This document shows positions 1-64,000 of a stretch of 64,000 nt of DNA, piece after piece. Within the stretch, counting starts at the first letter, position 1; each line of letters opens with the position of its first letter. Source of the stretch: Syntrophomonas sp. DTU018 (GTDB lineage: Bacteria; Bacillota; Syntrophomonadia; Syntrophomonadales; Syntrophomonadaceae). The notes under the pieces were generated by a model, which did not search any database, was not told the DNA's origin, and was given only the letters and a program-made list of their open reading frames with translations. Location of the stretch: positions 1-64,000 of the forward strand of contig LFSR01000050.1 in assembly GCA_001513155.1 (NCBI GenBank), read 5' to 3'. A program made the position numbers and the translations under genes.

Positions 1-36
1 CAAATTGACAGTCAAAAGTTCCCGGCTACATAAACA

Positions 37-63
37 GAAAAAAATTAAAGGGCTATGAAGCCC
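37..63 (-). terminator. Intrinsic terminator of tRNA-Leu(CAA)
   Basis: Read on the minus strand, GGGCTTCATAGCCC forms a short hairpin about 12 bases after the tRNA CCA end and runs into a T-rich tract. It fits a Rho-independent terminator for the single tRNA transcript. Confidence 0.7.
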
Positions 64-74
64 TATATGTTCGA

Positions 75-159
75 TGGTGCCAGAGGTGGGACTCGAACCC
101 ACACGCCTCACGGCACACGATTTTGAGTCGCGCTCGTCTGCCAATTCCGACACTCTGGC
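75..159 (-). tRNA. tRNA-Leu, anticodon CAA
   Basis: The minus strand folds as a class II tRNA. The acceptor stem GCCAGAG pairs with its complement, the CCA end is encoded, the T arm contains GGTTCGAGTCC, and the variable arm is long as in leucine tRNAs. The anticodon loop is CTCAAAA, which places CAA at positions 34-36. A consensus sigma-A promoter lies directly upstream and a terminator directly downstream, so it looks like a free-standing gene. Confidence 0.95.
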
Positions 160-186
160 GAATCTGGTATTTTAAATGCAAGCCTA

Positions 187-215
187 ATTATACTGACCCT
201 CATAATCCTTGTCAA
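187..215 (-). promoter_or_regulatory. Sigma-A promoter of tRNA-Leu(CAA)
   Basis: The minus strand carries a perfect TTGACA (210-215), a 17-base spacer and a perfect TATAAT (187-192), ending about 28 bases before the tRNA 5' end. No protein gene lies between. Confidence 0.85.
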
Positions 216-428
216 GCCGATGGCTGGTTTTGGACAAGGGTGGATAAGCTGCCAGAGGGGCACCCTGCAGGCAACATATAGGAAGGCTGACAGAAGAAGG
301 AATGGCACAGATAGAGGAATTATGTCCTATATGGCGAAGAACTGATATGATAATAATGATTGGCTATCATAAACGATCTTTTATACAAAGCAATACCGAC
401 ACCATACTTAAATAAGGAGAAGTATGCG

Positions 429-1010
429 ATGACGACCGAAGAGCAACTGGTGAAGAAAAGCCTCCAGGGAGACACCGCGGCTTTCGAGGAACTGGTCGCC
501 CAATATCAGAGTAAGGTTTATGCGCTGGCATATAGATATATGGGAAATGAGGAAGATGCTTACGACATGAGCCAGGAGGCCTTTATCAAAGCCTTCCGAT
601 CACTGAGATCCTTCAAGGGCGATTCCAGCTTTGGTACCTGGATGTATAGGGTTACCACCAATGTGTGCCTGGATGAGCTTCGCCGGCGAAAAAGAAGAGT
701 AGCTACTTTGTCCCTGGACGAACCTTTGGCAACCAAAGAAGGGGATGAAGTGGAAAAAGAATTACCTGACACATCTCCAACCGCGGACATAGTATATGAA
801 CAAAAGGAATTCTCCCAGTACATACAGAGTATACTCGACCAGATGAAACCCGAACATAAGAGTGCCATCATCCTGAGGGATATCATGGAACTGAGTTATG
901 AGGAGATAGCGGAGGTTCTGAATTGTTCCATGGGAACGGTTAAGTCGCGGTTGAGCAGGGCTCGCGAGGCATTACGAAAAAAGTTGGCAGAGAAGGAACT
1001 TTTACCTTAA
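429..1010 (+). CDS. ECF RNA polymerase sigma factor (SigW-like)
   Basis: Encodes a 193-residue extracytoplasmic-function sigma factor that directs RNA polymerase to a specific promoter set. Region 2 lies at about residues 20-90 (DAYDMSQEAFIKAF and FGTWMYRVTTN, typical of the -10-binding helices). Region 4 lies at about 135-185 (LSYEEIAEVLNCSMGTVKSRL, the -35-binding helix-turn-helix). I chose ATG 429 over an upstream TTG because AGGAGA sits 8 bases before it and family members begin near here. The next gene is a zinc-finger anti-sigma factor, so the pair should form one operon in which the sigma factor is held inactive until a signal arrives. The regulon is not visible from this window. Confidence 0.93.
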   Translation: MTTEEQLVKKSLQGDTAAFEELVAQYQSKVYALAYRYMGNEEDAYDMSQEAFIKAFRSLRSFKGDSSFGTWMYRVTTNVCLDELRRRKRRVATLSLDEPLATKEGDEVEKELPDTSPTADIVYEQKEFSQYIQSILDQMKPEHKSAIILRDIMELSYEEIAEVLNCSMGTVKSRLSRAREALRKKLAEKELLP

Positions 1011-1045
1011 ACCCCTCGTCTAATCAAGCGAGGAGGAAACGGTGC

Positions 1046-2107
1046 ATGAAATGTGATCATATTAAAGAACTTTTATCTCCATATTTAGATCAAATGACCG
1101 ATGAGCGCGAAAATCAGCTGGTCGAGGCTCACCTGGCTCAGTGTGACGATTGTCGCCGGGAACTAAAGCAGCTCGAGCAGATGCACGCGCTTTTAGGCAA
1201 TTTGTATGCACCGCAGCTTCCTGAGAGTTTTGCTGATGACCTGCATTGGCGATTGTTGAAGGAGCGGCGGCGCTTGATAGCGCCCGCAGAACTGAAACGG
1301 CCGCGTAAACAGGGATGGATTGCCGCCGCGGTGGCGGGTCTGGCCCTGGCTGCAGGTATTTTTGCCAGTACCTTCTTGCCGGTGGGAAGTATAGCCCAGC
1401 TGTGGCAGGATGATGGAAACAAAAAAGATAATAATGCCAAGGTTGCCGTTGAAGATATCATTCAGCGCTTCCAGGCCTGGCGAGATGCCGATAAGGAACA
1501 ACCTGAGCAAGTAGCCGAGACTCCCGGCACAGAGCAGCAAATTTCTCAGCAGCCCGGACAGCCTGTAGTAGAGGCGCCGGAGCCTGCCGAAAATAACAAT
1601 CAAGTTGATGAACAGCCTCTGGAGATAGCTCAGGTGGAACCGAAAATTGCTGATGTGGTCAAATACCGGATAAAAGTTGACAGTTTAGCCGATTCTGTTG
1701 ACAAGGTAGTAGCTATCGCTGCTGCCAGCGGAGCTGAGCCCACAGTAGCTGCGGGAACCACTATGACCGCTATGAACGGTTCTGCCACCCGGGAAGTCAG
1801 CCTCAAAGTTCCGCGAGACCAGGCCGAACAGGTATTGGGTCAGTTGAGCGGTGTGGGCAGTGCCAGCGCCCCCATGTCTGAACAGGTGGAACTGACCGAA
1901 CAATACCAGGAAGCCGTAATTACTATCGAGGCTATTGCCGAAGAAATAGAAAAACTGGAAGCCCAGGGCCGTGAGGAAGATCAGGCCCGCATCGAAAGTC
2001 TGAAACAGCAGCATCAGAACTGGAATAAGAAGAAAGAGCAGATCGAGCGGGACGCCAGCATGGTTACTATCAAGGTGTTCCTGGTAGAAAATGATGTTCA
2101 GCCATAA
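1046..2107 (+). CDS. Membrane anti-sigma factor with zinc-binding domain and DUF4349-like C-terminus
   Basis: A 353-residue partner of the upstream ECF sigma factor. Residues 3-36 contain the zinc-binding anti-sigma signature (Cys3 and His29, Cys33, Cys36 in HLAQCDDC). A single membrane helix lies near residues 90-112. The extracytoplasmic part has a Glu/Gln/Pro-rich linker (about 120-195) and a coiled-coil-containing domain (about 200-350) resembling DUF4349. GGAGG precedes the ATG. The arrangement is that of a transmembrane anti-sigma factor which releases the sigma factor after envelope stress; the inducing signal and any proteases are inference. A terminator follows directly, so the sigma/anti-sigma pair forms a closed unit. 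Confidence 0.85.
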   Translation: MKCDHIKELLSPYLDQMTDERENQLVEAHLAQCDDCRRELKQLEQMHALLGNLYAPQLPESFADDLHWRLLKERRRLIAPAELKRPRKQGWIAAAVAGLALAAGIFASTFLPVGSIAQLWQDDGNKKDNNAKVAVEDIIQRFQAWRDADKEQPEQVAETPGTEQQISQQPGQPVVEAPEPAENNNQVDEQPLEIAQVEPKIADVVKYRIKVDSLADSVDKVVAIAAASGAEPTVAAGTTMTAMNGSATREVSLKVPRDQAEQVLGQLSGVGSASAPMSEQVELTEQYQEAVITIEAIAEEIEKLEAQGREEDQARIESLKQQHQNWNKKKEQIERDASMVTIKVFLVENDVQP

Positions 2108-2140
2108 ACATGGATAATTAAAAATGTGGATATAAATAAT

Positions 2141-2178
2141 ATGGGCAGGGAAATGATCCCTGCCCATTGAATTTTTAT
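2141..2178 (+). terminator. Terminator after the sigma/anti-sigma operon
   Basis: An 11-base stem (ATGGGCAGGGA / TCCCTGCCCAT) with a 5-base loop is followed by a T-rich stretch. It separates the sigma/anti-sigma operon from polA. Confidence 0.8.
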
Positions 2179-2222
2179 GAAGATAATACATAACCTTGCG
2201 GTTAGGAAAGTAGGGGAAATCT

Positions 2223-4844
2223 GTGGCCCAGGCCAAACTGATGTTGATTGACGGAAACAGCCTGTTATACCGGGCTTTTTTTGCGCTTCCTTTGCTGCAT
2301 ACCCGGGATGGCATCTATACCAATGGCGTATATGGTTTTCTTACCATGCTGAACCGGGTGCTGGCCGAACAGCAGCCCACCCATGTCTTGGTGGCTTTTG
2401 ACAAGGAACGGGCCAGTTTTCGCAATGAAGTCTATGCTGATTACAAAGCTAATCGCTCCGCTGCTCCCGACGAATTAAGCGGTCAATTTGGACTGCTGCG
2501 GGAAGTTTTGGAGGCCTTAAACCTGGATTACATTGAGATGCAGGGTTATGAAGCTGATGATATTATTGGCACTCTCAGTCGCATGGCGGAAGAGGCAGGC
2601 ATCGACACGGTCATTCTTACCGGGGATCGGGACTCACTGCAGCTGGTATCGGATAAAGTAACCGTTTTGCTTACCAAAAAAGGTATTACCGAGATAGAAG
2701 CCTACAATCCGGAAAAGGTTAAGGAACGCTGGGGAGTGGAACCGGAACAGCTGGTAGAGGTTAAGGGATTGATGGGTGATTCCTCCGACAATATTCCCGG
2801 GGTACCGGGTATAGGGGAGAAAACGGCGGTAAAACTTATCCGGGAATTTGGCAATTTGGAAAACCTGTATGATCACCTGGATTCAGTATCGGGCAAAAAA
2901 GTATCGGAAAGCCTCAGCCAGTACCGGGAGCAGGCCTTTATAAGCCGGGAACTGGGCCGGATAGTGCGGGATATCGATATGGGATGTGACCTGGCCGATT
3001 ACCGGCTCAAAGAACCCGACCTGGAAAGAGCCAGAGAGCTGTTTCGCCGGTTGGAGTTTAACAGCCTGCTGCAAACCCTGGAAGAAAAGGCAAGTGAGCA
3101 AAAGCAGCCTCCGGCATATGTGGAGGATAGCATAGCATGGGAAGAATTAACCGATAAAGACCAAGCGGCCAGCTTTATTGCCAGCCTGGCAGAGAATCAG
3201 ATGACAGCGGTATTGGTGGAAGCCGACTACCATCATCCTATGTGGGCCAAGCTGCAGGGTTTTTACCTGGCTACTGATACTAATGTTTACCATCTGGATA
3301 TAGGCGAAAAATCCACTTATAAATTAGAATGGCTGAGACCCTATTTGGAAGCCGATTACCTGCCCAAAGTGTTCCATAATGCCAAGTATGCTCAGGTCCT
3401 GCTGAAACGCTATGGCATAGACCTGCAGGGGATCAAAGGGGACACCCTGCTGGCAGCTTATGTATTCGACCCCACCTTTGACGGGGAGCAATTAGCCCTG
3501 ACGGTGCAGAAATTCTTAAACCGCACGGTGGATCCGCATAATAAGGCCCTGTTGGCCAGTCAGATACTGCCTCTGTGGGATACCATAGGCAAGCAGCTTA
3601 CCGAAGAGCAGCGGGAACTGCTGGTGCAGGTGGAGATGCCCATATCAGAAATACTGGCGGATATGGAGTTTGCCGGGGTCAAAGTGGAAAAGCCGACCTT
3701 AGAGGAAATATCTGAAGAACTGTCTGCCGGCATCGAACGCAGTGAAGGACAGATATATGAATTAGCGGGCCAGGATTTCAATATCAATTCCCCCAAGCAG
3801 CTGGGGAAGGTCCTATTTGAAGATCTGGGGCTGCGGGTGGTGAAAAAGACCAAGACCGGCTATGCCACTGGCGCCGAAATTTTGGAAGAACTCTTTGATG
3901 AGCATCCCATAATACCTTTGATCTTGCACTACCGCCAGCTGACCAAACTGAAATCCACCTATGTGGATGCCCTGCAGGAGCTTATCCATCCTGATACCGG
4001 CCGGGTGCACACCATATTCAAACAGGCCATGACCGCTACCGGCCGTCTTTCCAGTGTGGAGCCCAACCTGCAGAACATCCCCATCCGCTTTGAAGAAGGC
4101 CGCCGGATCCGCAAAGCCTTTGTAGCCCCAGGAGAGGGATGGCTGCTGGTTTCTGCTGATTATTCCCAGATTGACCTGCGGGCTCTGGCTCATATCAGTG
4201 AAGATGAAATGCTGATAGAAACCTTTAAGCAGGGTATAGATATTCATGCCCGCACCGCTTCCGAGATTTTTCAGGTGCCCCTGGATCAGGTGACTCCTGA
4301 ACTGAGATACCGGGCCAAAGCCGTCAACTTTGGCATCATCTATGGCATCAGCGATTATGGTCTGGCCCGGGATACCGGGGTGAGCCGCAAGGAGGCCAAA
4401 CGTTACATAGACAGATACCTGGACAGTTACCCGGGAGTACGCCGCTATATGGAGGAAATCGTCAAATTTGGCATAGAGCATGGCTATGTAGAGACTATTC
4501 TCAAGCGCCGCCGCTACCTGCCCGATTTAAGAGCCCGCAACAAAATGGTGCAGTCTTTTGCCCGGCGCATGGCTTTGAACACTCCCATCCAAGGTTCTTC
4601 CGCGGATATCATTAAGCTGGCCATGATCGACATCGCCCGGGAATTAAAAAAGCGGGAGTTAAAGTCCCGCATGCTGCTGCAGGTGCATGACGATTTGGTC
4701 TTTGAGGTTCCCCGGGAGGAACTGGATGAAATCGTTGCCCTGATCAAGGATAAGATGGAACATGCCTGTGTTCTGAAAGTGCCCCTGGAAGTCTCGGTGA
4801 AGGCCGGACCGAACTGGTACGATATGGAGCCTGTGAATGTATAA
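2223..4844 (+). CDS. polA: DNA polymerase I
   Basis: An 873-residue family A DNA polymerase for Okazaki fragment processing and repair. Residues 1-290 form the 5'-3' exonuclease (flap) domain, with IDGNSLLYRAF at the start. Residues about 300-470 correspond to the 3'-5' exonuclease fold but lack the catalytic DTE motif (VEADYHH in that area), so proofreading is probably absent, as in Bacillus enzymes. Residues 480-873 are the polymerase: motif A is DYSQIDLR (646-653), motif B RAKAVNFGIIYG, motif C VHDDL. Two near-invariant glutamates (E. coli Glu710 and Glu883) are both aspartate here (Asp651 and Asp824). The start is GTG 2223 with GGGGAAA upstream. It is followed closely by mutM, another repair gene. 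Confidence 0.97.
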   Translation: MAQAKLMLIDGNSLLYRAFFALPLLHTRDGIYTNGVYGFLTMLNRVLAEQQPTHVLVAFDKERASFRNEVYADYKANRSAAPDELSGQFGLLREVLEALNLDYIEMQGYEADDIIGTLSRMAEEAGIDTVILTGDRDSLQLVSDKVTVLLTKKGITEIEAYNPEKVKERWGVEPEQLVEVKGLMGDSSDNIPGVPGIGEKTAVKLIREFGNLENLYDHLDSVSGKKVSESLSQYREQAFISRELGRIVRDIDMGCDLADYRLKEPDLERARELFRRLEFNSLLQTLEEKASEQKQPPAYVEDSIAWEELTDKDQAASFIASLAENQMTAVLVEADYHHPMWAKLQGFYLATDTNVYHLDIGEKSTYKLEWLRPYLEADYLPKVFHNAKYAQVLLKRYGIDLQGIKGDTLLAAYVFDPTFDGEQLALTVQKFLNRTVDPHNKALLASQILPLWDTIGKQLTEEQRELLVQVEMPISEILADMEFAGVKVEKPTLEEISEELSAGIERSEGQIYELAGQDFNINSPKQLGKVLFEDLGLRVVKKTKTGYATGAEILEELFDEHPIIPLILHYRQLTKLKSTYVDALQELIHPDTGRVHTIFKQAMTATGRLSSVEPNLQNIPIRFEEGRRIRKAFVAPGEGWLLVSADYSQIDLRALAHISEDEMLIETFKQGIDIHARTASEIFQVPLDQVTPELRYRAKAVNFGIIYGISDYGLARDTGVSRKEAKRYIDRYLDSYPGVRRYMEEIVKFGIEHGYVETILKRRRYLPDLRARNKMVQSFARRMALNTPIQGSSADIIKLAMIDIARELKKRELKSRMLLQVHDDLVFEVPREELDEIVALIKDKMEHACVLKVPLEVSVKAGPNWYDMEPVNV

Positions 4845-4870
4845 GGGTATACGTTTAAGGAGGTCCGATT

Positions 4871-5680
4871 ATGCCGGAACTGCCGGAAGTTGAAACTATA
4901 CGCCGCTCGCTGCTGGACAATGAAAATGCGGTTCTGGATAAAATTGAAATTCTTCATCCCGGTGTGGTGAGAAGGCAGGACTTCCAACCGGGCAGCCTGC
5001 ACGGAAAGACTATAGCCAAGATTGATCGCCGGGGGAAATTTTTAATTTTTTCCTTTGCCCAGAGCAGCGGGTATTTGATTGTACATATGGGTATGAGCGG
5101 CCGCTTTTATATGGTTAACCATGACCAGCCTCTTACCGAAAAACATATCCATGCGGTGCTGTACCTGGACAATGGCCGCCGCTTGGTTTACCAGGATCCC
5201 CGCCGGTTTGGAGGACTATGGTTTGTCACTGATATAGAAGAATTCTTCTGCCGCATGGGCTGTGAACCTCTGGAAGATGAATTTAACCCGGAATTATTGG
5301 CCAAACTGGTTAAAGACCGCAAAGTAGCCATTAAGACTCTCCTGCTGAATCAAAACCTTATCGCCGGCATCGGCAACATCTATGCGGATGAAGCCTTGTT
5401 CGCTGCGGGTATTTTGCCCCACAGACCGGCTGGGTCCCTGACCAGGGAAGAGATTGAGCGGTTGTCCCAAGCCATCAAAAAGGTTTTGGCGGAGAGTATT
5501 GAACAGCGCGGCACTACTTTTCGGGATTACCGGGACGGATTGAACCAGTCAGGGAGCTTTCAGGACTACCTGAAGGTATATGGCCGCTGCCATGAACCAT
5601 GCCCGGTATGCGGGCAGCCTATTGTCAGGGAGCGTATCGGCGGCCGCAGCAGTCATTACTGCCAGCACTGCCAGCACTAA
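4871..5680 (+). CDS. mutM: Formamidopyrimidine-DNA glycosylase
   Basis: A 269-residue bifunctional glycosylase/AP lyase that removes 8-oxoguanine and other oxidised purines. The N-terminus MPELPEVETIRR supplies the catalytic Pro2 and Glu3. RRGKFL near residue 58 carries the conserved lysine. NQNLIAGIGNIYADE is the helix-two-turn-helix region. The C-terminal zinc finger uses CPVCG and CQHC with an arginine-containing turn between them. The length is normal. It starts 26 bases after polA behind AAGGAGG, so the two repair genes are probably co-transcribed. Confidence 0.96.
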   Translation: MPELPEVETIRRSLLDNENAVLDKIEILHPGVVRRQDFQPGSLHGKTIAKIDRRGKFLIFSFAQSSGYLIVHMGMSGRFYMVNHDQPLTEKHIHAVLYLDNGRRLVYQDPRRFGGLWFVTDIEEFFCRMGCEPLEDEFNPELLAKLVKDRKVAIKTLLLNQNLIAGIGNIYADEALFAAGILPHRPAGSLTREEIERLSQAIKKVLAESIEQRGTTFRDYRDGLNQSGSFQDYLKVYGRCHEPCPVCGQPIVRERIGGRSSHYCQHCQH

Positions 5681-5705
5681 GCCTTGTGACAATCACCTTT
5701 TAGGC

Positions 5706-5751
5706 CTCCTATCCATATAGTGAAGGTAAAACAACGAAAAATGGATAGGAG
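5706..5751 (+). promoter_or_regulatory. Hairpin covering the ytaF ribosome-binding site
   Basis: CTCCTATCCAT (5706-5716) is perfectly complementary to ATGGATAGGAG (5741-5751), with a 24-base A-rich loop. The 3' arm contains the GGAG Shine-Dalgarno of the gene starting at 5761, so in RNA the ribosome site would be paired. It could also act as a DNA operator. No T tract follows, so it is not an intrinsic terminator. Confidence 0.6.
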
Positions 5752-5760
5752 TAGCACTAC

Positions 5761-6396
5761 ATGGAATATGCAGCTGCCTTGCTGTTTGCCATGGCAGTAA
5801 GCGCTGATGGCTTTGCTGCCGGTGTGGCCTATGGTACTAAAAGAATAACAATTCCGGTTCTGCCCCTGCTGGTTATTGCCGTATCCTCCACAGCAGCGGT
5901 AACCATTTCCATGGTCTGCGGTACCGGACTGGCGGTTTTGCTGAATCCCCGCTGGGCTTCGTATCTGGGAGCCCTGCTGCTGATAGCCATGGGAGGATAT
6001 TTCCTGCTGGGGGCTTGCCGGGAAACCATTCACAGTCTGGAAATTGATCCCCAGGAGCCTTTGGTGACCTTTAATATCAAGACCTTAGGCATTATTGTCC
6101 ACATCCTGAAGGAACCCTCCACCGCTGATTTTGATTCCTCCGGGGAAATCAGTGTGCGGGAGGCATTTTTTCTCGGGTTGGCCCTAGCCCTGGATGCCCT
6201 GGGAGCGGGAGTGGGGATTGCCCTGACTGGGCTGAATATTTTGTTTACAGCCCTGTGTGTGGGTATGTTAAAATTTATATTGATAAACTGCGGGATGTGG
6301 ATAGGCCGGTGCTGCACGGGCGGCAGGGTAACAGGAGCAGCATCAATGCTGTCGGGTTTTATCCTGATAGCTATCGGCCTGATGGAATTTATGTAA
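5761..6396 (+). CDS. ytaF: Sporulation membrane protein YtaF (MntP-like cation pump family)
   Basis: A 211-residue polytopic membrane protein with about six hydrophobic helices and two similar motifs, AMAVSADGFAAGVAYG near the N-terminus and LALALDALGAGVGIAL near residue 140. The repeated A-x-D-x-x-[AG] helices are characteristic of the MntP/YtaF superfamily, whose MntP members export manganese. YtaF members are usually found in endospore formers and sit beside coaE, as here. The actual substrate is unknown. Translation starts at ATG 5761 behind a GGAG that is embedded in a perfect hairpin. Confidence 0.85.
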   Translation: MEYAAALLFAMAVSADGFAAGVAYGTKRITIPVLPLLVIAVSSTAAVTISMVCGTGLAVLLNPRWASYLGALLLIAMGGYFLLGACRETIHSLEIDPQEPLVTFNIKTLGIIVHILKEPSTADFDSSGEISVREAFFLGLALALDALGAGVGIALTGLNILFTALCVGMLKFILINCGMWIGRCCTGGRVTGAASMLSGFILIAIGLMEFM

Positions 6397-6409
6397 AGTC
6401 GGTGATAGG

Positions 6410-7012
6410 ATGAAGATTATTGGTCTAACCGGGGGGATAGCCAGCGGCAAGAGCACTGTTGCCCGTACCTTACGAGAGCTGGGAGCCACCGTTATTGACG
6501 CCGATGAAATAGCCCATTCTGTTATTGAGCCAGGCAAACCCGCCTGGGAGGATATCGTGAAAAAATTCGGGTCCCATATTCTCAAACCGGACCAGACCAT
6601 CGATCGGGAAAAACTGGGTGCGATTGTCTTTAATGATCCTGAACTGCTCCAGGAACTGAACCAAATCACCCATCCTCGGGTAGCCGAACAGCTCAAACAC
6701 ATTATTACAACTATGCGCATAGAGCAGTCACATGCCATTTTATTCCTGGAGGTACCCTTATTATACGAAACCCACTTAGAGAGAATCTGCGATGAGGTAT
6801 GGGTGGTATGGGTAGATGAAGAAACCCAGATCCAGCGCCTCATGAAGAGGGATAACCTGTCACGGGAAGATGCAATAAAGCGCATCGACGCTCAGATGTC
6901 CCTGGACGAGAAGGCACGCCGGGCTGACGTGGTTATTGACAATCGCTCCAGTTTAGAGGAAACAATAGCGAAAGCCACCAAATATTACAACGAAATTCTT
7001 AGCAGGACCTAA
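6410..7012 (+). CDS. coaE: Dephospho-CoA kinase
   Basis: A 200-residue enzyme catalysing the last step of coenzyme A synthesis: phosphorylation of the ribose 3'-OH of dephospho-CoA. The P-loop GGIASGKST is at residues 8-16. TVIDADEIAHSVI follows, and FLEVPLLYE near 115-123 is a family signature. The lid region RLMKRDNLSREDA is also present. It begins 13 bases after ytaF and is followed by a lytic transglycosylase, an order seen in other clostridia. Confidence 0.96.
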   Translation: MKIIGLTGGIASGKSTVARTLRELGATVIDADEIAHSVIEPGKPAWEDIVKKFGSHILKPDQTIDREKLGAIVFNDPELLQELNQITHPRVAEQLKHIITTMRIEQSHAILFLEVPLLYETHLERICDEVWVVWVDEETQIQRLMKRDNLSREDAIKRIDAQMSLDEKARRADVVIDNRSSLEETIAKATKYYNEILSRT

Positions 7013-7052
7013 ATATTAATTAATCAAACCTGTTGGCTGGGGGTTTAATTTA

Positions 7053-7622
7053 GTGAAACCAAAAACCAGAAGACGTTTTTCCATTGCACTCTGGCTGGTA
7101 ATATTAATTTTTCTGGCTGTGATTCTGACCTTCCCGCAATGGATAACTGTCTTTTACCCGCAGCCGCACCGGGACCTGGTATTTACCGCTGCTCTGGAGC
7201 ACCAGGTAGATCCTTACCTGGTGTTCGGCATCATCAGAGCGGAGAGCAAGTACCAGTCTCAAGCCCGTTCTCCAGTAGGAGCGGTAGGATTAATGCAGAT
7301 AATGCCCACCACAGCCCAATGGATTGCCGAGCAGCAGGGGATAAAGGATTTTGATCCCGAACAGCTGCAGGATCCGGAAGTGAATATTAACTTCGGTTGC
7401 TGGTATTTGGCCAGTTTAAGCGAGGAATTTAACGGGCAGGTTCCCTTAATGGTAGCCGCTTACAATGCCGGACGAGGGACAGTAAAACGATGGACCGAAG
7501 AGCAGGTATGGGATGGCAGTCCTGATAAATTGGAAAACATACCCTTCGTTGAAACCCGCGAGTATGTCCGCAATGTATTGAAAAACTACGAGGCTTACAA
7601 AGTGATCTATACCCACGAATAA
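7053..7622 (+). CDS. Membrane-anchored lytic transglycosylase (SLT domain)
   Basis: A 189-residue murein-cleaving enzyme. A basic N-terminus and one membrane helix (about residues 10-30) place the catalytic domain outside the membrane. The SLT domain contains the catalytic glutamate in IIRAESKYQ (about residue 66), then VGAVGLMQIMP and VAAYNAGRG, all diagnostic of family 1 lytic transglycosylases. The start is GTG 7053 with GGGGG upstream. It lies just after coaE and before a peptide-binding protein; in related genomes this position is also occupied by a small SLT protein. Confidence 0.9.
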   Translation: MKPKTRRRFSIALWLVILIFLAVILTFPQWITVFYPQPHRDLVFTAALEHQVDPYLVFGIIRAESKYQSQARSPVGAVGLMQIMPTTAQWIAEQQGIKDFDPEQLQDPEVNINFGCWYLASLSEEFNGQVPLMVAAYNAGRGTVKRWTEEQVWDGSPDKLENIPFVETREYVRNVLKNYEAYKVIYTHE

Positions 7623-7715
7623 AACCAGCCCCTTGGCTGTAAAAAAAAGGAATATAGCCCGGCGGTGTGAAATACAATGTCCCAGGAACACATATGTGTG
7701 AGGGGGGCATTTTTC

Positions 7716-9356
7716 TTGTACCTATCCTACCGAACCGTGGTGGTCTTGGCCGTTCTCATCGGACTGGCCCTGGCAGCAGCCGGGGGCATTTTCTGGTACC
7801 AGCAGGTTGTCTATACATCCAGTCTGGATACCCGTCCGCTTAATATTGGCATAGTAGGTGACATTGACACCCTGCAGCCATCCCAGCTGGACAGCCCTGA
7901 GGAGCGACTGATAGCCTCAGCTTTGTATGAAGGCTTGGTCTATTACGATGAAAAGAGCGGCACTGTAAAACCACGTTTGGCCCGCAGCTGGAGATACTCC
8001 GCTGATGACAAAACCTTAACCATAGATATTAAGAAGGCTCAATTCAGCAATGGGCAGCCGGTAACTGCTGAAAAGGTAAAAGCCGCCTGGGAAAAAAGCT
8101 TTTCCACCACCAAGGATTGGGCTAATATAAATCTGTTTCTGCCCATCCAAGGCAGCAAAGCCCGCTTGGAAGGACGTACTCCTGATATTACCGGAGTGGA
8201 GGTCGTGGACAGCAATACTCTGCGAATTCATTTGGAAAAACCTAACGCTGTATTCTTACATATGCTTACCAACCCCATCTTTTGGGTCTACGATACGGCG
8301 GAAACCAGTGATCCTGCCCCGGGAACCGGGCCCTTTGTCCTCCAGCCCTCCGACCAGGATCATACCCTTATTCTGGTTAGAAACGATAACTACCATCGCG
8401 GCCAGTCTAAGGTCAGTGCTCTCCAGGTTACTCTATATAAGGAACCTTATCAGGCTTTTGGTGACTTCAAAGCCGGCAAATTGGATTACCTTAACCAGGT
8501 ACCCTTGGCTGAGATAAAGAATATAGAAAGCAATCCAGACTTAAAGGACCAGTTTGTTGACCGCTACCTGTGGGAAACCTACAGTCTGGCTTTCAATATG
8601 CACCGGGAGCCTTTTGCCGGCAACTACCTGCTGCGGCGGGCGTTAAACTATGCGGTAGATCGCAAAGCCATTATTGAGACGGTACTGGGAGATGCCTACC
8701 GGACTTCCAAAGGAGCTCTGCCCATGGGAATGCCTGGTTACAACAAACAGCTGCGGGGCTATGCTTATGATCCGGAGAAAGCCAAGGACCTGCTGGCTGA
8801 AGCCGGATATCCGGGAGGAGAAGGACTGAAACCCTTGATTCTGGCCTTTAATAAGGATGAAGGCCACCGGGCCGTAGCCGAGGCGGTGGCCCAGCAATTC
8901 AACCAGTTGGGCATTGATGTGCAGCTGCAGGAGATGGAATGGGATTATTACAAAAAGCAGGTTAGTTCCATGGCTCTCACCTTATTCAGGGTAGGCTGGC
9001 ATGCTGATTACCCCGATGCGGATAACTTCTTGTACGGGATGTACCACAGTTCCCAGGTGGGGATAAGCAACCATACCGGTTACAACAACCCCCAGGTGGA
9101 TAAGATCCTTGATGCCGCCCGGGCGGAAACCAAAAGCCAGGAGGAACGCCTGAAGCTGCTGCAGAGGGCTGAAGAAATTATAGTCGACGATGCCCCCATG
9201 CTGTGGCTGTTTCAAAAGAAGGCTGCTGCCTTAGTAAGTACCAATGTCCGTAAACTGGAAATGGACGGTATGGGCATGGTAGATTGGTTTGCAGTAGAAC
9301 TGTTAAAGCCTTTAGCCGGTGGGGAAGATGACAGCCCGGGTCAAGAACAGGTATAG
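7716..9356 (+). CDS. Extracellular solute-binding protein, oligopeptide type (SBP family 5)
   Basis: A roughly 546-residue peptide/nickel-type binding protein. A hydrophobic segment at residues 6-29 acts as signal or membrane anchor; no lipobox cysteine is visible. The mature part starts with LNIGIVGDIDTLQPSQ, followed by the family's ALYEGLVYYD and RALNYAVDRKAI stretches. I prefer TTG 7716 because AGGGGGG lies 8 bases before it; the longer ORF starts at ATG 7677 with no good ribosome site. No permease or ATPase genes are adjacent, so it is an orphan that must work with transporter parts elsewhere. Its terminator region contains an inserted repeat element. Confidence 0.85.
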   Translation: MYLSYRTVVVLAVLIGLALAAAGGIFWYQQVVYTSSLDTRPLNIGIVGDIDTLQPSQLDSPEERLIASALYEGLVYYDEKSGTVKPRLARSWRYSADDKTLTIDIKKAQFSNGQPVTAEKVKAAWEKSFSTTKDWANINLFLPIQGSKARLEGRTPDITGVEVVDSNTLRIHLEKPNAVFLHMLTNPIFWVYDTAETSDPAPGTGPFVLQPSDQDHTLILVRNDNYHRGQSKVSALQVTLYKEPYQAFGDFKAGKLDYLNQVPLAEIKNIESNPDLKDQFVDRYLWETYSLAFNMHREPFAGNYLLRRALNYAVDRKAIIETVLGDAYRTSKGALPMGMPGYNKQLRGYAYDPEKAKDLLAEAGYPGGEGLKPLILAFNKDEGHRAVAEAVAQQFNQLGIDVQLQEMEWDYYKKQVSSMALTLFRVGWHADYPDADNFLYGMYHSSQVGISNHTGYNNPQVDKILDAARAETKSQEERLKLLQRAEEIIVDDAPMLWLFQKKAAALVSTNVRKLEMDGMGMVDWFAVELLKPLAGGEDDSPGQEQV

Positions 9357-9392
9357 CTTCCCACGGCAAAAAGCATGTAATCGGCATGGGCT

Positions 9393-9564
9393 GCGGCGTG
9401 TCAAAAAAGCTGATTAATAGTTTGGCGTTCGAGATTGCCACGGCACTTCGTGCCTCGCAATTGTCACCAGTAGAACAGGCCACGATAAACGAAAACTTAA
9501 GCCTGTCATCGCGAGGAGCGAAGCGACGTGGCGATCTCTTTACATGGCCTTTTTCGACAGTCTG
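9393..9564. repeat. Terminator-inserted miniature repeat element, copy 1
   Basis: About 172 bp bounded by GTGTCAAAAAA on the left (9398-9408) and CGACAGTCTG on the right, which form an imperfect terminal inverted repeat. The interior has the CGCGAGGAGCGAAGCGACG palindromic type. A degenerate hairpin half (9369-9392) lies to the left and an intact hairpin (9565-9596) to the right; 15 of 16 bases (GTAAxCGGCATGGGCT) match between them. It has no coding capacity. This copy is the most diverged of the three. Confidence 0.7.
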
Positions 9565-9596
9565 AAGCCCGTGCGGTAACCGGCATGGGCTTGTTT
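9565..9596 (+). terminator. Probable terminator of the peptide-binding protein gene, displaced by the repeat
   Basis: AAGCCCGTGC and GCATGGGCTT form a stem around GGTAACCG, followed by TTGTTT. It lies about 210 bases downstream of the gene because the repeat element separates it from the stop codon. From here to 9712 I see nothing else assignable. Confidence 0.5.
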
Positions 9597-9712
9597 GCTT
9601 GCCGATGGGAAAAGTTTGATTTTTCTATTGACTTAATAGCATTTACTGAAAAAATTGTAGATAGAAGATTATTGCGGTTATTAGATGTTAGTGACTTGGA
9701 GCAGGTGATAGC

Positions 9713-9937
9713 ATGGTAGTTAAAGTCAAGCTGTTTGCGACCTTTCGCCGGGGGCGTTTTCGCGAACAGGACATGGAGCTTCCCGATAATTGTACGGTGG
9801 GGTGGGTCCTGGATCATCTGAATATACCACGCCGGCAGCTGGGTATTATCTACCTGAATGGCCTGGCCGCAACAGAAGATGCTGTTTTACACCAGGGCGA
9901 CACTCTATCCATATTTCCAATGGTGGGGGGCGGTTGA
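9713..9937 (+). CDS. MoaD/ThiS family sulfur-carrier protein
   Basis: A 74-residue ubiquitin-like protein ending in Gly-Gly-Gly (PMVGGG), the tail that is adenylated and thiocarboxylated in MoaD and ThiS proteins. The fold is indicated by the beta strands KVKLFATFR and TLSIFPMVGGG. The next gene, two bases on, encodes the E1-like activating enzyme, and the tungsten aldehyde oxidoreductase operon follows. The carrier therefore probably donates sulfur to the dithiolene of a pterin cofactor; thiamine synthesis is less likely, as no thi genes are present. The start is ATG 9713 with a GGAG slightly far upstream. Confidence 0.85.
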   Translation: MVVKVKLFATFRRGRFREQDMELPDNCTVGWVLDHLNIPRRQLGIIYLNGLAATEDAVLHQGDTLSIFPMVGGG

Positions 9938-10741
9938 TTGACTGCATGGCTTGAGTTAAAAGACACCTTAGCTTTGGCTGAAAAGCGGAAACAGAACCCC
10001 CTGGAAATAGAAAAGGAGCATTTAGCCCGGAACGTAATCCCTCTCCATTATCAGCGCAACTATACTGCCATAAGCCTGTCAGATCAAATCAAACTCCTGG
10101 ACAGCCGGGTCGGGGTATGCGGCTGCGGAGGATTGGGAATGAATGTAGTGAATTATCTGGCTCGGCTGGGAGTTGGTCACATAACCGTTTGGGATCCTGA
10201 TATTTTCAGCGAGAACAATCTAAACCGGCAGCTGTTTTCCTGTTATGATAATCTTGGCAAGTCCAAGGTGGAAGTCTGCCGGAATTTCATTCAGAAGATC
10301 AACCCCGCTGTATGTCTGACCGCAATCCCCGCTAAGTGGGAGGAAAGCGATGCCAGCGTGATTGGCCGGCAGCAGGTGATGGTGGATGCTCTGGACAATA
10401 TCCCTTCCCGTTTGGCTTTGGCGAGTACCTGTGAAAAGTTCAATATCCCTTTAGTGCATGCAGCAGTGGGAGGATGGTACGGACAGCTGACAGTAGTAAT
10501 GCCCGGAGATCAGATTTTGCAGGAAATATACCAGAACGCAGAGCAGCAGCAAGGTATTGAAAAAGAGCAGGGGACCCTGCCTTTTACAGCTGCGGTACTG
10601 GCCTGTCTGGAAGCTGCCGAGACAGTGAAGCTGTTGCTGGATATGGAATCAGATTTACGCAGTAATCTCTGTTTGGTGGATTTGCTGAATATGAGTTTGG
10701 ATATGCTTCCCAAGTGTAACCTTGATGTAAACCAAATGTAA
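9938..10741 (+). CDS. ThiF/MoeB/HesA family adenylyltransferase
   Basis: A 267-residue E1-like enzyme predicted to adenylate the C-terminal glycine of the carrier protein encoded just upstream. The nucleotide-binding loop is GVCGCGGLGMNVV (about residues 56-68). DPDIFSENNLNRQLF contains the acidic and Asn/Arg residues that bind ATP-Mg. VDALDNIPSRLAL corresponds to the acidic motif after the Rossmann core. No paired CxxC zinc motifs are visible, as in shorter HesA-like members. The start is TTG 9938, adjacent to the moaD-like stop and behind GGGGGG. The first 50 residues are an extra helical segment. A terminator hairpin follows. Confidence 0.85.
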   Translation: MTAWLELKDTLALAEKRKQNPLEIEKEHLARNVIPLHYQRNYTAISLSDQIKLLDSRVGVCGCGGLGMNVVNYLARLGVGHITVWDPDIFSENNLNRQLFSCYDNLGKSKVEVCRNFIQKINPAVCLTAIPAKWEESDASVIGRQQVMVDALDNIPSRLALASTCEKFNIPLVHAAVGGWYGQLTVVMPGDQILQEIYQNAEQQQGIEKEQGTLPFTAAVLACLEAAETVKLLLDMESDLRSNLCLVDLLNMSLDMLPKCNLDVNQM

Positions 10742-10758
10742 ACATAGTGTAACTACAT

Positions 10759-10805
10759 TAACACTGGTGTTACATACTATATAAGAATATTAACACCCAA
10801 GGTGT
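10759..10805. promoter_or_regulatory. Two palindromes: candidate upstream activator sites
   Basis: TAACAC-TG-GTGTTA (10759-10772) and ACACC-CAA-GGTGT (10793-10805) are inverted repeats with related half sites. They lie about 50 to 95 bases upstream of a sigma-54 promoter, the usual range for enhancer-binding-protein sites. Assignment to the activator encoded at 16541 is inference. Confidence 0.5.
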
Positions 10806-10830
10806 CCGGATAAAGACGGGCACCTTTCGC
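10800..10830 (+). terminator. Terminator after the ThiF-like gene
   Basis: AGGTGTCCG (10800-10808) pairs with CGGGCACCT (10817-10825), with one G-T pair and an 8-base loop. The following tail is only moderately T-rich. The left arm overlaps the second palindrome. Confidence 0.5.
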
Positions 10831-10852
10831 GTTTCTGCACTAACAGGTTGGG

Positions 10853-10867
10853 TGGCATATTTCTTGC
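10853..10867 (+). promoter_or_regulatory. Sigma-54 promoter for the AOR operon
   Basis: TGGCAT, five bases, then TTGC (10853-10867) matches the -24/-12 consensus TGGCAC-N5-TTGC in all but one position, with the required 12-base spacing between GG and GC. Transcription would start near 10879, about 130 bases before the ferredoxin gene. A sigma-54-dependent activator is encoded at the end of the same gene block. Confidence 0.75.
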
Positions 10868-10981
10868 TAGGGATAAATTCAGAGGAAATTCGGATATGTC
10901 TAGTAGTCGGTCCTTGTGTCATGCCTTGCTGAAATAACAGCTGGATTCCTCAAATTCTTGCAAAGGAGGGTGAAAACTGGT

Positions 10982-11014
10982 TTGCCCGAGCAGGGTGAAA
11001 TCAGGAACGTATGA
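10982..11014 (+). CDS. Possible 10-residue leader peptide
   Basis: A strong AAAGGAGGG (10962-10970) is too far from the ferredoxin ATG (11011) to serve it. It lies 11 bases before a TTG that opens a 10-codon frame reading [10 protein letters not shown]. The stop overlaps the ferredoxin start (ATGA), the usual layout for translational coupling. The peptide has no recognisable feature; the case rests on the ribosome site and the overlap. Confidence 0.35.
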   Translation: MPEQGEIRNV

Positions 11015-11487
11015 GCAAAGTTCTTTTTGTTGAACCCGAAAGGTGTACTGGCTGTCGCACTTGTGAATTGATCTGTTCTTTTACCCATACGGGAGAGTTT
11101 AATCCTCTGCATTCTTGTGTATCGATAGTGGCTTTTGAAAAGAACGGCTTTTCTTTTCCGGCTGTTTGCCAGCAGTGCAGCATCGCAGCCTGTATGGAAG
11201 TCTGTCCAGTGGGGGCTATCAGCAAGGATCAAAACGGCGCCATGATAGTAAATCACTCCATATGTTTGCGCTGCAAAATGTGTACAATTGCTTGCCCGTT
11301 CGGAGCAACTTTCTATGATGCTGAAAATGATCGGATACTTAAATGTGACCTGTGCGGCGGAGATCCCCAATGTGTTGAAAACTGTGCCTCAGGTGCTCTC
11401 ACTTACCGTGAAGCCAACACGGTCAACCAAAGCAAACGGCGGGCTACAGCTGCAAAATTTTTGGGTCTCATGGAGGAGGGGAGATAA
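11011..11487 (+). CDS. 4Fe-4S ferredoxin subunit of aldehyde oxidoreductase
   Basis: A 158-residue polyferredoxin with four cysteine clusters: [11 protein letters not shown] (about residues 12-22), [26 protein letters not shown] and [14 protein letters not shown]. This layout, four [4Fe-4S] sites in two pairs, is that of HycB/DmsB-like electron-transfer subunits and of the small subunits paired with tungsten aldehyde oxidoreductases. It overlaps the AOR gene by one base. The likely role is to carry electrons between the tungsten subunit and the NADH-linked subunits encoded downstream. Confidence 0.9.
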
Positions 11488-13289
11488 TGATGTTTGGCTG
11501 GCAAGGAAAAATTCTACGGGTGAATCTCAGCGATGGCAGCATTAAACCTGAAGCCTTGAACGAGGAGTGGGCTCACCAGTTTATTGGAGCTCGCGGTCTG
11601 GGAACCAAGTATTTCTTCGAAGAAGTTGATCCCCAAGTCGATCCTCTGAGCCCCAAAAACAAACTGATATTCATGACAGGTCCATTAACCGGGACCTTTG
11701 CCAGTTCTGCCGGGCGTTTCAATGTGGTGACCAAAGGTCCCTTGAACGGAACCATCGCCGCCTCCAATTCCGGGGGATATTGGGGAGCGGAATTGAAATA
11801 CGCTGGTTGGGACGGCATCATAATTGAAGGCCGTGCAGACAGGCCAGTTTACCTTTATATCTACAATGATCAGGCCGAATTGCGCTGTGCTGAGGAGCTA
11901 TGGGGCAAAAACGTATTTGAGACCACCGATATGCTGAAAGAAGCAACTGATGAGGAAGCCAAGGTGGCCTGCATCGGTCCAGCCGGGGAGAATCTGGTGA
12001 AATTCGCCTGTATAATGAATGAGTATCATCGCGCCGCGGGGCGGTCCGGCGTAGGAGCCGTGATGGGTTCCAAAAACTTGAAAGCGATTGTGGTACGAGG
12101 TACGGGAAGCATAAAAGTGGACAATCCGGCTGCTTTTATGCAAGCCTGCCAGGATGCCCGGAAAAAACTGCGGGAACATGAGGTAACCGGTGAGGGATTG
12201 GGTGCCTACGGAACCAATATACTGGTAAATATATTAAATGAACATGGCGGACTGCCGGTCAAGAATTTCAGCGAAGCAGCAGTGTTCCCCAACGCAGAAA
12301 AAATATCCGGTGAATACCATGCTGAAAAATACCTGGTAAGAAACAAGGGCTGTTTTGGCTGTACCATAGCCTGCGGCCGGGTGACCAATATCCCCCAGGG
12401 ACGATTCAAGAGCTCTGGTGAAGGGCCGGAATACGAAGCCACCTGGACCTTTGGGTCCAACTTGGCTATCGATGATTTTGAAGCCATTTGCAAGGCCAAC
12501 TTCCTCTGCAATGAATTGGGCCTGGACCCCATCACCATGGGAGGCACTATATCCTGTGCCACCGAATTGGTACAAAGGGGCATTATCCCCCGCACCGTAG
12601 CCGATTTACGCTGGGGAGACGGCGCTATGCTGGTGGATCTGGTCCGGAAGACTGCCTATCGGGAAGGTTTTGGCGACGAACTAGCGGAAGGTTCCTACCG
12701 CTTAGCTGAAAAATACGGCCATCCTGAGTTCTCTATGACCGTTAAAAAGCAGGAGTTGCCTGCCTATGATCCTCGCGGACTGCAAGGTATTGGATTGAAT
12801 TATGCTACCTCTAACCGGGGCGGTTGCCATGTGCGTGGATATATGACATCCCCAGAAGTATTGGGACTGCCGGAAAGAGTGGATCCGGACGCTACCGAAG
12901 GCAAGCCTGCTCTTCTGAAGACTTTCCAGGATCTTACTGCCTTGTGTGACTCCGCCGGAATTTGCCTCTTTACCACCTTTGCCATCGGACTTCCGGAAAT
13001 AGCTGCCCAGCTTCGTACCGCTACCGGCTTGAATATCAGTGATGATGAATACCTCCTGGCGGGAGAGCGAATCTGGAATCTGGAGCGCCTTTTCAATCTT
13101 AAGGCCGGCTTTTCCAAAAAGGACGATACTCTGCCGCCGCGCCTGCTGAAAGATCCGATGCCGGGCGGTCCCCATAAAGGACGGGTAGTGGAACTGGATA
13201 AAATGCTGCCTGAGTATTACCGGCTGCGGGGATGGAACGAAGAAGGCGTTCCTACCCAGGAAAGACTGCAGCAGTTAGGTCTGGCTTAA
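11487..13289 (+). CDS. aor: Tungsten-type aldehyde ferredoxin oxidoreductase
   Basis: A 600-residue AOR-family enzyme that interconverts aldehydes and carboxylic acids using a tungsten bis-pterin cofactor and one [4Fe-4S] cluster. The N-terminal domain is typical ([14 protein letters not shown], then [17 protein letters not shown]-like residues near 60-80). Cluster ligands are CFGCTIAC (about 290-297) plus a distant cysteine in ALCDSAGIC (about 490). It shares one base with the ferredoxin gene; ATG 11490 is an alternative start. Upstream are sulfur-carrier genes, and downstream are NuoE/F/G-like subunits. The aldehyde substrate cannot be told from sequence. Tungsten rather than molybdenum follows from family knowledge. 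Confidence 0.93.
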
Positions 13290-13346
13290 TCTCTACCCTA
13301 TCCCTACTATACGCACCTGGGTATTCAGAGGAGCCAATGCAGTTGG

Positions 13347-13396
13347 AAGAAGTCTTTCCGGTGCCCATAGGCTCCCCGGAAAGACTTCTTTTCTTG
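13347..13396 (+). terminator. Strong hairpin between aor and the nuoE-like gene
   Basis: A perfect 15-base stem (AAGAAGTCTTTCCGG and its complement) with a 14-base loop is followed by TTTCTT. It can end aor transcription or protect mRNA ends, giving different levels of AOR and of the NuoEFG-like subunits. It ends 17 bases before the nuoE-like start codon. Confidence 0.75.
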
Positions 13397-13412
13397 AGGA
13401 GGCGTTGATTTT

Positions 13413-13907
13413 ATGCAGATCAATCCGCAGGAATACGCTGAAGCCAGTCGTTATGAAAGCCTGATAAAATCTTATCCTGGTCGTCCCCAGTATATATTAG
13501 CCATTATGCAGGACCTGCAAAAACAGTATAATTATCTGCCCCGCCTGGCTCTTACCATGATTTCAAGCCATGTAGGAGTGCCGGTAAGCAAAATTTATGC
13601 CATGGCTTCTTTCTATAAGGCCTTTAGTCTGACTCCTAAAGGCCGTTTTGTTTTCAGAGTATGTGACGGGACTGCCTGTCACATTAAAGGCTCCGAAACT
13701 CTCCTGGATCAGCTGTATCAGCATCTGGGAATAAAGGCAGGTCAGACCACTGAGGATGGTCAGTTTTCCCTCGAGACCGTGAATTGTCTGGGAGCTTGCG
13801 CGTTAGCCCCGGTGGTGGTTGTTAACGGCAAAGTGTATGGGAAAGTAAAACCAGGTGATTTGGAAGAGATCATCAGAGAATGTGGGGGGCAGTGCCATGT
13901 CAGCTAA
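13413..13907 (+). CDS. NuoE-like [2Fe-2S] subunit of an NADH-linked complex
   Basis: A 164-residue thioredoxin-fold ferredoxin related to the 24-kDa subunit of complex I and to HydC/HndA of bifurcating hydrogenases. Cluster cysteines are CDGTAC (about residues 88-93) and CLGAC (about 128-132). The N-terminal helical domain (residues 15-70, ILAIMQDLQKQYNYLP) is typical. GAGGAGG precedes the ATG. The gene overlaps the nuoF-like gene by 11 bases, so translation is coupled. It supplies the small electron-transfer partner for the flavin subunit. Confidence 0.93.
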   Translation: MQINPQEYAEASRYESLIKSYPGRPQYILAIMQDLQKQYNYLPRLALTMISSHVGVPVSKIYAMASFYKAFSLTPKGRFVFRVCDGTACHIKGSETLLDQLYQHLGIKAGQTTEDGQFSLETVNCLGACALAPVVVVNGKVYGKVKPGDLEEIIRECGGQCHVS

Positions 13908-15714
13908 GATTAAGGAAAACAACTATGACCAGCAGACCGTTTTAGTATGCTGCGGTACCGGATGCACTGCCAATGGCGGGCGCAAGGTATATGAAGCTTT
14001 CGTTGAAAAAGTCAAGGATCACACGGAATGGAAAGTGCAGCCTATTTTGAAGTCTACAGGATGTAACGGCTGGTGCGAGAAAGGCCCCCTGGTCAGGATA
14101 ATGCCCCGGGATATTACTTACTGCAGTGTGACCCCTAAAGATGTTGACGAGATTATCAATAAGACCCTTTTGGAGGGTTCGCTGGTAAAAAGGCTACTGT
14201 ACCGGGATCCGGTTACTAAAGAACACCTGAGTTCACATCATCAAACCGATTTTTACCGCAAACAGCACAAGGTGGCACTGCGCAATATTGGTGAGATCGA
14301 CCCCGGACGAATCGAAGACTATATCGAAAGAGGAGGCTACCAGGCTCTGGCTTTGGCGCTGCATAACATGTCAGGTCAGGAGGTCATTGACGCGGTAAAG
14401 GCTTCAGGACTGAGGGGACGCGGCGGCGGAGGATTTCCTACCGGCGTCAAATGGCAGTCCTGTAAGGATGCCCCCGGGCAGCCCAAATACATTATCTGCA
14501 ACGGGGACGAAGGGGATCCTGGTGCTTTTATGGACAGAAGCATTATGGAAGGTGATCCTCACACCGTAATTGAGGGTATGATACTTGGAGCATATGCGGT
14601 AGGTGCTTCCCAGGGATTCATCTATGTCCGGGATGAATATGATTTAGCGGTGCAGTACCTGGGCAAAGCCATTGAAGATGCCCGCAGTCATGGATATCTG
14701 GGACCCAACATCCTTAACAGCGGTTTTTCCTTTGATATTGAAATAGTGAGAGGCGGAGGAGCTTTCGTCTGCGGCGAGGAAACTGCGCTGATCGCTTCTA
14801 TAGAGGGGCGGACCGGCGAGCCTAAAGATAAATACATTTTCCCTAGTGAAAAAGGCCTCTGGGGACAACCCACGGTGATCAACAATGTGGAGACCTGGGC
14901 CAACGTCCCGGTCATCATTCTGCATGGAGCTGATTCTTTCGCCTCCATTGGCACTTCCGGCAGCAAAGGCACCAAGGTATTCTCCTTGGTGGGCAAGGTG
15001 GTGAATACCGGTTTGGTGGAAGTGCCCATGGGGACTACTCTGCGGGAAATCATCTTTGAAATCGGCGGCGGAGTCCTGAAAAAGAGAAAATTCAAGGCAG
15101 TTCAGACCGGCGGACCTTCCGGCGGGTGCATTCCCGAAGAACTGCTGGATCTTCCTATCGATTTCGACAGCCTGACCCAAGCCGGTTCTATGATGGGCTC
15201 AGGTGGATTGATCGTGATGGATGATCATACCTGCATGGTGGAGGTAGCTCGCTACTATGTTAACTTCCTGGCCGGTGAATCCTGCGGCAAATGTACTCCC
15301 TGCCGGGAAGGCATAAGAGCCCTGCTGGAAATATTGACCCGTATATGTAATGGAGAGGGGCGACCGGAAGATGTGGAGATGTTGGAGGAGATCAGCACCA
15401 CAATGCAGGAAGCCTCCCTCTGTGCTCTGGGACGAACAGCGCCCAATCCGGTGTTATCCACTTTGCGTTACTTCCGCGATGAGTATCTGGCCCATATAGA
15501 ACAGCATAAATGTCCTGCCGGTGTATGCCGTAACTTGACCACCTTCTATATAGATGCAGACGCATGTACCGGCTGCGGACTCTGTAAAAAACAGTGCTCA
15601 GTTGATGCTATCCAGGGTGAGAAGAAAGAAACCCATGTTATAGATGAGTCACTGTGCATACGCTGTGGAGAGTGTTTCCGGAATTGTGCATTTAATGCGG
15701 TTAAGATTCGCTAG
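13897..15714 (+). CDS. NuoF-like NADH-binding flavoprotein (HydB/HndC type)
   Basis: A 605-residue flavoprotein that reacts with NAD(H). In order: an N-terminal thioredoxin-like [2Fe-2S] domain (CCGTGCTANGG, CNGWC; about residues 10-95), the FMN/NADH core (GLRGRGGGGFPTGVKW near 165-180; CNGDEGDPGAFMD), an SLBB segment, the CGKCTPCREG cluster motif near 465, and a C-terminal pair of [4Fe-4S] motifs (CTGCGLCKKQC and CIRCGECFRNC). Electron-bifurcating hydrogenases and related Bfu-type enzymes have this extended architecture. I start at ATG 13897, behind GGGGGG and matching the family N-terminus, rather than at 13855. Confidence 0.92.
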   Translation: MSAKIKENNYDQQTVLVCCGTGCTANGGRKVYEAFVEKVKDHTEWKVQPILKSTGCNGWCEKGPLVRIMPRDITYCSVTPKDVDEIINKTLLEGSLVKRLLYRDPVTKEHLSSHHQTDFYRKQHKVALRNIGEIDPGRIEDYIERGGYQALALALHNMSGQEVIDAVKASGLRGRGGGGFPTGVKWQSCKDAPGQPKYIICNGDEGDPGAFMDRSIMEGDPHTVIEGMILGAYAVGASQGFIYVRDEYDLAVQYLGKAIEDARSHGYLGPNILNSGFSFDIEIVRGGGAFVCGEETALIASIEGRTGEPKDKYIFPSEKGLWGQPTVINNVETWANVPVIILHGADSFASIGTSGSKGTKVFSLVGKVVNTGLVEVPMGTTLREIIFEIGGGVLKKRKFKAVQTGGPSGGCIPEELLDLPIDFDSLTQAGSMMGSGGLIVMDDHTCMVEVARYYVNFLAGESCGKCTPCREGIRALLEILTRICNGEGRPEDVEMLEEISTTMQEASLCALGRTAPNPVLSTLRYFRDEYLAHIEQHKCPAGVCRNLTTFYIDADACTGCGLCKKQCSVDAIQGEKKETHVIDESLCIRCGECFRNCAFNAVKIR

Positions 15715-15726
15715 GAGGAATATATC

Positions 15727-16467
15727 ATGAAGGTCAAGATAAATGGGCAGGAACTGGAAGCCCGGGAGGGAGAAACCATTCTAGAATTGTGCCTCAGGCA
15801 CGATATTCCCATCCCGCATTTATGCTATCACCCCGCTTTTGGCGGTCAGGGTGCCTGCCGGATGTGCCTGGTGGAACTAAAAGAACCTGGCAGGGTCAAC
15901 AACCGTTTAGTGGCTTCCTGTACTTATCCGATCCACTCTTCTGTAGAGGTAACCACCGAGTCGGAAAGGGTCCATCGGCTGCGGCGCAATATAGTGATGC
16001 TGCTGGCCAGGCGGGCCAGCCAGAATCCCTGGATGAAAGAATTGGTGGAACAGTATGGCGCCCCATCCCTGCCGCCTGTACAAACGGAACCCGCTGATTG
16101 CATTCTATGCGGGCTGTGTAATCATGCCTGTGAGAAAATGGGTAAAACTGCGATCTGGAGCATGTTCCGGGGTATCGAAAAACGCATAGCCACTCCCTAT
16201 GATGAAGCAGCAGACGAATGCATGGGATGTGCTGCCTGCGCTCAGATTTGTCCAACTCAGGCCATAAAAGTGGAAGAAGACGCTGCCACCCGTACCATAT
16301 GGAACAAAAAATTTGAACTGGTGGCCTGCCGGCGCTGCGGCAAGAACTTCGCTACCCGGGAACAAATCGAATATATGCGGGAATCCAGCGGATATGAGGT
16401 TGATGAACTCTGCGACCACTGCCGTAAATTAACTCTGGCTCAGAATGTGCGCCATTATAGTCGATAA
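15727..16467 (+). CDS. NuoG-like iron-sulfur subunit (short, without a catalytic domain)
   Basis: A 246-residue protein resembling the N-terminal part of NuoG or of [FeFe]-hydrogenase HydA. A [2Fe-2S] domain (CYHPAFGGQGACRMC plus a later Cys; residues 34-70) is followed by two [4Fe-4S] motifs (CILCGLCNHAC near 122 and CMGCAACAQIC near 160). It ends in a probable zinc ribbon (CRRC near 200 and CDHC near 227). The His-ligated cluster of NuoG and any hydrogenase H-cluster domain are absent. It therefore looks like the adapter that joins the NuoE/F-like module to the aldehyde oxidoreductase subunits. It starts 12 bases after the nuoF-like gene with AGGAGG. Confidence 0.88.
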   Translation: MKVKINGQELEAREGETILELCLRHDIPIPHLCYHPAFGGQGACRMCLVELKEPGRVNNRLVASCTYPIHSSVEVTTESERVHRLRRNIVMLLARRASQNPWMKELVEQYGAPSLPPVQTEPADCILCGLCNHACEKMGKTAIWSMFRGIEKRIATPYDEAADECMGCAACAQICPTQAIKVEEDAATRTIWNKKFELVACRRCGKNFATREQIEYMRESSGYEVDELCDHCRKLTLAQNVRHYSR

Positions 16468-16540
16468 ATAATGGAAATTCATTGCCTGAAGCAGGAACCT
16501 AACACCAAGACGCGGAAAGGATTTTAGAAGCTGGAATATA

Positions 16541-18586
16541 ATGGTGCGGTTGAAGGGAAATGGGGATGATGGGTGCATGTGGGATTGTATGCGGACTGGA
16601 GAAACTCATCAGGTATGGGAGCACTTTATAAAAAGCGGGGAGATAACGAATGATAACATTAACCCCTTGATAGCAGCTTCCTGGAAACGATGCTACGCTT
16701 ATGAAGTGGATCCCTATGATGGAGTTTGCCATCAAGTATTGGACCAAGATGAATTCGCCAAAGCCCACCAGCGGCGCTACCAGCTTATCGACATTGGTCT
16801 GCCCTTAATGCAGAAGCTTTACAACTATGTGACCGGATCTGGTTTTTTAGTAATGCTCACCGATGAACGGGGTATTATTCTGGAGATGCTGGGGGATGAG
16901 GAGACCATCCAAAAAGCCCGGGAGATCAATTTTTTCAAAGGAGCAGTCTGGACGGAAGAACAGGTTGGCACGAATGCTATTGGCACTGTTCTGAAAGAAA
17001 GGATTCCCCTGCAGGTAAACAGCTGTGAGCATTATTGCCTGCTTCATCATACCTGGACCTGCTCAGCAGCCCCTATATTTAATCAAAAAGAGCAGCTAAT
17101 CGGGATTCTTAACATGTCCGGACCTTACCAGGAAGCCCATCAGCATACTCTGGGGATGGTAGTCTCAGGGGCAGATGCCATCATGTATAAGATGCGGGTC
17201 CAGCATCAGAATACCCAGCTGAAGGTCATAAATGAGCGGATGCACAACATTTTTATGGGCATGTCAGAGGGAGCGGTTCTGCTTAATAAGGCCGGGAAGA
17301 TAACCAATATCAATCAGGTGGCGGAAGGAATATTTAGCCTTGCCAAAGCTGAGGTAGAAGGCAAGCCCTTTGAACAGTTTTTTCCGGAACTGGCTAAAAT
17401 AATTGGTTCCTTGAATAAGGGGCAGGATGTTTTGGACGTGGAAACGCCTATCCACGGGGCAGCGGGTATAACTCACTGTGTTGCTTCTGTAAAGTCCATT
17501 CATGATGAGAATGGGCAGGTAAACGGGCTGGTGATAATCTTTAATCCGGTTAAAAGGATTCGCAATCTGGTCAACCATTTTAGCGGTGCCCATGCCAGCT
17601 TAACCTTTAACGATGTGATCGGCCGCAGTCAACAAATGCTGGAAGCTATACGAACCGCTAAACTGGCCGCCAATAAAATGAGCAACATTCTGCTGCAGGG
17701 CGAGAGCGGCACTGGCAAAGAGCTGTTTGCCCAGGCTATTCATAACGCCAGCTCTCGCAAGAATGGGCCCTTTATAGCTGTCAATTGCGGGGCCATTCCC
17801 CGGGAGCTCTTGGGCAGCGAACTGTTTGGCTACGCGGAAGGTGCTTTTACCGGCGCCCGCCGGGGAGGAAGAAGCGGTAAGTTTGAAATGGCTTCCGGCG
17901 GTACCCTGTTTTTAGATGAAATAGGAGAAATGCCTCTGGGCAAACAGGTGTCACTGCTGCGAGCTGTTCAGGAAAAAAAGATTACCCGCATCGGTGATGA
18001 TAAAATCATTCCTGTTGATGTCCGTATCATTTGCGCTACTAATAAAGATCTTAAAGCCGAAGTGGAAAAAGGCAACTTCCGCCAAGACCTCTATTATCGA
18101 TTGAATGTAATCACCATCAAACTGCCTGCCTTGCGAGAACGCCCGGAGGATATACCTCTGCAGTTCAACTATTTTTTAAGAGAAATGTGCAGAAAGATGG
18201 GGATGTCGGTTCCCCAGGTCAAACCTGAGGTCATGGAGTACCTGGTCAAATATAATTGGCCTGGAAACGTCAGGGAACTGCAGAACGTGGTGGAAAGAAT
18301 GTTAAACATACTTAATGGTGACATAATAACCGTTGACCATTTGCCAGTGGAAATAGTCCAAAACTCTTCAGCACAGAATGAACTGCCTCCAAACTTCGAG
18401 GAGGCTGGGGCCAGTGTCAGGTGGCATCGCCAAAACAACAAGCAGATGATGCGACAAATGGAAAAACAGGAAATACTGCGTTTAATTGATCAATACGGCG
18501 GAAACCTCAGCCGGGTAGCCCAAGAAATGAATGTATCCCGTACCACTATTTATCGAAAGTTGAAACAGTATAATATAAATATATAG
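16541..18586 (+). CDS. Sigma-54-dependent transcriptional activator (AcoR-like)
   Basis: A 681-residue enhancer-binding protein. The N-terminal part (about 50-230) is a GAF-like sensor as in AcoR (VWTEEQVGTNAIGT, CAAPIFN-like residues). A PAS-like domain lies at about 235-340. The AAA+ ATPase has Walker A GESGTGKE, the sigma-54 contact loop GAFTGA and Walker B GGTLFLDEIGEM. The C-terminal Fis-type helix-turn-helix is LSRVAQEMNVSRTTIYRKL. The best ribosome site is unclear; ATG 16577 is an alternative start. It follows the AOR complex genes, and the operon has a sigma-54 promoter, so it most likely activates aldehyde oxidoreductase expression. The ligand of the GAF/PAS part is unknown. Confidence 0.92.
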   Translation: MVRLKGNGDDGCMWDCMRTGETHQVWEHFIKSGEITNDNINPLIAASWKRCYAYEVDPYDGVCHQVLDQDEFAKAHQRRYQLIDIGLPLMQKLYNYVTGSGFLVMLTDERGIILEMLGDEETIQKAREINFFKGAVWTEEQVGTNAIGTVLKERIPLQVNSCEHYCLLHHTWTCSAAPIFNQKEQLIGILNMSGPYQEAHQHTLGMVVSGADAIMYKMRVQHQNTQLKVINERMHNIFMGMSEGAVLLNKAGKITNINQVAEGIFSLAKAEVEGKPFEQFFPELAKIIGSLNKGQDVLDVETPIHGAAGITHCVASVKSIHDENGQVNGLVIIFNPVKRIRNLVNHFSGAHASLTFNDVIGRSQQMLEAIRTAKLAANKMSNILLQGESGTGKELFAQAIHNASSRKNGPFIAVNCGAIPRELLGSELFGYAEGAFTGARRGGRSGKFEMASGGTLFLDEIGEMPLGKQVSLLRAVQEKKITRIGDDKIIPVDVRIICATNKDLKAEVEKGNFRQDLYYRLNVITIKLPALRERPEDIPLQFNYFLREMCRKMGMSVPQVKPEVMEYLVKYNWPGNVRELQNVVERMLNILNGDIITVDHLPVEIVQNSSAQNELPPNFEEAGASVRWHRQNNKQMMRQMEKQEILRLIDQYGGNLSRVAQEMNVSRTTIYRKLKQYNINI

Positions 18587-18636
18587 GGTTATGAAGCGGT
18601 GTCAGTTTAAAAGAGATAGGAGGCCGGAACCCTGCA

Positions 18637-18665
18637 TTGACACTAAATACAGGCTATTGTATAAT
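18637..18665 (+). promoter_or_regulatory. Sigma-A promoter of tRNA-Leu(GAG)
   Basis: Perfect TTGACA (18637-18642), 17-base spacer and perfect TATAAT (18660-18665), about 50 bases before the tRNA. Confidence 0.88.
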
Positions 18666-18674
18666 ACACGTTGT

Positions 18675-18693
18675 CAGATGAGGAACTCATCTG
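18675..18693 (+). other. Hairpin in the tRNA-Leu leader
   Basis: CAGATGAG-GAA-CTCATCTG is a perfect 8-base stem with a 3-base loop, lying between the promoter and the mature tRNA 5' end. It has no T tract. It may be a processing signal in the precursor. Confidence 0.5.
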
Positions 18694-18715
18694 GCCAACT
18701 AAATATTTATAATGT

Positions 18716-18799
18716 GTCGGAGTGGTGGAACGGGCAGACACGTACGTTTGAGGGGCGTATCCGAATAGGGTGCGGGTTCAAGTCCCGCCTCCGACACCA
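18716..18799 (+). tRNA. tRNA-Leu, anticodon GAG
   Basis: The acceptor stem GTCGGAG pairs with CTCCGAC; the discriminator is A and CCA is encoded. The D arm is GTGGAACGGGCAGACAC. The anticodon loop TTGAGGG gives GAG. The variable arm is long, and the T arm holds GGGTTCAAGTCCC. A degraded copy of its 3' half lies 730 bases downstream. Confidence 0.95.
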
Positions 18800-18815
18800 T
18801 AATAGCCAATTACCG

Positions 18816-18852
18816 AAGGTTTTAAGCCGTTTAAGGTTTAAAACCTTTTTTG
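18816..18852 (+). terminator. Terminator of tRNA-Leu(GAG)
   Basis: AAGGTTTTAA pairs with TTAAAACCTT and is followed by TTTTTTG. Confidence 0.75.
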
Positions 18853-18872
18853 TATCTTATGTCCCCAGCCAG

Positions 18873-19385
18873 CTAATCCTTAGCTCTTCCTATCTCCTTA
18901 AATACGAAGGATTTAGAATCAATTGCCCGCATGGTAGCCAATATCCCGTCCAAATGATCGCATTCATGCTGCAATAATTCAGCTAAATCCCCCTCTAAAT
19001 CCCAGGAACATTGCTTCCAATCCAAATCCCTGAATTCGATCGTACATCTTTTGTGCCTCAGCACACGGACATACAAACCTGGGAAGGACATGCAATCATC
19101 TAAAATCTCTATCATCTCATTATCTGGGAACTTCAAAACCGGATTTATAAATACAACGGGATGATCCAAATACATATAGATGATTCTTTTTTGGATTCCA
19201 ATCTGCGGAGCAGCAATAGCCCTTCCAGCACCATACCGGCTGCGATAATCCATTAATGTATCGTGCAAGTCAGTAATAATGTTCCTGATCTGGCCAATTT
19301 CCTTCTTATCAACTTCAGCAGATACTTCATATAATTGCTCGTTTCCTAATAGCAATATTTTTCTTACCAACGCATTAACCCCCAT
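18873..19385 (-). CDS. def: Peptide deformylase, divergent form
   Basis: A 170-residue metalloenzyme of the family that removes formyl from N-terminal methionine. Motif 1 is GAGRAIAAPQIG (usual GxGLAAPQ). Motif 2 is DDCMSFPG instead of EGCLS, but the metal cysteine is kept. Motif 3 is LQHECDHLDG, with HExxD plus the second metal-binding His. The metal site is thus intact although the flanking residues are unusual. ATG 19385 has no clear ribosome site; TTG 19370 lies 8 bases after GGGGG and gives the family-like start VRKILLLGN. The gene stands alone, without fmt, between a tRNA-Leu gene and a tRNA-Leu fragment, and is AT-rich. It is probably an acquired or second deformylase. Confidence 0.85.
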   Translation of the reverse strand: MGVNALVRKILLLGNEQLYEVSAEVDKKEIGQIRNIITDLHDTLMDYRSRYGAGRAIAAPQIGIQKRIIYMYLDHPVVFINPVLKFPDNEMIEILDDCMSFPGLYVRVLRHKRCTIEFRDLDWKQCSWDLEGDLAELLQHECDHLDGILATMRAIDSKSFVFKEIGRAKD

Positions 19386-19524
19386 TGAAAGTGCTGGACG
19401 ATCTTGTTGCTTTGCTTATACTAAGCCTTAAACAGAAGCATATAGCGCTGCCCAGGAGATAGTCAACTGGGAAGTGGGAAAACAAATGGCCCAAGCTCTT
19501 TCTATACGTTCTGTCTTAAGAACT

Positions 19525-19590
19525 GGCAGCATGTGTGGTTGAGGGCGTATATTCTTAGGCGTGAAGATTCAAGTCCCGCCTCCGACAACA
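19525..19590 (+). pseudogene. Degenerate 3' half of tRNA-Leu(GAG)
   Basis: From GGCAG onward this stretch aligns with the tRNA at 18716-18799, with several mismatches and indels. It ends in an exact 20-base match, positions 19568-19587 against 18777-18796. The acceptor 5' strand and D stem are missing and the CCA is changed to ACA, so it cannot be a functional tRNA. It looks like an attachment-site duplicate. Confidence 0.75.
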
Positions 19591-19604
19591 TAAAAGAAAC
19601 AATT

Positions 19605-19629
19605 AGCCTTTGCCTAAGCAGCAAAGGCT
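19605..19629. repeat. Left copy of a 25-bp terminator hairpin duplicated around a repeat element
   Basis: A 25-base palindromic sequence (stem AGCCTTTGC / GCAAAGGCT) is identical to 19782-19806. The two copies flank the 152-bp element exactly. Confidence 0.85.
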
Positions 19630-19781
19630 GAGAGTGTCAAAAAATTAGCTAAAAGAGATCGCCACGTCGCTACGCTCCTCGCGATGACACACCAAAAGGC
19701 CATCTTATGTGTCATTGCGAGCCCCGGAGGGGCGTGGCAATCTCGAACGTCTAACCGCTAAAAGACTTCTTTGACAGTCTG
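19630..19781. repeat. Terminator-inserted miniature repeat element, copy 2 (152 bp)
   Basis: Bounded by GAGAGTGTCAAA and TTTGACAGTCTG, imperfect inverted ends (10 of 12 positions pair). The interior contains the palindromic pair GCCACGTCGCTACGCTCC and GAGCCCCGGAGGGGCGTGGC with CGCGATGACA / GTCATTGCGA. It is the same length as, and close to 95% identical with, copy 3 at 23690. It has no ORF of note. Confidence 0.85.
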
Positions 19782-19812
19782 AGCCTTTGCCTAAGCAGCA
19801 AAGGCTTTTTGT
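19782..19812 (+). terminator. Right copy of the duplicated terminator hairpin, with T tract
   Basis: The 25-base hairpin is followed directly by TTTTTGT. Before insertion this would have been an ordinary intrinsic terminator. No intact upstream gene on this strand is apparent, so it may belong to the lost tRNA copy or a lost gene. Confidence 0.7.
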
Positions 19813-19837
19813 ATGTGCAGTTTAAAGTTACATTCAT

Positions 19838-19993
19838 CTAGTCAGTTTTCGATAATCCTAGAGCTATTAGTAAATCCTTCACCGCGTTTATAAATTGATT
19901 GGTTTTCTTTCCTTTTTGACCGTAATAGATAAAATGATGATGATACCCAGTTATTTGCCTTCGTTCGAGGCAAGTCCTCTTTCTATTTCCCAA
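19838..19993 (-). pseudogene. Possible remnant of an unidentified gene
   Basis: The minus strand reads open for 51 codons, ending in TAG. The residues look protein-like: RQITGYHHHFIYYGQKGKK, then NQFINAVKDLLIALGLSKTD at the C-terminus. There is no ribosome site; the only start in the open stretch is TTG 19993, and an in-frame stop lies just upstream. I do not recognise the family. It may be the last part of a gene lost from this accessory region. The remaining 120 bases up to the next gene are AT-rich with no clear feature. Confidence 0.3.
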
Positions 19994-20114
19994 ATGGATA
20001 ATTAATGCTTAATAGGTGTTATAATGCAGGTAATTGTGTGCAATTTTATCGATAAAAATTGTTCATTTGTATTAATCTTTGGGTAAATTTTGGGGGGGGC
20101 AGAGGAGTGAAAGT

Positions 20115-20318
20115 ATGGTTCTGACGAGCAAAAAGCTAGCAAGTATAGTGGTAATGGCGATATGTTTTTGGTGTGTTTTGTTGATTGTTCATTCACCTGA
20201 TGCGTTTGCCTCTATGTCTGATATTCGGGGCCATTGGGCGGAAGAGTCTATAGAGGATCTTATAGATCAAGGAATATTTAGCGGTTATCCTGATGGGAGG
20301 GAACTGAATTTACATTGA
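20115..20318 (+). pseudogene. Truncated S-layer-homology (SLH) protein
   Basis: A 67-residue ORF with a good start (GAGGAG 7 bases before ATG 20115), a clear signal peptide (residues 6-33, cleavage after DAFAS) and the first half of an SLH domain: MSDIRGHWAEESIEDLIDQG then GIFSGYPDG. The frame ends soon after GYPDG, where an intact SLH domain would continue with a Phe/Pro segment. Proteins with one partial SLH domain are not known to function, so this is probably the 5' remnant of a cell-surface protein gene. A terminator follows at 20420. Confidence 0.65.
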
Positions 20319-20419
20319 CGATTAAATTTGATCAGGGATGGGAAAGAAGCTTATTAATAACGATAGTAAACTGACAAGGAAGTGATAATTGGACAACACT
20401 AGCAACATAATCTCACTTT

Positions 20420-20442
20420 CGGGGGCTTTGCCCCCGTTTTTT
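20420..20442 (+). terminator. Terminator after the SLH remnant
   Basis: CGGGGGCTTTGCCCCCG followed by TTTTTTAT. Its stem is nearly the same as the hairpin duplicated around repeat copy 3 at 23.7 kb. Confidence 0.85.
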
Positions 20443-20582
20443 ATGCAGGTCCGCTGAATCTGCTCCATGGAAATAAAATGCTGAAGTTTTGGTTCGAGTA
20501 TAAATTGTCATATTTTAGAAGGAATTACATTATGACCAATCGAAATTAATACGGTCGAGAATACGGAGAGGGATGGGGGAAT

Positions 20583-22100
20583 ATGGGAAAAAGTGTAATA
20601 TTGATAGAGAATACCCAAAAGGGTCATTGGCTGATGCTTAAAGCCATAAGTATCATTACCATATTAGCTCTCTTGGCTACTTTGGGCATATTTTTCAGTG
20701 GAACTGGCTCAGAATCATTGGATATTCCCAAAATTGTTCGGGTGGCCTTGGTATCGTTTGTACTGCTTGCTCTTATTTACTTGTTGGCCAAGTATTTCGG
20801 AGATAAGGAGTTTTCCAAATACGTCATCATTGTTTTAGCGAGCCTGATAATGTACCAGTTCTGTTCAACTTTGACCGGTTCTCCGGAGTTGTTTGCCACC
20901 TTTTATTTAGCCATAGTTCTAAGCCTCGCATATGTGGACGTAATGCTGACCGTCTTTGCTTCCGCAACAGTCATAGTTTTACATACTTACTTGATCATTG
21001 CGCATCCCGAGATTATACCCGCCGGATCATTGGGGGCAACCTTAGGAGTCAGATATCTGTGCTTTATCTGGGTTGCCGTGGCGGGTGCAATAATAATCGG
21101 CATATTTAAGCGATTGTTGTACAAATCCATAGAAAGCGAAGAAAAAAGTAACGCCTTAAACGAAAACTTAAAAGCAGTAGCCCAGGTAATATCCAAAGAG
21201 GTTAATGCCCTAAGTGAAGCTGCCCTGAATGTGCGCCATTTGGCTGAAGAAACCGGCCAGGCTGCAGTTCAAGTCAGCGCCAGTATAGAAGATATGGCCA
21301 AAGGAGCCACAGAGGAAGCCCTGCATGCGGGCAAGACTGTGGAAGTGGTGAAAGAGATGTCGGTAGCTCTTGAGAGTGCCGGCAAACATGTTCTGCAGGT
21401 AAGCAATCAATCCAGTCAGTTCAATAAAATTGTAGAAGACGGCATGGAAGCCATGAAGCAGCAGACTGCATTTATGCAGGATAGTAGAACTGCTCAGCAA
21501 AGGGTAAGCGAAGCGGTACACGAACTAAATGACAAGTCAGCTGAGATAGTAAAAATTGTGGAATTAATAACGGGAATCGCTGACCAGACCAATTTGCTGG
21601 CACTGAATGCCGCCATAGAAGCAGCTCGTGCAGGAGACGCAGGGCGGGGGTTTGCGGTAGTAGCGGAGGAAGTCAGGAAACTGGCTGAGGGTTCAGCAGA
21701 AGCGGCTCAGAACATATCCCGCCTGATTGGCGAGATTCAAGATGGTATGCATGACACCGTAAAGCAAATCGAACTTTCCAACAAGATATCCGAACAGCAA
21801 TATGAAGCGGTGCAGAAGACCCAGGCGATGTTTGCCGAAGTAGAGCAGGGCGCTTCCCGTATTAATGATGCCATTCAAGAGATATCAGCTATTTTGCAGC
21901 AGATTCTGGCCTCCACCGAAGATGTGGTTGGAGAGGTGGAACAAATCTCAGCTTCTACCGAGGAGTCCGCAGCAGCGACCCAGCAAATCACCGCGCTGGT
22001 AAACCAGCAGCAGGAGGCTGTGGAAAGTGTCGCCAAAGCGATAGTCAATATCGAACAGTCCGCTGCCCAGCTAAAAGAGCTGGCCCAACAGTTTGGTTGA
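20583..22100 (+). CDS. Methyl-accepting chemotaxis protein with multi-pass membrane sensor
   Basis: A 505-residue chemoreceptor. Residues 20-185 form about six membrane helices with very short loops; there is no large periplasmic domain and no clear HAMP, so sensing is probably within or at the membrane. From about residue 195 a long coiled coil leads to the signalling tip, which carries the highly conserved [21 protein letters not shown] and [16 protein letters not shown] segments that bind CheA and CheW. GGGATGGGGG precedes the ATG. No che or flagellar genes are nearby, so it must act with a signalling system encoded elsewhere. Confidence 0.92.
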
Positions 22101-22270
22101 ACCTGGCAGACTTGATACCTTCACGCAATTTGTCGGATCTCTTGCTTGCAGGTATTTTTTTACCTGTTGCAGTGTGATAATATTATGGTTAATCAATATA
22201 ATATTAAATTTAAGTTATTTCTACGAGATTGTTTTCCTAAAGTCAAAGGACCATGGAAGCAATCCGATAG

Positions 22271-22304
22271 GGTATAACTAGAAATGGTTATGCCTCCCTT
22301 TTTG
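22271..22304 (+). terminator. Terminator after the chemoreceptor gene
   Basis: GGTATAAC (22271-22278) pairs with GTTATGCC, with one T-G pair and a loop of 8, followed by TCCCTTTTT. Between the chemoreceptor stop and here another small hairpin (CAGGTA / TACCTG near 22150-22167) has no T tail. Confidence 0.65.
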
Positions 22305-22317
22305 GAAAGTAGAAATA

Positions 22318-22379
22318 TCGCATTGGTTTATGCGAGATATGTTGGTTAATAACGGCTTTCCAGAGGGAAGCCGTTTTTT
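22318..22379 (+). promoter_or_regulatory. Leader with inverted repeat and intrinsic terminator before the TupA-like gene
   Basis: TCGCAT-TGGTTT-ATGCGA (22318-22335) is followed by a strong terminator (AACGGCTTTCC-AGA-GGGAAGCCGTT then TTTT, 22351-22379). It lies about 70 bases before the start codon at 22450. A full terminator this close to a start suggests attenuation of the downstream gene, or the end of a short independent transcript. I could not match the sequence to a known riboswitch class. Confidence 0.5.
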
Positions 22380-22449
22380 GTCGGGAAAAATTATAAAGGA
22401 GGGTGAGGGTCGAGAGTTTTGCAGCGAAAAAATATAAGGAGGGAATGGG

Positions 22450-23643
22450 ATGAAGAGGGTCTTGTTGGCAGTAATGTTATGTTTCTTGGTTTTATTCACA
22501 GGGAGTGCTTATGCTATGGAAACAGTGGAAGTATCTGTAGATGGCAAGTCTGTTAGTTTTTCCGATCAGGCAGCAATATTTGATAATAACAAAGATCAAG
22601 TTTTAATTCCTCTGAGGGCCATTTGTGAAGCATTGGGAGCCCAGGTAGAGTGGGATGCAGGTGCCCAAAAAGCTCTGGTCACCTTTATGAACAAAAAAGT
22701 GGAAATTACCATAAACAGTAACCGCGGAACTCTTAATGGAAAGGAGTTTGCATTATCAGCGGATGCTGTTATTATGAACGGACGAACCATGGTTCCCCTG
22801 GATTTTATGCAGAAAGCATTAGGCAGCAAAGCAACTTGGAATGCAGATACTAAATCAGTTACTATTCTGGACCGCAATGTAAAGATTAAAATGGCAAGTA
22901 CCATAGGGCCTATTGATGCAGGAATCGTTGGCACCCTGGCCGAGGAATTTGAAAAGAGAACAGGAATTAATGTGGAATTCCTGGGTGCTGGCACCGGCAA
23001 AGCACTGGAAATGGCCAAAAGCGGAGATTATGATCTGGTAATGGTACATGCCAAAGCACTGGAGGAAGCCTTTGTTGCTGAAGGTTATGGGACCAAAAGG
23101 ATACCTGTCATGTATAATGATTTTGTTTTAATGGGGCCGGCTAGTGATCCGGCAGGAATTAAAGGAATGACTTATGCTGAAGCCTTAAAGGCCATTATGG
23201 ACAAGGGAGCCAAGTTCATCAGCAGAGCTGACCAATCCGGTACTCATGTAAAAGAAATGGAATTATGGGAAGCTGCTGGTTTAGAGCCTAAAGGAGATTG
23301 GTATGTGGCCTGGGAAGGAGGCTCAAAAGGAAATAGTGCTACTTTGAAGTATACCAATGAACAACAGGCTTATACCTTAATTGACAGGGCCACCTACTTG
23401 GCACTGAAAAATGAAATCTCCATTGTTCCTTTGGTCGAAGGCGAAGAAGACATGCTCAACTTTATCTCTGTAATTCCAGTAAACCCGGATAAGTTCCCGC
23501 AGGTAAATGCTAAATTAGCTCAGGATTTCATTGATTTTATGACCTCTGATGAGGGACAGATTATTATTCGTGACTTCAAAAAAGACCTATATGGTGAACC
23601 GATGTTTTTCCCTAATGCCGAAGGGTGGCAGGGGAAGAATTAA
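22450..23643 (+). CDS. TupA-like tungstate-binding protein with N-terminal copper-amine-oxidase-N-like domain
   Basis: A 397-residue secreted protein. A signal peptide (residues 1-22, SAYA) is followed by a copper-amine-oxidase-N-type module (about 25-140; VLIPLRAICEALGAQVEW and TMVPLDFMQKALG). Residues 148-397 then match the tungstate-binding TupA type: TIGPIDAGIVGTLAEEFEKR, GAGTGKALEMAKSGDYDLVM, VHAKALEEAFVAEGYG, VMYNDFVLMGP and the later SRADQSGTH. TupA proteins normally serve TupBC ABC importers; no permease or ATPase is adjacent. The N-terminal module probably anchors or displays the binding domain at the cell wall. With a tungsten aldehyde oxidoreductase 11 kb upstream, a tungstate scavenging role is plausible. 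AAGGAGGG precedes the ATG. Confidence 0.85.
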   Translation: MKRVLLAVMLCFLVLFTGSAYAMETVEVSVDGKSVSFSDQAAIFDNNKDQVLIPLRAICEALGAQVEWDAGAQKALVTFMNKKVEITINSNRGTLNGKEFALSADAVIMNGRTMVPLDFMQKALGSKATWNADTKSVTILDRNVKIKMASTIGPIDAGIVGTLAEEFEKRTGINVEFLGAGTGKALEMAKSGDYDLVMVHAKALEEAFVAEGYGTKRIPVMYNDFVLMGPASDPAGIKGMTYAEALKAIMDKGAKFISRADQSGTHVKEMELWEAAGLEPKGDWYVAWEGGSKGNSATLKYTNEQQAYTLIDRATYLALKNEISIVPLVEGEEDMLNFISVIPVNPDKFPQVNAKLAQDFIDFMTSDEGQIIIRDFKKDLYGEPMFFPNAEGWQGKN

Positions 23644-23672
23644 CCGGTAGTTCAGATGATTTAATTTTAAGT

Positions 23673-23689
23673 AGGGGGCTTTGCCCCCA
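23673..23689. repeat. Left copy of a 17-bp terminator hairpin duplicated around a repeat element
   Basis: AGGGGGCTTTGCCCCCA, identical to 23842-23858. The two copies flank the 152-bp element exactly. Confidence 0.88.
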
Positions 23690-23841
23690 GAGAGTGTCAA
23701 AAAAGTTGCTAAAAGAGATCGCCACGTCGCTACGCTCCTCGCGATGACATACCAAAAGGCCATCTTATGAGTCATTGCGAGCCCCGGAGGGGCGTGGCAA
23801 TCTCGAACGTCGAACCACTAATAGACTTCTTTGACAGTCTG
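23690..23841. repeat. Terminator-inserted miniature repeat element, copy 3 (152 bp)
   Basis: The same ends (GAGAGTGTCAAA and TTTGACAGTCTG), the same length and about 95% the same bases as copy 2. It sits inside the terminator of the TupA-like gene, 46 bases after its stop codon. Confidence 0.88.
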
Positions 23842-23868
23842 AGGGGGCTTTGCCCCCATTTTTTTTGC
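23842..23868 (+). terminator. Right copy of the duplicated terminator, with T tract
   Basis: AGGGGGCTTTGCCCCCA followed by a run of eight or more T. It is probably the original terminator of the TupA-like gene. Confidence 0.85.
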
Positions 23869-23979
23869 TCGTTTTGGGTAAGGACAGGATATTTTCGCTA
23901 AAGGTATCAATTTTTGTAGATAATATTCGTTTAAGCGTATATGATTAAAATATATGGAAGAAAAAGGATTGTGGCCTGT

Positions 23980-26900
23980 TTGAAATACCTGATACCAAAG
24001 GAAGCTGCGGAAAAATGGGGAATATCGGAACGCCGGGTGCAGTTTCTCTGCAAGCAAGGGAAAATCACAGGTGCAGAGCGCCATGGGAGGATATGGCTGA
24101 TTCCTGAAACCGCCGGAAAGCCGAAGGACGCGAGAATCAAGTCAGGACGGTACATAAAAAGCAAGCCGGAGTCTCCCGCGTCTGAAGCCCCAGGCGTTGC
24201 CCCCGCAATTCAGCAGGATGGGGAGCAGAACACATTCTTCCTTTCCACAGAGCTTGCGGCAATCGTTCCCCGGCCCCGGTTGATAGAAAAAATTGCCCCG
24301 CCGGGAAGCAGTCTTACCTACATCCATGCGGACGCGGGCTATGGCAAAACCACCCTCCTGATACAGTATGCCAGCCAACAGGGTGATGCGGTCTGGCTTT
24401 CCTTGGACGAAAGGGATGGCGACATTACATATTTTTTGCATCATTTGGAGGAGGCTTTTCGTAAGATACTGCCTCGCTTTGGATTTCATGCCACCGACCT
24501 GCTTCCCTTCTTAGCCGAGGAGACCTTTGTACACAGGGCGCTGGCGGCATTGCTGCATGCCTTAGGACGCCGGAAGCTTATCCTCATTCTGGACGATGTC
24601 CACGTGATCGCGGGCAGTGCAGTGATGGACTTTTTAATCAAGCTGGCCAAAAGCTGTCCTCCCAACCTCACCCTTATCTTAGCCGGACGTGACGAGCTCT
24701 GGAGCGGGCTTTTCCGGCTCAAGCTGGACGGGCGGGTCGCCGAGCTGACCCAGGATGATTTGCTCTTTAGCCGGGAGGAAACAGAAGAACTCTGGGGCTT
24801 TTTCGATGAAGATGCTTACGTGGCCACCGAGGGCTGGGCGCTGGCCCTGCAATCCTACCGGATGGCTGCCTGGAGCGGAAAGCTCCGCCTGCCCCATGAT
24901 GACCGGAAGCTGCACCGTTACTTGCTGGAAGAAATTTTTAAGCAGCTTCCTGAAAATATGCAGAATTTCCTGCTGGCCACCGCTTGGCTGCCCGAACCTA
25001 ACCCTGCGGAATGCGATAGGCTTCTGCATATCCAAAACTCCCAGGAGATCCTGGATGAGCTGGTGCGCAGGAATATATTCACCACCCAGACTTCTCCTTC
25101 CACTTATCGCTACCATACCCTGTTTAGCGCCTTTTTACGGCAAAACGGCAATACCCTGGGGCGAGAAGTATTGCGCCGGGCCATGCTGGACAGCTATGCT
25201 CGCAAGGAATACCATCAGGCTGCCACATATGCCCTGCTTCTGGATGATGCCGCTTTTGTACACGAATGTATCGATGCTGACTTGGGCAGACCCTTTGGAC
25301 AGGGGAACTACGGGAACATCAGAGGGTATTTTGACTGTATGAAAGCCCAGAACATAGAATTGTCTCCCCGGGTTCTTTTAGCCAGGGGGTTGTACCTGTC
25401 CAGTCAGGGACACTTCCATGGGCCGACCAATGTTTGCGGGAGGCCCTTCCTATGCTGGGGGAAGATCGCCGGATTATGCTGCAGGTGCTGGCCCATAAAG
25501 CCAGGATTCTGCGCAATAAGGCCTCCTTAGAGGAAAGCAGCACTCTGATCGACAGCCTGCTGCCTCTGCCGGAAGATGCCCCCATGGAAGACTGGTACAT
25601 GGTGATGATTGAGAAAATCCATAACCTGACCCTGTCCACTTGTCTGGCGGAAGCCCTGGAGCTGACCCAGACCATGCTGGAAAAGTGCGTTTCCCGGGGC
25701 AATACCAGGGTCAGGGCTTGGTTTGAGCGCTCCCTGACTGTCATTTACTTTGTTAAAGGCGACTACCTCAAGTGCCTCCGCTATTATGAAAAATCCCTGT
25801 CCCTTTCCGAGGAAGAACAGGACTGGCTTTCCCGTCACTGCGTGGGCGTCTACGCCGCCAAAGCCTATCAGTTGACTGGGCAGGAGGAAAAAGCTGTTCC
25901 GCTGATGGAAGCAGAACTGTCCCGCCTGCGCCGTTTAGGACTCCATGAAGAACTATGCATTAATTACCTGATGTATGCCGATATCCTGCTGGCTGAGGAA
26001 GTACGCAAATCCAGCCAGGGAGGCTTCGCTGATTTTTCAAGTTTCCACCGGTACCTGGAGCTGGCGGAGGAACACGCTGCCTTAAATGGAAACGCTCGGG
26101 ATTACATTCTCTTTGCTAAAATCCTGCACCTGGGAGCAGAGCTTTTTGCTCAACCCGCAATGGGGCTTCACAGTGTCAAGGATATCCTGCAGATGGCCGG
26201 AGACGCCACCCCCTTCTTTCAGACTATAGCCTACGGGCGGGTTGCCAACTTCCTCCACATGCTGGGGCAGGATATGGAACAAAGCAAAACCTTTTATAAG
26301 CAGTCCATTGAAATCGGTGAAAAGCACGGCACTTGGAATATTCCCATGCTATGCTATGGTGAGCTTGCCGCCATATATCTTCGTGAAGGGGACGAAGAAA
26401 GAGCGGAAGAATACGCTCGCCGATTTATGGAACTTTCTATGCAATTCGGTCATCGTTATCATTTCCGTATTAAATCCCTTTTCGGTGAAGTGCTGAAATT
26501 TGCCCTGAGCCGCGGCATAACTCCGGAGTTTACCCGTGAAATGCTTGATTACGGCGGTTATGCAGCCCAACGAGTGTATATCAATACCCTGGGAGCCTTT
26601 TACATCGCTCCGGCTCATGACCGGCACTCCCGGGTCAAAATCCGTACCCAGAAATCCAGGGAGCTTCTGGCTTATCTTCTGGAGCACCGGGAAGGTGTCA
26701 GCCGGGAGCGAATCTATGCTGATCTATGGGGGGACAGTGAGGGTGACATTACCGGCACATTCCACACTCGCCGGGGTGAAATCCGCCGGGCTTTTGAAAG
26801 CCTTGGGGCCCAAAACCCCATTGTATATGAAGGAGGCGTGTACCGGCTGAACCTGGAGGAAATCGCCTGTGACTACGATGCCTTCCAGCAAGCTGCGGAT

Positions 26901-27173
26901 ATATTCATGAAGGACCCCACTCCTGAAAACGCCCAAAGGGTGGTTGACCATTATACCGGGCGTTATCTGGATGACCTGGAGGCTCTGTGGGCAGAAAGCA
27001 CCAGACTCCGCTGCGAGGATACATTTCTTCAGGCAGCGGAATCCCTGCTGGAAAGCTACCGGGAATCCGGTGAGCGGGCTAAAACTTTAGAGCTGTTGCG
27101 CCACTGCACCAGCTTGACTTACCAGGGACATCGCATTCCTTCGGAGGCGGAAAGCAAGAGAACAAAGAAATAA
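23980..27173 (+). pseudogene. MalT/SARP-type ATP-dependent regulator, split by a frameshift
   Basis: Together two overlapping frames encode one protein of about 1060 residues. Frame 1 (to about 25420) has an N-terminal MerR/excisionase-type helix-turn-helix (IPKEAAEKWGISERRVQFLC), then a MalT-like NTPase (P-loop ADAGYGKTTL, Walker B LILILDDVHV). Frame 2 (from about 25423 to 27173) carries TPR-like repeats, an OmpR-type winged helix (SRELLAYLLEHREGVSRERI) and a BTAD domain (YDAFQQAADIF to the end). Removing one base shift near 25419-25423 (CATGGGCCGACC; one G appears lost) restores a continuous reading. The start is probably TTG 23980 after AAGGA; ATG 23941 lacks a ribosome site. It could be a real inactivation or a sequencing error; codon use stays normal throughout, so any inactivation is recent. 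Confidence 0.8.
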
Positions 27174-27212
27174 TAACAGCTGCCTGAAACTGTGGCCAAC
27201 AACAGGACGAAA

Positions 27213-27249
27213 GGCACAGGAGAATAATTATCTCTCCTGTGCCTTTTTT
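27213..27249 (+). terminator. Terminator after the split regulator gene
   Basis: GGCACAGGAGA pairs with TCTCCTGTGCC and is followed by TTTTTTC. The next 230 bases, up to 27478, hold a leader with a small stem (CTGCT / AGCAG near 27424-27448) that I cannot assign to a known RNA class. Confidence 0.85.
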
Positions 27250-27478
27250 CCCATTTTTTCAATTACTTCATGGTTGGTGGCATTTTTGGTGGTAGTGGGT
27301 TTTATACAATAATAAATAATTTTTGGATGCAGGTTACAGCTCTCGGAGAAAACCATAGAAAAGCAAATAGTTATAAGAGAAGCGCTTATCATCTGAACAT
27401 GTAATCAGCCTTTTTTTGAATCCTGCTATGCGGGAAACTGCAGCAGTGCACCCATAGTATTTGGGGGAGGTAATACGA

Positions 27479-30400
27479 ATGAATATAGTGAAAAAAGCGT
27501 TGCCGCTCATATTGCTTACATTAATAATCATATTGGTGATGCAGCCAGTAACGGTATGGGCTGATGAACCGCCCGGGTTTTGGCAATCACAGATTGATGA
27601 TTTGGATGAACCCGTTATCATTAGCAAATGGGGAAGCCAGTTGAAGATTGATGAAGATTTATATATTCATAAAAATGTTGTATTGCAATGCGATTACTCT
27701 ATTGTTCTTTCTGATGCTAATAAAAAAACGATTGCGGCCGGCAAAACACTGACCTTAAAGACAAAGGGAGGTCCTGCTGGACTAGTGTTGCTCAGCAATG
27801 TCACCGCAGAAGGGCCGGATGCGACCGTAATAATAGACACCTCCTCGTCAGATAGCGCTGGCGGAGATGTTTATCTAGGATTTTTCAATGATTCGGGCGG
27901 GGATTACCCGTCATTGATAATAAACTGTTCGGGAGGAAACGGCGAAGATGGCAAGATTTATTATAACAGCTCTCTGCAGTTCAGCTCTGCCGCTTATACG
28001 GTTAATGACGGAGATACGGCTGCGATAACGGTCAGCCGCACGATCAGCGACGTCGGAAAGGTCAGAGTGCAGTATTCCACCAGCGACGGTACGGCCCAAG
28101 CCGGAACCGACTACACTCCGGTTAGCGGAGTGCTGGAATTTGCCAACGGAGAATCCCAAAAAACTTTTTATGTGTCTACCAACGATATTTCAGGCACCTC
28201 CCGCACCGTCAACCTCATACTCAGCAATCCCGACGCTTGGGCAACCCTGGGCGATCAAACGACGGCAGTCCTGACCATCGAGGACAATGATCCTGTTTGT
28301 GAAATCGGTACAACTCCATACTCCACGCTGGACGAGGCACTATCTGCAGTGGCAGCGGGTGAAACAAAGACCATCAAGCTGCTGGCGGACATTGAGTATA
28401 CCGGCGGCATCGTGATTACAGGCAAAACCGTCACCTTTGACCTGAACGGGCACACCCTGAACGTGACCAACGATGGAGGTCACGGGTTGGAAGTAGGAAG
28501 CGGCGGTGTGGTTAATCTTGACACCTCAAAGGGGGGCTCGTTCAACGTAACAGCTAGCGGAAGTGGAAGATACGCCGTATTTGCTCACGACGGGGGACAG
28601 GCTACTGTGACCAGCGCCACATTGACCAGCGGGGATATGAACAGCAGCGGCGCAATGGCAAGCGGAACGGGAAGCTTTATCAAAGTTACCGGTGATGTCA
28701 CAGCAACAGGCTCCGGCATCGGTACGTATGCCGAAAATGGCGGAAGAATTGAAGTGGGAGGCAATGTGACCGGCGCGATAGGTGGTGCTATAGCGAGTGA
28801 CTTAGGAAGCGCCGTCACCGTTGCCGGGAACGCTGAGGCAACTGCAAGCGGTCCCTATAATAGCGGAGCAAGGGCAGAATATGGCGCTGCGGTTACGGTC
28901 GGAGGCAATGTCATCTCCAAAGCAGGCCGCTCTGCTTATACCTATGGTGAGGGAAGCTTGCTGATTATTGAAGGCGCAGTCTCAACGAACTATGAGGGCG
29001 GCGCAGGAGCAGAGGCCAGAGAAAAAAGCACTATCATTATTAAAGGTGTTATCACCGCCCCTGTGTACCTTAAACTAGATGATGTACCAATAAATGCTTC
29101 TGAAGGTACCAGCGGAACGGGGGCCGATGCTGGTTACAAAATCTACACCAACTATAAGAGTTCTACCATAAAGGTTAAAAACAACCCGCCTGCAGCGAAA
29201 AGCCCGGTACCAATCCAAAGCATGACCGCGGGCAGTACGGCAACTTTCAGCGCCTCTGATATCGCCGTAGATATAGAAGAAGACCCGCTGATCATCACGA
29301 CCATTGTGACAGGCCCGGAGGCAGCAAAGGCGACGGCAAGCCTTAATAGCGGCACTGTCACCCTCACCGGCGTAGCGGCGGGTGACACATCGGTTGTGGT
29401 TGCAGTCAGCGACGGGACGGATACAGTAAATATAGCTGTGCCGGTTTCCGTTACCCCGGCACCGCCCACCCTAGTAACCTCCATCACCGTAAAAGGAGCA
29501 GACGATGCGACCACCGTGGCCAACGGCGGCACCCTGCAAATGATAGCGGAAATTGAACCTACCAACGCCACGGATAAGACCGTGACCTGGAGCGTGTTTC
29601 CCGGAACAGGTACAGCCACCATTGACCCTTCCACCGGATTGCTGACCGGCACTGGGGAAGGCACGGTGACCGTAAGGGCAACAGCCAACGACGGCTCCGG
29701 TGTATATGGCGAGAAGGTCATCACCGTAACCGCACCGCCGCCCCTGAACACACCGCCCAACCGCAGGGCCGGAGTACCCGCGAATGTCACGGCTAGCGCA
29801 ACGGTGAACACCGCCTACACCCTGGACCTGTCAACTATTTTCGAGGATGCGGACGGTGACCCGCTGACCTATAAGGTATCGGTAAACGGAGCGTATGTTG
29901 CCGCGGATAGAGTATATTCCTACACTCCGACTGTCACCGGTACAACCACACTGGTATTCAAAGCCCATGACGGGACGGTGGACTCCAGCGACACCTACAC
30001 AGTGACCCTGACGGTTTCCGGTGCCAGTTCCGGCGGCAGTGGCGGCGGTGACAGCAGCGGAGGCAGCAGTGGAGGCAGCAGTGGAGGGGAAGGCAGCAGT
30101 ACTACTCCTTCGAATTCTGCCAGCAAGTCTATCCCCGCTGACACCGGAGGCATTGTACAATTGGAAAACGTCTCCGTAGAGATACCCCCCGATACCCTGC
30201 CCGCTGACGTCACATTGGAGATAGAGAAGCTGACAGGGAAAGAAGCGGAAGACCTGGTGCCCTCTGGAATGCAGGTCAAACTGGGCAGCGATATTTACGA
30301 GATTACCACCACCGGCAGCAGGGACTTCGACGACAAAACCATCACCATTCGCATCGCCTACGATCCTGATAAGATTGCTGAGGGCGAGCAGCCGGTTATC

Positions 30401-30934
30401 CGCTACCGTGACGAAACCACCGGCGAGTGGGTTGACCTGCCCACCATTATCGAGCAGGGCGCCGACGGCAAGTGGTACGCCGTGACCCAGGTCAACCACC
30501 TGACCAAGTTCGCTGTCTTCAGCGCGTCGGTACCGGCGAAAGAAGAGCCTGTCAGGAAGGTGATCGTCCTCACCATAGGTCAACAAGAGGCTACTGTAGA
30601 CGGACAACCGTACATCCTGGACGCCCCGCCCTTCTTAGATACGAAGGCCAACCGGACCCTGGCGCCCGTACGCTTTGTAAGCGAAGGCCTGGGTGCGGAA
30701 GTGGACTGGATAGGCGAAACCCGCCAGGTTGGTATAAGGGACGGGGACAAAGAGATAGTGCTGACCATAGGTTCAGCGGAAGTTCGAGTAAACGGTGAGA
30801 GACAGATCATAGACAGTGCTCCTGAGCTGCATCCTCCCGGGCGCACCTTTGTACCCCTGCGCTTTGTCAGCGAGACTCTGGGAGCCACGGTGGATTATGA
30901 TCATGAGACACGGGTGATTAGGATAATCAAATAA
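27479..30934 (+). CDS. Large secreted multidomain protein (Calx-beta, beta-helix, Ig-like, copper-amine-oxidase-N domains)
   Basis: An 1151-residue exported protein. After a signal peptide (1-29, VTVWA) come an unassigned region to about 165, a Calx-beta domain (about 168-270; VQYSTSDGTAQAGTDYTPVSG type), a repetitive Gly/Ala/Thr-rich beta-helix-like part (about 320-540), a Big-2-like Ig domain (about 665-755), a cadherin-like domain with DADGDPLTY (about 765-850), a Ser/Gly linker (about 855-885), a beta domain (about 890-1020) and a C-terminal copper-amine-oxidase-N pair (about 1030-1150; PVRFVSEGLGAEVDW and PLRFVSETLGATVDY). ATG 27479 follows GGGGGAGG by 9 bases. No catalytic motif is visible; a wall-attached or adhesive surface role is likely. 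The C-terminal module recurs at the N-terminus of two other proteins in the window. Confidence 0.85.
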   Translation: MNIVKKALPLILLTLIIILVMQPVTVWADEPPGFWQSQIDDLDEPVIISKWGSQLKIDEDLYIHKNVVLQCDYSIVLSDANKKTIAAGKTLTLKTKGGPAGLVLLSNVTAEGPDATVIIDTSSSDSAGGDVYLGFFNDSGGDYPSLIINCSGGNGEDGKIYYNSSLQFSSAAYTVNDGDTAAITVSRTISDVGKVRVQYSTSDGTAQAGTDYTPVSGVLEFANGESQKTFYVSTNDISGTSRTVNLILSNPDAWATLGDQTTAVLTIEDNDPVCEIGTTPYSTLDEALSAVAAGETKTIKLLADIEYTGGIVITGKTVTFDLNGHTLNVTNDGGHGLEVGSGGVVNLDTSKGGSFNVTASGSGRYAVFAHDGGQATVTSATLTSGDMNSSGAMASGTGSFIKVTGDVTATGSGIGTYAENGGRIEVGGNVTGAIGGAIASDLGSAVTVAGNAEATASGPYNSGARAEYGAAVTVGGNVISKAGRSAYTYGEGSLLIIEGAVSTNYEGGAGAEAREKSTIIIKGVITAPVYLKLDDVPINASEGTSGTGADAGYKIYTNYKSSTIKVKNNPPAAKSPVPIQSMTAGSTATFSASDIAVDIEEDPLIITTIVTGPEAAKATASLNSGTVTLTGVAAGDTSVVVAVSDGTDTVNIAVPVSVTPAPPTLVTSITVKGADDATTVANGGTLQMIAEIEPTNATDKTVTWSVFPGTGTATIDPSTGLLTGTGEGTVTVRATANDGSGVYGEKVITVTAPPPLNTPPNRRAGVPANVTASATVNTAYTLDLSTIFEDADGDPLTYKVSVNGAYVAADRVYSYTPTVTGTTTLVFKAHDGTVDSSDTYTVTLTVSGASSGGSGGGDSSGGSSGGSSGGEGSSTTPSNSASKSIPADTGGIVQLENVSVEIPPDTLPADVTLEIEKLTGKEAEDLVPSGMQVKLGSDIYEITTTGSRDFDDKTITIRIAYDPDKIAEGEQPVIRYRDETTGEWVDLPTIIEQGADGKWYAVTQVNHLTKFAVFSASVPAKEEPVRKVIVLTIGQQEATVDGQPYILDAPPFLDTKANRTLAPVRFVSEGLGAEVDWIGETRQVGIRDGDKEIVLTIGSAEVRVNGERQIIDSAPELHPPGRTFVPLRFVSETLGATVDYDHETRVIRIIK

Positions 30935-30939
30935 GATGT

Positions 30940-31416
30940 TTACAGGAACTTGGGCGGCAGGCTGGTGCCGGCTAGTTCGGCAATTTGATTAATAGGCTGG
31001 AGTCCCTGGGTAACCAGAAGTTTGGAGGTGCCCTGGGACAATATCCGGCCATTATTATCTTCCACCCTCACATCTGCCAGGCATATGGAACGGCCTACTT
31101 TAATTCGCTGCCCATGGGCTATAATCGTGCCTTCTTTGATGGATGCCAGGTTATTTACATTCACATCTATAGTTATCAAACCCGCCTCTTCCGGCAATTC
31201 GGCATAGACAGCCCAGTAAGCTGCTGCATCAATGAGAGCTGCATAAACCCCTCCCTGTATGGCCATGTAAGGAGACAGGTGCTTGTGCTCCATTTCGATG
31301 TGTAACTTGGAAAAACCCACTCCCATGTCTTGGATAGTCATAGAAAGCAGCTGAAAAAAAGGGCTTTGGTTAACCAATGCGATCAATTTTTTTATATGCT
31401 CCTGGTTAAGTTTCAA
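30940..31416 (-). CDS. Hotdog-fold thioesterase (PaaI-like)
   Basis: A 158-residue single-domain protein of the PaaI/4-hydroxybenzoyl-CoA thioesterase group, expected to hydrolyse acyl-CoA thioesters. The core MAIQGGVYAALIDAAAYWAV (about 51-70) contains the family Gly-Gly and acidic residue in the central hotdog helix. TIDVNVNNLASIKEG then matches the outer strand and the dimer interface. The substrate is unknown. The stop lies 5 bases from the end of the large secreted protein on the other strand, with no visible terminator between. Confidence 0.8.
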   Translation of the reverse strand: MKLNQEHIKKLIALVNQSPFFQLLSMTIQDMGVGFSKLHIEMEHKHLSPYMAIQGGVYAALIDAAAYWAVYAELPEEAGLITIDVNVNNLASIKEGTIIAHGQRIKVGRSICLADVRVEDNNGRILSQGTSKLLVTQGLQPINQIAELAGTSLPPKFL

Positions 31417-31534
31417 CCCCTTAACCCCCCCTGGAATACTTTTAGTTTATTTTATGAATCATAGCAATTTTGCATATTACTAACATAATAACCCAGATGC
31501 TGAGAAGGAACCAAGCTTGCAAGTTTTTCTAAAT

Positions 31535-31567
31535 TTCGTTACTTTAGTAACTAATAACGAATATACT
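31535..31567 (+). promoter_or_regulatory. Rubrerythrin promoter with overlapping palindrome
   Basis: TTACTT (31539-31544), 17 bases, then TATACT (31562-31567) resemble a sigma-A promoter. An inverted repeat TTCGTTA (31535-31541) / TAACGAA (31555-31561) with an inner GTTAC-TTTA-GTAAC covers the -35 and spacer, the usual place for a repressor. It does not match the PerR or Fur consensus that I know. Confidence 0.5.
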
Positions 31568-31613
31568 AAGGTTGTGAACAAAGCAACCCTTAATAGAAAA
31601 GGAGGGCTGCAGG

Positions 31614-32111
31614 ATGAAAACTAATGAAAACCTCAAAGCTGCATTTGCCGGAGAGTCCCAGGCCAATCGCAAGTATTTGGCCTTTGCCGACAAAGCCCGA
31701 AAGGATGGCTTTGAAAAAGTTGCCCGTTTATTTGAAGCCGTAGCAGAAGCAGAGACCATTCATGCGGTTAAACAATACCAAGTATCCGGTAATGTAAAGT
31801 CCACCCTGGAAAACCTGCGCGCGGCTGCTGATGGGGAAAACTATGAACATACCAACATGTATCCGCCCTTTATAAAGGATGCGGAGGAGGAAGAAGCCAA
31901 AGCTGCCCGGGCTATATTCCATTTAGCCAATGAAGCTGAAAAAGTCCATGAAAAGCTGTTTTTAAAGGCTGCGGAAGCAGTGGAGAAGAACCAGGATGTA
32001 GCTGCGGAGAGTTTCTATTTATGTCCCGTATGCGGATATGTTTGTGAAAACGAAGCACCGGAAAAATGCCCCATCTGCGGTGCACCCGGAAGCAACTTTA
32101 AAAAATACTAA
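31614..32111 (+). CDS. rbr: Rubrerythrin
   Basis: A 165-residue peroxide reductase of anaerobes. Residues 1-130 form the ferritin-like four-helix bundle with di-iron ligands (FAGESQANRKY, EAVAEAETIHA, NEAEKVHEKLF). Residues 136-165 form the rubredoxin-like domain (CPVCGYVCE and CPICGAPGSNF). It starts behind AGGAGGG and is a single-gene unit with its own promoter and terminator. Electrons would come from a rubredoxin or NADH-linked reductase located elsewhere. Confidence 0.96.
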   Translation: MKTNENLKAAFAGESQANRKYLAFADKARKDGFEKVARLFEAVAEAETIHAVKQYQVSGNVKSTLENLRAAADGENYEHTNMYPPFIKDAEEEEAKAARAIFHLANEAEKVHEKLFLKAAEAVEKNQDVAAESFYLCPVCGYVCENEAPEKCPICGAPGSNFKKY

Positions 32112-32127
32112 ATGCTATGTATAAGAA

Positions 32128-32157
32128 GGCTCGAGCAATCCACTCGAGCCTTTTTTA
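32128..32157 (+). terminator. Rubrerythrin terminator
   Basis: GGCTCGAG pairs with CTCGAGCC, followed by TTTTTT. Confidence 0.9.
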
Positions 32158-32176
32158 GTTAGCAGGTTTTTTAGTT

Positions 32177-32605
32177 CTATTGTTTGGAAGCCTGATATAT
32201 CACCATGCAAGCCAGACCACCGAGGATAAGGGCAATAGCTGCTAGAACCAATACCAAGGCTGCAGGGAAGGTGAAGTATATATACAGTGCAATCAGCAGA
32301 AAACCAATCTGGGATATGGCGGTATTGCGAAATACTACTCTAGCAAAGGAGAGATCCTTTCTGGCTAAATAAGCAGCATAAGACAGCCCCAGCAGGAAGG
32401 GAGCCAAAAGCATGAATCCAAATGCATGACCGGATACACCCAATGCTGCCGGCAAGAAGGGAAGGATCAGGAAAAACAATCCCAACAATAGCTGACAGCA
32501 GGCCAGGAAGCCAAGAATCTTTTGCACTTTGGCTATTTTCGCCATAATGGCTTGCATAGCCTCGGCATCGGGGGGAGCCTGAGTAACCGCATTAGGATCA
32601 GACAT
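32177..32605 (-). CDS. Small membrane protein of unknown function
   Basis: A 142-residue protein with an Ala/Pro-rich cytosolic N-terminus (1-28) and four hydrophobic helices (about 31-55, 60-80, 90-108 and 112-137). AAGGAGG precedes the ATG. I recognise no family motif. It is followed on the same strand, 20 bases away, by the convergent rubrerythrin terminator. A membrane location is the only safe statement. Confidence 0.7.
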   Translation of the reverse strand: MSDPNAVTQAPPDAEAMQAIMAKIAKVQKILGFLACCQLLLGLFFLILPFLPAALGVSGHAFGFMLLAPFLLGLSYAAYLARKDLSFARVVFRNTAISQIGFLLIALYIYFTFPAALVLVLAAIALILGGLACMVIYQASKQ

Positions 32606-32736
32606 TTTTATACCTCCTTAACCAGAATTAGTAATTAATGTATATACTATTAATATTAGCCATTTTCAGGCGGAGGTCAACCATATTGTCTCAATATTAT
32701 GAAAAATGCGGCAATTAAATACGGTTGGTTAAGGAG

Positions 32737-33180
32737 TTAAATCATAACTGCAGACAAGATCTGGTATTGAGCTGTTCCCCGAGGAGCATTGACGGTTATG
32801 GTATCTCCTGTGCGGCTCAGCAGCAATGATTTGCCTACCGGAGACAAGCAGGAAACGCAGCCTTTAGCTACCCTGGAGTCAGTAGGTATAACCACCTGCC
32901 AGTTGTAGACCTGGCCATTGTCCAGGTTTTTTACTTCTACCGCACAATCAATAGTTACAAAGGGCACCGAATTGTCGTTGCTGTTTTCCTGGAGGGAAGC
33001 GGTTTTCACCAGAGCCTCAATTCGCTGAAGATATTCATCCAGCAAGCGAGCGAATTCTTCACGTTCCCGGGAAGGCATGGGGAAAAAATCGTCTATCAGG
33101 GCAGCTTTACGTTCTTCCAGTTCTGCAAGCTGCTGTACCAGTCTACTATGAACTCCAGGGGAAAGGGAAATACCAGGCAT
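32737..33180 (-). CDS. GreA/GreB C-terminal-domain protein
   Basis: A 147-residue protein. The last 75 residues match the GreA/GreB C-terminal (FKBP-like) domain: VEVKNLDNGQVYNWQVV, then CLSPVGKSLLLSRTGDTITV and the final YQIL. Gre proteins rescue backtracked RNA polymerase through a long N-terminal coiled coil that reaches the active site. Here residues 10-60 form a helical region (LVQQLAELEERKAALIDDF) lacking an obvious acidic tip pair at the usual place, so it may bind polymerase without cleavage stimulation, as Rnk and other Gre-like proteins do. GGAGGAG precedes the ATG. It appears monocistronic. Confidence 0.75.
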   Translation of the reverse strand: MPGISLSPGVHSRLVQQLAELEERKAALIDDFFPMPSREREEFARLLDEYLQRIEALVKTASLQENSNDNSVPFVTIDCAVEVKNLDNGQVYNWQVVIPTDSRVAKGCVSCLSPVGKSLLLSRTGDTITVNAPRGTAQYQILSAVMI

Positions 33181-33238
33181 ACATTCTCCTCCTCCAGTAT
33201 CTTACTATTTAATGGAAAAATTATTTAATAAAATGCTA

Positions 33239-33267
33239 TGGGCACTTCGCCTTAAGCGAAGCACCCA
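33239..33267. other. Unassigned hairpin
   Basis: TGGG-CA-CTTCGC-CTTAA-GCGAAG-CA-CCCA forms a stem interrupted by a symmetric CA/CA internal loop. No T tract follows on either strand. The rest of 33181-33490 is AT-rich, with a possible -10 (TATAAT at 33467-33472) before the riboswitch. Confidence 0.4.
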
Positions 33268-33491
33268 CTGTATACAATATACCTCTTGCAGTAAATGGAT
33301 GTCAATAATGGTTGACGTTTCCAATTAATAACAAGGTTTATGGTTTATGGTTAATTGTATGCAATGATGCAAGCAAACAGAAGTTGTTGGTACCCAGCTA
33401 TATTGTTTATCTTTAAGATATGCGGGGGTTTATATTTGCAGGTATACTAATTGGAAGAGCAGGGGCTATAATAGATGTGGCTATATTCAAC

Positions 33492-33592
33492 GCTAATCCT
33501 GCTTAGAGCCCATTGAAACTGATACGCTCAGGCATGGGGTAGGACGAGATCTTACTGTGATTGCCGGCCTGATGAACCGTGGCAGGATTAGG
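33492..33592 (+). ncRNA. Probable molybdenum/tungsten cofactor riboswitch
   Basis: CTAATCCTGC (33493-33502) and GCAGGATTAG (33582-33591) close a roughly 100-base structured leader. Inside, GAAACTGATACG and GATTGCCGGCCTGATGAACC resemble the conserved core of the Moco RNA motif as I remember it, including the GATTGCC strand. The downstream gene encodes a MOSC protein, a domain known from molybdenum-cofactor sulfurases. A second copy of GGATTAG at 33616-33622 could compete for the first closing strand and so act as the switch. Covariance-model confirmation is lacking. Confidence 0.55.
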
Positions 33593-33653
33593 AACGAATA
33601 TGAGAAGAAAACGCCGGATTAGTTAGGTTTATAAAAGGATAGGGGGATATCTT

Positions 33654-34097
33654 ATGCCAAACCAAGGTAAAGTGCTGGCGGTTAACATCTCAGAAAAAAA
33701 AGGGCAGAAGAAACATGATGTAGGCAAGGCCTATGTGGATAAAGATTGGGGCATAAAAGGCGATGCCCATGGCGGTACCTGGCATCGCCAGATCAGTCTT
33801 CTGTCCTGGTCCAGTTTCGAAAAGATGAAAGCCATGGGAGCAGATGTGTTTTACGGAGATTTTGCAGAAAATATAACCGTGGATGGCCTGGAAGTGGCAT
33901 CTCTCCCGGTAGGTACTCGCCTTAAAATAGGGGAAGTCTTGCTGGAGGTAACTCAGATTGGCAAGGAATGCCATAACCAGGGCTGCGCAATAAAAAAACA
34001 GACCGGTACCTGTGTAATGCCTTTGGAAGGAATCTTTGTCCGGGTTTTGTCTTCGGGCTGGATTGCAGCCGGAGATGTGATCGATATAGTTGAATAA
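33654..34097 (+). CDS. MOSC-domain protein
   Basis: A 147-residue stand-alone MOSC domain (about 5-145): GIKGDAHGGTWHRQISLLS, YGDFAENITVDGL, LPVGTRLKIGEVLLEVTQIGKEC and the conserved Cys in that last segment. MOSC domains occur in molybdenum-cofactor sulfurases and in proteins that hand sulfur or cofactor to molybdenum and tungsten enzymes. AGGGGG lies about 8 bases before the ATG. The leader carries a probable cofactor riboswitch, which fits expression tuned to cofactor level. Its target enzyme could be the aldehyde oxidoreductase encoded at 11.5 kb (inference). Confidence 0.88.
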   Translation: MPNQGKVLAVNISEKKGQKKHDVGKAYVDKDWGIKGDAHGGTWHRQISLLSWSSFEKMKAMGADVFYGDFAENITVDGLEVASLPVGTRLKIGEVLLEVTQIGKECHNQGCAIKKQTGTCVMPLEGIFVRVLSSGWIAAGDVIDIVE

Positions 34098-34252
34098 TGG
34101 TTCAGGTGCGATAAGTGCCCGCGTATTGGCAGGCAATAACCCAATAAGATAGTTAAAAAAGATGGCGTGTGGAATTAAACCCACAGGCCGTAGTTTTTTG
34201 CGAGTGACAAATTTTGTTGGCGGTAGTATTATGAAGGTGAAGAATAGAGTTA

Positions 34253-34528
34253 ATGGATAAAAGAAAAAGTTGGTTCAGCAGTCCGTTGGGTCCAGGTGGA
34301 GAAAAAATCTGGTCTCAGTTGATTGCCTGGTATGATGCAAGCCGAGGTGGTAGGCTCCAGAGGAGCCTGGCAAGGAGGGTGAGGCATATGATAAGGGCTC
34401 TACTGAACTTTCTGAAGGTCCATTTCTCTATCTCCCGGCCTTGGAAACCAGAGGATGATCTGGATTTCCAATTCTGGATGGAGCAGCATGGATTGACTGT
34501 ATATAGAGGAAAAGAGCTGCCCCAATAA
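34253..34528 (+). CDS. Small protein of unknown function
   Basis: A 91-residue ORF with AAGGTGAAG before the ATG and a terminator right after the stop, which supports a real gene. The N-terminal two thirds are basic and Arg-rich (SLARRVRHMIRALLNFLK); the C-terminal part is acidic (WKPEDDLDFQFWMEQHG). No signal peptide, membrane helix or known motif is seen. It lies 155 bases after the MOSC gene and may be independent. Confidence 0.55.
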   Translation: MDKRKSWFSSPLGPGGEKIWSQLIAWYDASRGGRLQRSLARRVRHMIRALLNFLKVHFSISRPWKPEDDLDFQFWMEQHGLTVYRGKELPQ

Positions 34529-34548
34529 GAGAATAGGTGTGAATGTGC

Positions 34549-34576
34549 GCCCGTCAGTGACGGGCTTTTTTATGAC
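34549..34576 (+). terminator. Terminator after the small ORF
   Basis: GCCCGTC-AGT-GACGGGC followed by TTTTTT. It runs into the last codons of the convergent lysE-type gene. Confidence 0.85.
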
Positions 34577-35214
34577 CATAATCCGGAATATATAAAACTA
34601 ATACCTAAAACCACCATAAATAACCCGCAGCCCATCAGTATGGCTTGGTAAATCTTCGGGGACAGAAAAGCCCGCCCCTGGCTGACCATTACGGCTATTA
34701 GGGTATACCAAAGCAGGTCAGACAATATGTGCCCGGAGAAGAAAGCGGCTATTCCTGCTGTGCCGTTGCGGAGTGACAGAGTAAGATATCCCAGGCCAAC
34801 GGTAGCCCACCATATTGACCAGTAAGGATTGAATAATGATATCAGTATTCCTGCCAGCATCGGATGCATGGTTACAGGAGCGGAGGCGGGCTGAGCGGGG
34901 TCAGTGTTAAGGCTGGTCAGACGTCCGCTCCGCACGTCTTTTATCATGGTAATGCCCAGGTAAACCAGAAATATTCCGCCTACCAGGGCAATAATCATGG
35001 TCACCGTTGGTTTGGTCAGAAACTGGGCTATTCCTGCCAGCAGGGCAGCCACCAGGGTGAGTTCCAGGAGAGCATGACCCAGGACTATCTGGGGACCGGC
35101 TTTCCATCCTCTTTCCGCACTGGAAGCCATGGCTGCGGTTAATAATGGTCCAGGCATCATAGCTCCGGATAAGCCCACAATGAAGGCAGTGGTAAATAAG
35201 GCGGTGATATGCAT
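34570..35214 (-). CDS. LysE/RhtB family exporter
   Basis: A 214-residue inner-membrane exporter of amino acids or related small molecules, with six predicted helices. The N-terminal FIVGLSGAMMPGPLLTAAMA is the LysE family signature (GxxPGP), and ILISLFNPYWSIWWATVG is the second conserved block with the FxNP motif. There is a Ser/Pro-containing loop near residue 105. The substrate cannot be deduced. It is transcribed alone and divergently from htrA. Confidence 0.9.
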   Translation of the reverse strand: MHITALFTTAFIVGLSGAMMPGPLLTAAMASSAERGWKAGPQIVLGHALLELTLVAALLAGIAQFLTKPTVTMIIALVGGIFLVYLGITMIKDVRSGRLTSLNTDPAQPASAPVTMHPMLAGILISLFNPYWSIWWATVGLGYLTLSLRNGTAGIAAFFSGHILSDLLWYTLIAVMVSQGRAFLSPKIYQAILMGCGLFMVVLGISFIYSGLWS

Positions 35215-35337
35215 GAATAACTACCTCGATTTGGTAATATCGTTCATAATTATATTAAATTACTGCTTTACTGGGCAAACCTTTTTTGGGTATATAAACA
35301 TTAGACGGTGTGTCCTTTTTACCTGATTTCGTCGTCA

Positions 35338-35373
35338 AACATTCACTGAACATTCACATTTCTTGGTTATAAT
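35338..35373 (+). promoter_or_regulatory. HtrA promoter with tandem activator-type repeats
   Basis: AACATTCAC occurs twice with an 11-base period (35338-35346 and 35349-35357), ending 10 bases before TATAAT (35368-35373). The spacing is that of OmpR/PhoB-class response regulators bound over the -35 region, where no good TTGACA exists. Confidence 0.45.
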
Positions 35374-35442
35374 TATCAGCAGAAACACAGTTGAGCAGGT
35401 AATGCATCTGAGCAGAATATAGATGAATAAGGAGATGATAAC

Positions 35443-36609
35443 ATGAAAAACGTGAGCAAAATATTAATTTTGTTTGTTATAGCATTTATTCTTGGAGGAG
35501 CATTTGTAGCTGAACAGCAGGGCACCTCCCTGTGGGCGGCTTTTACCGGCCATGAAGAACCTGCGGCAGTCGAAACCCAGCCCCAGACGGATGCCATAAC
35601 TGCTTCCTTACCGCTGGCTCAAGGTACCATGACAGTGGCGGACATTGTTGAAAAATCCAGTCCGGCGGTAGTCAACATCAAGGCTAAAGTACAGGTTAAT
35701 TCCATATCCAGCAATCCCTTCTTTAATGATCCCTTTTTCCGTCAGTTTTTTGGAGACCAGTTCCGCTTCGATACCAGTCCGCGATATGAAACAGGTATTG
35801 GCACCGGGTTTTTGATTACCAAGGACGGATATATATTGACCAACCAGCACGTTATTGAAAACGCTGTCTCGGTAACGGTTCAGCTGAACGGCCAGAAGAA
35901 AGAGATACCTGCTCGGGTAGTAGGACAGGACCGGGATTTAGACCTGGCAGTATTGAAAATCGAAGGCAGCAATTATCCGGTACTGCCCCTGGGGGACTCC
36001 GACAAAATGCGGGTAGGCGAATGGGTAATTGCCATTGGCCAGCCCTACGGTTTGGATCATACAGTAACTACCGGAGTTATTTCCGCTAAAGGTCGTCCTA
36101 TAACCATCGAAGACCGCCAATACAAGAATTTGATCCAGACTGATGCAGCTATAAATCCGGGTAATTCCGGCGGGCCTTTATTAAACCTGAAGGGTGAGGT
36201 TATCGGTATTAATACCGCCGTCAATGCTCAAGCTCAGGGAATTGGTTTTGCCATTCCTATCAATACCGCCAGCCAGGTACTGAAAGACCTGATCAGCGGG
36301 AATAAGATTCAGCATCCCTTTTTAGGAATCAGTATGGTTGAGGTGGATGATGATATTAGAGCTCAATTGGGCTTGAGCAGCGATACTGAAGGGGTGCTGG
36401 TAGTAGAGGTAGTCAGCGGCAGTGCCGCAGCTCAGGCAGGAATTGCCAGAATGGATGTAATCACAGCTATTGACGGAAAACAGATCGAATCAACTACTCA
36501 GGTGCAGGAAATAATCTCCAGTCATAAAGTAGGGGACAAAATTACCTTGAATATAATTCGCCAGGGAAAGAACATCACATTAACTGCCACTCTCCAGGCC
36601 AAGTCATAA
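35443..36609 (+). CDS. HtrA/DegP-like serine protease
   Basis: A 388-residue membrane-anchored quality-control protease. An N-terminal membrane helix (about 5-24) is followed by a linker, the trypsin-like domain with the catalytic triad His in LTNQHVIENAV (about 133), Asp in RDLDLAVLKIE (about 168) and Ser in NPGNSGGPLLN (about 246). A C-terminal PDZ domain follows (about 290-385; FLGISMVEVD, VVEVVSGSAAAQAGI). It acts on misfolded proteins at the outer face of the membrane. AAGGAGATG precedes the ATG. It is a single-gene unit, and the promoter carries tandem repeats that suggest two-component control. Confidence 0.95.
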   Translation: MKNVSKILILFVIAFILGGAFVAEQQGTSLWAAFTGHEEPAAVETQPQTDAITASLPLAQGTMTVADIVEKSSPAVVNIKAKVQVNSISSNPFFNDPFFRQFFGDQFRFDTSPRYETGIGTGFLITKDGYILTNQHVIENAVSVTVQLNGQKKEIPARVVGQDRDLDLAVLKIEGSNYPVLPLGDSDKMRVGEWVIAIGQPYGLDHTVTTGVISAKGRPITIEDRQYKNLIQTDAAINPGNSGGPLLNLKGEVIGINTAVNAQAQGIGFAIPINTASQVLKDLISGNKIQHPFLGISMVEVDDDIRAQLGLSSDTEGVLVVEVVSGSAAAQAGIARMDVITAIDGKQIESTTQVQEIISSHKVGDKITLNIIRQGKNITLTATLQAKS

Positions 36610-36638
36610 CCAATTTCCTTTTGGCTTATGATATACAC

Positions 36639-36679
36639 AATAATAGCGGAAGCTTTGCCACAGCTTCCGCTTATTATTT
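36639..36679 (+). terminator. Terminator of htrA (bidirectional)
   Basis: AATAATAGCGGAAGCT pairs with AGCTTCCGCTTATTATT around TTGCCAC. The A/T-rich base of the stem allows use in both directions; the next gene converges from the other strand. Confidence 0.85.
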
Positions 36680-36730
36680 ATTAGCATCACCTTTTTACTG
36701 TCGCCCGAATATGGGCTCTCTCCGGTTTGG

Positions 36731-37576
36731 TTAGAAATACTTGAATCTGGTAATTAAAGCAGCAGTAATCAAAGATAAGGCAGAAGCGAACCATAAAATG
36801 CTGTTGCTGCCGGTTCGGGGCAGTTCTCCTTGAGGCAGGTCCTCCACAGGTACCGGAACGGTTTCCTGAGGTATTTGTGCTATGATCAATGGCGGCTCCT
36901 CGGTAATCTCTTCATATTTCGGTGGGGGTGTAACATCGTTGCCTCCGTTATCACCGCCGCCTCCATCCCCTTTGCCATCTCCGTCATTGCCGCCGCCATT
37001 GTCACCGCCATTATCTCCTCCGTTATCGCCACCATTGTTACCACCATTGCCGCCACCATTGTCGCCTCCGTTATCTCCCCCGTTATCGCCTCCACCATTA
37101 TCTCCATCGGAGTGCTGCTCAGCGCTTATGATAATATTAAAGGTATAAGTGGAATTCTGCTCAGCCATTTCGGTGACCCTGATATTAACTGTTACGATAA
37201 GGGAATCACCAGGCTCCACGATTGAAGCCTCAGAGCGAGCAGCAGAAATATCTATGCACTCCGGATGCTGATTCGTGAGTTTTAAATCACTGAGCTTGAT
37301 GGGAAAGCCTGCCGTATTCACAACCTCGCAATCAATCTCAGCTTGGTAACCAGGATAGGCATTATTTACAGTAACGATCATATTATTGCCTTCTGCAGTG
37401 CAGGTGGTTTGGGCAACATCCATGGTTTCGTTTTCGGTTATGGTTGGGTTGGGTGACCAGGCCAGAACCGGTGATCCATACGAATAAATGGGATTAGCCA
37501 AAGTGAAGCAAAAGGACAATACTACCAACCCTACGATGACTACCGATGTAAAATCAATCTTTTTAATCATTCTCAT
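36731..37576 (-). CDS. LPxTG-anchored surface protein with Asn-Gly-Gly repeats
   Basis: A 281-residue cell-wall protein, last gene of the minus-strand surface locus. A signal peptide (about 1-35, ending near VLAWS) precedes a TasA/camelysin-like domain (about 45-155) with the motif VTVNNAYPGYQAEIDC shared with two neighbours. A low-complexity DNGG repeat (about 157-215) follows, then a Pro/Glu/Val stretch. The sorting signal is LPRTG near residue 249 followed by a hydrophobic helix and the basic tail RFKYF. A sortase should attach it to peptidoglycan; none is encoded in this window. It may anchor the other secreted proteins of the locus. Confidence 0.85.
   Translation of the reverse strand: MRMIKKIDFTSVVIVGLVVLSFCFTLANPIYSYGSPVLAWSPNPTITENETMDVAQTTCTAEGNNMIVTVNNAYPGYQAEIDCEVVNTAGFPIKLSDLKLTNQHPECIDISAARSEASIVEPGDSLIVTVNIRVTEMAEQNSTYTFNIIISAEQHSDGDNGGGDNGGDNGGDNGGGNGGNNGGDNGGDNGGDNGGGNDGDGKGDGGGGDNGGNDVTPPPKYEEITEEPPLIIAQIPQETVPVPVEDLPQGELPRTGSNSILWFASALSLITAALITRFKYF
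36949..37104. repeat. In-frame tandem repeat coding for Asp-Asn-Gly-Gly units
   Basis: A short-period repeat (12 and 9 base units such as CCGTTATCGCCA on the plus strand) encodes the DNGG spacer of the LPxTG protein. It is prone to length change by slippage. It is coding, not a CRISPR array. Confidence 0.8.
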
Positions 37577-37592
37577 CAGTCATCCTCCTCGC

Positions 37593-38702
37593 TTACAGTG
37601 AAGGAGCACTGTCAGTGCCTACTTCATTAATTATTCTTTGTTCAACGGGGGGGCATAAGAGTTCGTACCTGTAAATGTAGGGATTGCTTACCACGTAGAA
37701 ACTATGTTTTCTCTGTCTTTCATCGATTTCATAGAGTATGGGTTGCTCTATCTCATCAGCTGCCTTGACCAAATCCTCAAAATCGTTTACCAGCAGGATT
37801 TGGTCCACTTTAGTTGCAGGCAAACTGCTGGTTAGAGTTACCACCCTCTCCCCATGTTGGCGAAGGATTTGAGCCACTTTCTTATCTTCGGGGCTAAGGT
37901 GTTTATCCGAGCTTCTGGTCAGCGCCAGCATGCCTATACATAACAGTGCCGCTAACAGCAAGGTTGTTCCCAATCCTATATTGACGGTTCGAATACCTTC
38001 AACTGGCCGGGTGGTTTCAACTTCAATGGCTCCTTCTTTGTTCGGGGAGAGATTGCCCTGTACTGTAAATACCTTGCCCTGCAAGGGAATTATCAAAGTG
38101 GGATGCAGTTCATCAGTAAAACTGCCTGTGCCGGTTTTTCCCTGCACTTTTATAAGATAATCGACCTGCAATTCTAACCGGCTGGGATAGAATTTAGTAG
38201 CTTCCTGCATGGCTTCGGCAAACATAACATAGCTGTTGACAGGTATTAAAATATTATCCTGGATCTGTATCTTATTATCATTGGCGGCAAAGGTTTGGGA
38301 CCCTAGAAAAGAAAGATTACGCCTCCACACTTCCATTTCTTTGTCACTTCCTACCGTACTGTAAGCCACCAGAGCCCCGGCTACCTGATAGGTACCGGTA
38401 ATTTCAGCCGGAGCTTCCCCAAAAAAGTCATATTCCAATTGGGTTTGCAGGGAATCAGCCAGGGAAGTTATATAAGCCTGACCAGGTCCTAATGTAGTCT
38501 CGGTAAAGAAATTATTGGGCAGCAGATTAACCTGATAATCTATAGTGGCGGCGTGCTGGTAACTATAGACCTTTTCTTTTTCTGTAACCTCACTTGGGCG
38601 TATAAAATTGTTCCATACCAAACCAGCCCCGCAGCCAGCTATTATTAGCAGCAAATTTATTATAATGCCTGTGCGAATTTTTCCATTTAAGCTTAGTATC
38701 AT
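37593..38702 (-). CDS. DUF5305-family membrane protein
   Basis: A 369-residue protein with a membrane helix at each end of a large extracytoplasmic domain (helices about 11-31 and 242-262). The outer domain (about 40-240) is beta-rich and starts with YSYQHAATIDYQVNLLPNNFF, a DUF5305-type opening. The cytosolic tail (about 265-369) includes KVAQILRQHGERVVTLTSS. DUF5305 proteins often accompany signal peptidase I and SipW-type secreted proteins, as in this locus. A role in processing or assembling the exported proteins is inference. It starts 11 bases after the signal peptidase gene. Confidence 0.7.
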   Translation of the reverse strand: MILSLNGKIRTGIIINLLLIIAGCGAGLVWNNFIRPSEVTEKEKVYSYQHAATIDYQVNLLPNNFFTETTLGPGQAYITSLADSLQTQLEYDFFGEAPAEITGTYQVAGALVAYSTVGSDKEMEVWRRNLSFLGSQTFAANDNKIQIQDNILIPVNSYVMFAEAMQEATKFYPSRLELQVDYLIKVQGKTGTGSFTDELHPTLIIPLQGKVFTVQGNLSPNKEGAIEVETTRPVEGIRTVNIGLGTTLLLAALLCIGMLALTRSSDKHLSPEDKKVAQILRQHGERVVTLTSSLPATKVDQILLVNDFEDLVKAADEIEQPILYEIDERQRKHSFYVVSNPYIYRYELLCPPVEQRIINEVGTDSAPSL

Positions 38703-38713
38703 CCCAGACCCTC

Positions 38714-39928
38714 CTATAATTCTCCGTTTATTTGCTCAGCAAGTAATTTGAATGCCGATAGGTCAGCAGAGTGTATGATCATGCTGGGCCAGCCGATTTT
38801 GGGTATTATTGCGACGACCCGGCCTACCACCTGCTCTGGCAACACTGGATCAGAATCTACAGCTTGGTTGTTATCTCCTTTGGTAATCAGAACCTTCTGA
38901 TGGTTTTCTTCCCTTATATCTATTACCCGGTGAGCTACCCGGATGTTTTCAGTCTTAAATTGAATAATGTCGCCCACTTGTACCTGTTCTGCCGGGATCT
39001 TCTTGACGATTACCACATCGCCTATCTGGATGGCCGGCAGCATGCTGCCGCTGACAATAACCGAAGGGAATATGGAGAAAACACCTGCACAAAACCATAT
39101 GATAATGATGGCAGCAATACCGGTAATCAAGCTGGCTTGGTGATTTTCTTCCCGGGTCAGCTCTTTGCGGGACTTTTTCTCATCCAGGTAATACTGGCGT
39201 ACCAGGGTAAGGCCGACAAGGGGAATAAAGGTAGCAACCAAGGTTTTGGTTACCCAACCTGGGTCAGGAAGGATAGGAAAGAACCATTCAAAGGCCAGCC
39301 AGGTACCCCGGTAAACAATTGCCGGCCAGGCTCCGCCCAGGAGAGCCAGATAGCTGGTAAGAAGGTTTTCGCTGATGGCCGGGAACAAGGTAATGCCCAA
39401 AAACTGTGCTATCTTTAAGTTATCTGTTAAAGTAGTCAGGACTGAAGCCGGAAACCAGAATAAAGCAAAGAAAAGGCTGACCACGGCTACTCCCCAGGTG
39501 GGGTTGCTGCGAAAGACCCGGTTGATTAGCCAGGCTCGAGAAAACTCCAGCCCGGCTACAAATGTACCCAAAAAGATTAAGTTGGTGAGCATGCCCCGCG
39601 GGCTCAAATCATAGGGACTTTCCCCGAATCCGTCCAAAACACCGGTAGCCAGGGAGGCTATAATAGCCAGGGCTCCGCACAAGAAAGCCATCCAGCATAG
39701 GAACTTGCGCAGCCTCAGTTTGCCGGCGGGACGAACGCCTGGAAAAACTCTGATAACCAGGACAGCCAGCATGGCCCAAAGCAGGGGACGTACAACATAA
39801 TTGCCCCAGAACCCCCCCAGCCATTTGCCGATAATAAAGTTGTCAGTCAGATATAGTATTCCGATAGCTGCAACGAGCAGAACAGGGAAAGCCTGGTTTA
39901 GTTTAGTGCTGTACTTGTAGTCTAGCAT
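38714..39928 (-). CDS. SipW-like signal peptidase I with large N-terminal membrane domain
   Basis: A 404-residue protein. The last 140 residues are an S26B (archaeal/ER-type) signal peptidase: catalytic Ser in VSGSMLPAIQIGD (about 295), then VGDIIQF, and His instead of Lys in RVAHRVIDI, then TKGDNNQAVD. This Ser/His type includes Bacillus SipW, which matures TasA. Unusually, about 270 residues with six or seven membrane helices precede the catalytic domain; SipW itself is only about 190 residues. The neighbours are secreted proteins with SipW-type signals, so they are the likely substrates. The function of the added membrane part is unknown. Confidence 0.82.
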   Translation of the reverse strand: MLDYKYSTKLNQAFPVLLVAAIGILYLTDNFIIGKWLGGFWGNYVVRPLLWAMLAVLVIRVFPGVRPAGKLRLRKFLCWMAFLCGALAIIASLATGVLDGFGESPYDLSPRGMLTNLIFLGTFVAGLEFSRAWLINRVFRSNPTWGVAVVSLFFALFWFPASVLTTLTDNLKIAQFLGITLFPAISENLLTSYLALLGGAWPAIVYRGTWLAFEWFFPILPDPGWVTKTLVATFIPLVGLTLVRQYYLDEKKSRKELTREENHQASLITGIAAIIIIWFCAGVFSIFPSVIVSGSMLPAIQIGDVVIVKKIPAEQVQVGDIIQFKTENIRVAHRVIDIREENHQKVLITKGDNNQAVDSDPVLPEQVVGRVVAIIPKIGWPSMIIHSADLSAFKLLAEQINGEL

Positions 39929-39939
39929 GTGGCTGACCC

Positions 39940-40566
39940 CTAATCGGTTGAACTGTTGTCGGAAGAACTACCGCCGCCAGAGGAGGATGAACTTCCGCTG
40001 CCCCCACTGCCGCCGCTTGATGATGAACTTCCACTGTCTCCACTGGTATCGGAGGATGATGAGCTTCCGCTGTCGGCTCCAGTCGTACCGCTGTTGTCAG
40101 ACGGCCCACTAGCACCAGAGGAGGATGAGCTACTGCCTTCTGATGAGCTGTCACTGTGATTGGGTTCGCTGCTGGCATCACCGGATTCGCTGCCAGATGC
40201 TGCTGCTGAATCTGAATCAGACTCGCTAGAGTTTTGAGCATTGTCTGCTGCTGGTGTATCATCGCTGGGCGTATTCTCATCAGCCGTTGAGTCATTGAAA
40301 TCGTTCTCATAGCCTTCTCCAAAAGTATTCGCGCCTTGCTGCTCTTCTGTTTCAGTTCCGCCATTCTCACCGGAAGCATTGTTTTCCAGGAATTTATTGG
40401 AGTCAGGAGCAGCAAAGCCGGGTAATTCCAACAGCATAACTTGCTCGGTTTGATTGAAATTAAAAATACCTTTAATACTAAGCTCATCTTCCCAGCGGCT
40501 GATGCCGGTTGGGATAATAGCCAGAGCTGCTGCAGCACAGAAACAGAAAAGCACAAGTCGCTTCAC
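39940..40566 (-). CDS. Secreted Ser/Gly-rich low-complexity protein
   Basis: A 208-residue protein: a short signal peptide (about 1-22), a 35-residue segment (SIKGIFNFNQTEQVMLLELPGF) and then a long acidic Ser/Gly/Asp tail (about 60-208). There is no anchor motif. GTG 40566 with AAGGAGGAA 8 bases upstream is the evident start; the longer frame from 40614 crosses the ribosome site. It sits between the signal peptidase and the TasA-like proteins. The tail is probably a flexible, hydrophilic surface spacer. Its repetitive codons make the frame prone to length change. Confidence 0.7.
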   Translation of the reverse strand: MKRLVLFCFCAAAALAIIPTGISRWEDELSIKGIFNFNQTEQVMLLELPGFAAPDSNKFLENNASGENGGTETEEQQGANTFGEGYENDFNDSTADENTPSDDTPAADNAQNSSESDSDSAAASGSESGDASSEPNHSDSSSEGSSSSSSGASGPSDNSGTTGADSGSSSSSDTSGDSGSSSSSGGSGGSGSSSSSGGGSSSDNSSTD

Positions 40567-40629
40567 AGGATATTCCTCCTTGTATAGGTTAAAGCGGGGG
40601 AAGGGCAGTACCATCCCCCGCTAAATCGG

Positions 40630-41331
40630 CTAGATTTCGTTAAACTGTTTCCAGTTCATAGTCAGAACGAATTCAATGGTCTTGTCTTGAACATCATTAG
40701 GAGCGTTTTCATCTAGCATTATCCAAATACATCCCGGCTCTTCATCGGAAGTGCTAAATGTCATCCAACCTTCAGGTGGGAGAATCACTCTGTTAGCCAA
40801 CTTCTCATTCATCGCATCATCCAACTTGTCAAAATCTTCCCACACCCAAACATTATCAAACCAAAAGTCACATTGTCCTAAAATATTTCCAGATAAACCT
40901 GTGCTGGTGCGGTAGTGAGCAGCACCCTTCAGGTACTCTGCCCATTTTGCTCCTTTGGTGAACTTCAATTCAGCATTTGCAAACTTGGCTGGCACTGTGC
41001 CTACGTTTTGCTGTTTAACATCAAGGCGTATTTTGGCTCCTGGATATAATTTGTTAATCGTTACGATGTACTTGTCATCGCCCTCAGGGTAGATGTCAAC
41101 CTCTACCAGATCATTATCGAGAGGAAAGCCGGGTATGTCTTTATATTCAATACTTGGATAATGTTGCGCAAATGGGTGGCACCCGTCTTCACTAACAAAA
41201 CTAACATCGAGAGTTCCGGTTGTTACGGTGCCGTTAATATAGAGAGTATCGGTCCACCAAGCATAGCCAACGCCAGTGAGGGCGAAAGCCAAAACCAAAA
41301 TAATAGCTAGAATTTTGGAACGTTTTTTCAT
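40630..41331 (-). CDS. TasA/camelysin-like secreted protein (SipW-type signal)
   Basis: A 233-residue exported protein. The signal peptide ends in GVGYAWWTDTL, like SipW substrates, whose signals end in a Gly/Tyr-Ala-x-[FW]-[ST]-D stretch. The mature part begins INGTVTTGTLDVSF, typical of TasA/camelysin. The motif VTINKLYPGAKIRLDVKQQN (about 90-109) is shared with the two other secreted proteins of the locus. No wall anchor is present, so it may polymerise or bind the LPxTG protein. A role as a fibre or matrix subunit follows from the TasA family and is not shown by the sequence. Confidence 0.75.
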   Translation of the reverse strand: MKKRSKILAIILVLAFALTGVGYAWWTDTLYINGTVTTGTLDVSFVSEDGCHPFAQHYPSIEYKDIPGFPLDNDLVEVDIYPEGDDKYIVTINKLYPGAKIRLDVKQQNVGTVPAKFANAELKFTKGAKWAEYLKGAAHYRTSTGLSGNILGQCDFWFDNVWVWEDFDKLDDAMNEKLANRVILPPEGWMTFSTSDEEPGCIWIMLDENAPNDVQDKTIEFVLTMNWKQFNEI

Positions 41332-41435
41332 TACTAAGTCACTCCTTTATTAATGCTCCCAAACTATCCTTTTTTGATAATCCGATGACCAAGAGTCAGT
41401 GCACTTATATGTTTTTGCAACACCTCCTTCAGCAA

Positions 41436-41981
41436 TTAATACGGGATGGCTTGCTGGAAGTGCATCGGTACCTGGACCTGCAATGTGTGGATATCTTCCT
41501 CCGGTATATTGCTGTTTACGCTTAGAGTTAATGTACCTTCAGCACTCTTTCCGCCTTCCAACACCACATCTGATGGATCTTTGGGAAACTGGTTAACAAC
41601 CTCAACAAAAATTGATCCGTCGTTTTCATAGGTGGGCGTATCCAATACATATCGGACCGGTATATTTCCCTGGTTAGTAATTTTGTAGTCAAGCTGGACA
41701 GTATAGTTCGGATATGGATTGTCGACAGTAAGGAGTATGGTACGACCGTCTGGCATGATCTCTGGAATGACTGAACAAGGCGAATCCATAGAATATACCT
41801 GCCCCCGGTTTACATTGGTAAAAACTGGTTTTATGTGGCCGGTTTTTACTATCCCTTTAGTTTGAGTTCCGTCCTGCCACCATGCCATTGAAACGCCTGC
41901 TGAACTTATGGAAAGTACCAGGGCGATCCACAGGATCTGCCATATCGAACGATATGCTTTTCTCCTTCCTTTCGTTGCCAT
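41436..41981 (-). CDS. TasA/camelysin-like secreted protein, short paralog
   Basis: A 181-residue exported protein and first structural gene of the surface operon. The signal region (about 8-35) ends in GVSMAWWQDGT and continues TKGIVKTGHIKPVF, matching the layout of the neighbouring paralog. The shared motif appears as LTVDNPYPNYTVQLDYKITN (about 83-102). ATG 41981 lies 6 bases after GGAGG; an earlier in-frame ATG at 41993 has no site. The 104 bases between this gene and the next contain no terminator-like hairpin, so the operon probably continues. Confidence 0.72.
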   Translation of the reverse strand: MATKGRRKAYRSIWQILWIALVLSISSAGVSMAWWQDGTQTKGIVKTGHIKPVFTNVNRGQVYSMDSPCSVIPEIMPDGRTILLTVDNPYPNYTVQLDYKITNQGNIPVRYVLDTPTYENDGSIFVEVVNQFPKDPSDVVLEGGKSAEGTLTLSVNSNIPEEDIHTLQVQVPMHFQQAIPY

Positions 41982-42083
41982 AAGCGCCTCCATCCAGGGG
42001 ATTTCATTACCAGTATGGGAAATAATTAGTAATTATATGCATCGAGGTTGCATCTCCATTCCCCTAAAAAATTATCAACCTCA

Positions 42084-42803
42084 CTATAGCAAGGGCAGTC
42101 TTTCAACTTCTATCGACCTTGAGGAGGTAAAACAGTTGATACCAAAGCAGGGAGTAGGTAATAAAATAGTAATAAATGGTAACAAAGCTTGGTATTTTAT
42201 CAGGGAAAGGCCAAAAGATATGGCTTCGCTGCGCCCATGTATGCCCAGTTTGCGGTAAATGCTGCGCAGGTGGGATTTGGTGGTGGAAAGAGATATGTAC
42301 AGGGCATCGGCAATTTCCTGGTTGGAAGCCTGTTTGCCTAAAAGCTTCAGAATTTGAATTTCTCGTGGGGTCAGCATTTTGAGGCAATTTGCTGCCGGAC
42401 TGGTTTCCTCCTGAAAAGCTTCCGGGGACATGCGGGGCAGGCATAATAGTCCGGCGTGCACCGTCAGTTCTACCGCATGCACGATTTGGATCGGCAGCAG
42501 GCGAGCGGGCAGACAGCCTTTGATCCCGTATCTGAGCAGTTGAGTAATATTCCAGCAGTTAGGATTATCAACCACAAGAATTGGGAGAGAACAAAATTTT
42601 GCCAACTCAGCAATCATGTTATCGGGACAGCCCTCTTCTATTTTCCAGACCAGTACATCGGGATAGAGGCAGGGATCGCTGAAGAATTCTTCGCTGCTTT
42701 GAGAGGCTATCAACTGTCCGGTACTCCCTGCCCGGAAGGCCATGCTCAGGCTTTCCCGCCACTGAGGGTTTTCGCCCACAATCATCAACCGGAAATCAGC
42801 CAT
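42084..42803 (-). CDS. LuxR/NarL-type regulator with degenerate receiver domain
   Basis: A 239-residue regulator. Residues 1-120 have the receiver fold but lack the acidic pocket (MIVGENPQW instead of a DD pair), and the phospho-acceptor position reads VLVWKIEEG, with Trp where Asp is expected. The LuxR helix-turn-helix is intact (about 140-200; LTPREIQILKLLGKQASNQEIADALYISLSTTKSHLRSIYRKL). A hydrophobic tail of about 35 residues follows. It lies upstream of the surface operon on the same strand and is the best candidate for its control. It should respond to something other than phosphorylation, such as a ligand or a partner protein. Confidence 0.82.
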   Translation of the reverse strand: MADFRLMIVGENPQWRESLSMAFRAGSTGQLIASQSSEEFFSDPCLYPDVLVWKIEEGCPDNMIAELAKFCSLPILVVDNPNCWNITQLLRYGIKGCLPARLLPIQIVHAVELTVHAGLLCLPRMSPEAFQEETSPAANCLKMLTPREIQILKLLGKQASNQEIADALYISLSTTKSHLRSIYRKLGIHGRSEAISFGLSLIKYQALLPFITILLPTPCFGINCFTSSRSIEVERLPLL

Positions 42804-42926
42804 TTTTTCACCCCATTATAAGTGGACCTGAAAGCATATACTCAGCAAACGCTGAATATAATTATAAATGCAATTTACAAAAATTGGAAGATAAGAAATG
42901 GAGAATTAAAAAGGGCAGGCGTTAAT

Positions 42927-42980
42927 AAAGGACGGTTCATTCTGATCATGGCGGCAGATAGAAATGAACCGTCCTTTTTT
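42927..42980. terminator. Long-stem hairpin between the sirtuin and LuxR genes
   Basis: AAAGGACGGTTCATT and its exact complement (15 bases) enclose a 21-base loop and end next to the stop codon of the minus-strand sirtuin gene. T-rich tails exist on both strands. Confidence 0.7.
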
Positions 42981-42981
42981 C

Positions 42982-43737
42982 TTATTTTATCCGCTGCAGG
43001 TGTTCGTGGATTTTTTCCAGGACGACTCCAGTGGTGCCGGTATCTATCTTTATTAAGGCGGCATGATCCAAATAGGTAGGTCCTTTATTGATGATGATCA
43101 AATCCTGGGTGAAAGTGCAGAACTCCCTGACAAAACCGGCCAGGGGGTATACGGTGAGGGAAGAACCTATCACGATCAGCAGGTGAGCGGACAGGATCAT
43201 TTCCCGGGCATCGAAATAGTTATAGATATTCTCCCCAAACAGCACCACATCAGGCTTTATGATACCGCCGCATCGGGAACAGCGGGGAACGGTTTCGGGA
43301 TAGTCTTTTACATATTCGGCATCATAGATAGCCCGGCAGCTGCGTTCCTGACAGATGAACTGTTCGGCATTGCCGTGGATGGGTATTACTTTTTTGCTTC
43401 CGGCTTTTTGATGAAGGTTATCAATATTCTGGGTTACCACACCATATACATAACCTTCTTTTTCCATTTGCGCCAGCATATAATGGGCTTTGCTTGGTTC
43501 TACTGCCGGGAAGTTAAAGTATTGGCGGTAAAAAGAATAGAATTCTTCAGGATTGCGACGGAAAAAATCAATGTTTATAATCCGCATAACTCGATCTTCA
43601 CCCAGTTGCCGGTAGATGCCGTTTTCACCGCGAAAATCAGGAATGCCGGCTTCAGTGCTTATGCCAGCCCCGGTAACCACCACGGTTTTGTGGGAATTTT
43701 TCATTATTTCGGCCGTACGCCTAATAAGATCTTGCAT
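42982..43737 (-). CDS. NAD-dependent protein deacylase, sirtuin
   Basis: A 251-residue Sir2-family enzyme that removes acyl groups from lysine using NAD. GAGISTEAGIPDFRG binds NAD, VTQNIDNLH and the catalytic His in VIPIHGN follow, and a zinc site uses CQERSC and CSRC. VLFGENI and GSSLTVYP complete the family set. The start is TTG or ATG near 43737 behind GGAGG. In a cell rich in acyl-CoAs, deacylation of metabolic enzymes is a likely role. It is transcribed alone. Confidence 0.93.
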   Translation of the reverse strand: MQDLIRRTAEIMKNSHKTVVVTGAGISTEAGIPDFRGENGIYRQLGEDRVMRIINIDFFRRNPEEFYSFYRQYFNFPAVEPSKAHYMLAQMEKEGYVYGVVTQNIDNLHQKAGSKKVIPIHGNAEQFICQERSCRAIYDAEYVKDYPETVPRCSRCGGIIKPDVVLFGENIYNYFDAREMILSAHLLIVIGSSLTVYPLAGFVREFCTFTQDLIIINKGPTYLDHAALIKIDTGTTGVVLEKIHEHLQRIK

Positions 43738-43928
43738 ATATATACCTCCAGTACCAGGCTTTGACTACAATATACACCTGCTGAAGGCGGAAGTAAACCA
43801 AGTGTGCTCAGACAAAATATAGCCTTAAGCACCGGTATTCTATACGCAAACTATAACAAAATTTCATAGATAATATAACTAATAATGTGATATATTTAAC
43901 AATAGCAATGTGGAGAGGAGCATGTCTA

Positions 43929-45071
43929 ATGAGCAATCAGACGACCGTAGAAGATTTTCTGAAAATCCGGGAAGTCAGCATTATGCGGATAAAGGATGCC
44001 AAGGAGAAAAGCGACCAGAAAGTAGTGGGTATTTATTGTACCTTTTGCCCTCAGGAATTAGTGTTGGCCGCGGGAGCTATACCGGTTGGGCTGTGCGGTA
44101 CCAAAGAGGAACCCATTGCCAAGGCGGAAGAGCACCTGCCCCGGAATTTATGTCCCCTAATCAAATCATCCTATGGATTTGCCGTCAGTGATACCTGTCC
44201 CTTCTTCCATTTTTCCGATGTGATTATTGGCGAGACCACCTGTGACGGCAAGAAGAAAATGTTTGAGCTGATGAAGGACCTTAAACCGGTGTATGTGATG
44301 CAGCTTCCCCATCTTAACAGGACTCAGGCTTCCATGGATATGTGGATAGATGAATTGCGCAACCTGAAAAGTTTCCTGGAAGAGCACCTGGAAACAGAGA
44401 TAACCAATGAGGCCATTTGGAAAGCCATTGACATTGTCAACCGGGAAACTGCGGCGGCCAAAGCTGTTTGCGACCTGAACAAAATGGATCCTCCTCCCTT
44501 AAGTGGTCTGGATTTACTGACTGTTACCTGGTCACGAGGGTTCAGCACCGATAAAGAAGAAGTTACTGCCATGCTGGATAATTTACGCCGCCAGCATGCT
44601 GCAGGCACTGCAGCTTCAGGGGCTCGCAAGCCCAGAGTCCTGCTGACCGGCTGCCCGGTGGGGCTGGGAACAGAAAAGGTTATTCGCATCGTCAGCGAGG
44701 CCGGGGGCAATGTAGTGGCTATGGAAAACTGCACCGGTTACAAGACCTTGGAACTGCAGACCAGTACTGAATTCGATGATCCTATAGTGGCTTTAGCCCA
44801 TAAATATATATCCATTCCCTGTTCCTGCATGAGTCCCAACACTTATCGTATGGAACTTCTGGAAAGGATGATAGATGATTTCAAGGTGGATGCGGTTATA
44901 GACCTCACCTGGCAGGCCTGTCATACCTATAATATTGAAGCCTATGAGGTGAGCAAGCTGGTAAAAAGCAAAGGCCTTCCCCACCTGCACCTGGAAAGTG
45001 ACTACTCCCAGTCAGATGTTGAGAGCATAAAAGTACGCGTTGAAGCCTTATTGGAGATGGTTAACCAATGA
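43929..45071 (+). CDS. Double-cubane-cluster-type protein, 2-hydroxyacyl-CoA dehydratase (HgdB) family
   Basis: A 380-residue member of the HgdB/BcrC superfamily. Conserved cysteines appear in YCTFCPQELVLAAGAIPVG, RNLCPLIKS and DTCPFF, with further Cys in the C-terminal half (TGCPVG, ENCTGY, IPCSCMS). Dehydratases need two different subunits; here one gene is paired with one activator gene, the arrangement of double-cubane cluster proteins (YjiM/YjiL type), which reduce small molecules through an [8Fe-9S] cluster. ATG 43929 follows GAGAGGAG; the ATG 7 bases earlier is in another frame. The stop overlaps the activator start. The natural substrate is unknown. Confidence 0.82.
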   Translation: MSNQTTVEDFLKIREVSIMRIKDAKEKSDQKVVGIYCTFCPQELVLAAGAIPVGLCGTKEEPIAKAEEHLPRNLCPLIKSSYGFAVSDTCPFFHFSDVIIGETTCDGKKKMFELMKDLKPVYVMQLPHLNRTQASMDMWIDELRNLKSFLEEHLETEITNEAIWKAIDIVNRETAAAKAVCDLNKMDPPPLSGLDLLTVTWSRGFSTDKEEVTAMLDNLRRQHAAGTAASGARKPRVLLTGCPVGLGTEKVIRIVSEAGGNVVAMENCTGYKTLELQTSTEFDDPIVALAHKYISIPCSCMSPNTYRMELLERMIDDFKVDAVIDLTWQACHTYNIEAYEVSKLVKSKGLPHLHLESDYSQSDVESIKVRVEALLEMVNQ

Positions 45072-45829
45072 TTTCTATCGGGCTGGACATTGGGTCGGTA
45101 GCTGCCAAAGGGGTGCTGCTCCAGGAGGGACAGCAGCACTTGATGATAATCCCGACCGGCTGGAGTCCTCGCCAAGCTGGAGAGCAACTGATCGACAGTT
45201 TATTACAAAGAGCTGGCTATCCCGTCAAGGATGTGCATAATATTACTGTAACAGGGTATGGACGAGTAGCCCTGAATAATGGTGCCCGTACGGTTACCGA
45301 GATAAAATGCCATGCCCGCGGGGTGGCGGCCTTGTACCCCCAGGTGCGCACCATCATCGACATTGGCGGGCAGGACAGCAAAGCTATACAAATTGACAGC
45401 CGGGGCCGGGTGATTGACTTTGTTATGAATGATAAATGCGCGGCTGGCACTGGACGATTCCTACAGGTGACGGCCAATGCCCTGGGATTGGATGTCAGTG
45501 AACTTTCTGACGGGGAAAAACCGGAGCAAGCAGTGGATATCAACAGCATGTGTACGGTTTTTGCTGAATCAGAGATCATCGGGCTTCTGGCTCAGGGAGT
45601 TGACAAGGGCGGGATTATCGCCGGGCTGCATCGTTCGGTAGCCAGGAAAGTTGCGGCTATGGTCAAGCGATTGGGAATCGTGGGAGAAGTAGCCTTTACT
45701 GGGGGCGTAGCCATGAACCGGGGAATAAAAAGAGCTCTGGAACAGGAACTAGGCTGTACGGTTATTGTACCGGAAATGTGTCAATATACCGGTGCATTGG
45801 GAGCAGCCCTGATTGGCAGTGAGGGCTAG
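45068..45829 (+). CDS. ATP-dependent activator of the double-cubane/dehydratase protein (ASKHA family)
   Basis: A 253-residue BadF/BadG/HgdC-type ATPase that injects low-potential electrons into its partner. The phosphate-binding loop is GLDIGSVAAKGVLL. The single [4Fe-4S] cluster shared by the dimer would be held by Cys in NDKCAAGTGRFLQ (about 124) and INSMCTVFAESEI (about 163). DIGGQDSKAI and FTGGVAMNRGI are the remaining nucleotide motifs. It overlaps the upstream gene by four bases (ATGA), so the two are made in fixed ratio. Confidence 0.93.
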   Translation: MISIGLDIGSVAAKGVLLQEGQQHLMIIPTGWSPRQAGEQLIDSLLQRAGYPVKDVHNITVTGYGRVALNNGARTVTEIKCHARGVAALYPQVRTIIDIGGQDSKAIQIDSRGRVIDFVMNDKCAAGTGRFLQVTANALGLDVSELSDGEKPEQAVDINSMCTVFAESEIIGLLAQGVDKGGIIAGLHRSVARKVAAMVKRLGIVGEVAFTGGVAMNRGIKRALEQELGCTVIVPEMCQYTGALGAALIGSEG

Positions 45830-45868
45830 AAGGAATACACGGTAGTAATTATAAAAGAGGTGTTGGTA

Positions 45869-46450
45869 ATGAGCCGTATTATCGATGCACGGGGATTAAA
45901 CTGCCCGGAACCGCTTATTTTGACCAAACGGGCTATGGATGAAGGCCAGGTTGACCGTCTGGTAACCATAGTTGATCGAGACGCTGCCCTGGAAAACGTA
46001 ACCAAGCTGGCCAAGAGCCAGGGATTCGAAGTAGAAGTCGAGAATAAAGAGGGCGATTACTATATCACCATGATTCGCTCCGGGCAGATGGCAGCCGAGG
46101 CAACTGACATACAGGAAGATGTGGCTGTTTTGGTTACCAACCGCTATTTGGGCCAGGGCAGCGATGAACTGGGTGCGGTTTTAATGCGCAGTTTTCTCTA
46201 TACTCTCAGTGAATTAAAAGACCGGGTAAAAAATATAATTTTTATGAACAGCGGGGTTTTCCTGACTATCGAGGGCTCGGAAGTTCTGGAGATTTTGCAG
46301 GGACTGAGCCAGGACGGAGTTAAGATATTATCCTGCGGCACCTGCCTGGACTTCTATGGACTGAAGGATAAACTGGCGGTAGGAGAGGTTACCAATATGT
46401 ATACCGCCACGGAGATACTAAGCCGGGCCAGCCGCAGTATTACTCTATAA
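45869..46450 (+). CDS. yedF: YedF-type protein (TusA-like domain plus DsrE-like domain)
   Basis: A 193-residue protein. Residues 1-72 are TusA/SirA-like with the sulfur-carrying Cys in ARGLNCPEPLI. Residues 85-193 are a DsrE-like domain (LVTNRYLGQGSDELGAVLM, ILSCGTCLDFYGLKD). This two-domain form is the YedF family, often linked with selenium metabolism genes and with the aminotransferase V family encoded next. I start at ATG 45869, after AGAGGTG, rather than GTG 45860. It probably carries persulfide or selenide sulfur between the downstream desulfurase and an acceptor. No selD or selA is present here. Confidence 0.85.
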   Translation: MSRIIDARGLNCPEPLILTKRAMDEGQVDRLVTIVDRDAALENVTKLAKSQGFEVEVENKEGDYYITMIRSGQMAAEATDIQEDVAVLVTNRYLGQGSDELGAVLMRSFLYTLSELKDRVKNIIFMNSGVFLTIEGSEVLEILQGLSQDGVKILSCGTCLDFYGLKDKLAVGEVTNMYTATEILSRASRSITL

Positions 46451-46465
46451 GAAAGGAAATACACG

Positions 46466-47617
46466 GTGGAAATCATTTACATGGACAATGCGGCCACTTC
46501 CTATCCCAAACCTGAAGCGGTCTATGAAGCGGTGGACCGTTTCAACCGCTTTATGGGAGGAAATCCGGGACGGGGAAGCAGCAGATCAACTTTGGAGGCC
46601 GGGTCAGTGGTCCTGCAGACCCGGGAAGCACTGGCAAAATTATTTAATATAGGGGATAGCTCGCGTATTGCTTTTACCTGCAATGTAACAGACGCCATCA
46701 ACACCGGTCTGAAGGGGATTTTGCAGCCAGGTGATCATGTTATTACCACCAGTATGGAACATAACGCGGTGGCCCGTACTTTGTACTATTTAAGCCAGCA
46801 GGGAGTGGAATGGACTGCTGTGCCCTGTGATCCGCAAGGACGCCTTGATCCGGAAGATATACGTAAAGCCATCAGGCCCAATACCCGCATGATCTGTATG
46901 CTCCATGCTTCCAATCTGACCGGGACTATCATGCCTATTGAGGAAGTGGGCAAAATAGCCCGCCAGGAAAATGTGCTCTTTATGGTGGACAATGCTCAGA
47001 CTGCCGGAATCCTGCCGATAGATGTAGAACGAGCCTGTATTGATTTGCTGGCCTTCACCGGTCACAAGGGCCTGTTGGGACTGCAGGGAACTGGCGGCCT
47101 TTATGTGCGTCCCGGCCTAACGGTTAAGCCCCTCAGGCAGGGGGGGACCGGCTCATTTTCCGAGTATCTGGAACAGCCGGAATTAATGCCGGACTGCCTG
47201 GAAAGCGGCACCCTCAACACTCCAGGTTTGGCCGGGCTGCTGGCGGGGGTTCGCTTCATAAAGGAAACAGGCCTAGACACCATTCATCAGAAGGAGCAGA
47301 TCCTGTTGGAACAGTTGATAGAAGGGCTGTCGGAAATTCCTGGAGTAACCCTTTATGGCCCCTCAGATCTTAAACAGCGGACGGCAGTCCTGGCTATCAA
47401 TGTTGAGGGGATGGACTGCGGTGAATTGAGTCTTAATCTGGACTATGAATTTGGAATTATAACCAGGGCAGGTCTGCACTGTGCTCCTCTGGCTCACCAG
47501 ACCATCGGCACCTTCGAAAGGGGGGCCTGCCGGCTAAGCCCCGGTTTCTTTACTACCCAGGAGGACATTGACAAGGTGATAAGGAGTGTGTACCAGCTGG
47601 CCAATCGTCGGCAGTAA
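46466..47617 (+). CDS. Cysteine desulfurase family PLP enzyme (class V aminotransferase)
   Basis: A 383-residue pyridoxal-phosphate enzyme of the cysteine desulfurase/selenocysteine lyase group, probably the EF2568-like subfamily. MDNAATSYPKP opens the protein. TSMEHNAV binds cofactor, MVDNAQTAG holds the Asp to the PLP nitrogen, and FTGHKGLLG carries the Schiff-base lysine (about 205). A catalytic cysteine may be in RAGLHCAPLAH (about 338). GTG 46466 follows AAGGAAA. With YedF it likely mobilises sulfur or selenium, perhaps for the iron-sulfur protein encoded by the first gene of this four-gene operon. Confidence 0.88.
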   Translation: MEIIYMDNAATSYPKPEAVYEAVDRFNRFMGGNPGRGSSRSTLEAGSVVLQTREALAKLFNIGDSSRIAFTCNVTDAINTGLKGILQPGDHVITTSMEHNAVARTLYYLSQQGVEWTAVPCDPQGRLDPEDIRKAIRPNTRMICMLHASNLTGTIMPIEEVGKIARQENVLFMVDNAQTAGILPIDVERACIDLLAFTGHKGLLGLQGTGGLYVRPGLTVKPLRQGGTGSFSEYLEQPELMPDCLESGTLNTPGLAGLLAGVRFIKETGLDTIHQKEQILLEQLIEGLSEIPGVTLYGPSDLKQRTAVLAINVEGMDCGELSLNLDYEFGIITRAGLHCAPLAHQTIGTFERGACRLSPGFFTTQEDIDKVIRSVYQLANRRQ

Positions 47618-47636
47618 AGGGACCTAGCACAAAAAG

Positions 47637-47672
47637 CGGGGTGGGAAAGATGAATGTTTCCCACCCTTTTTG
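47637..47672 (+). terminator. Terminator of the double-cubane/YedF operon
   Basis: GGGTGGGAAA pairs with TTTCCCACCC around an 8-base loop and is followed by TTTTT. Confidence 0.88.
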
Positions 47673-47742
47673 GTGTTTACATTTATGTTAAGGGGGTACA
47701 GACAAAACTTCTATCCTTGGTGCTTCAGCCTTTTGTTATTTA

Positions 47743-49065
47743 TTAAAGGATATAGTTGAGACGGCGGGCTTCAAATTTTAGCCAATCACGGAAATCGGGA
47801 TGAGCAATTCTGATTAATTCTTTAACCCTGGTACGGAGGTTCTGACCTTTCAAAAAGGCTACTCCGTATTCGGTAACCACATATTGAACATCGGTGCGGG
47901 ATACAGTAGTAAACATACCGGGGGTTATGGTGGGGACAATCTTGGATCGCTTATTGCCCTCTTTGTCAGTGTAAGTTGAGTACAGGGTCAAAAATGATTT
48001 GCCGCCTTTGGAACGCCAGGCCCCCTGGACAAAGTCCAGCTGTCCTCCGGTTCCGGAATACTGCGCCGGGCCAATGGATTCGGAAGCACACTGTCCGGTT
48101 AAATCAACTTCAAAGGTGGCATTTACCGATACCAGATTATCGTTATATCCGATTACCACCGGGTCATTGACGAATTTGGTGGAGTGCATTTCTACCAGGG
48201 GATTATTGTCTATAAAATCATAGAGTTTGCGAGTGCCCAGGGCGAAGGAACCGATCCATTTGTAAGGCATAAAATTCTTTTTCGCGCAGGTAATAGCCCC
48301 AGCATAGTATAGGTCCACCATACTGTCGGTGAGCATTTCCGAATGAACCCCCAGGTCCTTTTTGTCCTTCAAGAAGTTGGCGATAGCGTTAGGCATCCCG
48401 CCGATACCGATTTGGATGCAGGAACCGTCATCTATCATGTCAGCAATATAATGGCCGATTATTTCATCTTCTTTGGTTATGGGAATCTCCGGCAATTCAA
48501 ACAGGGGAATATGGTTTTCTACTATTGCACTGATTTCGGTGATATGCAGCTGGTTATGCCCGTAGGTACGCGGCATATTCTCATTGACTTCTACCACTAT
48601 GTGGCGAGGATTTGCAGTCTTGGCAGTCTCCCATCCCCAGTCAACATTACAGCCTGTACTGAAAAAGCCGTGTTTATCCATGGGAGATACTACCATCGCA
48701 CTGATATTACAGGGGCGGCATCTGACCACCATGTCTACAGTTTCTCCCAAACGGCAGGGGGTATAGGTAAAAATCCCCTGTCCTACGCCTTGGCGGGTAG
48801 CTGGAGAAACAAAGCCGGTATCAATAGTCACCTTCCCCACTAAATCTGGGTGATACAAGTCAAACCAGCGCACATCCACACCACTCACATAGGTTATGTC
48901 TTCTACTTCTCCGGCTCTGATGCGCTTGGCCACCGCATTTATCAGGGCCAGGGGCTGCCCGTTGGACAAAGGTGCTACAATGGTATCACCGTTCTGCACT
49001 AGACGAGCGGCTTCTTCCGGAGTAGTTAATTTCTGTTTATATAGTTCCTGCCATCTGCTATGCAT
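47743..49065 (-). CDS. Acetyl-CoA hydrolase/transferase family CoA-transferase
   Basis: A 440-residue family I CoA-transferase of the butyryl-CoA:acetate or 4-hydroxybutyrate type. [29 protein letters not shown] (CoA-binding GxGG loop) and GVHSEMLTDSMVDL (catalytic Glu) are all present, then GTGGQLDFVQGAWRSKGGKS and ITPGMFTTVSRTDVQYVVTEYG. Such enzymes move CoA between acetate and short fatty acids in fermentation or beta-oxidation. The partner acid is not predictable. A second, diverged member is encoded at 60357. It is transcribed alone. Confidence 0.92.
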   Translation of the reverse strand: MHSRWQELYKQKLTTPEEAARLVQNGDTIVAPLSNGQPLALINAVAKRIRAGEVEDITYVSGVDVRWFDLYHPDLVGKVTIDTGFVSPATRQGVGQGIFTYTPCRLGETVDMVVRCRPCNISAMVVSPMDKHGFFSTGCNVDWGWETAKTANPRHIVVEVNENMPRTYGHNQLHITEISAIVENHIPLFELPEIPITKEDEIIGHYIADMIDDGSCIQIGIGGMPNAIANFLKDKKDLGVHSEMLTDSMVDLYYAGAITCAKKNFMPYKWIGSFALGTRKLYDFIDNNPLVEMHSTKFVNDPVVIGYNDNLVSVNATFEVDLTGQCASESIGPAQYSGTGGQLDFVQGAWRSKGGKSFLTLYSTYTDKEGNKRSKIVPTITPGMFTTVSRTDVQYVVTEYGVAFLKGQNLRTRVKELIRIAHPDFRDWLKFEARRLNYIL

Positions 49066-49297
49066 CCCTTATACCCCTCCCGAGATATTAGTTTTGATCA
49101 CCGCCGTTTTTAACCTTACACCTCCTTTCTGCGGACAGATTCGATCAATTGTATAATACGATGTGAAGTTAACATATACCTGCCAGAATATATAAAAAAT
49201 TCTGAAATCAACTCAGCATGATGAAGACTTCCCGGCTAAAAAATTTTTTAAAAAGAGTTGCAGAAAAATATTTCCTTAGGTAGAATTACTTTTAGAT

Positions 49298-49311
49298 AAA
49301 GGGGACAAAAA
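49298..49311 (+). promoter_or_regulatory. Motif shared upstream of the Rrf2 and hcp genes
   Basis: AAAGGGGACAAAAA before the Rrf2 gene closely resembles AAAAGGGACAAAAAAGG (49780-49796) before hcp. The shared 12-base core suggests a common binding site, perhaps for the Rrf2 protein. The other 230 bases of this gap are AT-rich and unassigned. Confidence 0.35.
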
Positions 49312-49338
49312 TTATCCACATTAAAAGGGGCGTTGGCC

Positions 49339-49743
49339 ATGCAAATCACTCGCCAAACTGAATATGCCATCCGTACCATGCTGGAGTTAGCCCTGGCCCC
49401 CGAAGGAGAAGTCCTATCCACGCGTTATATATCCGAAAGACAGGATATACCGGAGGATTTTCTGAAGAAAACCATTAAGCTGCTGGCCCTGGCCGATCTG
49501 GTGGTTACTCAGCGGGGTACCGGGGGAGGTGTCAGACTGGCTAAACCGGCAGATCAGATAACCATGCTGGACATCATTACTGCCGTGGAAGGCCCCATTA
49601 GTTTAAATGTTTGTCTTTCTCCTGCTTACAATTGTCCTAACCAGCCTACCTGTCCTTCCAAACAGGTATTCCAGAGAGCTCAAGAGGCTTTAGTGGCTGA
49701 GTTAAAGAGGCAGTCCCTAGCTGATATGGTAAAATCCATGTGA
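49339..49743 (+). CDS. Rrf2-family iron-sulfur transcriptional regulator
   Basis: A 134-residue winged-helix repressor. QITRQTEYAIRTMLELA is the first helix, YISERQDIPEDFLKKTI the recognition region, and GTGGGVRLAKPADQITMLDII the wing. Three cysteines in CLSPAYNCPNQPTCP (about 93-107) can hold an Fe-S cluster, as in NsrR and IscR. ATG 49339 gives the usual family N-terminus; TTG 49333 is less likely. The adjacent gene is hcp, so it is probably a nitrosative- or redox-responsive regulator of hcp, and a similar motif lies before both genes. Confidence 0.9.
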   Translation: MQITRQTEYAIRTMLELALAPEGEVLSTRYISERQDIPEDFLKKTIKLLALADLVVTQRGTGGGVRLAKPADQITMLDIITAVEGPISLNVCLSPAYNCPNQPTCPSKQVFQRAQEALVAELKRQSLADMVKSM

Positions 49744-49841
49744 TTTTTGGTAACTTCACCTCAGTTTGAGGTTGCTTTCAAAAGGGACAAAAAAGGTAGA
49801 AATACTCAACAAGTGGAATTTCGGAGAGGAGGAATTGGAAG

Positions 49842-51452
49842 ATGTTTTGTAACCAGTGTGAACAGACTTCCAAAGGAGTAGCCTGCACCGTTGTGGGTGT
49901 GTGCGGCAAGAAACCGGAGGCAGCGGTTATGCAGGATTTATTGCTGCACAGCCTGCAGGGCTTGAGCAAGTATGCCCAGGCTGCCCGGGGGCAAGGGGGT
50001 GAGGTAGGTCAGGAGATCAACCGGTTTACTGTGGATGCACTGTTTACTACCTTGACCAATGTAAACTTTGACCCGGAAAGTCTCCAGAACTATATACACC
50101 AGGCAGTAAAATACCAGCAGCAACTGCACCAAGCGGGGGTTAATATAGAAGGCTCTATAATGGAGATAGAAGGGCGCACTGTTGCTGAACTGGTGGAAGA
50201 GGGAGAGCGGGCTGGATTCTTGGTGGATCTCACCCAGCCGGAAGATATTCATTCCCTGCAGCAGATTTTGCTGTATGGAATCAAAGGAATAGCTGCTTAT
50301 GCTCATCACGCTCGGGTACTGGGGAAGGAAGATCAGCGGATCTATGAATTTTTACATCAGGCTCTGGCGGTTATAAACGATCGCAGCAAAGATTTGGCTT
50401 TTTGGCTGGATATGGTACTAAAATGCGGCGAGATAAACCTGGTGGCTTTGGAGCTTTTGGATTCAGCCAATACTGAAAGCTACGGGCATCCGGTGCCAAC
50501 TTCCGTTTCCCTGGGTCATAAAAAGGGTAAAGCTATTCTGGTATCAGGACATGACCTGCGCGACCTAAAAGAGCTGCTGGAAGCTACGCAGGGAACCGGC
50601 ATAAATATCTACACCCATGGGGAAATGCTGCCAGCCCATGGTTATCCCGAACTGAAGAAATACCCGCATTTGGTTGGTCATTACGGCACCGCCTGGCAGA
50701 ACCAGCGCAAGGAATTTGCTGAATTCCCTGGAGCAATTTTGATGACTACTAATTGCCTGCAGGAACCCCGGGAAAGCTATAAAGACAACATTTTCACCAC
50801 CGGGCCGGTAGCCTGGCCGGGAGTGACTCATGTGCCCAATGGCCAGTTTGATCTTGTTATTCAGAAAGCCCTGGAAATGCCAGGATTCGCCGAGGACCTG
50901 GAAGCAGGTTCGGTAATGGTAGGATTTGCCCATAATACAGTTATCGGCATAGCAGATACGGTAATAGAAAAAATTAAAGCCGGAGACATTCGTCACTTCC
51001 TGCTGGTGGGAGGTTGCGACGGATCTAAAGCAGGACGCAACTACTACACTGAGATAGTTGACCAGGCTCCTGCGGATACGGTTGTTCTGACTCTGGGATG
51101 CGGCAAGTACCGCTTCTTCGACCATGACCTGGGGCAAATCGGAGGAATACCAAGACTGTTGGATTGCGGCCAGTGCAATGATGCCTTTTCCGCAGTAAAA
51201 ATAGCTCTGGCCCTGGCAGATGCCTTCCAGTGCGGAGTAAATGAACTGCCCCTGTCCCTGGTATTGTCCTGGTACGAGCAAAAAGCCGTGTCCATTTTAC
51301 TCAGCCTCTTATACCTGGGAATCAAGGACATTCGCCTGGGACCGAGCCTGCCGGCTTTCATTTCGCCGGGTGTGCTGCAAGTGCTGGTAGATAATTTCGG
51401 AATTAAACCGATAACTACTGCCCAGGAGGATCTTCAAGCTATCCTGCAATAG
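49842..51452 (+). CDS. hcp: Hybrid cluster protein (hydroxylamine reductase)
   Basis: A 536-residue Hcp of the anaerobe type. The N-terminal [4Fe-4S] ligands are CNQC, then Cys in KGVACTVVGVCG. Hybrid-cluster ligands lie in GHDLRDLKELLEAT, HGEMLPAHGYPELK, TTNCLQEP, VGGCDGSK, TLGCGKYRF and LDCGQCNDA. Hcp reduces nitric oxide or hydroxylamine and can catalyse S-nitrosylation. GGAGAGGAGG precedes the ATG. A GC-rich stem (AGGGGCAG / CTGCCCCT, 51471-51492) without T tail follows, then a cupin gene. Confidence 0.96.
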   Translation: MFCNQCEQTSKGVACTVVGVCGKKPEAAVMQDLLLHSLQGLSKYAQAARGQGGEVGQEINRFTVDALFTTLTNVNFDPESLQNYIHQAVKYQQQLHQAGVNIEGSIMEIEGRTVAELVEEGERAGFLVDLTQPEDIHSLQQILLYGIKGIAAYAHHARVLGKEDQRIYEFLHQALAVINDRSKDLAFWLDMVLKCGEINLVALELLDSANTESYGHPVPTSVSLGHKKGKAILVSGHDLRDLKELLEATQGTGINIYTHGEMLPAHGYPELKKYPHLVGHYGTAWQNQRKEFAEFPGAILMTTNCLQEPRESYKDNIFTTGPVAWPGVTHVPNGQFDLVIQKALEMPGFAEDLEAGSVMVGFAHNTVIGIADTVIEKIKAGDIRHFLLVGGCDGSKAGRNYYTEIVDQAPADTVVLTLGCGKYRFFDHDLGQIGGIPRLLDCGQCNDAFSAVKIALALADAFQCGVNELPLSLVLSWYEQKAVSILLSLLYLGIKDIRLGPSLPAFISPGVLQVLVDNFGIKPITTAQEDLQAILQ

Positions 51453-51470
51453 GATTTATTATAAGTATAA

Positions 51471-51492
51471 AGGGGCAGCCGGTACTGCCCCT
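51471..51492 (+). other. Hairpin between hcp and the cupin gene
   Basis: AGGGGCAG-CCGGTA-CTGCCCCT has no following T run; more likely an mRNA-processing or partial-termination hairpin than a full terminator. Confidence 0.5.
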
Positions 51493-51514
51493 CAAATGCA
51501 AAGGAGGAATACTC

Positions 51515-51844
51515 ATGGCGGAAAAACTTTCTGGGGTCTGGGTGGCAGCTGAATTAGTGGAAGTACAAACCGGGGCGGTGGTCAGCCGTACCCTGGTTAA
51601 TGAAAAAACCGGAACGGTAACCTTGTTTGCCTTTGATCAAGGCCAGTCCTTAAGCGAACACAGTGCTCCTTTTGATGCTCTGGTACTAGGGCTGGAAGGT
51701 GAGGGTGAAATTCGCATCGACGGGGAACCTCATACTGTAAAAGCGGGAGATTTGCTGATAATGCCGGCCAATCATCCCCATGCGGTGCTGGCGGTAACTC
51801 CTTTCAAGATGATGCTGGTTATGATTAGAGAAGTGAGAAGTTAG
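51515..51844 (+). CDS. Cupin-domain protein
   Basis: A 109-residue single cupin barrel. Motif 1 is approximately SEHSAPFDALVLGLEGEGEIRIDG (about 49-72), with one His and one Glu of the usual metal set, and motif 2 is LLIMPANHPHAVLA (about 84-97) with the two His. AAGGAGG precedes the ATG. Small cupins of this sort often follow hcp in anaerobes; function unknown, perhaps a metal-binding or small-molecule sensor. The last five codons lie in a GAAGTGAGA-type repeat, so the natural C-terminus may have been altered. Confidence 0.82.
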   Translation: MAEKLSGVWVAAELVEVQTGAVVSRTLVNEKTGTVTLFAFDQGQSLSEHSAPFDALVLGLEGEGEIRIDGEPHTVKAGDLLIMPANHPHAVLAVTPFKMMLVMIREVRS

Positions 51845-51878
51845 CTGAGAAGTGAGAAGTGGGAAGTTTGAAGTGAGA
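51828..51878. repeat. Degenerate GAAGTGAGA tandem repeat
   Basis: GAGAAGTGAGAAG occurs at 51828-51840 and 51847-51859, followed by GTGGGAAGT and TTGAAGTGAGA variants. It includes the cupin stop codon. It is simple-sequence DNA with no fold of note. Confidence 0.7.
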
Positions 51879-51949
51879 TTTCTGTGATGAAATATCCTAT
51901 CGGCTGAAGCAGTGAGATGTAGAAACGGTAAGAGTATTTGAGGAGATGA

Positions 51950-52468
51950 TTGTTGGTGGAGTGGACGGAAGAAGCTAAAGCCGCCCTGGAAAGAGTACCT
52001 GGATTTGTGCGCTCCATGGCCAAGCGAGCAGTGGAAAAAGAAGTACGCTCTCAAGGGCGCACTTTGGTAACTGGAGAAGATGTAGCCCGGGCTCATAAGA
52101 AGCATATTGCTTTTGCCGAGGACAAAGAAGGAGAACAGTCCAAAACCCGCATTGCGGTAGTCCGCTGTGAAACGGTATCCGAAGTATGTCCGGGAGTGGC
52201 TTGCTTTAAAGCTTTTAATAAAAGGCACCGCCATTTCCAGGGATATGGAGATGACACGGAAATAATCGGCTTTTTCACCTGCGGAGGATGCCCAGGCAGG
52301 AGGGTCTCCCGGCTGGTGGACAGCTTGAAAAAACACGGCCTGAATAAGGTGCATCTTTCTTCCTGTATGCTTCTGGAAGGGGACTATCCGGCGTGCCCTC
52401 ACGTGAAGGAAATTAAGGCTATGATAGAGAGTAAAGGTATAAAAGTGGTGGAAGGAACCCACCACTAA
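51950..52468 (+). CDS. PCP-reductase-like plus CGGC-domain protein
   Basis: A roughly 172-residue protein. Residues 1-50 resemble the small helical domain found at the end of light-independent protochlorophyllide reductase subunits ([29 protein letters not shown]). Residues 65-170 are a CGGC domain ([46 protein letters not shown]), which is Cys-rich and probably metal or cluster binding. GAGGAG lies before three in-frame candidate starts (TTG 51950, TTG 51953, GTG 51956). The fusion of these two domains is found in anaerobes; its role is unknown. It sits between the Hcp/cupin genes and a ferredoxin gene, suggesting a redox job. Confidence 0.75.
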
Positions 52469-52488
52469 GCTATGAATGAGATGTCAAA

Positions 52489-52866
52489 ATGGCAAAAAGA
52501 ACCATCGTGAAAATAGACGAAGAACTGTGCGACGGCTGCGGAGCCTGCATCAGTCCCTGTGCAGAAGGGGCTTTGATGTTGGAAAACGGCAAGGCCAAAG
52601 TAATAAAAGAAGAATTGTGCGATGGGGCGGGTGTCTGCCTGGCAGTCTGCCCTACCGGGGCTTTGTCACTGGAAGTTCGTGAAGCCCCTGAGTTTTCAGA
52701 AATAGCTGTGGAAAAGCATTTAGCTGAGCAGAAAAGGACCTATATCCCCCAGAATTGTTTCATGTGCAATGCCAGTGAGGAGGAGAGATACCTGATTGCC
52801 GTCAAGCATAAAGGGCAGTCCAGGTGGTGCTGTACCCGTTGCCTGCCCAGACTGATCCACGGATAA
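52489..52866 (+). CDS. Ferredoxin with CDGxGxC second site and C-terminal Cys motifs
   Basis: A 125-residue iron-sulfur protein. The first site is complete (CDGCGACISPC with CAEG). The second reads CDGAGVCLAVCP: the second Cys is Ala, so it may hold a [3Fe-4S] or a differently liganded cluster. The C-terminal half adds CFMC and CCTRC (about 90-120), perhaps a metal site. Similar CDGLGxC ferredoxins occur next to CGGC-type or NADH-linked proteins. It lies 20 bases after the CGGC gene and probably belongs to the same transcript. Confidence 0.85.
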   Translation: MAKRTIVKIDEELCDGCGACISPCAEGALMLENGKAKVIKEELCDGAGVCLAVCPTGALSLEVREAPEFSEIAVEKHLAEQKRTYIPQNCFMCNASEEERYLIAVKHKGQSRWCCTRCLPRLIHG

Positions 52867-52932
52867 TGTGTTATGGATGACAGTCTGCAGCGTAAACTTT
52901 AGATTTCGCTTATTATAAGGAAATAAGCCCCT

Positions 52933-52960
52933 AGCCGAAGCTTGAGCTTCGGCTTTCTTT
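52933..52960 (+). terminator. Terminator after the ferredoxin gene
   Basis: AGCCGAAGC-TTGA-GCTTCGGCT followed by TTCTTT. Confidence 0.85.
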
Positions 52961-53035
52961 ATATACCTATCTTCGCTTTGTGTCAACATATCGCCCCCCC
53001 GCTTTATTTCTCACAATTGTTACCTGCTGTGAAGA

Positions 53036-53211
53036 CCACGATGAATGAAAAGTCACCATTTGTGTCATCGCTGTGAAAGTGACTGCGCTGTGTCATCGTG
53101 AGCGCGTAGCGCGTGGCGATCTCAATCGGGGAGACAGATAGACGAATGAGATTGCCGCGCCCCTTTCAGGGGCTCGCAATGACACATAAGAGGACTTTTC
53201 ATTCATCGTGG
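53036..53211. repeat. Miniature inverted-repeat element with perfect 19-bp ends
   Basis: CCACGATGAATGAAAAGTC (53036-53054) is the exact reverse complement of 53193-53211. Between the ends is a palindromic core of the same GTGTCAT-CG-GAGC / GAGATTGCC type as the terminator-inserted elements. It has no coding capacity, and its terminal sequences differ from those of the 152-bp family. Confidence 0.8.
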
Positions 53212-53224
53212 CCTGTGTTTCAGG

Positions 53225-53313
53225 TGATAATTGCGAGCGCGCAGCAATCTCTATGTCAACTAACGGTTTGAGTCAACAGATCGCCACGTCGCTTCGTTCC
53301 TCGCGATGACACT
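53225..53313. repeat. Further copies of the GCGAGCxx / CGCGATGACA palindromic repeat
   Basis: TTGCGAGCGCGCAGCAATCTC and ATCGCCACGTCGCTTCGTTCC-type units lie next to the 176-bp element. Such short palindromes recur at 9.5, 19.7 and 23.7 kb. The remaining stretch to 53509 shows no gene. Confidence 0.65.
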
Positions 53314-53509
53314 ATAGCTGCTGTTTTCTGACGAGAGGATCATTTTCACTAAAATGACAAAGGGAGTGCCCCTTGTATCAAAAAAACTCACCGCCTTTAG
53401 CGTCGCCTTATTGATAGTACGCCTTTAAGAGCATACTATAATTAATAATTGGAGAATTTTACTTAAAGGATGAGACGTCTTCCTGGTGCAGGCAAGGGGA
53501 GGAACCCTC

Positions 53510-54265
53510 ATGGCCGATTTGCTGTTACAAGGCAAAATCTGTTTGGTCACCGGTGCCAGTCGTGGTATCGGAGCAGCTATTGCCCGCGCAGCCGCTGCTG
53601 CAGGGGCGATGGTGGCAATTAACTATTGCCGTTCCAGGAATCTGGCAGAGTCCTTGGCTGAAGAACTGCGTAATGAGGGCGGCCAAGCTATGGCCATACA
53701 GGCAGATGTAGGTTCTTCGGCTGATGTGGAGAGAATGTTTGCTACCGTAGAAAAAGCATGGGGCCCGGTTTCCCTGCTGGTAAACAATGCCGGTGTTTCC
53801 CTGCGGGAACTGGTTACCCATACCAGTGAAGATCAGTGGGACCAGGTCATTAATACTAATCTGAAAGGACCATTTTTGTGCTGCCGGCGGGCTCTGCCTC
53901 ATATGATCCGCAGCCGCTGGGGCCGAATTATAAATATAGCTTCGGTATGGGGAATGAGAGGGGCTTCCTGCGAAAGTGTTTATGCAGCTTCTAAAGGGGG
54001 ATTGATCCTTTTTACCAAATCACTGGCCCAGGAAGTAGGGCCTTCGGGAGTTACAGTAAATGCCCTGGCACCGGGACCTATCGGTACCGATATGCTGGCT
54101 GATGAACTGACGGAAGCCGAAAGGCAGGATTTGGCCGCTGATATTCCTCTAGGGAGGCTGGGGAGTCCGGAGGATGTAGCTAAAACAGTGATATTCCTTC
54201 TTTCAGAGGGAGGAAACTATATAAATGGTCAAGTCATAACTGTAGACGGCGGTTGGACTGCCTGA
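53510..54265 (+). CDS. Short-chain dehydrogenase/reductase, FabG-like
   Basis: A 251-residue NAD(P)-dependent oxidoreductase. TGASRGIGAAIA binds the dinucleotide, NNAG follows (about 90), the catalytic Ser lies in NIASVWGM and Tyr-Lys in YAASKGG. The C-terminal PLGRLGSPEDVAKTVIFLLS and GQVITVDGGWTA match 3-oxoacyl-ACP reductases. ATG 53510 follows GGGGAGGAA. The GAMVAINYCRSRN stretch after strand 2 favours NADPH. The true substrate, 3-oxoacyl-ACP, 3-oxoacyl-CoA or another ketone, is not certain. Confidence 0.88.
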   Translation: MADLLLQGKICLVTGASRGIGAAIARAAAAAGAMVAINYCRSRNLAESLAEELRNEGGQAMAIQADVGSSADVERMFATVEKAWGPVSLLVNNAGVSLRELVTHTSEDQWDQVINTNLKGPFLCCRRALPHMIRSRWGRIINIASVWGMRGASCESVYAASKGGLILFTKSLAQEVGPSGVTVNALAPGPIGTDMLADELTEAERQDLAADIPLGRLGSPEDVAKTVIFLLSEGGNYINGQVITVDGGWTA

Positions 54266-54320
54266 CCCAAGGATGGGTTTGAGCAAGACCAGTTAATAAT
54301 ACTTAAAACAGGAAGGAGCA

Positions 54321-55298
54321 ATGAAAATGCAGCAACGTCCATTAGGAACATCAGGACTATCCGCTTCGGTAATCGCACTTGGCACCTATGCTATAGGTGG
54401 ATGGCGCTGGGGAGGCACTGATGAGGATGAGTCGATTCGTACCATCCATGCCGCTTTAGACGCCGGCATCAATTTTATCGATACCGCCCCGGTTTATGGA
54501 CTGGGCCTGTCCGAGGAAATTGTGGGCAAAGCCGTGAAAGGAAAGCGAGATAAGGTTATCATAGCTACTAAATGCGGTTTGGTCTGGCATACTCAGCAGG
54601 GGGTCTACTTTATTGATGAATACGGGAACCCCGTTCACAAGTACCTGGGACCGGAGTCCGTCAGATATGAAGTGGAACAGAGCCTGCGCCGCTTGCAGAC
54701 GGATTATATTGACTTGTATCAAACCCACTGGCAGGATGTCACCACTCCTATAGAAGATACCATGGCAGAATTAGTGCGTCTGAAGGAAGAAGGCAAAATC
54801 CGGGCTATCGGAGTGAGCAATGCCACCGTAGAGGAAATGGAACGCTATTGCAAGCTGGGAGCAATAGACAGCGATCAGGAGAAATACAGCATGCTGGATC
54901 GCCAGCTTGAGGAAACCAATTTGCCCTGGTGCCTCAAGAACCAAGTGGCATTTCTGGCCTATTCTCCTTTGGCACAGGGGTTATTGACGGGTAAAATTGG
55001 ACCGGACCGGGTATTCAGCGATGATGATTCCCGCAGCACCAATCCCCGTTATTCAGTAGAAAACCGTATCAAGATCAGGTCTCTGTTAGACGGTATTCAG
55101 CCTTATGCTGATAAATATGGCCTAACTTTAGGCCAGATGGTTATTGCCTGGACCCTGGCTCAGCCAGGAGTGACCCATGCTCTGGTAGGAGCCCGCACTC
55201 CGGAACAGGCCATAGAAAACGCCACAGCCGGAAAGGTAGAAGTGGATCCCGACGATTTACAAGTTATAAACACTTTGGTCAGAAACTTTTCTCTTTAA
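54321..55298 (+). CDS. Aldo/keto reductase
   Basis: A 325-residue TIM-barrel oxidoreductase. The catalytic set is Asp in NFIDTAPVYG, Tyr in the same motif, Lys in IIATKCGLVW and His in YQTHWQD. IGVSN and YSPLAQGLLTGKI follow, and the C-terminal VGARTPEQAIENA binds NADP. AAGGAGC precedes the ATG; the alternative ATG 54327 is two codons later. Such enzymes reduce aldehydes or ketones. It probably shares a transcript with the SDR 55 bases upstream, since no terminator separates them. Confidence 0.93.
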   Translation: MKMQQRPLGTSGLSASVIALGTYAIGGWRWGGTDEDESIRTIHAALDAGINFIDTAPVYGLGLSEEIVGKAVKGKRDKVIIATKCGLVWHTQQGVYFIDEYGNPVHKYLGPESVRYEVEQSLRRLQTDYIDLYQTHWQDVTTPIEDTMAELVRLKEEGKIRAIGVSNATVEEMERYCKLGAIDSDQEKYSMLDRQLEETNLPWCLKNQVAFLAYSPLAQGLLTGKIGPDRVFSDDDSRSTNPRYSVENRIKIRSLLDGIQPYADKYGLTLGQMVIAWTLAQPGVTHALVGARTPEQAIENATAGKVEVDPDDLQVINTLVRNFSL

Positions 55299-55373
55299 AC
55301 AGCTGGTCTAAGAGTCACTAAAGCTTTTTCTTAATTACATCAACCCTTTTTACTTATTCTTCGGGTGCAAATG

Positions 55374-55405
55374 GAGCCAGACTCTATACTGGGTCTGGCT
55401 CTTTT
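55374..55405 (+). terminator. Terminator between the aldo/keto reductase and HAD genes
   Basis: GAGCCAGAC pairs with GTCTGGCTC around a 10-base loop and is followed by TTTTC. The ribosome site of the next gene begins a few bases later. Confidence 0.8.
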
Positions 55406-55421
55406 CAGGAGGAACTTATTC

Positions 55422-56081
55422 GTGCTGCCTTATGATCTTATATTGTTTGATTTGGACGGGACCTTGACTGACCCCTGGGAAGGTATTACCAAGTCGGTTC
55501 AATATGCCCTGGCCAAAATGAATATCCACGAGCCGGACCGCCATAAGCTGACTGCTTTTATCGGCCCGCCCCTGGCTGAATCCTTTCAGCATTTTTACCG
55601 CTTAAGCCCGGAGCAGGCCTGGTTAGCGGTGCAGTATTACCGGGAATACTTTGGGGAATATGGTCTGTACGAGAACCGGGTGTACCCGGGCATACCGGAA
55701 CTGCTCCAGGAACTTAACACCCGGGAAATTGCGGTGGGGGTGGCAACCTCCAAGCCCACCCTTTACACTGAGACGATCCTGCGGCATTTTGGCCTGGATG
55801 AGTATTTCCAGCTGGTGGTAGGCAGCAATATGGACGGTACCCGGGTAGCCAAGGCGGACGTGATTCAAGCCTGCCTGGAAGCATATGACCGGGAGTGCAG
55901 GGCTCTAATGATTGGCGATCGCCGTCATGATGTGGAAGGGGCACGCAGCAACGGCATTGATTCTATAGCGGTGGCCTATGGTTATGGATCAGTTGAGGAA
56001 TTGACCAGCGCCCGGCCCAACTACTTGGTTCATACCGTGGAAGAACTGACTCAGCTGCTGTTGGATGGCAATTTGAAATAA
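55422..56081 (+). CDS. HAD-superfamily phosphatase, phosphoglycolate-phosphatase type
   Basis: A 219-residue hydrolase. Motif I FDLDGTLTDPWEG gives the nucleophile Asp, motif II Thr is in GVATSKPTLY, motif III Lys is in VAKADVI, and motif IV is IGDRRHDVEGARSNG. The small helical cap between residues 20 and 85 marks subclass I (Gph/PpaX). I start at GTG 55422, 7 bases after CAGGAGGAA, rather than at 55365, which would cross the terminator. The substrate is probably a small phosphate ester. Confidence 0.9.
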   Translation: MLPYDLILFDLDGTLTDPWEGITKSVQYALAKMNIHEPDRHKLTAFIGPPLAESFQHFYRLSPEQAWLAVQYYREYFGEYGLYENRVYPGIPELLQELNTREIAVGVATSKPTLYTETILRHFGLDEYFQLVVGSNMDGTRVAKADVIQACLEAYDRECRALMIGDRRHDVEGARSNGIDSIAVAYGYGSVEELTSARPNYLVHTVEELTQLLLDGNLK

Positions 56082-56170
56082 CCTCCACTGTTTCTTTGCC
56101 AGGAGCACGGCAACGTGGCGAGCTCATGCAATCTACGCTAACTGCGGCTTAATAGGAATGTGAGCCGAGA

Positions 56171-56381
56171 TGCAGGGGTATTAGCCAGCTCGCTCCGGGA
56201 CTCCTCGCCTGCAACACATCGGCAAACTTTAAGTGCGAAGGGGACCGCTCATAATTCGGCATCCATGCGCTCAGTACTCGCTGCTCGAAACGTCCTGTTT
56301 CTCGCTTCCCTTCGCAGCCCTCAGTTGCGCCGTGAGTTGCCACGGCTCGTCGTACGTCGCTCGCCGGCTAATACTCCTGCA
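56171..56381. repeat. GC-rich element with imperfect inverted ends
   Basis: TGCAGGGGTATTAGCCAGC (from 56171) and its near complement GCCGGCTAATACTCCTGCA (56363-56381; about 17 of 19 matching) bound 211 bp with no assignable gene. ORFs inside, on either strand, lack ribosome sites and resemble no protein. It fills the gap between the HAD gene and the metallo-hydrolase gene. Confidence 0.6.
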
Positions 56382-56390
56382 AGCTAAAGC

Positions 56391-57278
56391 TCAAGCAGGC
56401 AGGTAGTAGCGCTGGTTATCGCAGACAACCTGTTGCTGGTCAACTAAATAATTTAGGTGAATCATGTCCATGATGTACTCATACAGCAGGAAGACTTGCT
56501 GGGGAGGAGGCAGCTTCTGGTAAGTGGGCAGGCAGCGGGCGATTTCTCTCAGAGTATGATGCCCGCGGCGAATACAGTCCAGGATGCGTTTTTCCCGCTG
56601 AAAAATGGTGTCCCGGTAAGCTTTGAGACGCGCAGGGACCTGTTCTTTGACAATAGCCTGACCGTGGCCGCTGACAATAAAGCCTGGTTTAAGGGCCAAC
56701 AACCGCTCGATGGAAGCCAGCAGGTCGGCAATGGAACAACTCAGGTTGCCATACCAGGGACCGAAAGGGGAAAGGTCCAAATCGGCTGTAAAGACAAAAT
56801 CCTGCTCAGGGAAGAAAAAGCCGCAGTGTCCTGCCGAATGCCCGGGAAGATGCATCACCTGGACTTGAACATGGCCAAAATCGAATACCTGCCCTTCATA
56901 AAGAGGCCCGGTTACCTGGATAGGGCGGTAACGGATAGCATCCATATACCTTTGGTGCAGGTGTTTGTCAGGGACTAAAAGGTTAAACCCGAACTCCTGC
57001 AAATAACCATCCGCTGATTCTGCCATGGGCTGATCCGCCGGGTGCATGAGTACCTGGGAGGCTTTAAGATCAGGGGTTAGAAAACAGTGGTCCAGGTGAC
57101 CGTGAGATTGCAATAATAAATCGATAGGGCGTCCTTTTAGGAATTCTTGGCCATCATCCGGGGGACTGGAATCAATCAAGCCGGTCCTGTCATCTTCAAT
57201 CCACACACAATTGCAGTAAGGAAACTGAAATCGCGGTAATTCCAGTACCGTAATCCTTCGCGAAAGCCTGTGAATCAA
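56391..57278 (-). CDS. MBL-fold metallo-hydrolase
   Basis: A 295-residue metallo-beta-lactamase-fold hydrolase. Metal ligands are in SHGHLDHC (HxHxDH, about 58-65), LPGHSAGHCGF (about 145), TADLDLSPFG (about 166) and VSGHG (about 203). A C-terminal helical domain (about 215-290) is winged-helix-like. The start is TTG 57278 with GGGGGG 6 bases before it. It resembles glyoxalase II-like or LACTB2-like hydrolases; the substrate is unknown. Confidence 0.85.
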   Translation of the reverse strand: MIHRLSRRITVLELPRFQFPYCNCVWIEDDRTGLIDSSPPDDGQEFLKGRPIDLLLQSHGHLDHCFLTPDLKASQVLMHPADQPMAESADGYLQEFGFNLLVPDKHLHQRYMDAIRYRPIQVTGPLYEGQVFDFGHVQVQVMHLPGHSAGHCGFFFPEQDFVFTADLDLSPFGPWYGNLSCSIADLLASIERLLALKPGFIVSGHGQAIVKEQVPARLKAYRDTIFQREKRILDCIRRGHHTLREIARCLPTYQKLPPPQQVFLLYEYIMDMIHLNYLVDQQQVVCDNQRYYLPA

Positions 57279-57355
57279 GAAAAGCCCCCCTTTTCCCCTT
57301 TAGATTTCATTATACTATATGATAATGAAACCCTGGGGAAAACCCCTGGGGCAGA

Positions 57356-58819
57356 TCAATAAACGCTGGCCAAAGGAGCCTCATTTTCCTGATTTAAAAT
57401 TTGGCCGGGATAGTTTTTGAGCATTTTGCGCTCAATATAGAAACGGTCGGATAGAGGATCATACTTTACGGTGTCTGCAGCGGTAGGACCCTGACCGGGT
57501 ATTATATACAGGATAATGGCTGAGTACGGGACCAATTGGTCCGCATATAAACCCCTTAACCCTGCTGCTCCTGAGGAACCGGGATTAAGTATTACCGTAT
57601 CTTTTACCACCTGAATGCTCTGTTGATGAGTATGGCCGGTGACTATCAGCGGGTAGGTGCCTGCCAGCTTTTTAGCCACCCGGGGATTGTGGACAACTAC
57701 CAGGTCGATATCCTGATCAGGAGGGGAGGCTAACTCCTGGGCTTGCTGGTCCAGTAGCTTGTTCCATTCCGCCTGATCGGCAGATACTTCGGTACTTGCG
57801 GACAGGGGGTCAGCGCTGCCTAGTATGTGCAGTCCCTGCACATTAACCACCTGACCGTCCAATATGATGCTGTTTTTCATATTCTTGACGAATTCAACGG
57901 TATCAGCGGAGTCATGATTACCGGGAGCGAAAACATAGGGCAAGTCAATTTCCATCAGCCCTTCGGCCAGGTGAGTCTCTAATGGGGAACCGAAATCGGT
58001 TAAGTCGCCGGCATCGATTATCAGATCAACCCGGAATTTGTTAGCCAGGGCTTTAACAAGCTCCACTCCTACCGGATTGGACTGCAGATCACTTACCAGC
58101 AGCACTTTAAGTGTGTCATCTTCCTGCTCTGGATCTCCCAGCAGGGATAAGCTGTTGACGCTGGTAAAAAGCTGCCGGATATTGCTTACTAACAGGTGAG
58201 TCTGATTTTCCATTTCCTCAAGACGATCCAGTAGTTCTCCCGGTTCGGGAATAATCGCGGAGGCCAGGGAAATTACCCCGGTATAGGTGGGTTCCCGGAA
58301 GGCGTTGATATCATAAGTTTTGATTCCGTATCCAAGTATGGAGGCAAACACAAGACAGCCAAAAAGGGCGGATAGCAAAGCATGGCGAAACCGGGGCCTC
58401 CACAATGCCAGTACTAACACCAGTGCCCCCGCAAATGCCGCTCCTAATTGCTGCCAGGCAAATCCATAAAGCATGCGGGGCATATTATCCCGCAGGTTAG
58501 ACAGAAAGGTGAGGCTGTCTTGCGATGAGAGCATTCTTTCGGCCAGATCAGTACCGATGTATTGCAGCCGGATATGAAAAACCAGAGGGGAATGGTGAGT
58601 CGGGGCGGAAATGGTGCCCAGGGGGGTAAGGTGGATTACCGTCTCCCCATGCCATGCGGATTGGACGGACATGCTTAAAGACAGTCCTTCCACATGGTAA
58701 ACTTTGCCTCCTAGCAAATAGACTCCTAAAAAGGATCCGGCTGCTGCGGTAAGCATAATAGCTAAAACAATGAAAACACGCAGATAGGTTGGGTCAGGTC
58801 GGCGGATTAATCTTAACAT
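57356..58819 (-). CDS. Membrane metallophosphoesterase
   Basis: A 487-residue protein with N-terminal membrane helices (about 14-37, then two near 125-175 around an outer loop) and a C-terminal calcineurin-like phosphoesterase domain (about 235-450). Metal motifs are VSDLQSN (Gln where His is usual in D-x-H), DAGDLTD, APGNHDSAD, VVVHNP and TGHTHQQ. The atypical Gln may lower or alter activity. The domain should face outward. It is divergently transcribed from the GH18 gene. Its substrate, perhaps a lipid-linked or nucleotide phosphate, is not known. Confidence 0.85.
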   Translation of the reverse strand: MLRLIRRPDPTYLRVFIVLAIMLTAAAGSFLGVYLLGGKVYHVEGLSLSMSVQSAWHGETVIHLTPLGTISAPTHHSPLVFHIRLQYIGTDLAERMLSSQDSLTFLSNLRDNMPRMLYGFAWQQLGAAFAGALVLVLALWRPRFRHALLSALFGCLVFASILGYGIKTYDINAFREPTYTGVISLASAIIPEPGELLDRLEEMENQTHLLVSNIRQLFTSVNSLSLLGDPEQEDDTLKVLLVSDLQSNPVGVELVKALANKFRVDLIIDAGDLTDFGSPLETHLAEGLMEIDLPYVFAPGNHDSADTVEFVKNMKNSIILDGQVVNVQGLHILGSADPLSASTEVSADQAEWNKLLDQQAQELASPPDQDIDLVVVHNPRVAKKLAGTYPLIVTGHTHQQSIQVVKDTVILNPGSSGAAGLRGLYADQLVPYSAIILYIIPGQGPTAADTVKYDPLSDRFYIERKMLKNYPGQILNQENEAPLASVY

Positions 58820-58936
58820 GAATATCTCCCCAGGTTGATGTATGTATGACCTAACCAGAGGTACGTTTATATTGTATCATCTAAATAGTATAAAGTGTCG
58901 AACTTTGGCATTGAAAAATTATTACAGGAGGTTGCT

Positions 58937-60190
58937 ATGAAAACACAATGGCGGAAATGGTCACTGCTTGCGGTCTTGATAATTCTGCTGCTGGTTCAGC
59001 CAGGGCAGGCGGCGGAAATTGTGGAGGTAGAGATGAACGGTCTGCCGGTAGAATTTGATACCCCGGCGGTCATTAGTAATGACCGGGTTATGGTACCCTT
59101 TCGCGGATTGGCGGAATTATTGGATGTGCAAGTAGAATGGCTGGCTGACAGTCAGACGGTGATGGCGGTGGCGCCGGGAACACAGATAAAGCTGCAGGTT
59201 GGCAATCCAATTGCCTACCATAACCAGGAACCAGTCTTCCTGGATGCGCCCCCTATGCTCACCCAGGGAAGAGTTTTGGTGCCGCTGCGCTTTTTCAGTG
59301 AGGCCTTTGGCTGCCAGGTAACCTGGAACCCCGAGGGCAGGCAGGTACAACTAGTATCTCCTCCGGTAAAGATGGAGGTTTTAGGTTATTACGCCCTAGG
59401 GGACAAGACCAGCAGCAGCTGGGAAGATCTATTCGGCAAGCCCTATCCTGATCATGACCGGGGCCATACGGATTTGGTAAGCTGCTTGGCTTTGGGGTGG
59501 TTTAGTCTGGATGAAGCCGGCAATTTGCTGACCACCAGCCGTACTGGATGGCAAAGGCCGGATGGCTGGGAGGATGTTTTAACCGTGTCCCGATCCCGGG
59601 GACTGAATAATGAAATGACGATACATATGGTTAACGGGCAGGGTGAAATTACGGCTTTATTGAATGATGACAAAGCCTGCCGGCGGGCAGTTGAAGAGAT
59701 AAGCCGGGAAGCCCGTTATTATGACGGAGTGAACCTGGATTTGGAGGGTTTGGGCTTATCGGCCAGTGGTTCTGAACTGCTGGAAATAAGGGAGAAATAT
59801 ACAGCTTTTGTAACCATGCTGGTCCAGCGCCTGCATCAGGAGGGAAAAACCGTCAGTTTGTCCCTGCATCCCCCCAACAGCAGTTACCGGGGATATGATT
59901 ATGCAGCCCTGGGAAAGGTCTGTGACCGGCTGGTTATCATGGCCTATGATTATGGCCCCAAGCCGGAACCTTTAGAGAAGGTACGGGAGGCTGTGGAGAT
60001 GACCCTGGCCCAGGTTCCTGCCCAAAAAGTTCTGCTGGGGATTTCCGTGCCGGCTGAAAACCCTGCCAGCTTAACGGAAAAAGTTGAGCTGGCCCGCAGA
60101 TACCATTTGCAGGGAATTGCCCTGTGGCGGTTGGGGCTACTGGATGACCCCATGTGGCAATCCCTTTCTTATCGCATTGTTGCCAGGTAG
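58937..60190 (+). CDS. Secreted GH18-family glycosidase with copper-amine-oxidase-N-like domain
   Basis: A 417-residue exported protein. A signal peptide (1-25, PGQAAE) is followed by a copper-amine-oxidase-N module (about 28-140; VMVPFRGLAELLDVQVEW and VLVPLRFFSEAFGCQVTW), then a GH18 barrel (about 145-417) with the catalytic motif YDGVNLDLEG (Glu about 272) and MAYDYG. GH18 proteins of this type act on peptidoglycan or spore cortex. ATG 58937 follows AGGAGGT. The N-terminal module is the same type as in the TupA-like and the 1151-residue proteins here and is probably a wall-attachment unit. Confidence 0.9.
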   Translation: MKTQWRKWSLLAVLIILLLVQPGQAAEIVEVEMNGLPVEFDTPAVISNDRVMVPFRGLAELLDVQVEWLADSQTVMAVAPGTQIKLQVGNPIAYHNQEPVFLDAPPMLTQGRVLVPLRFFSEAFGCQVTWNPEGRQVQLVSPPVKMEVLGYYALGDKTSSSWEDLFGKPYPDHDRGHTDLVSCLALGWFSLDEAGNLLTTSRTGWQRPDGWEDVLTVSRSRGLNNEMTIHMVNGQGEITALLNDDKACRRAVEEISREARYYDGVNLDLEGLGLSASGSELLEIREKYTAFVTMLVQRLHQEGKTVSLSLHPPNSSYRGYDYAALGKVCDRLVIMAYDYGPKPEPLEKVREAVEMTLAQVPAQKVLLGISVPAENPASLTEKVELARRYHLQGIALWRLGLLDDPMWQSLSYRIVAR

Positions 60191-60213
60191 TTTGAGCTGT
60201 ACCAATATGCAGA

Positions 60214-60246
60214 TGAAAGCAGGTGTTGATGCACCTGCTTTTCTTG
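60214..60246 (+). terminator. Terminator after the GH18 gene
   Basis: AAAGCAGGTG-TTGATG-CACCTGCTTTT followed by CTTGTT. Confidence 0.8.
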
Positions 60247-60356
60247 TTAAGAAAAGGAAATTGGATAGTTGTGCCGAATTAAAAGAGATAGAAAATTTAT
60301 TATAATCTCTTTTGCGCAACAATTCGAGAAAATAGCATTATTGGGGAGGACTTACG

Positions 60357-61700
60357 GTGTATGAGAGAGAGTATCGCCAAAAACTAGTATCAGCTGAGGA
60401 GGCCGTGAAAGTTGTTAAATCAGGGGATATTGTAGACTATGGGTTTTTTAACGGCAAACCGGTAGTGTGTGATATCGCCCTGGCGGCTCGCAAGGACGAA
60501 CTGCAGGATGTACAGGTTTACTCGGCGGTGACTATCCCGCCGGTTCCGGAAGTGGCCAAGCTGAGGGGGCACTTCATCTATATCGATTGGCAGTTCAGCA
60601 AGATCTCACGGATTCTGCAGTCCAACTATGGTTTAGCCTATTACTCGCCGATTCTGTACCATCAAGCACCATCATTATATCGTGATGGGATTGCACCCCA
60701 TCGCAACGTGGCCATTTGCCGGGTGGCTCCTATGGACAAGCATGGGTTTTTCAACCTGGGACCTCATAACTCGGAAACGCTGGCGAACATGGAAGTTGCG
60801 GACTATGTGATAGTGGAGGTTAATAAGAATATTCCGGTCTGCTTGGGAGGAGCCGAAGAATCGGTGCATATTTCCCTGGTGGATTACATCGTGGAAGCTC
60901 CTGATGATCAGGTTTTAATTGACATTCCCGGAGCAGAGCCCACTGAAGTTGATAAAAAGATAGCTGGACACCTGATGAATTTCATCCATGATGGCTGCTG
61001 TATCCAATTGGGCATCGGCGGCATGCCCAATGCCGTGGGCAAGGCTATAGCCGAATCCGATCTTAAGAATTTAGGCGGCCACACGGAGATGTTTGTTGAT
61101 GCCTATGTGGATATGATTGAATCAGGCCGTATGAATGGAGCGGCGAAAAATATAGACCGCTATCGGGTAGCTTACACCTTTGCCATAGGCAGCCAGCGGA
61201 TGTACGATTTCATGCATATGAATCCGGCCCTGGCTTCCTATCCGGTGAATTACACCAATGATCCCCGGGTGATTCAACAGCTGGATAACTTTATATCTAT
61301 CAATAGCGCTGTTGAAGTGGACCTGTATTCCCAAGTAAATGCCGAAAGCTATGACACCACTCAGATTTCCGGTAACGGCGGCATGTGGGATTTTGTACTG
61401 GGAGCCCAGTGGTCGAAAAACGGCAAAAGCTTTATCTGCTTGCCTTCTACTTATACGGACAGCGAAGGCCGTTTACGTTCCAGAATTGTCCCTACATTTT
61501 CTCCTGCTTCTATTACTACGATTCCCAGGCAGATGGTGGATTATATTGTTACTGAGTATGGAGCGGTTCGCTTGCGGGCCAAGCCTACCTGGCAGAGAGC
61601 AGAAGAGCTGATATCCATTGCTCATCCTGATTTCCGGGATGAATTGATTAAAGAGGCAGAGCGGATGAAGATATGGACCCGTTCCAACAAAATCAGTTAA
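60357..61700 (+). CDS. Acetyl-CoA hydrolase/transferase family CoA-transferase, second member
   Basis: A 447-residue family I CoA-transferase. [34 protein letters not shown] and [14 protein letters not shown] (catalytic Glu) match the family, followed by [20 protein letters not shown] and [25 protein letters not shown] 60357 follows GGGGAGGA. It is clearly diverged from the enzyme at 47743, so the two probably use different acids. A 3-hydroxyacyl-CoA-dehydrogenase-like SDR is encoded convergently next door, consistent with acyl-CoA metabolism in this stretch. Confidence 0.92.
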
Positions 61701-61713
61701 TCTAATAATAATG

Positions 61714-61743
61714 AAAGCCCACCCTGAGCGGGTGGGCTTTTTG
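61714..61743. terminator. Bidirectional terminator between the CoA-transferase and SDR genes
   Basis: AAAGCCCACCC-TGAGC-GGGTGGGCTTTTT serves the plus-strand gene. On the minus strand the same stem ends in TTTC and can serve the convergent SDR gene. Confidence 0.85.
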
Positions 61744-61755
61744 CATGATATCGAT

Positions 61756-62520
61756 TTATTTAGGAGCCATACGGATAGCGCCGTCCAGACGAATGGTTTC
61801 GGCGTTGAGGTAAGTATTTTCCACGATAGCCTGTACCAGGTGAGCAAACTCCTCAGGATTACCAAGTCTCTGAGGCATCGGAATCGATGCAGCCAGAGAA
61901 TCGCGAGCAGCCTGAGGCAGCTGGGCCAGCATCGGAGTATCAAAGGTACCAGGAGCAATAGTGTTTACGCGAATCAGGTGACGGGAAAGGTCGCGGGCAA
62001 TAGGCAGGGTCATTGCTACTACACCGCCTTTGGATGCGGAATAAGCAGCCTGACCAATCTGGCCATCAAAAGCAGCTACGGATGCTACGTTGATGATAAC
62101 GCCTTTCTCGCCGTCTTCAGGCTCATTCTTGTCCATTTGGTAAGCAGCCTGACTGAGCATGTTGAATGCGCCTACCAGGTTGATGTCGACAACCATCTTG
62201 AACCATTCAAGGTTCCAGGGACCATCCTTGCCGATGGTACGTCCTGCGCTGCCGATACCGGCGTTATTGACCAGAATGTGTACGGCGCCGAATTTTTCAA
62301 CAGCAGTGTTGATAACGGCTTTGGCATCGTCAACAGAGGTAACATTGCATTTTACAAAAACAGCTCTGTCGCCCAATTTTGCTGCCAACGCATTCCCTTT
62401 CTCCTCATTGAGGTCAGCGATGACCACATTGGCACCGGCTCCATGCAGGCGGACTACAGCAGCCTCACCCAGACCGGACGCTCCGCCGGTTACGATAGCA
62501 GTTTTTCCAGCGATCTTCAT
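61756..62520 (-). CDS. Short-chain dehydrogenase, HSD17B10-like 3-hydroxyacyl-CoA dehydrogenase
   Basis: A 254-residue NAD-dependent enzyme. TGGASGLGEAAV is the nucleotide loop, with Asp in VVIADLNEEKG favouring NAD. NNAGIG (about 92) is present, catalytic Ser in NVASVAAFDGQIGQ and Tyr-Lys in YSASKGG follow. GTFDTPMLAQLP and the ending IRLDGAIRMAPK are characteristic of the type 10 group, which oxidises 3-hydroxyacyl-CoA in fatty or branched-chain acid breakdown. AAGGAG precedes the ATG on the minus strand. It is transcribed alone. Confidence 0.9.
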   Translation of the reverse strand: MKIAGKTAIVTGGASGLGEAAVVRLHGAGANVVIADLNEEKGNALAAKLGDRAVFVKCNVTSVDDAKAVINTAVEKFGAVHILVNNAGIGSAGRTIGKDGPWNLEWFKMVVDINLVGAFNMLSQAAYQMDKNEPEDGEKGVIINVASVAAFDGQIGQAAYSASKGGVVAMTLPIARDLSRHLIRVNTIAPGTFDTPMLAQLPQAARDSLAASIPMPQRLGNPEEFAHLVQAIVENTYLNAETIRLDGAIRMAPK

Positions 62521-62830
62521 ACTATCCCTTCACTCCTTTTTTATTCTTTGGGTAAGAGATGTAAATCAGGGCTAGTGTTACCCTTATTCACCCCCCTTAT
62601 CCCTGTGGCAGGTGTTTTCAGCAAGGCCACCTGCCATATATTCTATATATTACCACAAAGTATCTTTGGTGGTAAGCATCTATCCATAAATGTGAAAAAA
62701 AGTGCTTCAGGGTAAAAATAAACATTTCCACCTCTTAAAGTTTTTGGAAGAAGAAACTGCAGGAGTTAGTTGAAATAGGATGCAGTGCCTTGTTATCATG
62801 GGAAAAACCTGTGCTTCTTGGAGGTGCAGC

Positions 62831-63259
62831 ATGCTGAACAGAAGGACTTTAATTCTGGTCGCAATTACCGTAGTCTTGATTGGTTTAATATTTTTTAGTA
62901 ACCGGCCTGACCCAGAAGAAAACCAGGCTAATGATGGCGCAGCAGTACAGATTGACAGGGTTTTACAGGAGGGCCAGCCAGCCTGGTTATTATTTCGCAC
63001 TAGTACCTGCCCGGCCTGTGCTGAGTTAAAGGAAACCTTTGACCGGTTGCAGCCTGAGTATGAGGGAAAAGTGGTCTTCATTGATATAAATCTGGATGTT
63101 GCAGAGAATTATGAATTGGGGCGTGAATATCGCATCGGCTATGTACCCCAGACCTATATTATTAACTCCGCCGGGGAAATCACTTACCGTATGGTAGGAA
63201 ATACCCCTGAGGAAGAGCTGCGCCGGGAATTAGACCGGGTGGCAGTAAAGAAACCATAG
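62831..63259 (+). CDS. Membrane-anchored thioredoxin-like protein
   Basis: A 142-residue protein with a signal-anchor helix (about 5-22) and an extracytoplasmic thioredoxin fold. The active site is STCPACAELKE (CxxC about 57-60), with the cis-proline in YVPQTYII (about 105). Facing outside, it could reduce or transfer disulfides in exported proteins. ATG 62831 lies 6 bases after GGAGGTG; the earlier ATG at 62780 would place the ribosome site inside the gene. Next to it an MFS gene converges, with no visible terminator. Confidence 0.88.
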   Translation: MLNRRTLILVAITVVLIGLIFFSNRPDPEENQANDGAAVQIDRVLQEGQPAWLLFRTSTCPACAELKETFDRLQPEYEGKVVFIDINLDVAENYELGREYRIGYVPQTYIINSAGEITYRMVGNTPEEELRRELDRVAVKKP

Positions 63260-63262
63260 GTT

Positions 63263-64000
63263 TTAGTTAACAGTTTCTACTGCAGGCGCCGGACTAGTCT
63301 GGGGCAGGGGAGGTATAAAACAGGCAGCCACCAGATTTAACAGGGCAATGGCGGCAGCGCCGGCAAATACCCACTGTACCCCGAAATGAGCCCATATTAG
63401 CCCGCCTGCCATGGGAACCATCATGGACACCCCATGATCGATGGTCTGCCCCATAGACAGGGTAGGGGCAATATCCCTTTGACAGTCAGCAATCCGGTTA
63501 AGATAAGTGGCCCGGGATATGTGTACCGCAAACAGAAGCTGGTCAGCGATGTAGCAGGCCATAATAATGATCAGGGCAGCGGAGGCGGGAAACCACAAAG
63601 GGGAAAACCCATACAGAACGCAGATAATAACTAGAAGGATTGATTCTCCGGAAATGACAATACGTTCTCCCCAGTGATCAATGGCCATGCCCAGCAGGGG
63701 ACGGAACACCAGGGATAAAGAGGTTCCGATCAAGCCCAAAATGGCAAAAGTCTCTACGCTGCAATTAAATAAAGTAATCAACACCCAGGGAGCGAAGGTT
63801 AGGAAAACCTGCTTGCGAGCCCCATAGAGAACATTAAGAAGATAATACAATGAATACTTGCGTTTTAGAACAAAACTATGCTGGGGACGCTGCAGAGGAA
63901 CCGGTTCGATCAAAGCCAACAGAACTCCAGCTGCCAGGGCACAGCTGCCGGCTATCAAGAAAATGGTGCTGAAAGAAGGCTTTAGGTGGGTAAATATTTC
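63263..64000 (-). CDS. MFS transporter, 5' part cut off by the window edge
   Basis: The last 245 or so residues of a major-facilitator protein. The frame stays open from the window end (EIFTHLKPSFS...) to the stop at 63263, so the start lies beyond 64000; TTG 63958 is not a credible start. About six membrane helices remain, with the cytosolic motif RPLLGMAIDHWGERIV in the C-terminal half of the fold (positive, Gly-rich, motif-A-like) and a final helix before PPLPQTSPAPAVETVN. The family is common in uncharacterised efflux proteins; the substrate is not predictable. Confidence 0.85.
   Translation of the reverse strand, partial: EIFTHLKPSFSTIFLIAGSCALAAGVLLALIEPVPLQRPQHSFVLKRKYSLYYLLNVLYGARKQVFLTFAPWVLITLFNCSVETFAILGLIGTSLSLVFRPLLGMAIDHWGERIVISGESILLVIICVLYGFSPLWFPASAALIIIMACYIADQLLFAVHISRATYLNRIADCQRDIAPTLSMGQTIDHGVSMMVPMAGGLIWAHFGVQWVFAGAAAIALLNLVAACFIPPLPQTSPAPAVETVN

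Follow-up and report, generated by a model that had tools for sequence, protein, structure and literature searches.

The 152-bp units repeated in the genome of Syntrophomonas sp. DTU018 are very probably MITEs whose mobility depends on a transposase of IS1182 type, which would attack an extruded terminator hairpin at its two 5' feet; the element inserts almost only at transcription-terminator hairpins. The window (the whole stretch of 64,000 nucleotides that was analysed) is part of contig 58 of the draft genome (2.56 Mb, 99.9% complete). Two elements of 152 bp each were located in it by direct reading, 95% identical, with the ends GAGAGTGTCAAA / TTTGACAGTCTG; the element contains no gene and codes for no protein. 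A third, older copy of another subfamily lies in reverse orientation. The features are as follows.

19605-19629 (no strand): left 25-bp target hairpin AGCCTTTGCCTAAGCAGCAAAGGCT (target-site duplication), same as 19782-19806; 9-bp stem, dG -12.7.
19630-19781 (+ strand): MITE copy 2, non-autonomous, subfamily A, 152 bp; ends GAGAGTGTCAAAAA / CAGACTGTCAAAGA; 47 similar places in the genome.
19782-19806 (no strand): right 25-bp hairpin, same as the left copy; T-run retained, terminator-like on the + strand.
23673-23689 (no strand): left 17-bp target hairpin AGGGGGCTTTGCCCCCA, about 30 bp past the stop codon of the ORF 22450-23643.
23690-23841 (+ strand): MITE copy 3, subfamily A, 152 bp; 95% identity to copy 2.
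23842-23858 (no strand): right 17-bp hairpin, same as the left copy, followed by TTTTTTTT.
9372-9392 (no strand): decayed left target hairpin of the oldest window copy, AGCATGTAATCGGCATGGGCT against the intact right hairpin.
9394-9564 (- strand): older related element, ends CAGACTGTCGAAAAAGG / CGGCGTGTCAAA; no element at the corresponding site of the relative G001.
9565-9592 (no strand): intact right hairpin AAGCCCGTGCGGTAACCGGCATGGGCTT of the oldest window copy; single counterpart at the G001 C43 empty site.

Both direct repeats are exact: 25 bp around the element 19630-19781 (AGCCTTTGCCTAAGCAGCAAAGGCT; 19605-19629 and 19782-19806) and 17 bp around the element 23690-23841 (AGGGGGCTTTGCCCCCA; 23673-23689 and 23842-23858), and the sequences of the two hairpins are unrelated to each other. 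The preliminary description had reported two elements of 152 bp, about 95% identical, within perfect hairpin repeats of 25 and 17 bp, and had concluded from the unrelated hairpins that the target is duplicated and not the element; direct reading agrees, and hairpin sequences vary between copies genome-wide. It had placed the third copy at 9393-9564 between a degenerate and an intact hairpin; the states of the hairpins stand (left decayed, about 9372-9392; right intact, 9565-9592), the start is better placed at 9394, and the ends were read as CGGCGTGTCAAA / CAGACTGTCGAA. It had also inferred that the whole target is copied; the hairpin itself is found on both sides, the T-run is not duplicated. 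At 20420-20436 the window contains a terminator-like hairpin, CGGGGGCTTTGCCCCCG, with a T-run and without an element; its core is the same as that of the hairpin duplicated around 23690-23841.

The whole host genome (G000) was searched with the element by similarity (47 matching places) and scanned with the 12-base ends, which gave extra copies, including two more subfamilies with the ends CAGACTGTCGAAAAAGG / CAGAGTGTCAAAGAAGT and CAGACTGTCGAAAAAGG / CAGCGTGTCAATAAAG. From both searches, 52 copies with both ends were assembled for flank comparison. Identical sequence was found on both flanks in 47 of the 52 (15-35 bp, median 24), as the preliminary description had expected of the genomic copies; the top score of 400 mismatched flank pairs taken as control was 7, all accepted copies scored above 10, and chance duplication is therefore excluded as an explanation. 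By the automatic test five copies have no duplication, one of them being the decayed window copy. Hairpin folding (dG <= -4 kcal/mol) was found for 46 of the 47 duplicated sequences, a T-run 3' or an A-run 5' of the duplicated sequence in 42 of 47, and the hairpin sequences are unrelated between copies. Measured to the outermost pair of the stem, the two edges of the duplication lie at equal or nearly equal distances in 33 of the 43 cases tested; the hairpin thus sits at the centre of the duplication, whose length follows from the target rather than from a stagger of constant size. Since the T-run lies outside the duplication, normally only one of the two hairpins has a T-tail on a given strand.

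Longer versions of 310-374 bp, with extra internal sequence and the same ends, were also present (G000 C6:21550-21862, C37:23111-23420, C56:52711-53084, C13:70385-70698), and these too have a duplicated hairpin or palindrome around them. A complete hairpin at each end, but not the same one, was found at G000 C32:1775-1926 and C25:16676-16992 and at the IS loci L127, L128, L131 and L133, and further at L137, L140, L151, L164 and L177; such sites point to recombination between two copies, or to intramolecular transposition with loss of adjacent sequence, and in MAGs a misassembly could also produce them.

Empty sites were looked for in sister genomes. At the site of the oldest window copy, genome G001 has one hairpin (AAGCCCGTGC..CACGGGCTT) and no element. 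For 12 other sites the two flanks were joined with one hairpin and searched in three sister genomes; at nine of the 12 the alignment crossed one hairpin uninterrupted by an element (best 89% identity over 339 bp). At more distant empty sites (70-77% identity) the sequence of the hairpin is changed and the stem kept. A single hairpin without an element in relatives, which the preliminary description had named as a check, was accordingly found at the site of the third copy and at nine others; one hairpin is therefore ancestral and the second was made by the insertion. For window copies 2 and 3 the flanks were not collinear in the relatives searched, and no empty site was obtained.

As to class, the element is short, has no transposase gene, carries terminal inverted repeats (ends GAGAGTGTCAAA/CAGACTGTCAAA), and was collected in 52 copies, 47 with the duplication, as is characteristic of a MITE. 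Its ends GAGAGTGTCAAAAAA / CAGACTGTCAAAGAA match those of IS1182-family IS of about 1500 bp in other Clostridia (L107, L110, L113). The nearest parent match is L107 from an uncultured Clostridia genome (left CAGACTGTCAAAAAAGG, right CAGACTGTCAAAGAA; MITE: GAGAGTGTCAAAAAATT, CAGACTGTCAAAGAA), with 15/15 bases at the right and 13/15 at the left end, the match being only about 15 bp long; an A/G difference at position 13 between left and right ends is common to both. L107 encodes a full-length IS1182 transposase, which scores 424 bits with NF033551 (cut-off 270) and matches the Pfam families DDE_Tnp_1_6, DUF772 and DDE_Tnp_1. Above the same cut-off of NF033551, the proteins of L107, L110 and L045 score 413.9-474.1 bits, and PF13751, PF05598 and PF01609 are present in them.

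Named genomes were searched for IS1182-type transposases, and 80 loci were obtained. At least 36 (one in G050 counted) have the same complete hairpin, 19-35 bp long, on either side; such loci occur in Lachnospiraceae, Oscillospiraceae, Sporomusa, Acetobacterium, Selenomonadales, Bacilli and others. In Lachnospiraceae GAM79, five near-identical IS (L145-L149) have 24-31 bp duplications of five different hairpins; the hairpin duplication of an IS on an Enterococcus faecium plasmid (pl1) is at least 41 bp. In the tree of 87 transposases the hairpin-duplicating elements are dispersed through one large clade. Like the MITE, these IS (L107, the GAM79 copies, E. faecium pl1) have ends CAGACTGT.. and a whole hairpin on both sides; they differ in their length of about 1500-1700 bp and their transposase gene, against 152 bp and none. 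The IS1182-family IS of Clostridia, Negativicutes and Bacilli are likely the parent group of the MITE. The reading of the preliminary description, a non-autonomous element whose hairpin target is duplicated whole, was thus borne out by copies, empty sites and IS1182 relatives.

Two side observations were made among the loci. L048, L051, L052, L053 and L056 are IS1182 relatives with other ends (CAGACTGTGTGA, GAGACCACTGAAAAAG), lying inside a palindrome such as GGGGACGG|CCGTCCCC with an arm on each side and no duplication; of the five tree rows labelled 'split', only L048 and L052 were checked and the other three are given no weight. These relatives possibly represent a third insertion mode of the family. 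L152, on a Paludibacter MAG contig binned as Bacteroidota, is an IS1182 transposase of a mostly Bacillota clade; horizontal transfer or a binning error may account for its placement.

The shared ends place the MITE as a derivative in the IS1182 family; a partner transposase in the same genome was not found. The profile search of host genome G000 gave no PF13751 or NF033551 match (draft assembly, a collapsed repeat being possible), and exact-end scans of the same genome, in which unpaired ends were followed, gave only MITE-type copies and solo ends, no full-length IS. The IS1182 elements of the sister genomes were considered as partner and rejected, the termini of those whose ends were read being different from those of the MITE. 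No partner transposase was thus found in the four genomes of the genus (host and sisters); within the bacterial family of the host, G019 has the nearest one, a broken copy with one end left, CAGAGTGTCAAAGAACCC, which adjoins a hairpin. The full-length element with the same ends and a transposase, proposed earlier as a check, was found between duplicated hairpins in other Clostridia and not in the host genus. Since no partner was found in the genus, mobilisation in trans is what we infer rather than observe.

Between its IS1182-type ends the element is filled by a REP-like palindrome, GATCGCCACGTCGCTNCGCTCCTCGCGATGACA. The host genome contains 161 matches to it (<=3 mismatches), roughly threefold the MITE count, and many of these lie outside MITEs; related pieces are present in other genera of the bacterial family of the host. 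The REP-like filling is probably a separate repeat taken up by the MITE. An array of REP-like palindromes without MITE ends lies at 53010-53311 of the window.

A DDE transposase links an element to its target through the element's 3' ends. An IS1182-family DDE transposase, now apparently lost from the lineage or unassembled, would have acted in trans; it would bring the MITE ends to an intrinsic-terminator hairpin, most likely cruciform-extruded, and the two 3'-OH ends would be joined at the 5' feet of the hairpin, one per strand. Repair of the wide stagger would copy the whole hairpin, and for that reason the duplication would equal the hairpin in length (15-35 bp) and be symmetric about its axis. 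One hairpin retains the T-run, so the terminator, judged as such by its T-tail, would survive the insertion; this may limit damage to the host and would presumably benefit both host and element. The transposase itself may read the hairpin structure.

Three other explanations were weighed. Selection favours intergenic insertions in compact genomes, as is generally known, and the transposase might have no structural preference, insertions outside terminators having been purged and the harmless ones at terminators left; selection, however, cannot equate the length of a duplication with that of the hairpin (15-35 bp, mostly symmetric about the axis), nor does it agree with the 24-31 bp duplications of different hairpins around the five near-identical GAM79 IS (L145-L149), and this explanation was rejected as very improbable. 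Hairpins at both ends of nearly all copies would also be expected if the hairpin were part of the mobile unit, or if the element had fallen into an old double-hairpin terminator; the hairpin sequence varies by copy, however, and relatives have a single hairpin without an element, which leaves this explanation with next to no probability, and it was likewise rejected.

The third explanation concerns the driver, which might be an IS30-family (IS1630-like) or other inverted-repeat-duplicating transposase and not one of IS1182 type. As far as the account cited in PMC3317919 goes, IS1630 of M. fermentans targets and duplicates inverted repeats that vary in length (16-26 bp). In IS1182-family IS, the group searched for such ends, ends were found, however, that agree with those of the MITE both in their bases and in the way left and right differ, and a driver of IS30 type is held to be quite improbable. 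The IS1182-type transposase acting at the 5' feet is thus retained as the preferred reading.

In the IS1272 model of Wan et al. (PMC5678879), an extruded stem-loop attacked at its 3' feet is deleted, one attacked at its 5' feet is duplicated whole (pathway b), and attack in the loop duplicates the loop; the MITE events agree with the 5'-feet branch. Opinion is evenly balanced on whether a large IS1182 clade across Bacillota lets structure set its target duplication, cutting any terminator hairpin at the 5' feet so that the duplication always equals the hairpin, while IS1272 acts at the 3' feet and deletes. If this is true, the place at which the hairpin is held would alone decide whether one transposase fold duplicates it, deletes it or inserts into its loop. 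The clear contrast between duplicating and deleting inside one family could be traced to residues. Dozens of natural events are supplied here for the proposed pathway b, and the safe-haven strategy is put in numbers: insertion at transcription ends with a terminator left, about 50 copies, mostly beside terminator hairpins. If guided by the shape of a hairpin and not by its sequence, a transposase could also serve as a terminator-marking tool.

Hairpin-seeking and hairpin-copying transposons are each already known, and the idea is less new than the preliminary description supposed. A literature search, the direct-repeat lists of ISfinder lying outside its scope, gave no non-autonomous element of the hairpin-duplicating IS1182 type and no clade-wide record of whole-hairpin duplication in IS1182. 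REP-targeting IS (PMC1525189; ISPpu9, PMC8450116) share palindromic targets with the MITE, but use a conserved REP sequence, whereas the target hairpins of the MITE are unrelated in sequence. IS1630 of Mycoplasma fermentans (IS30 family; Calcutt et al. 1999, as cited in PMC3317919) is described there as duplicating inverted repeats; on that account it is autonomous, with another transposase family and other ends (27-bp inverted repeats), whereas the MITE is non-autonomous with IS1182-type ends. For IS1272 and its transposon TnSha1, of the IS1182 family, the targets are terminator hairpins of no preferred sequence (Furi et al. 2016, PMC4923244; Wan et al. 2017, PMC5678879), five of these targets being terminators by RNA-seq (Furi et al., PMC4923244). 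Insertion at terminator hairpins and an IS1182-family transposase are common to them and the MITE; IS1272, however, is autonomous and deletes or replaces the stem-loop with no target duplication, TnSha1 likewise deleting it, whereas 47 of 52 MITE copies have the complete stem-loop on either side.
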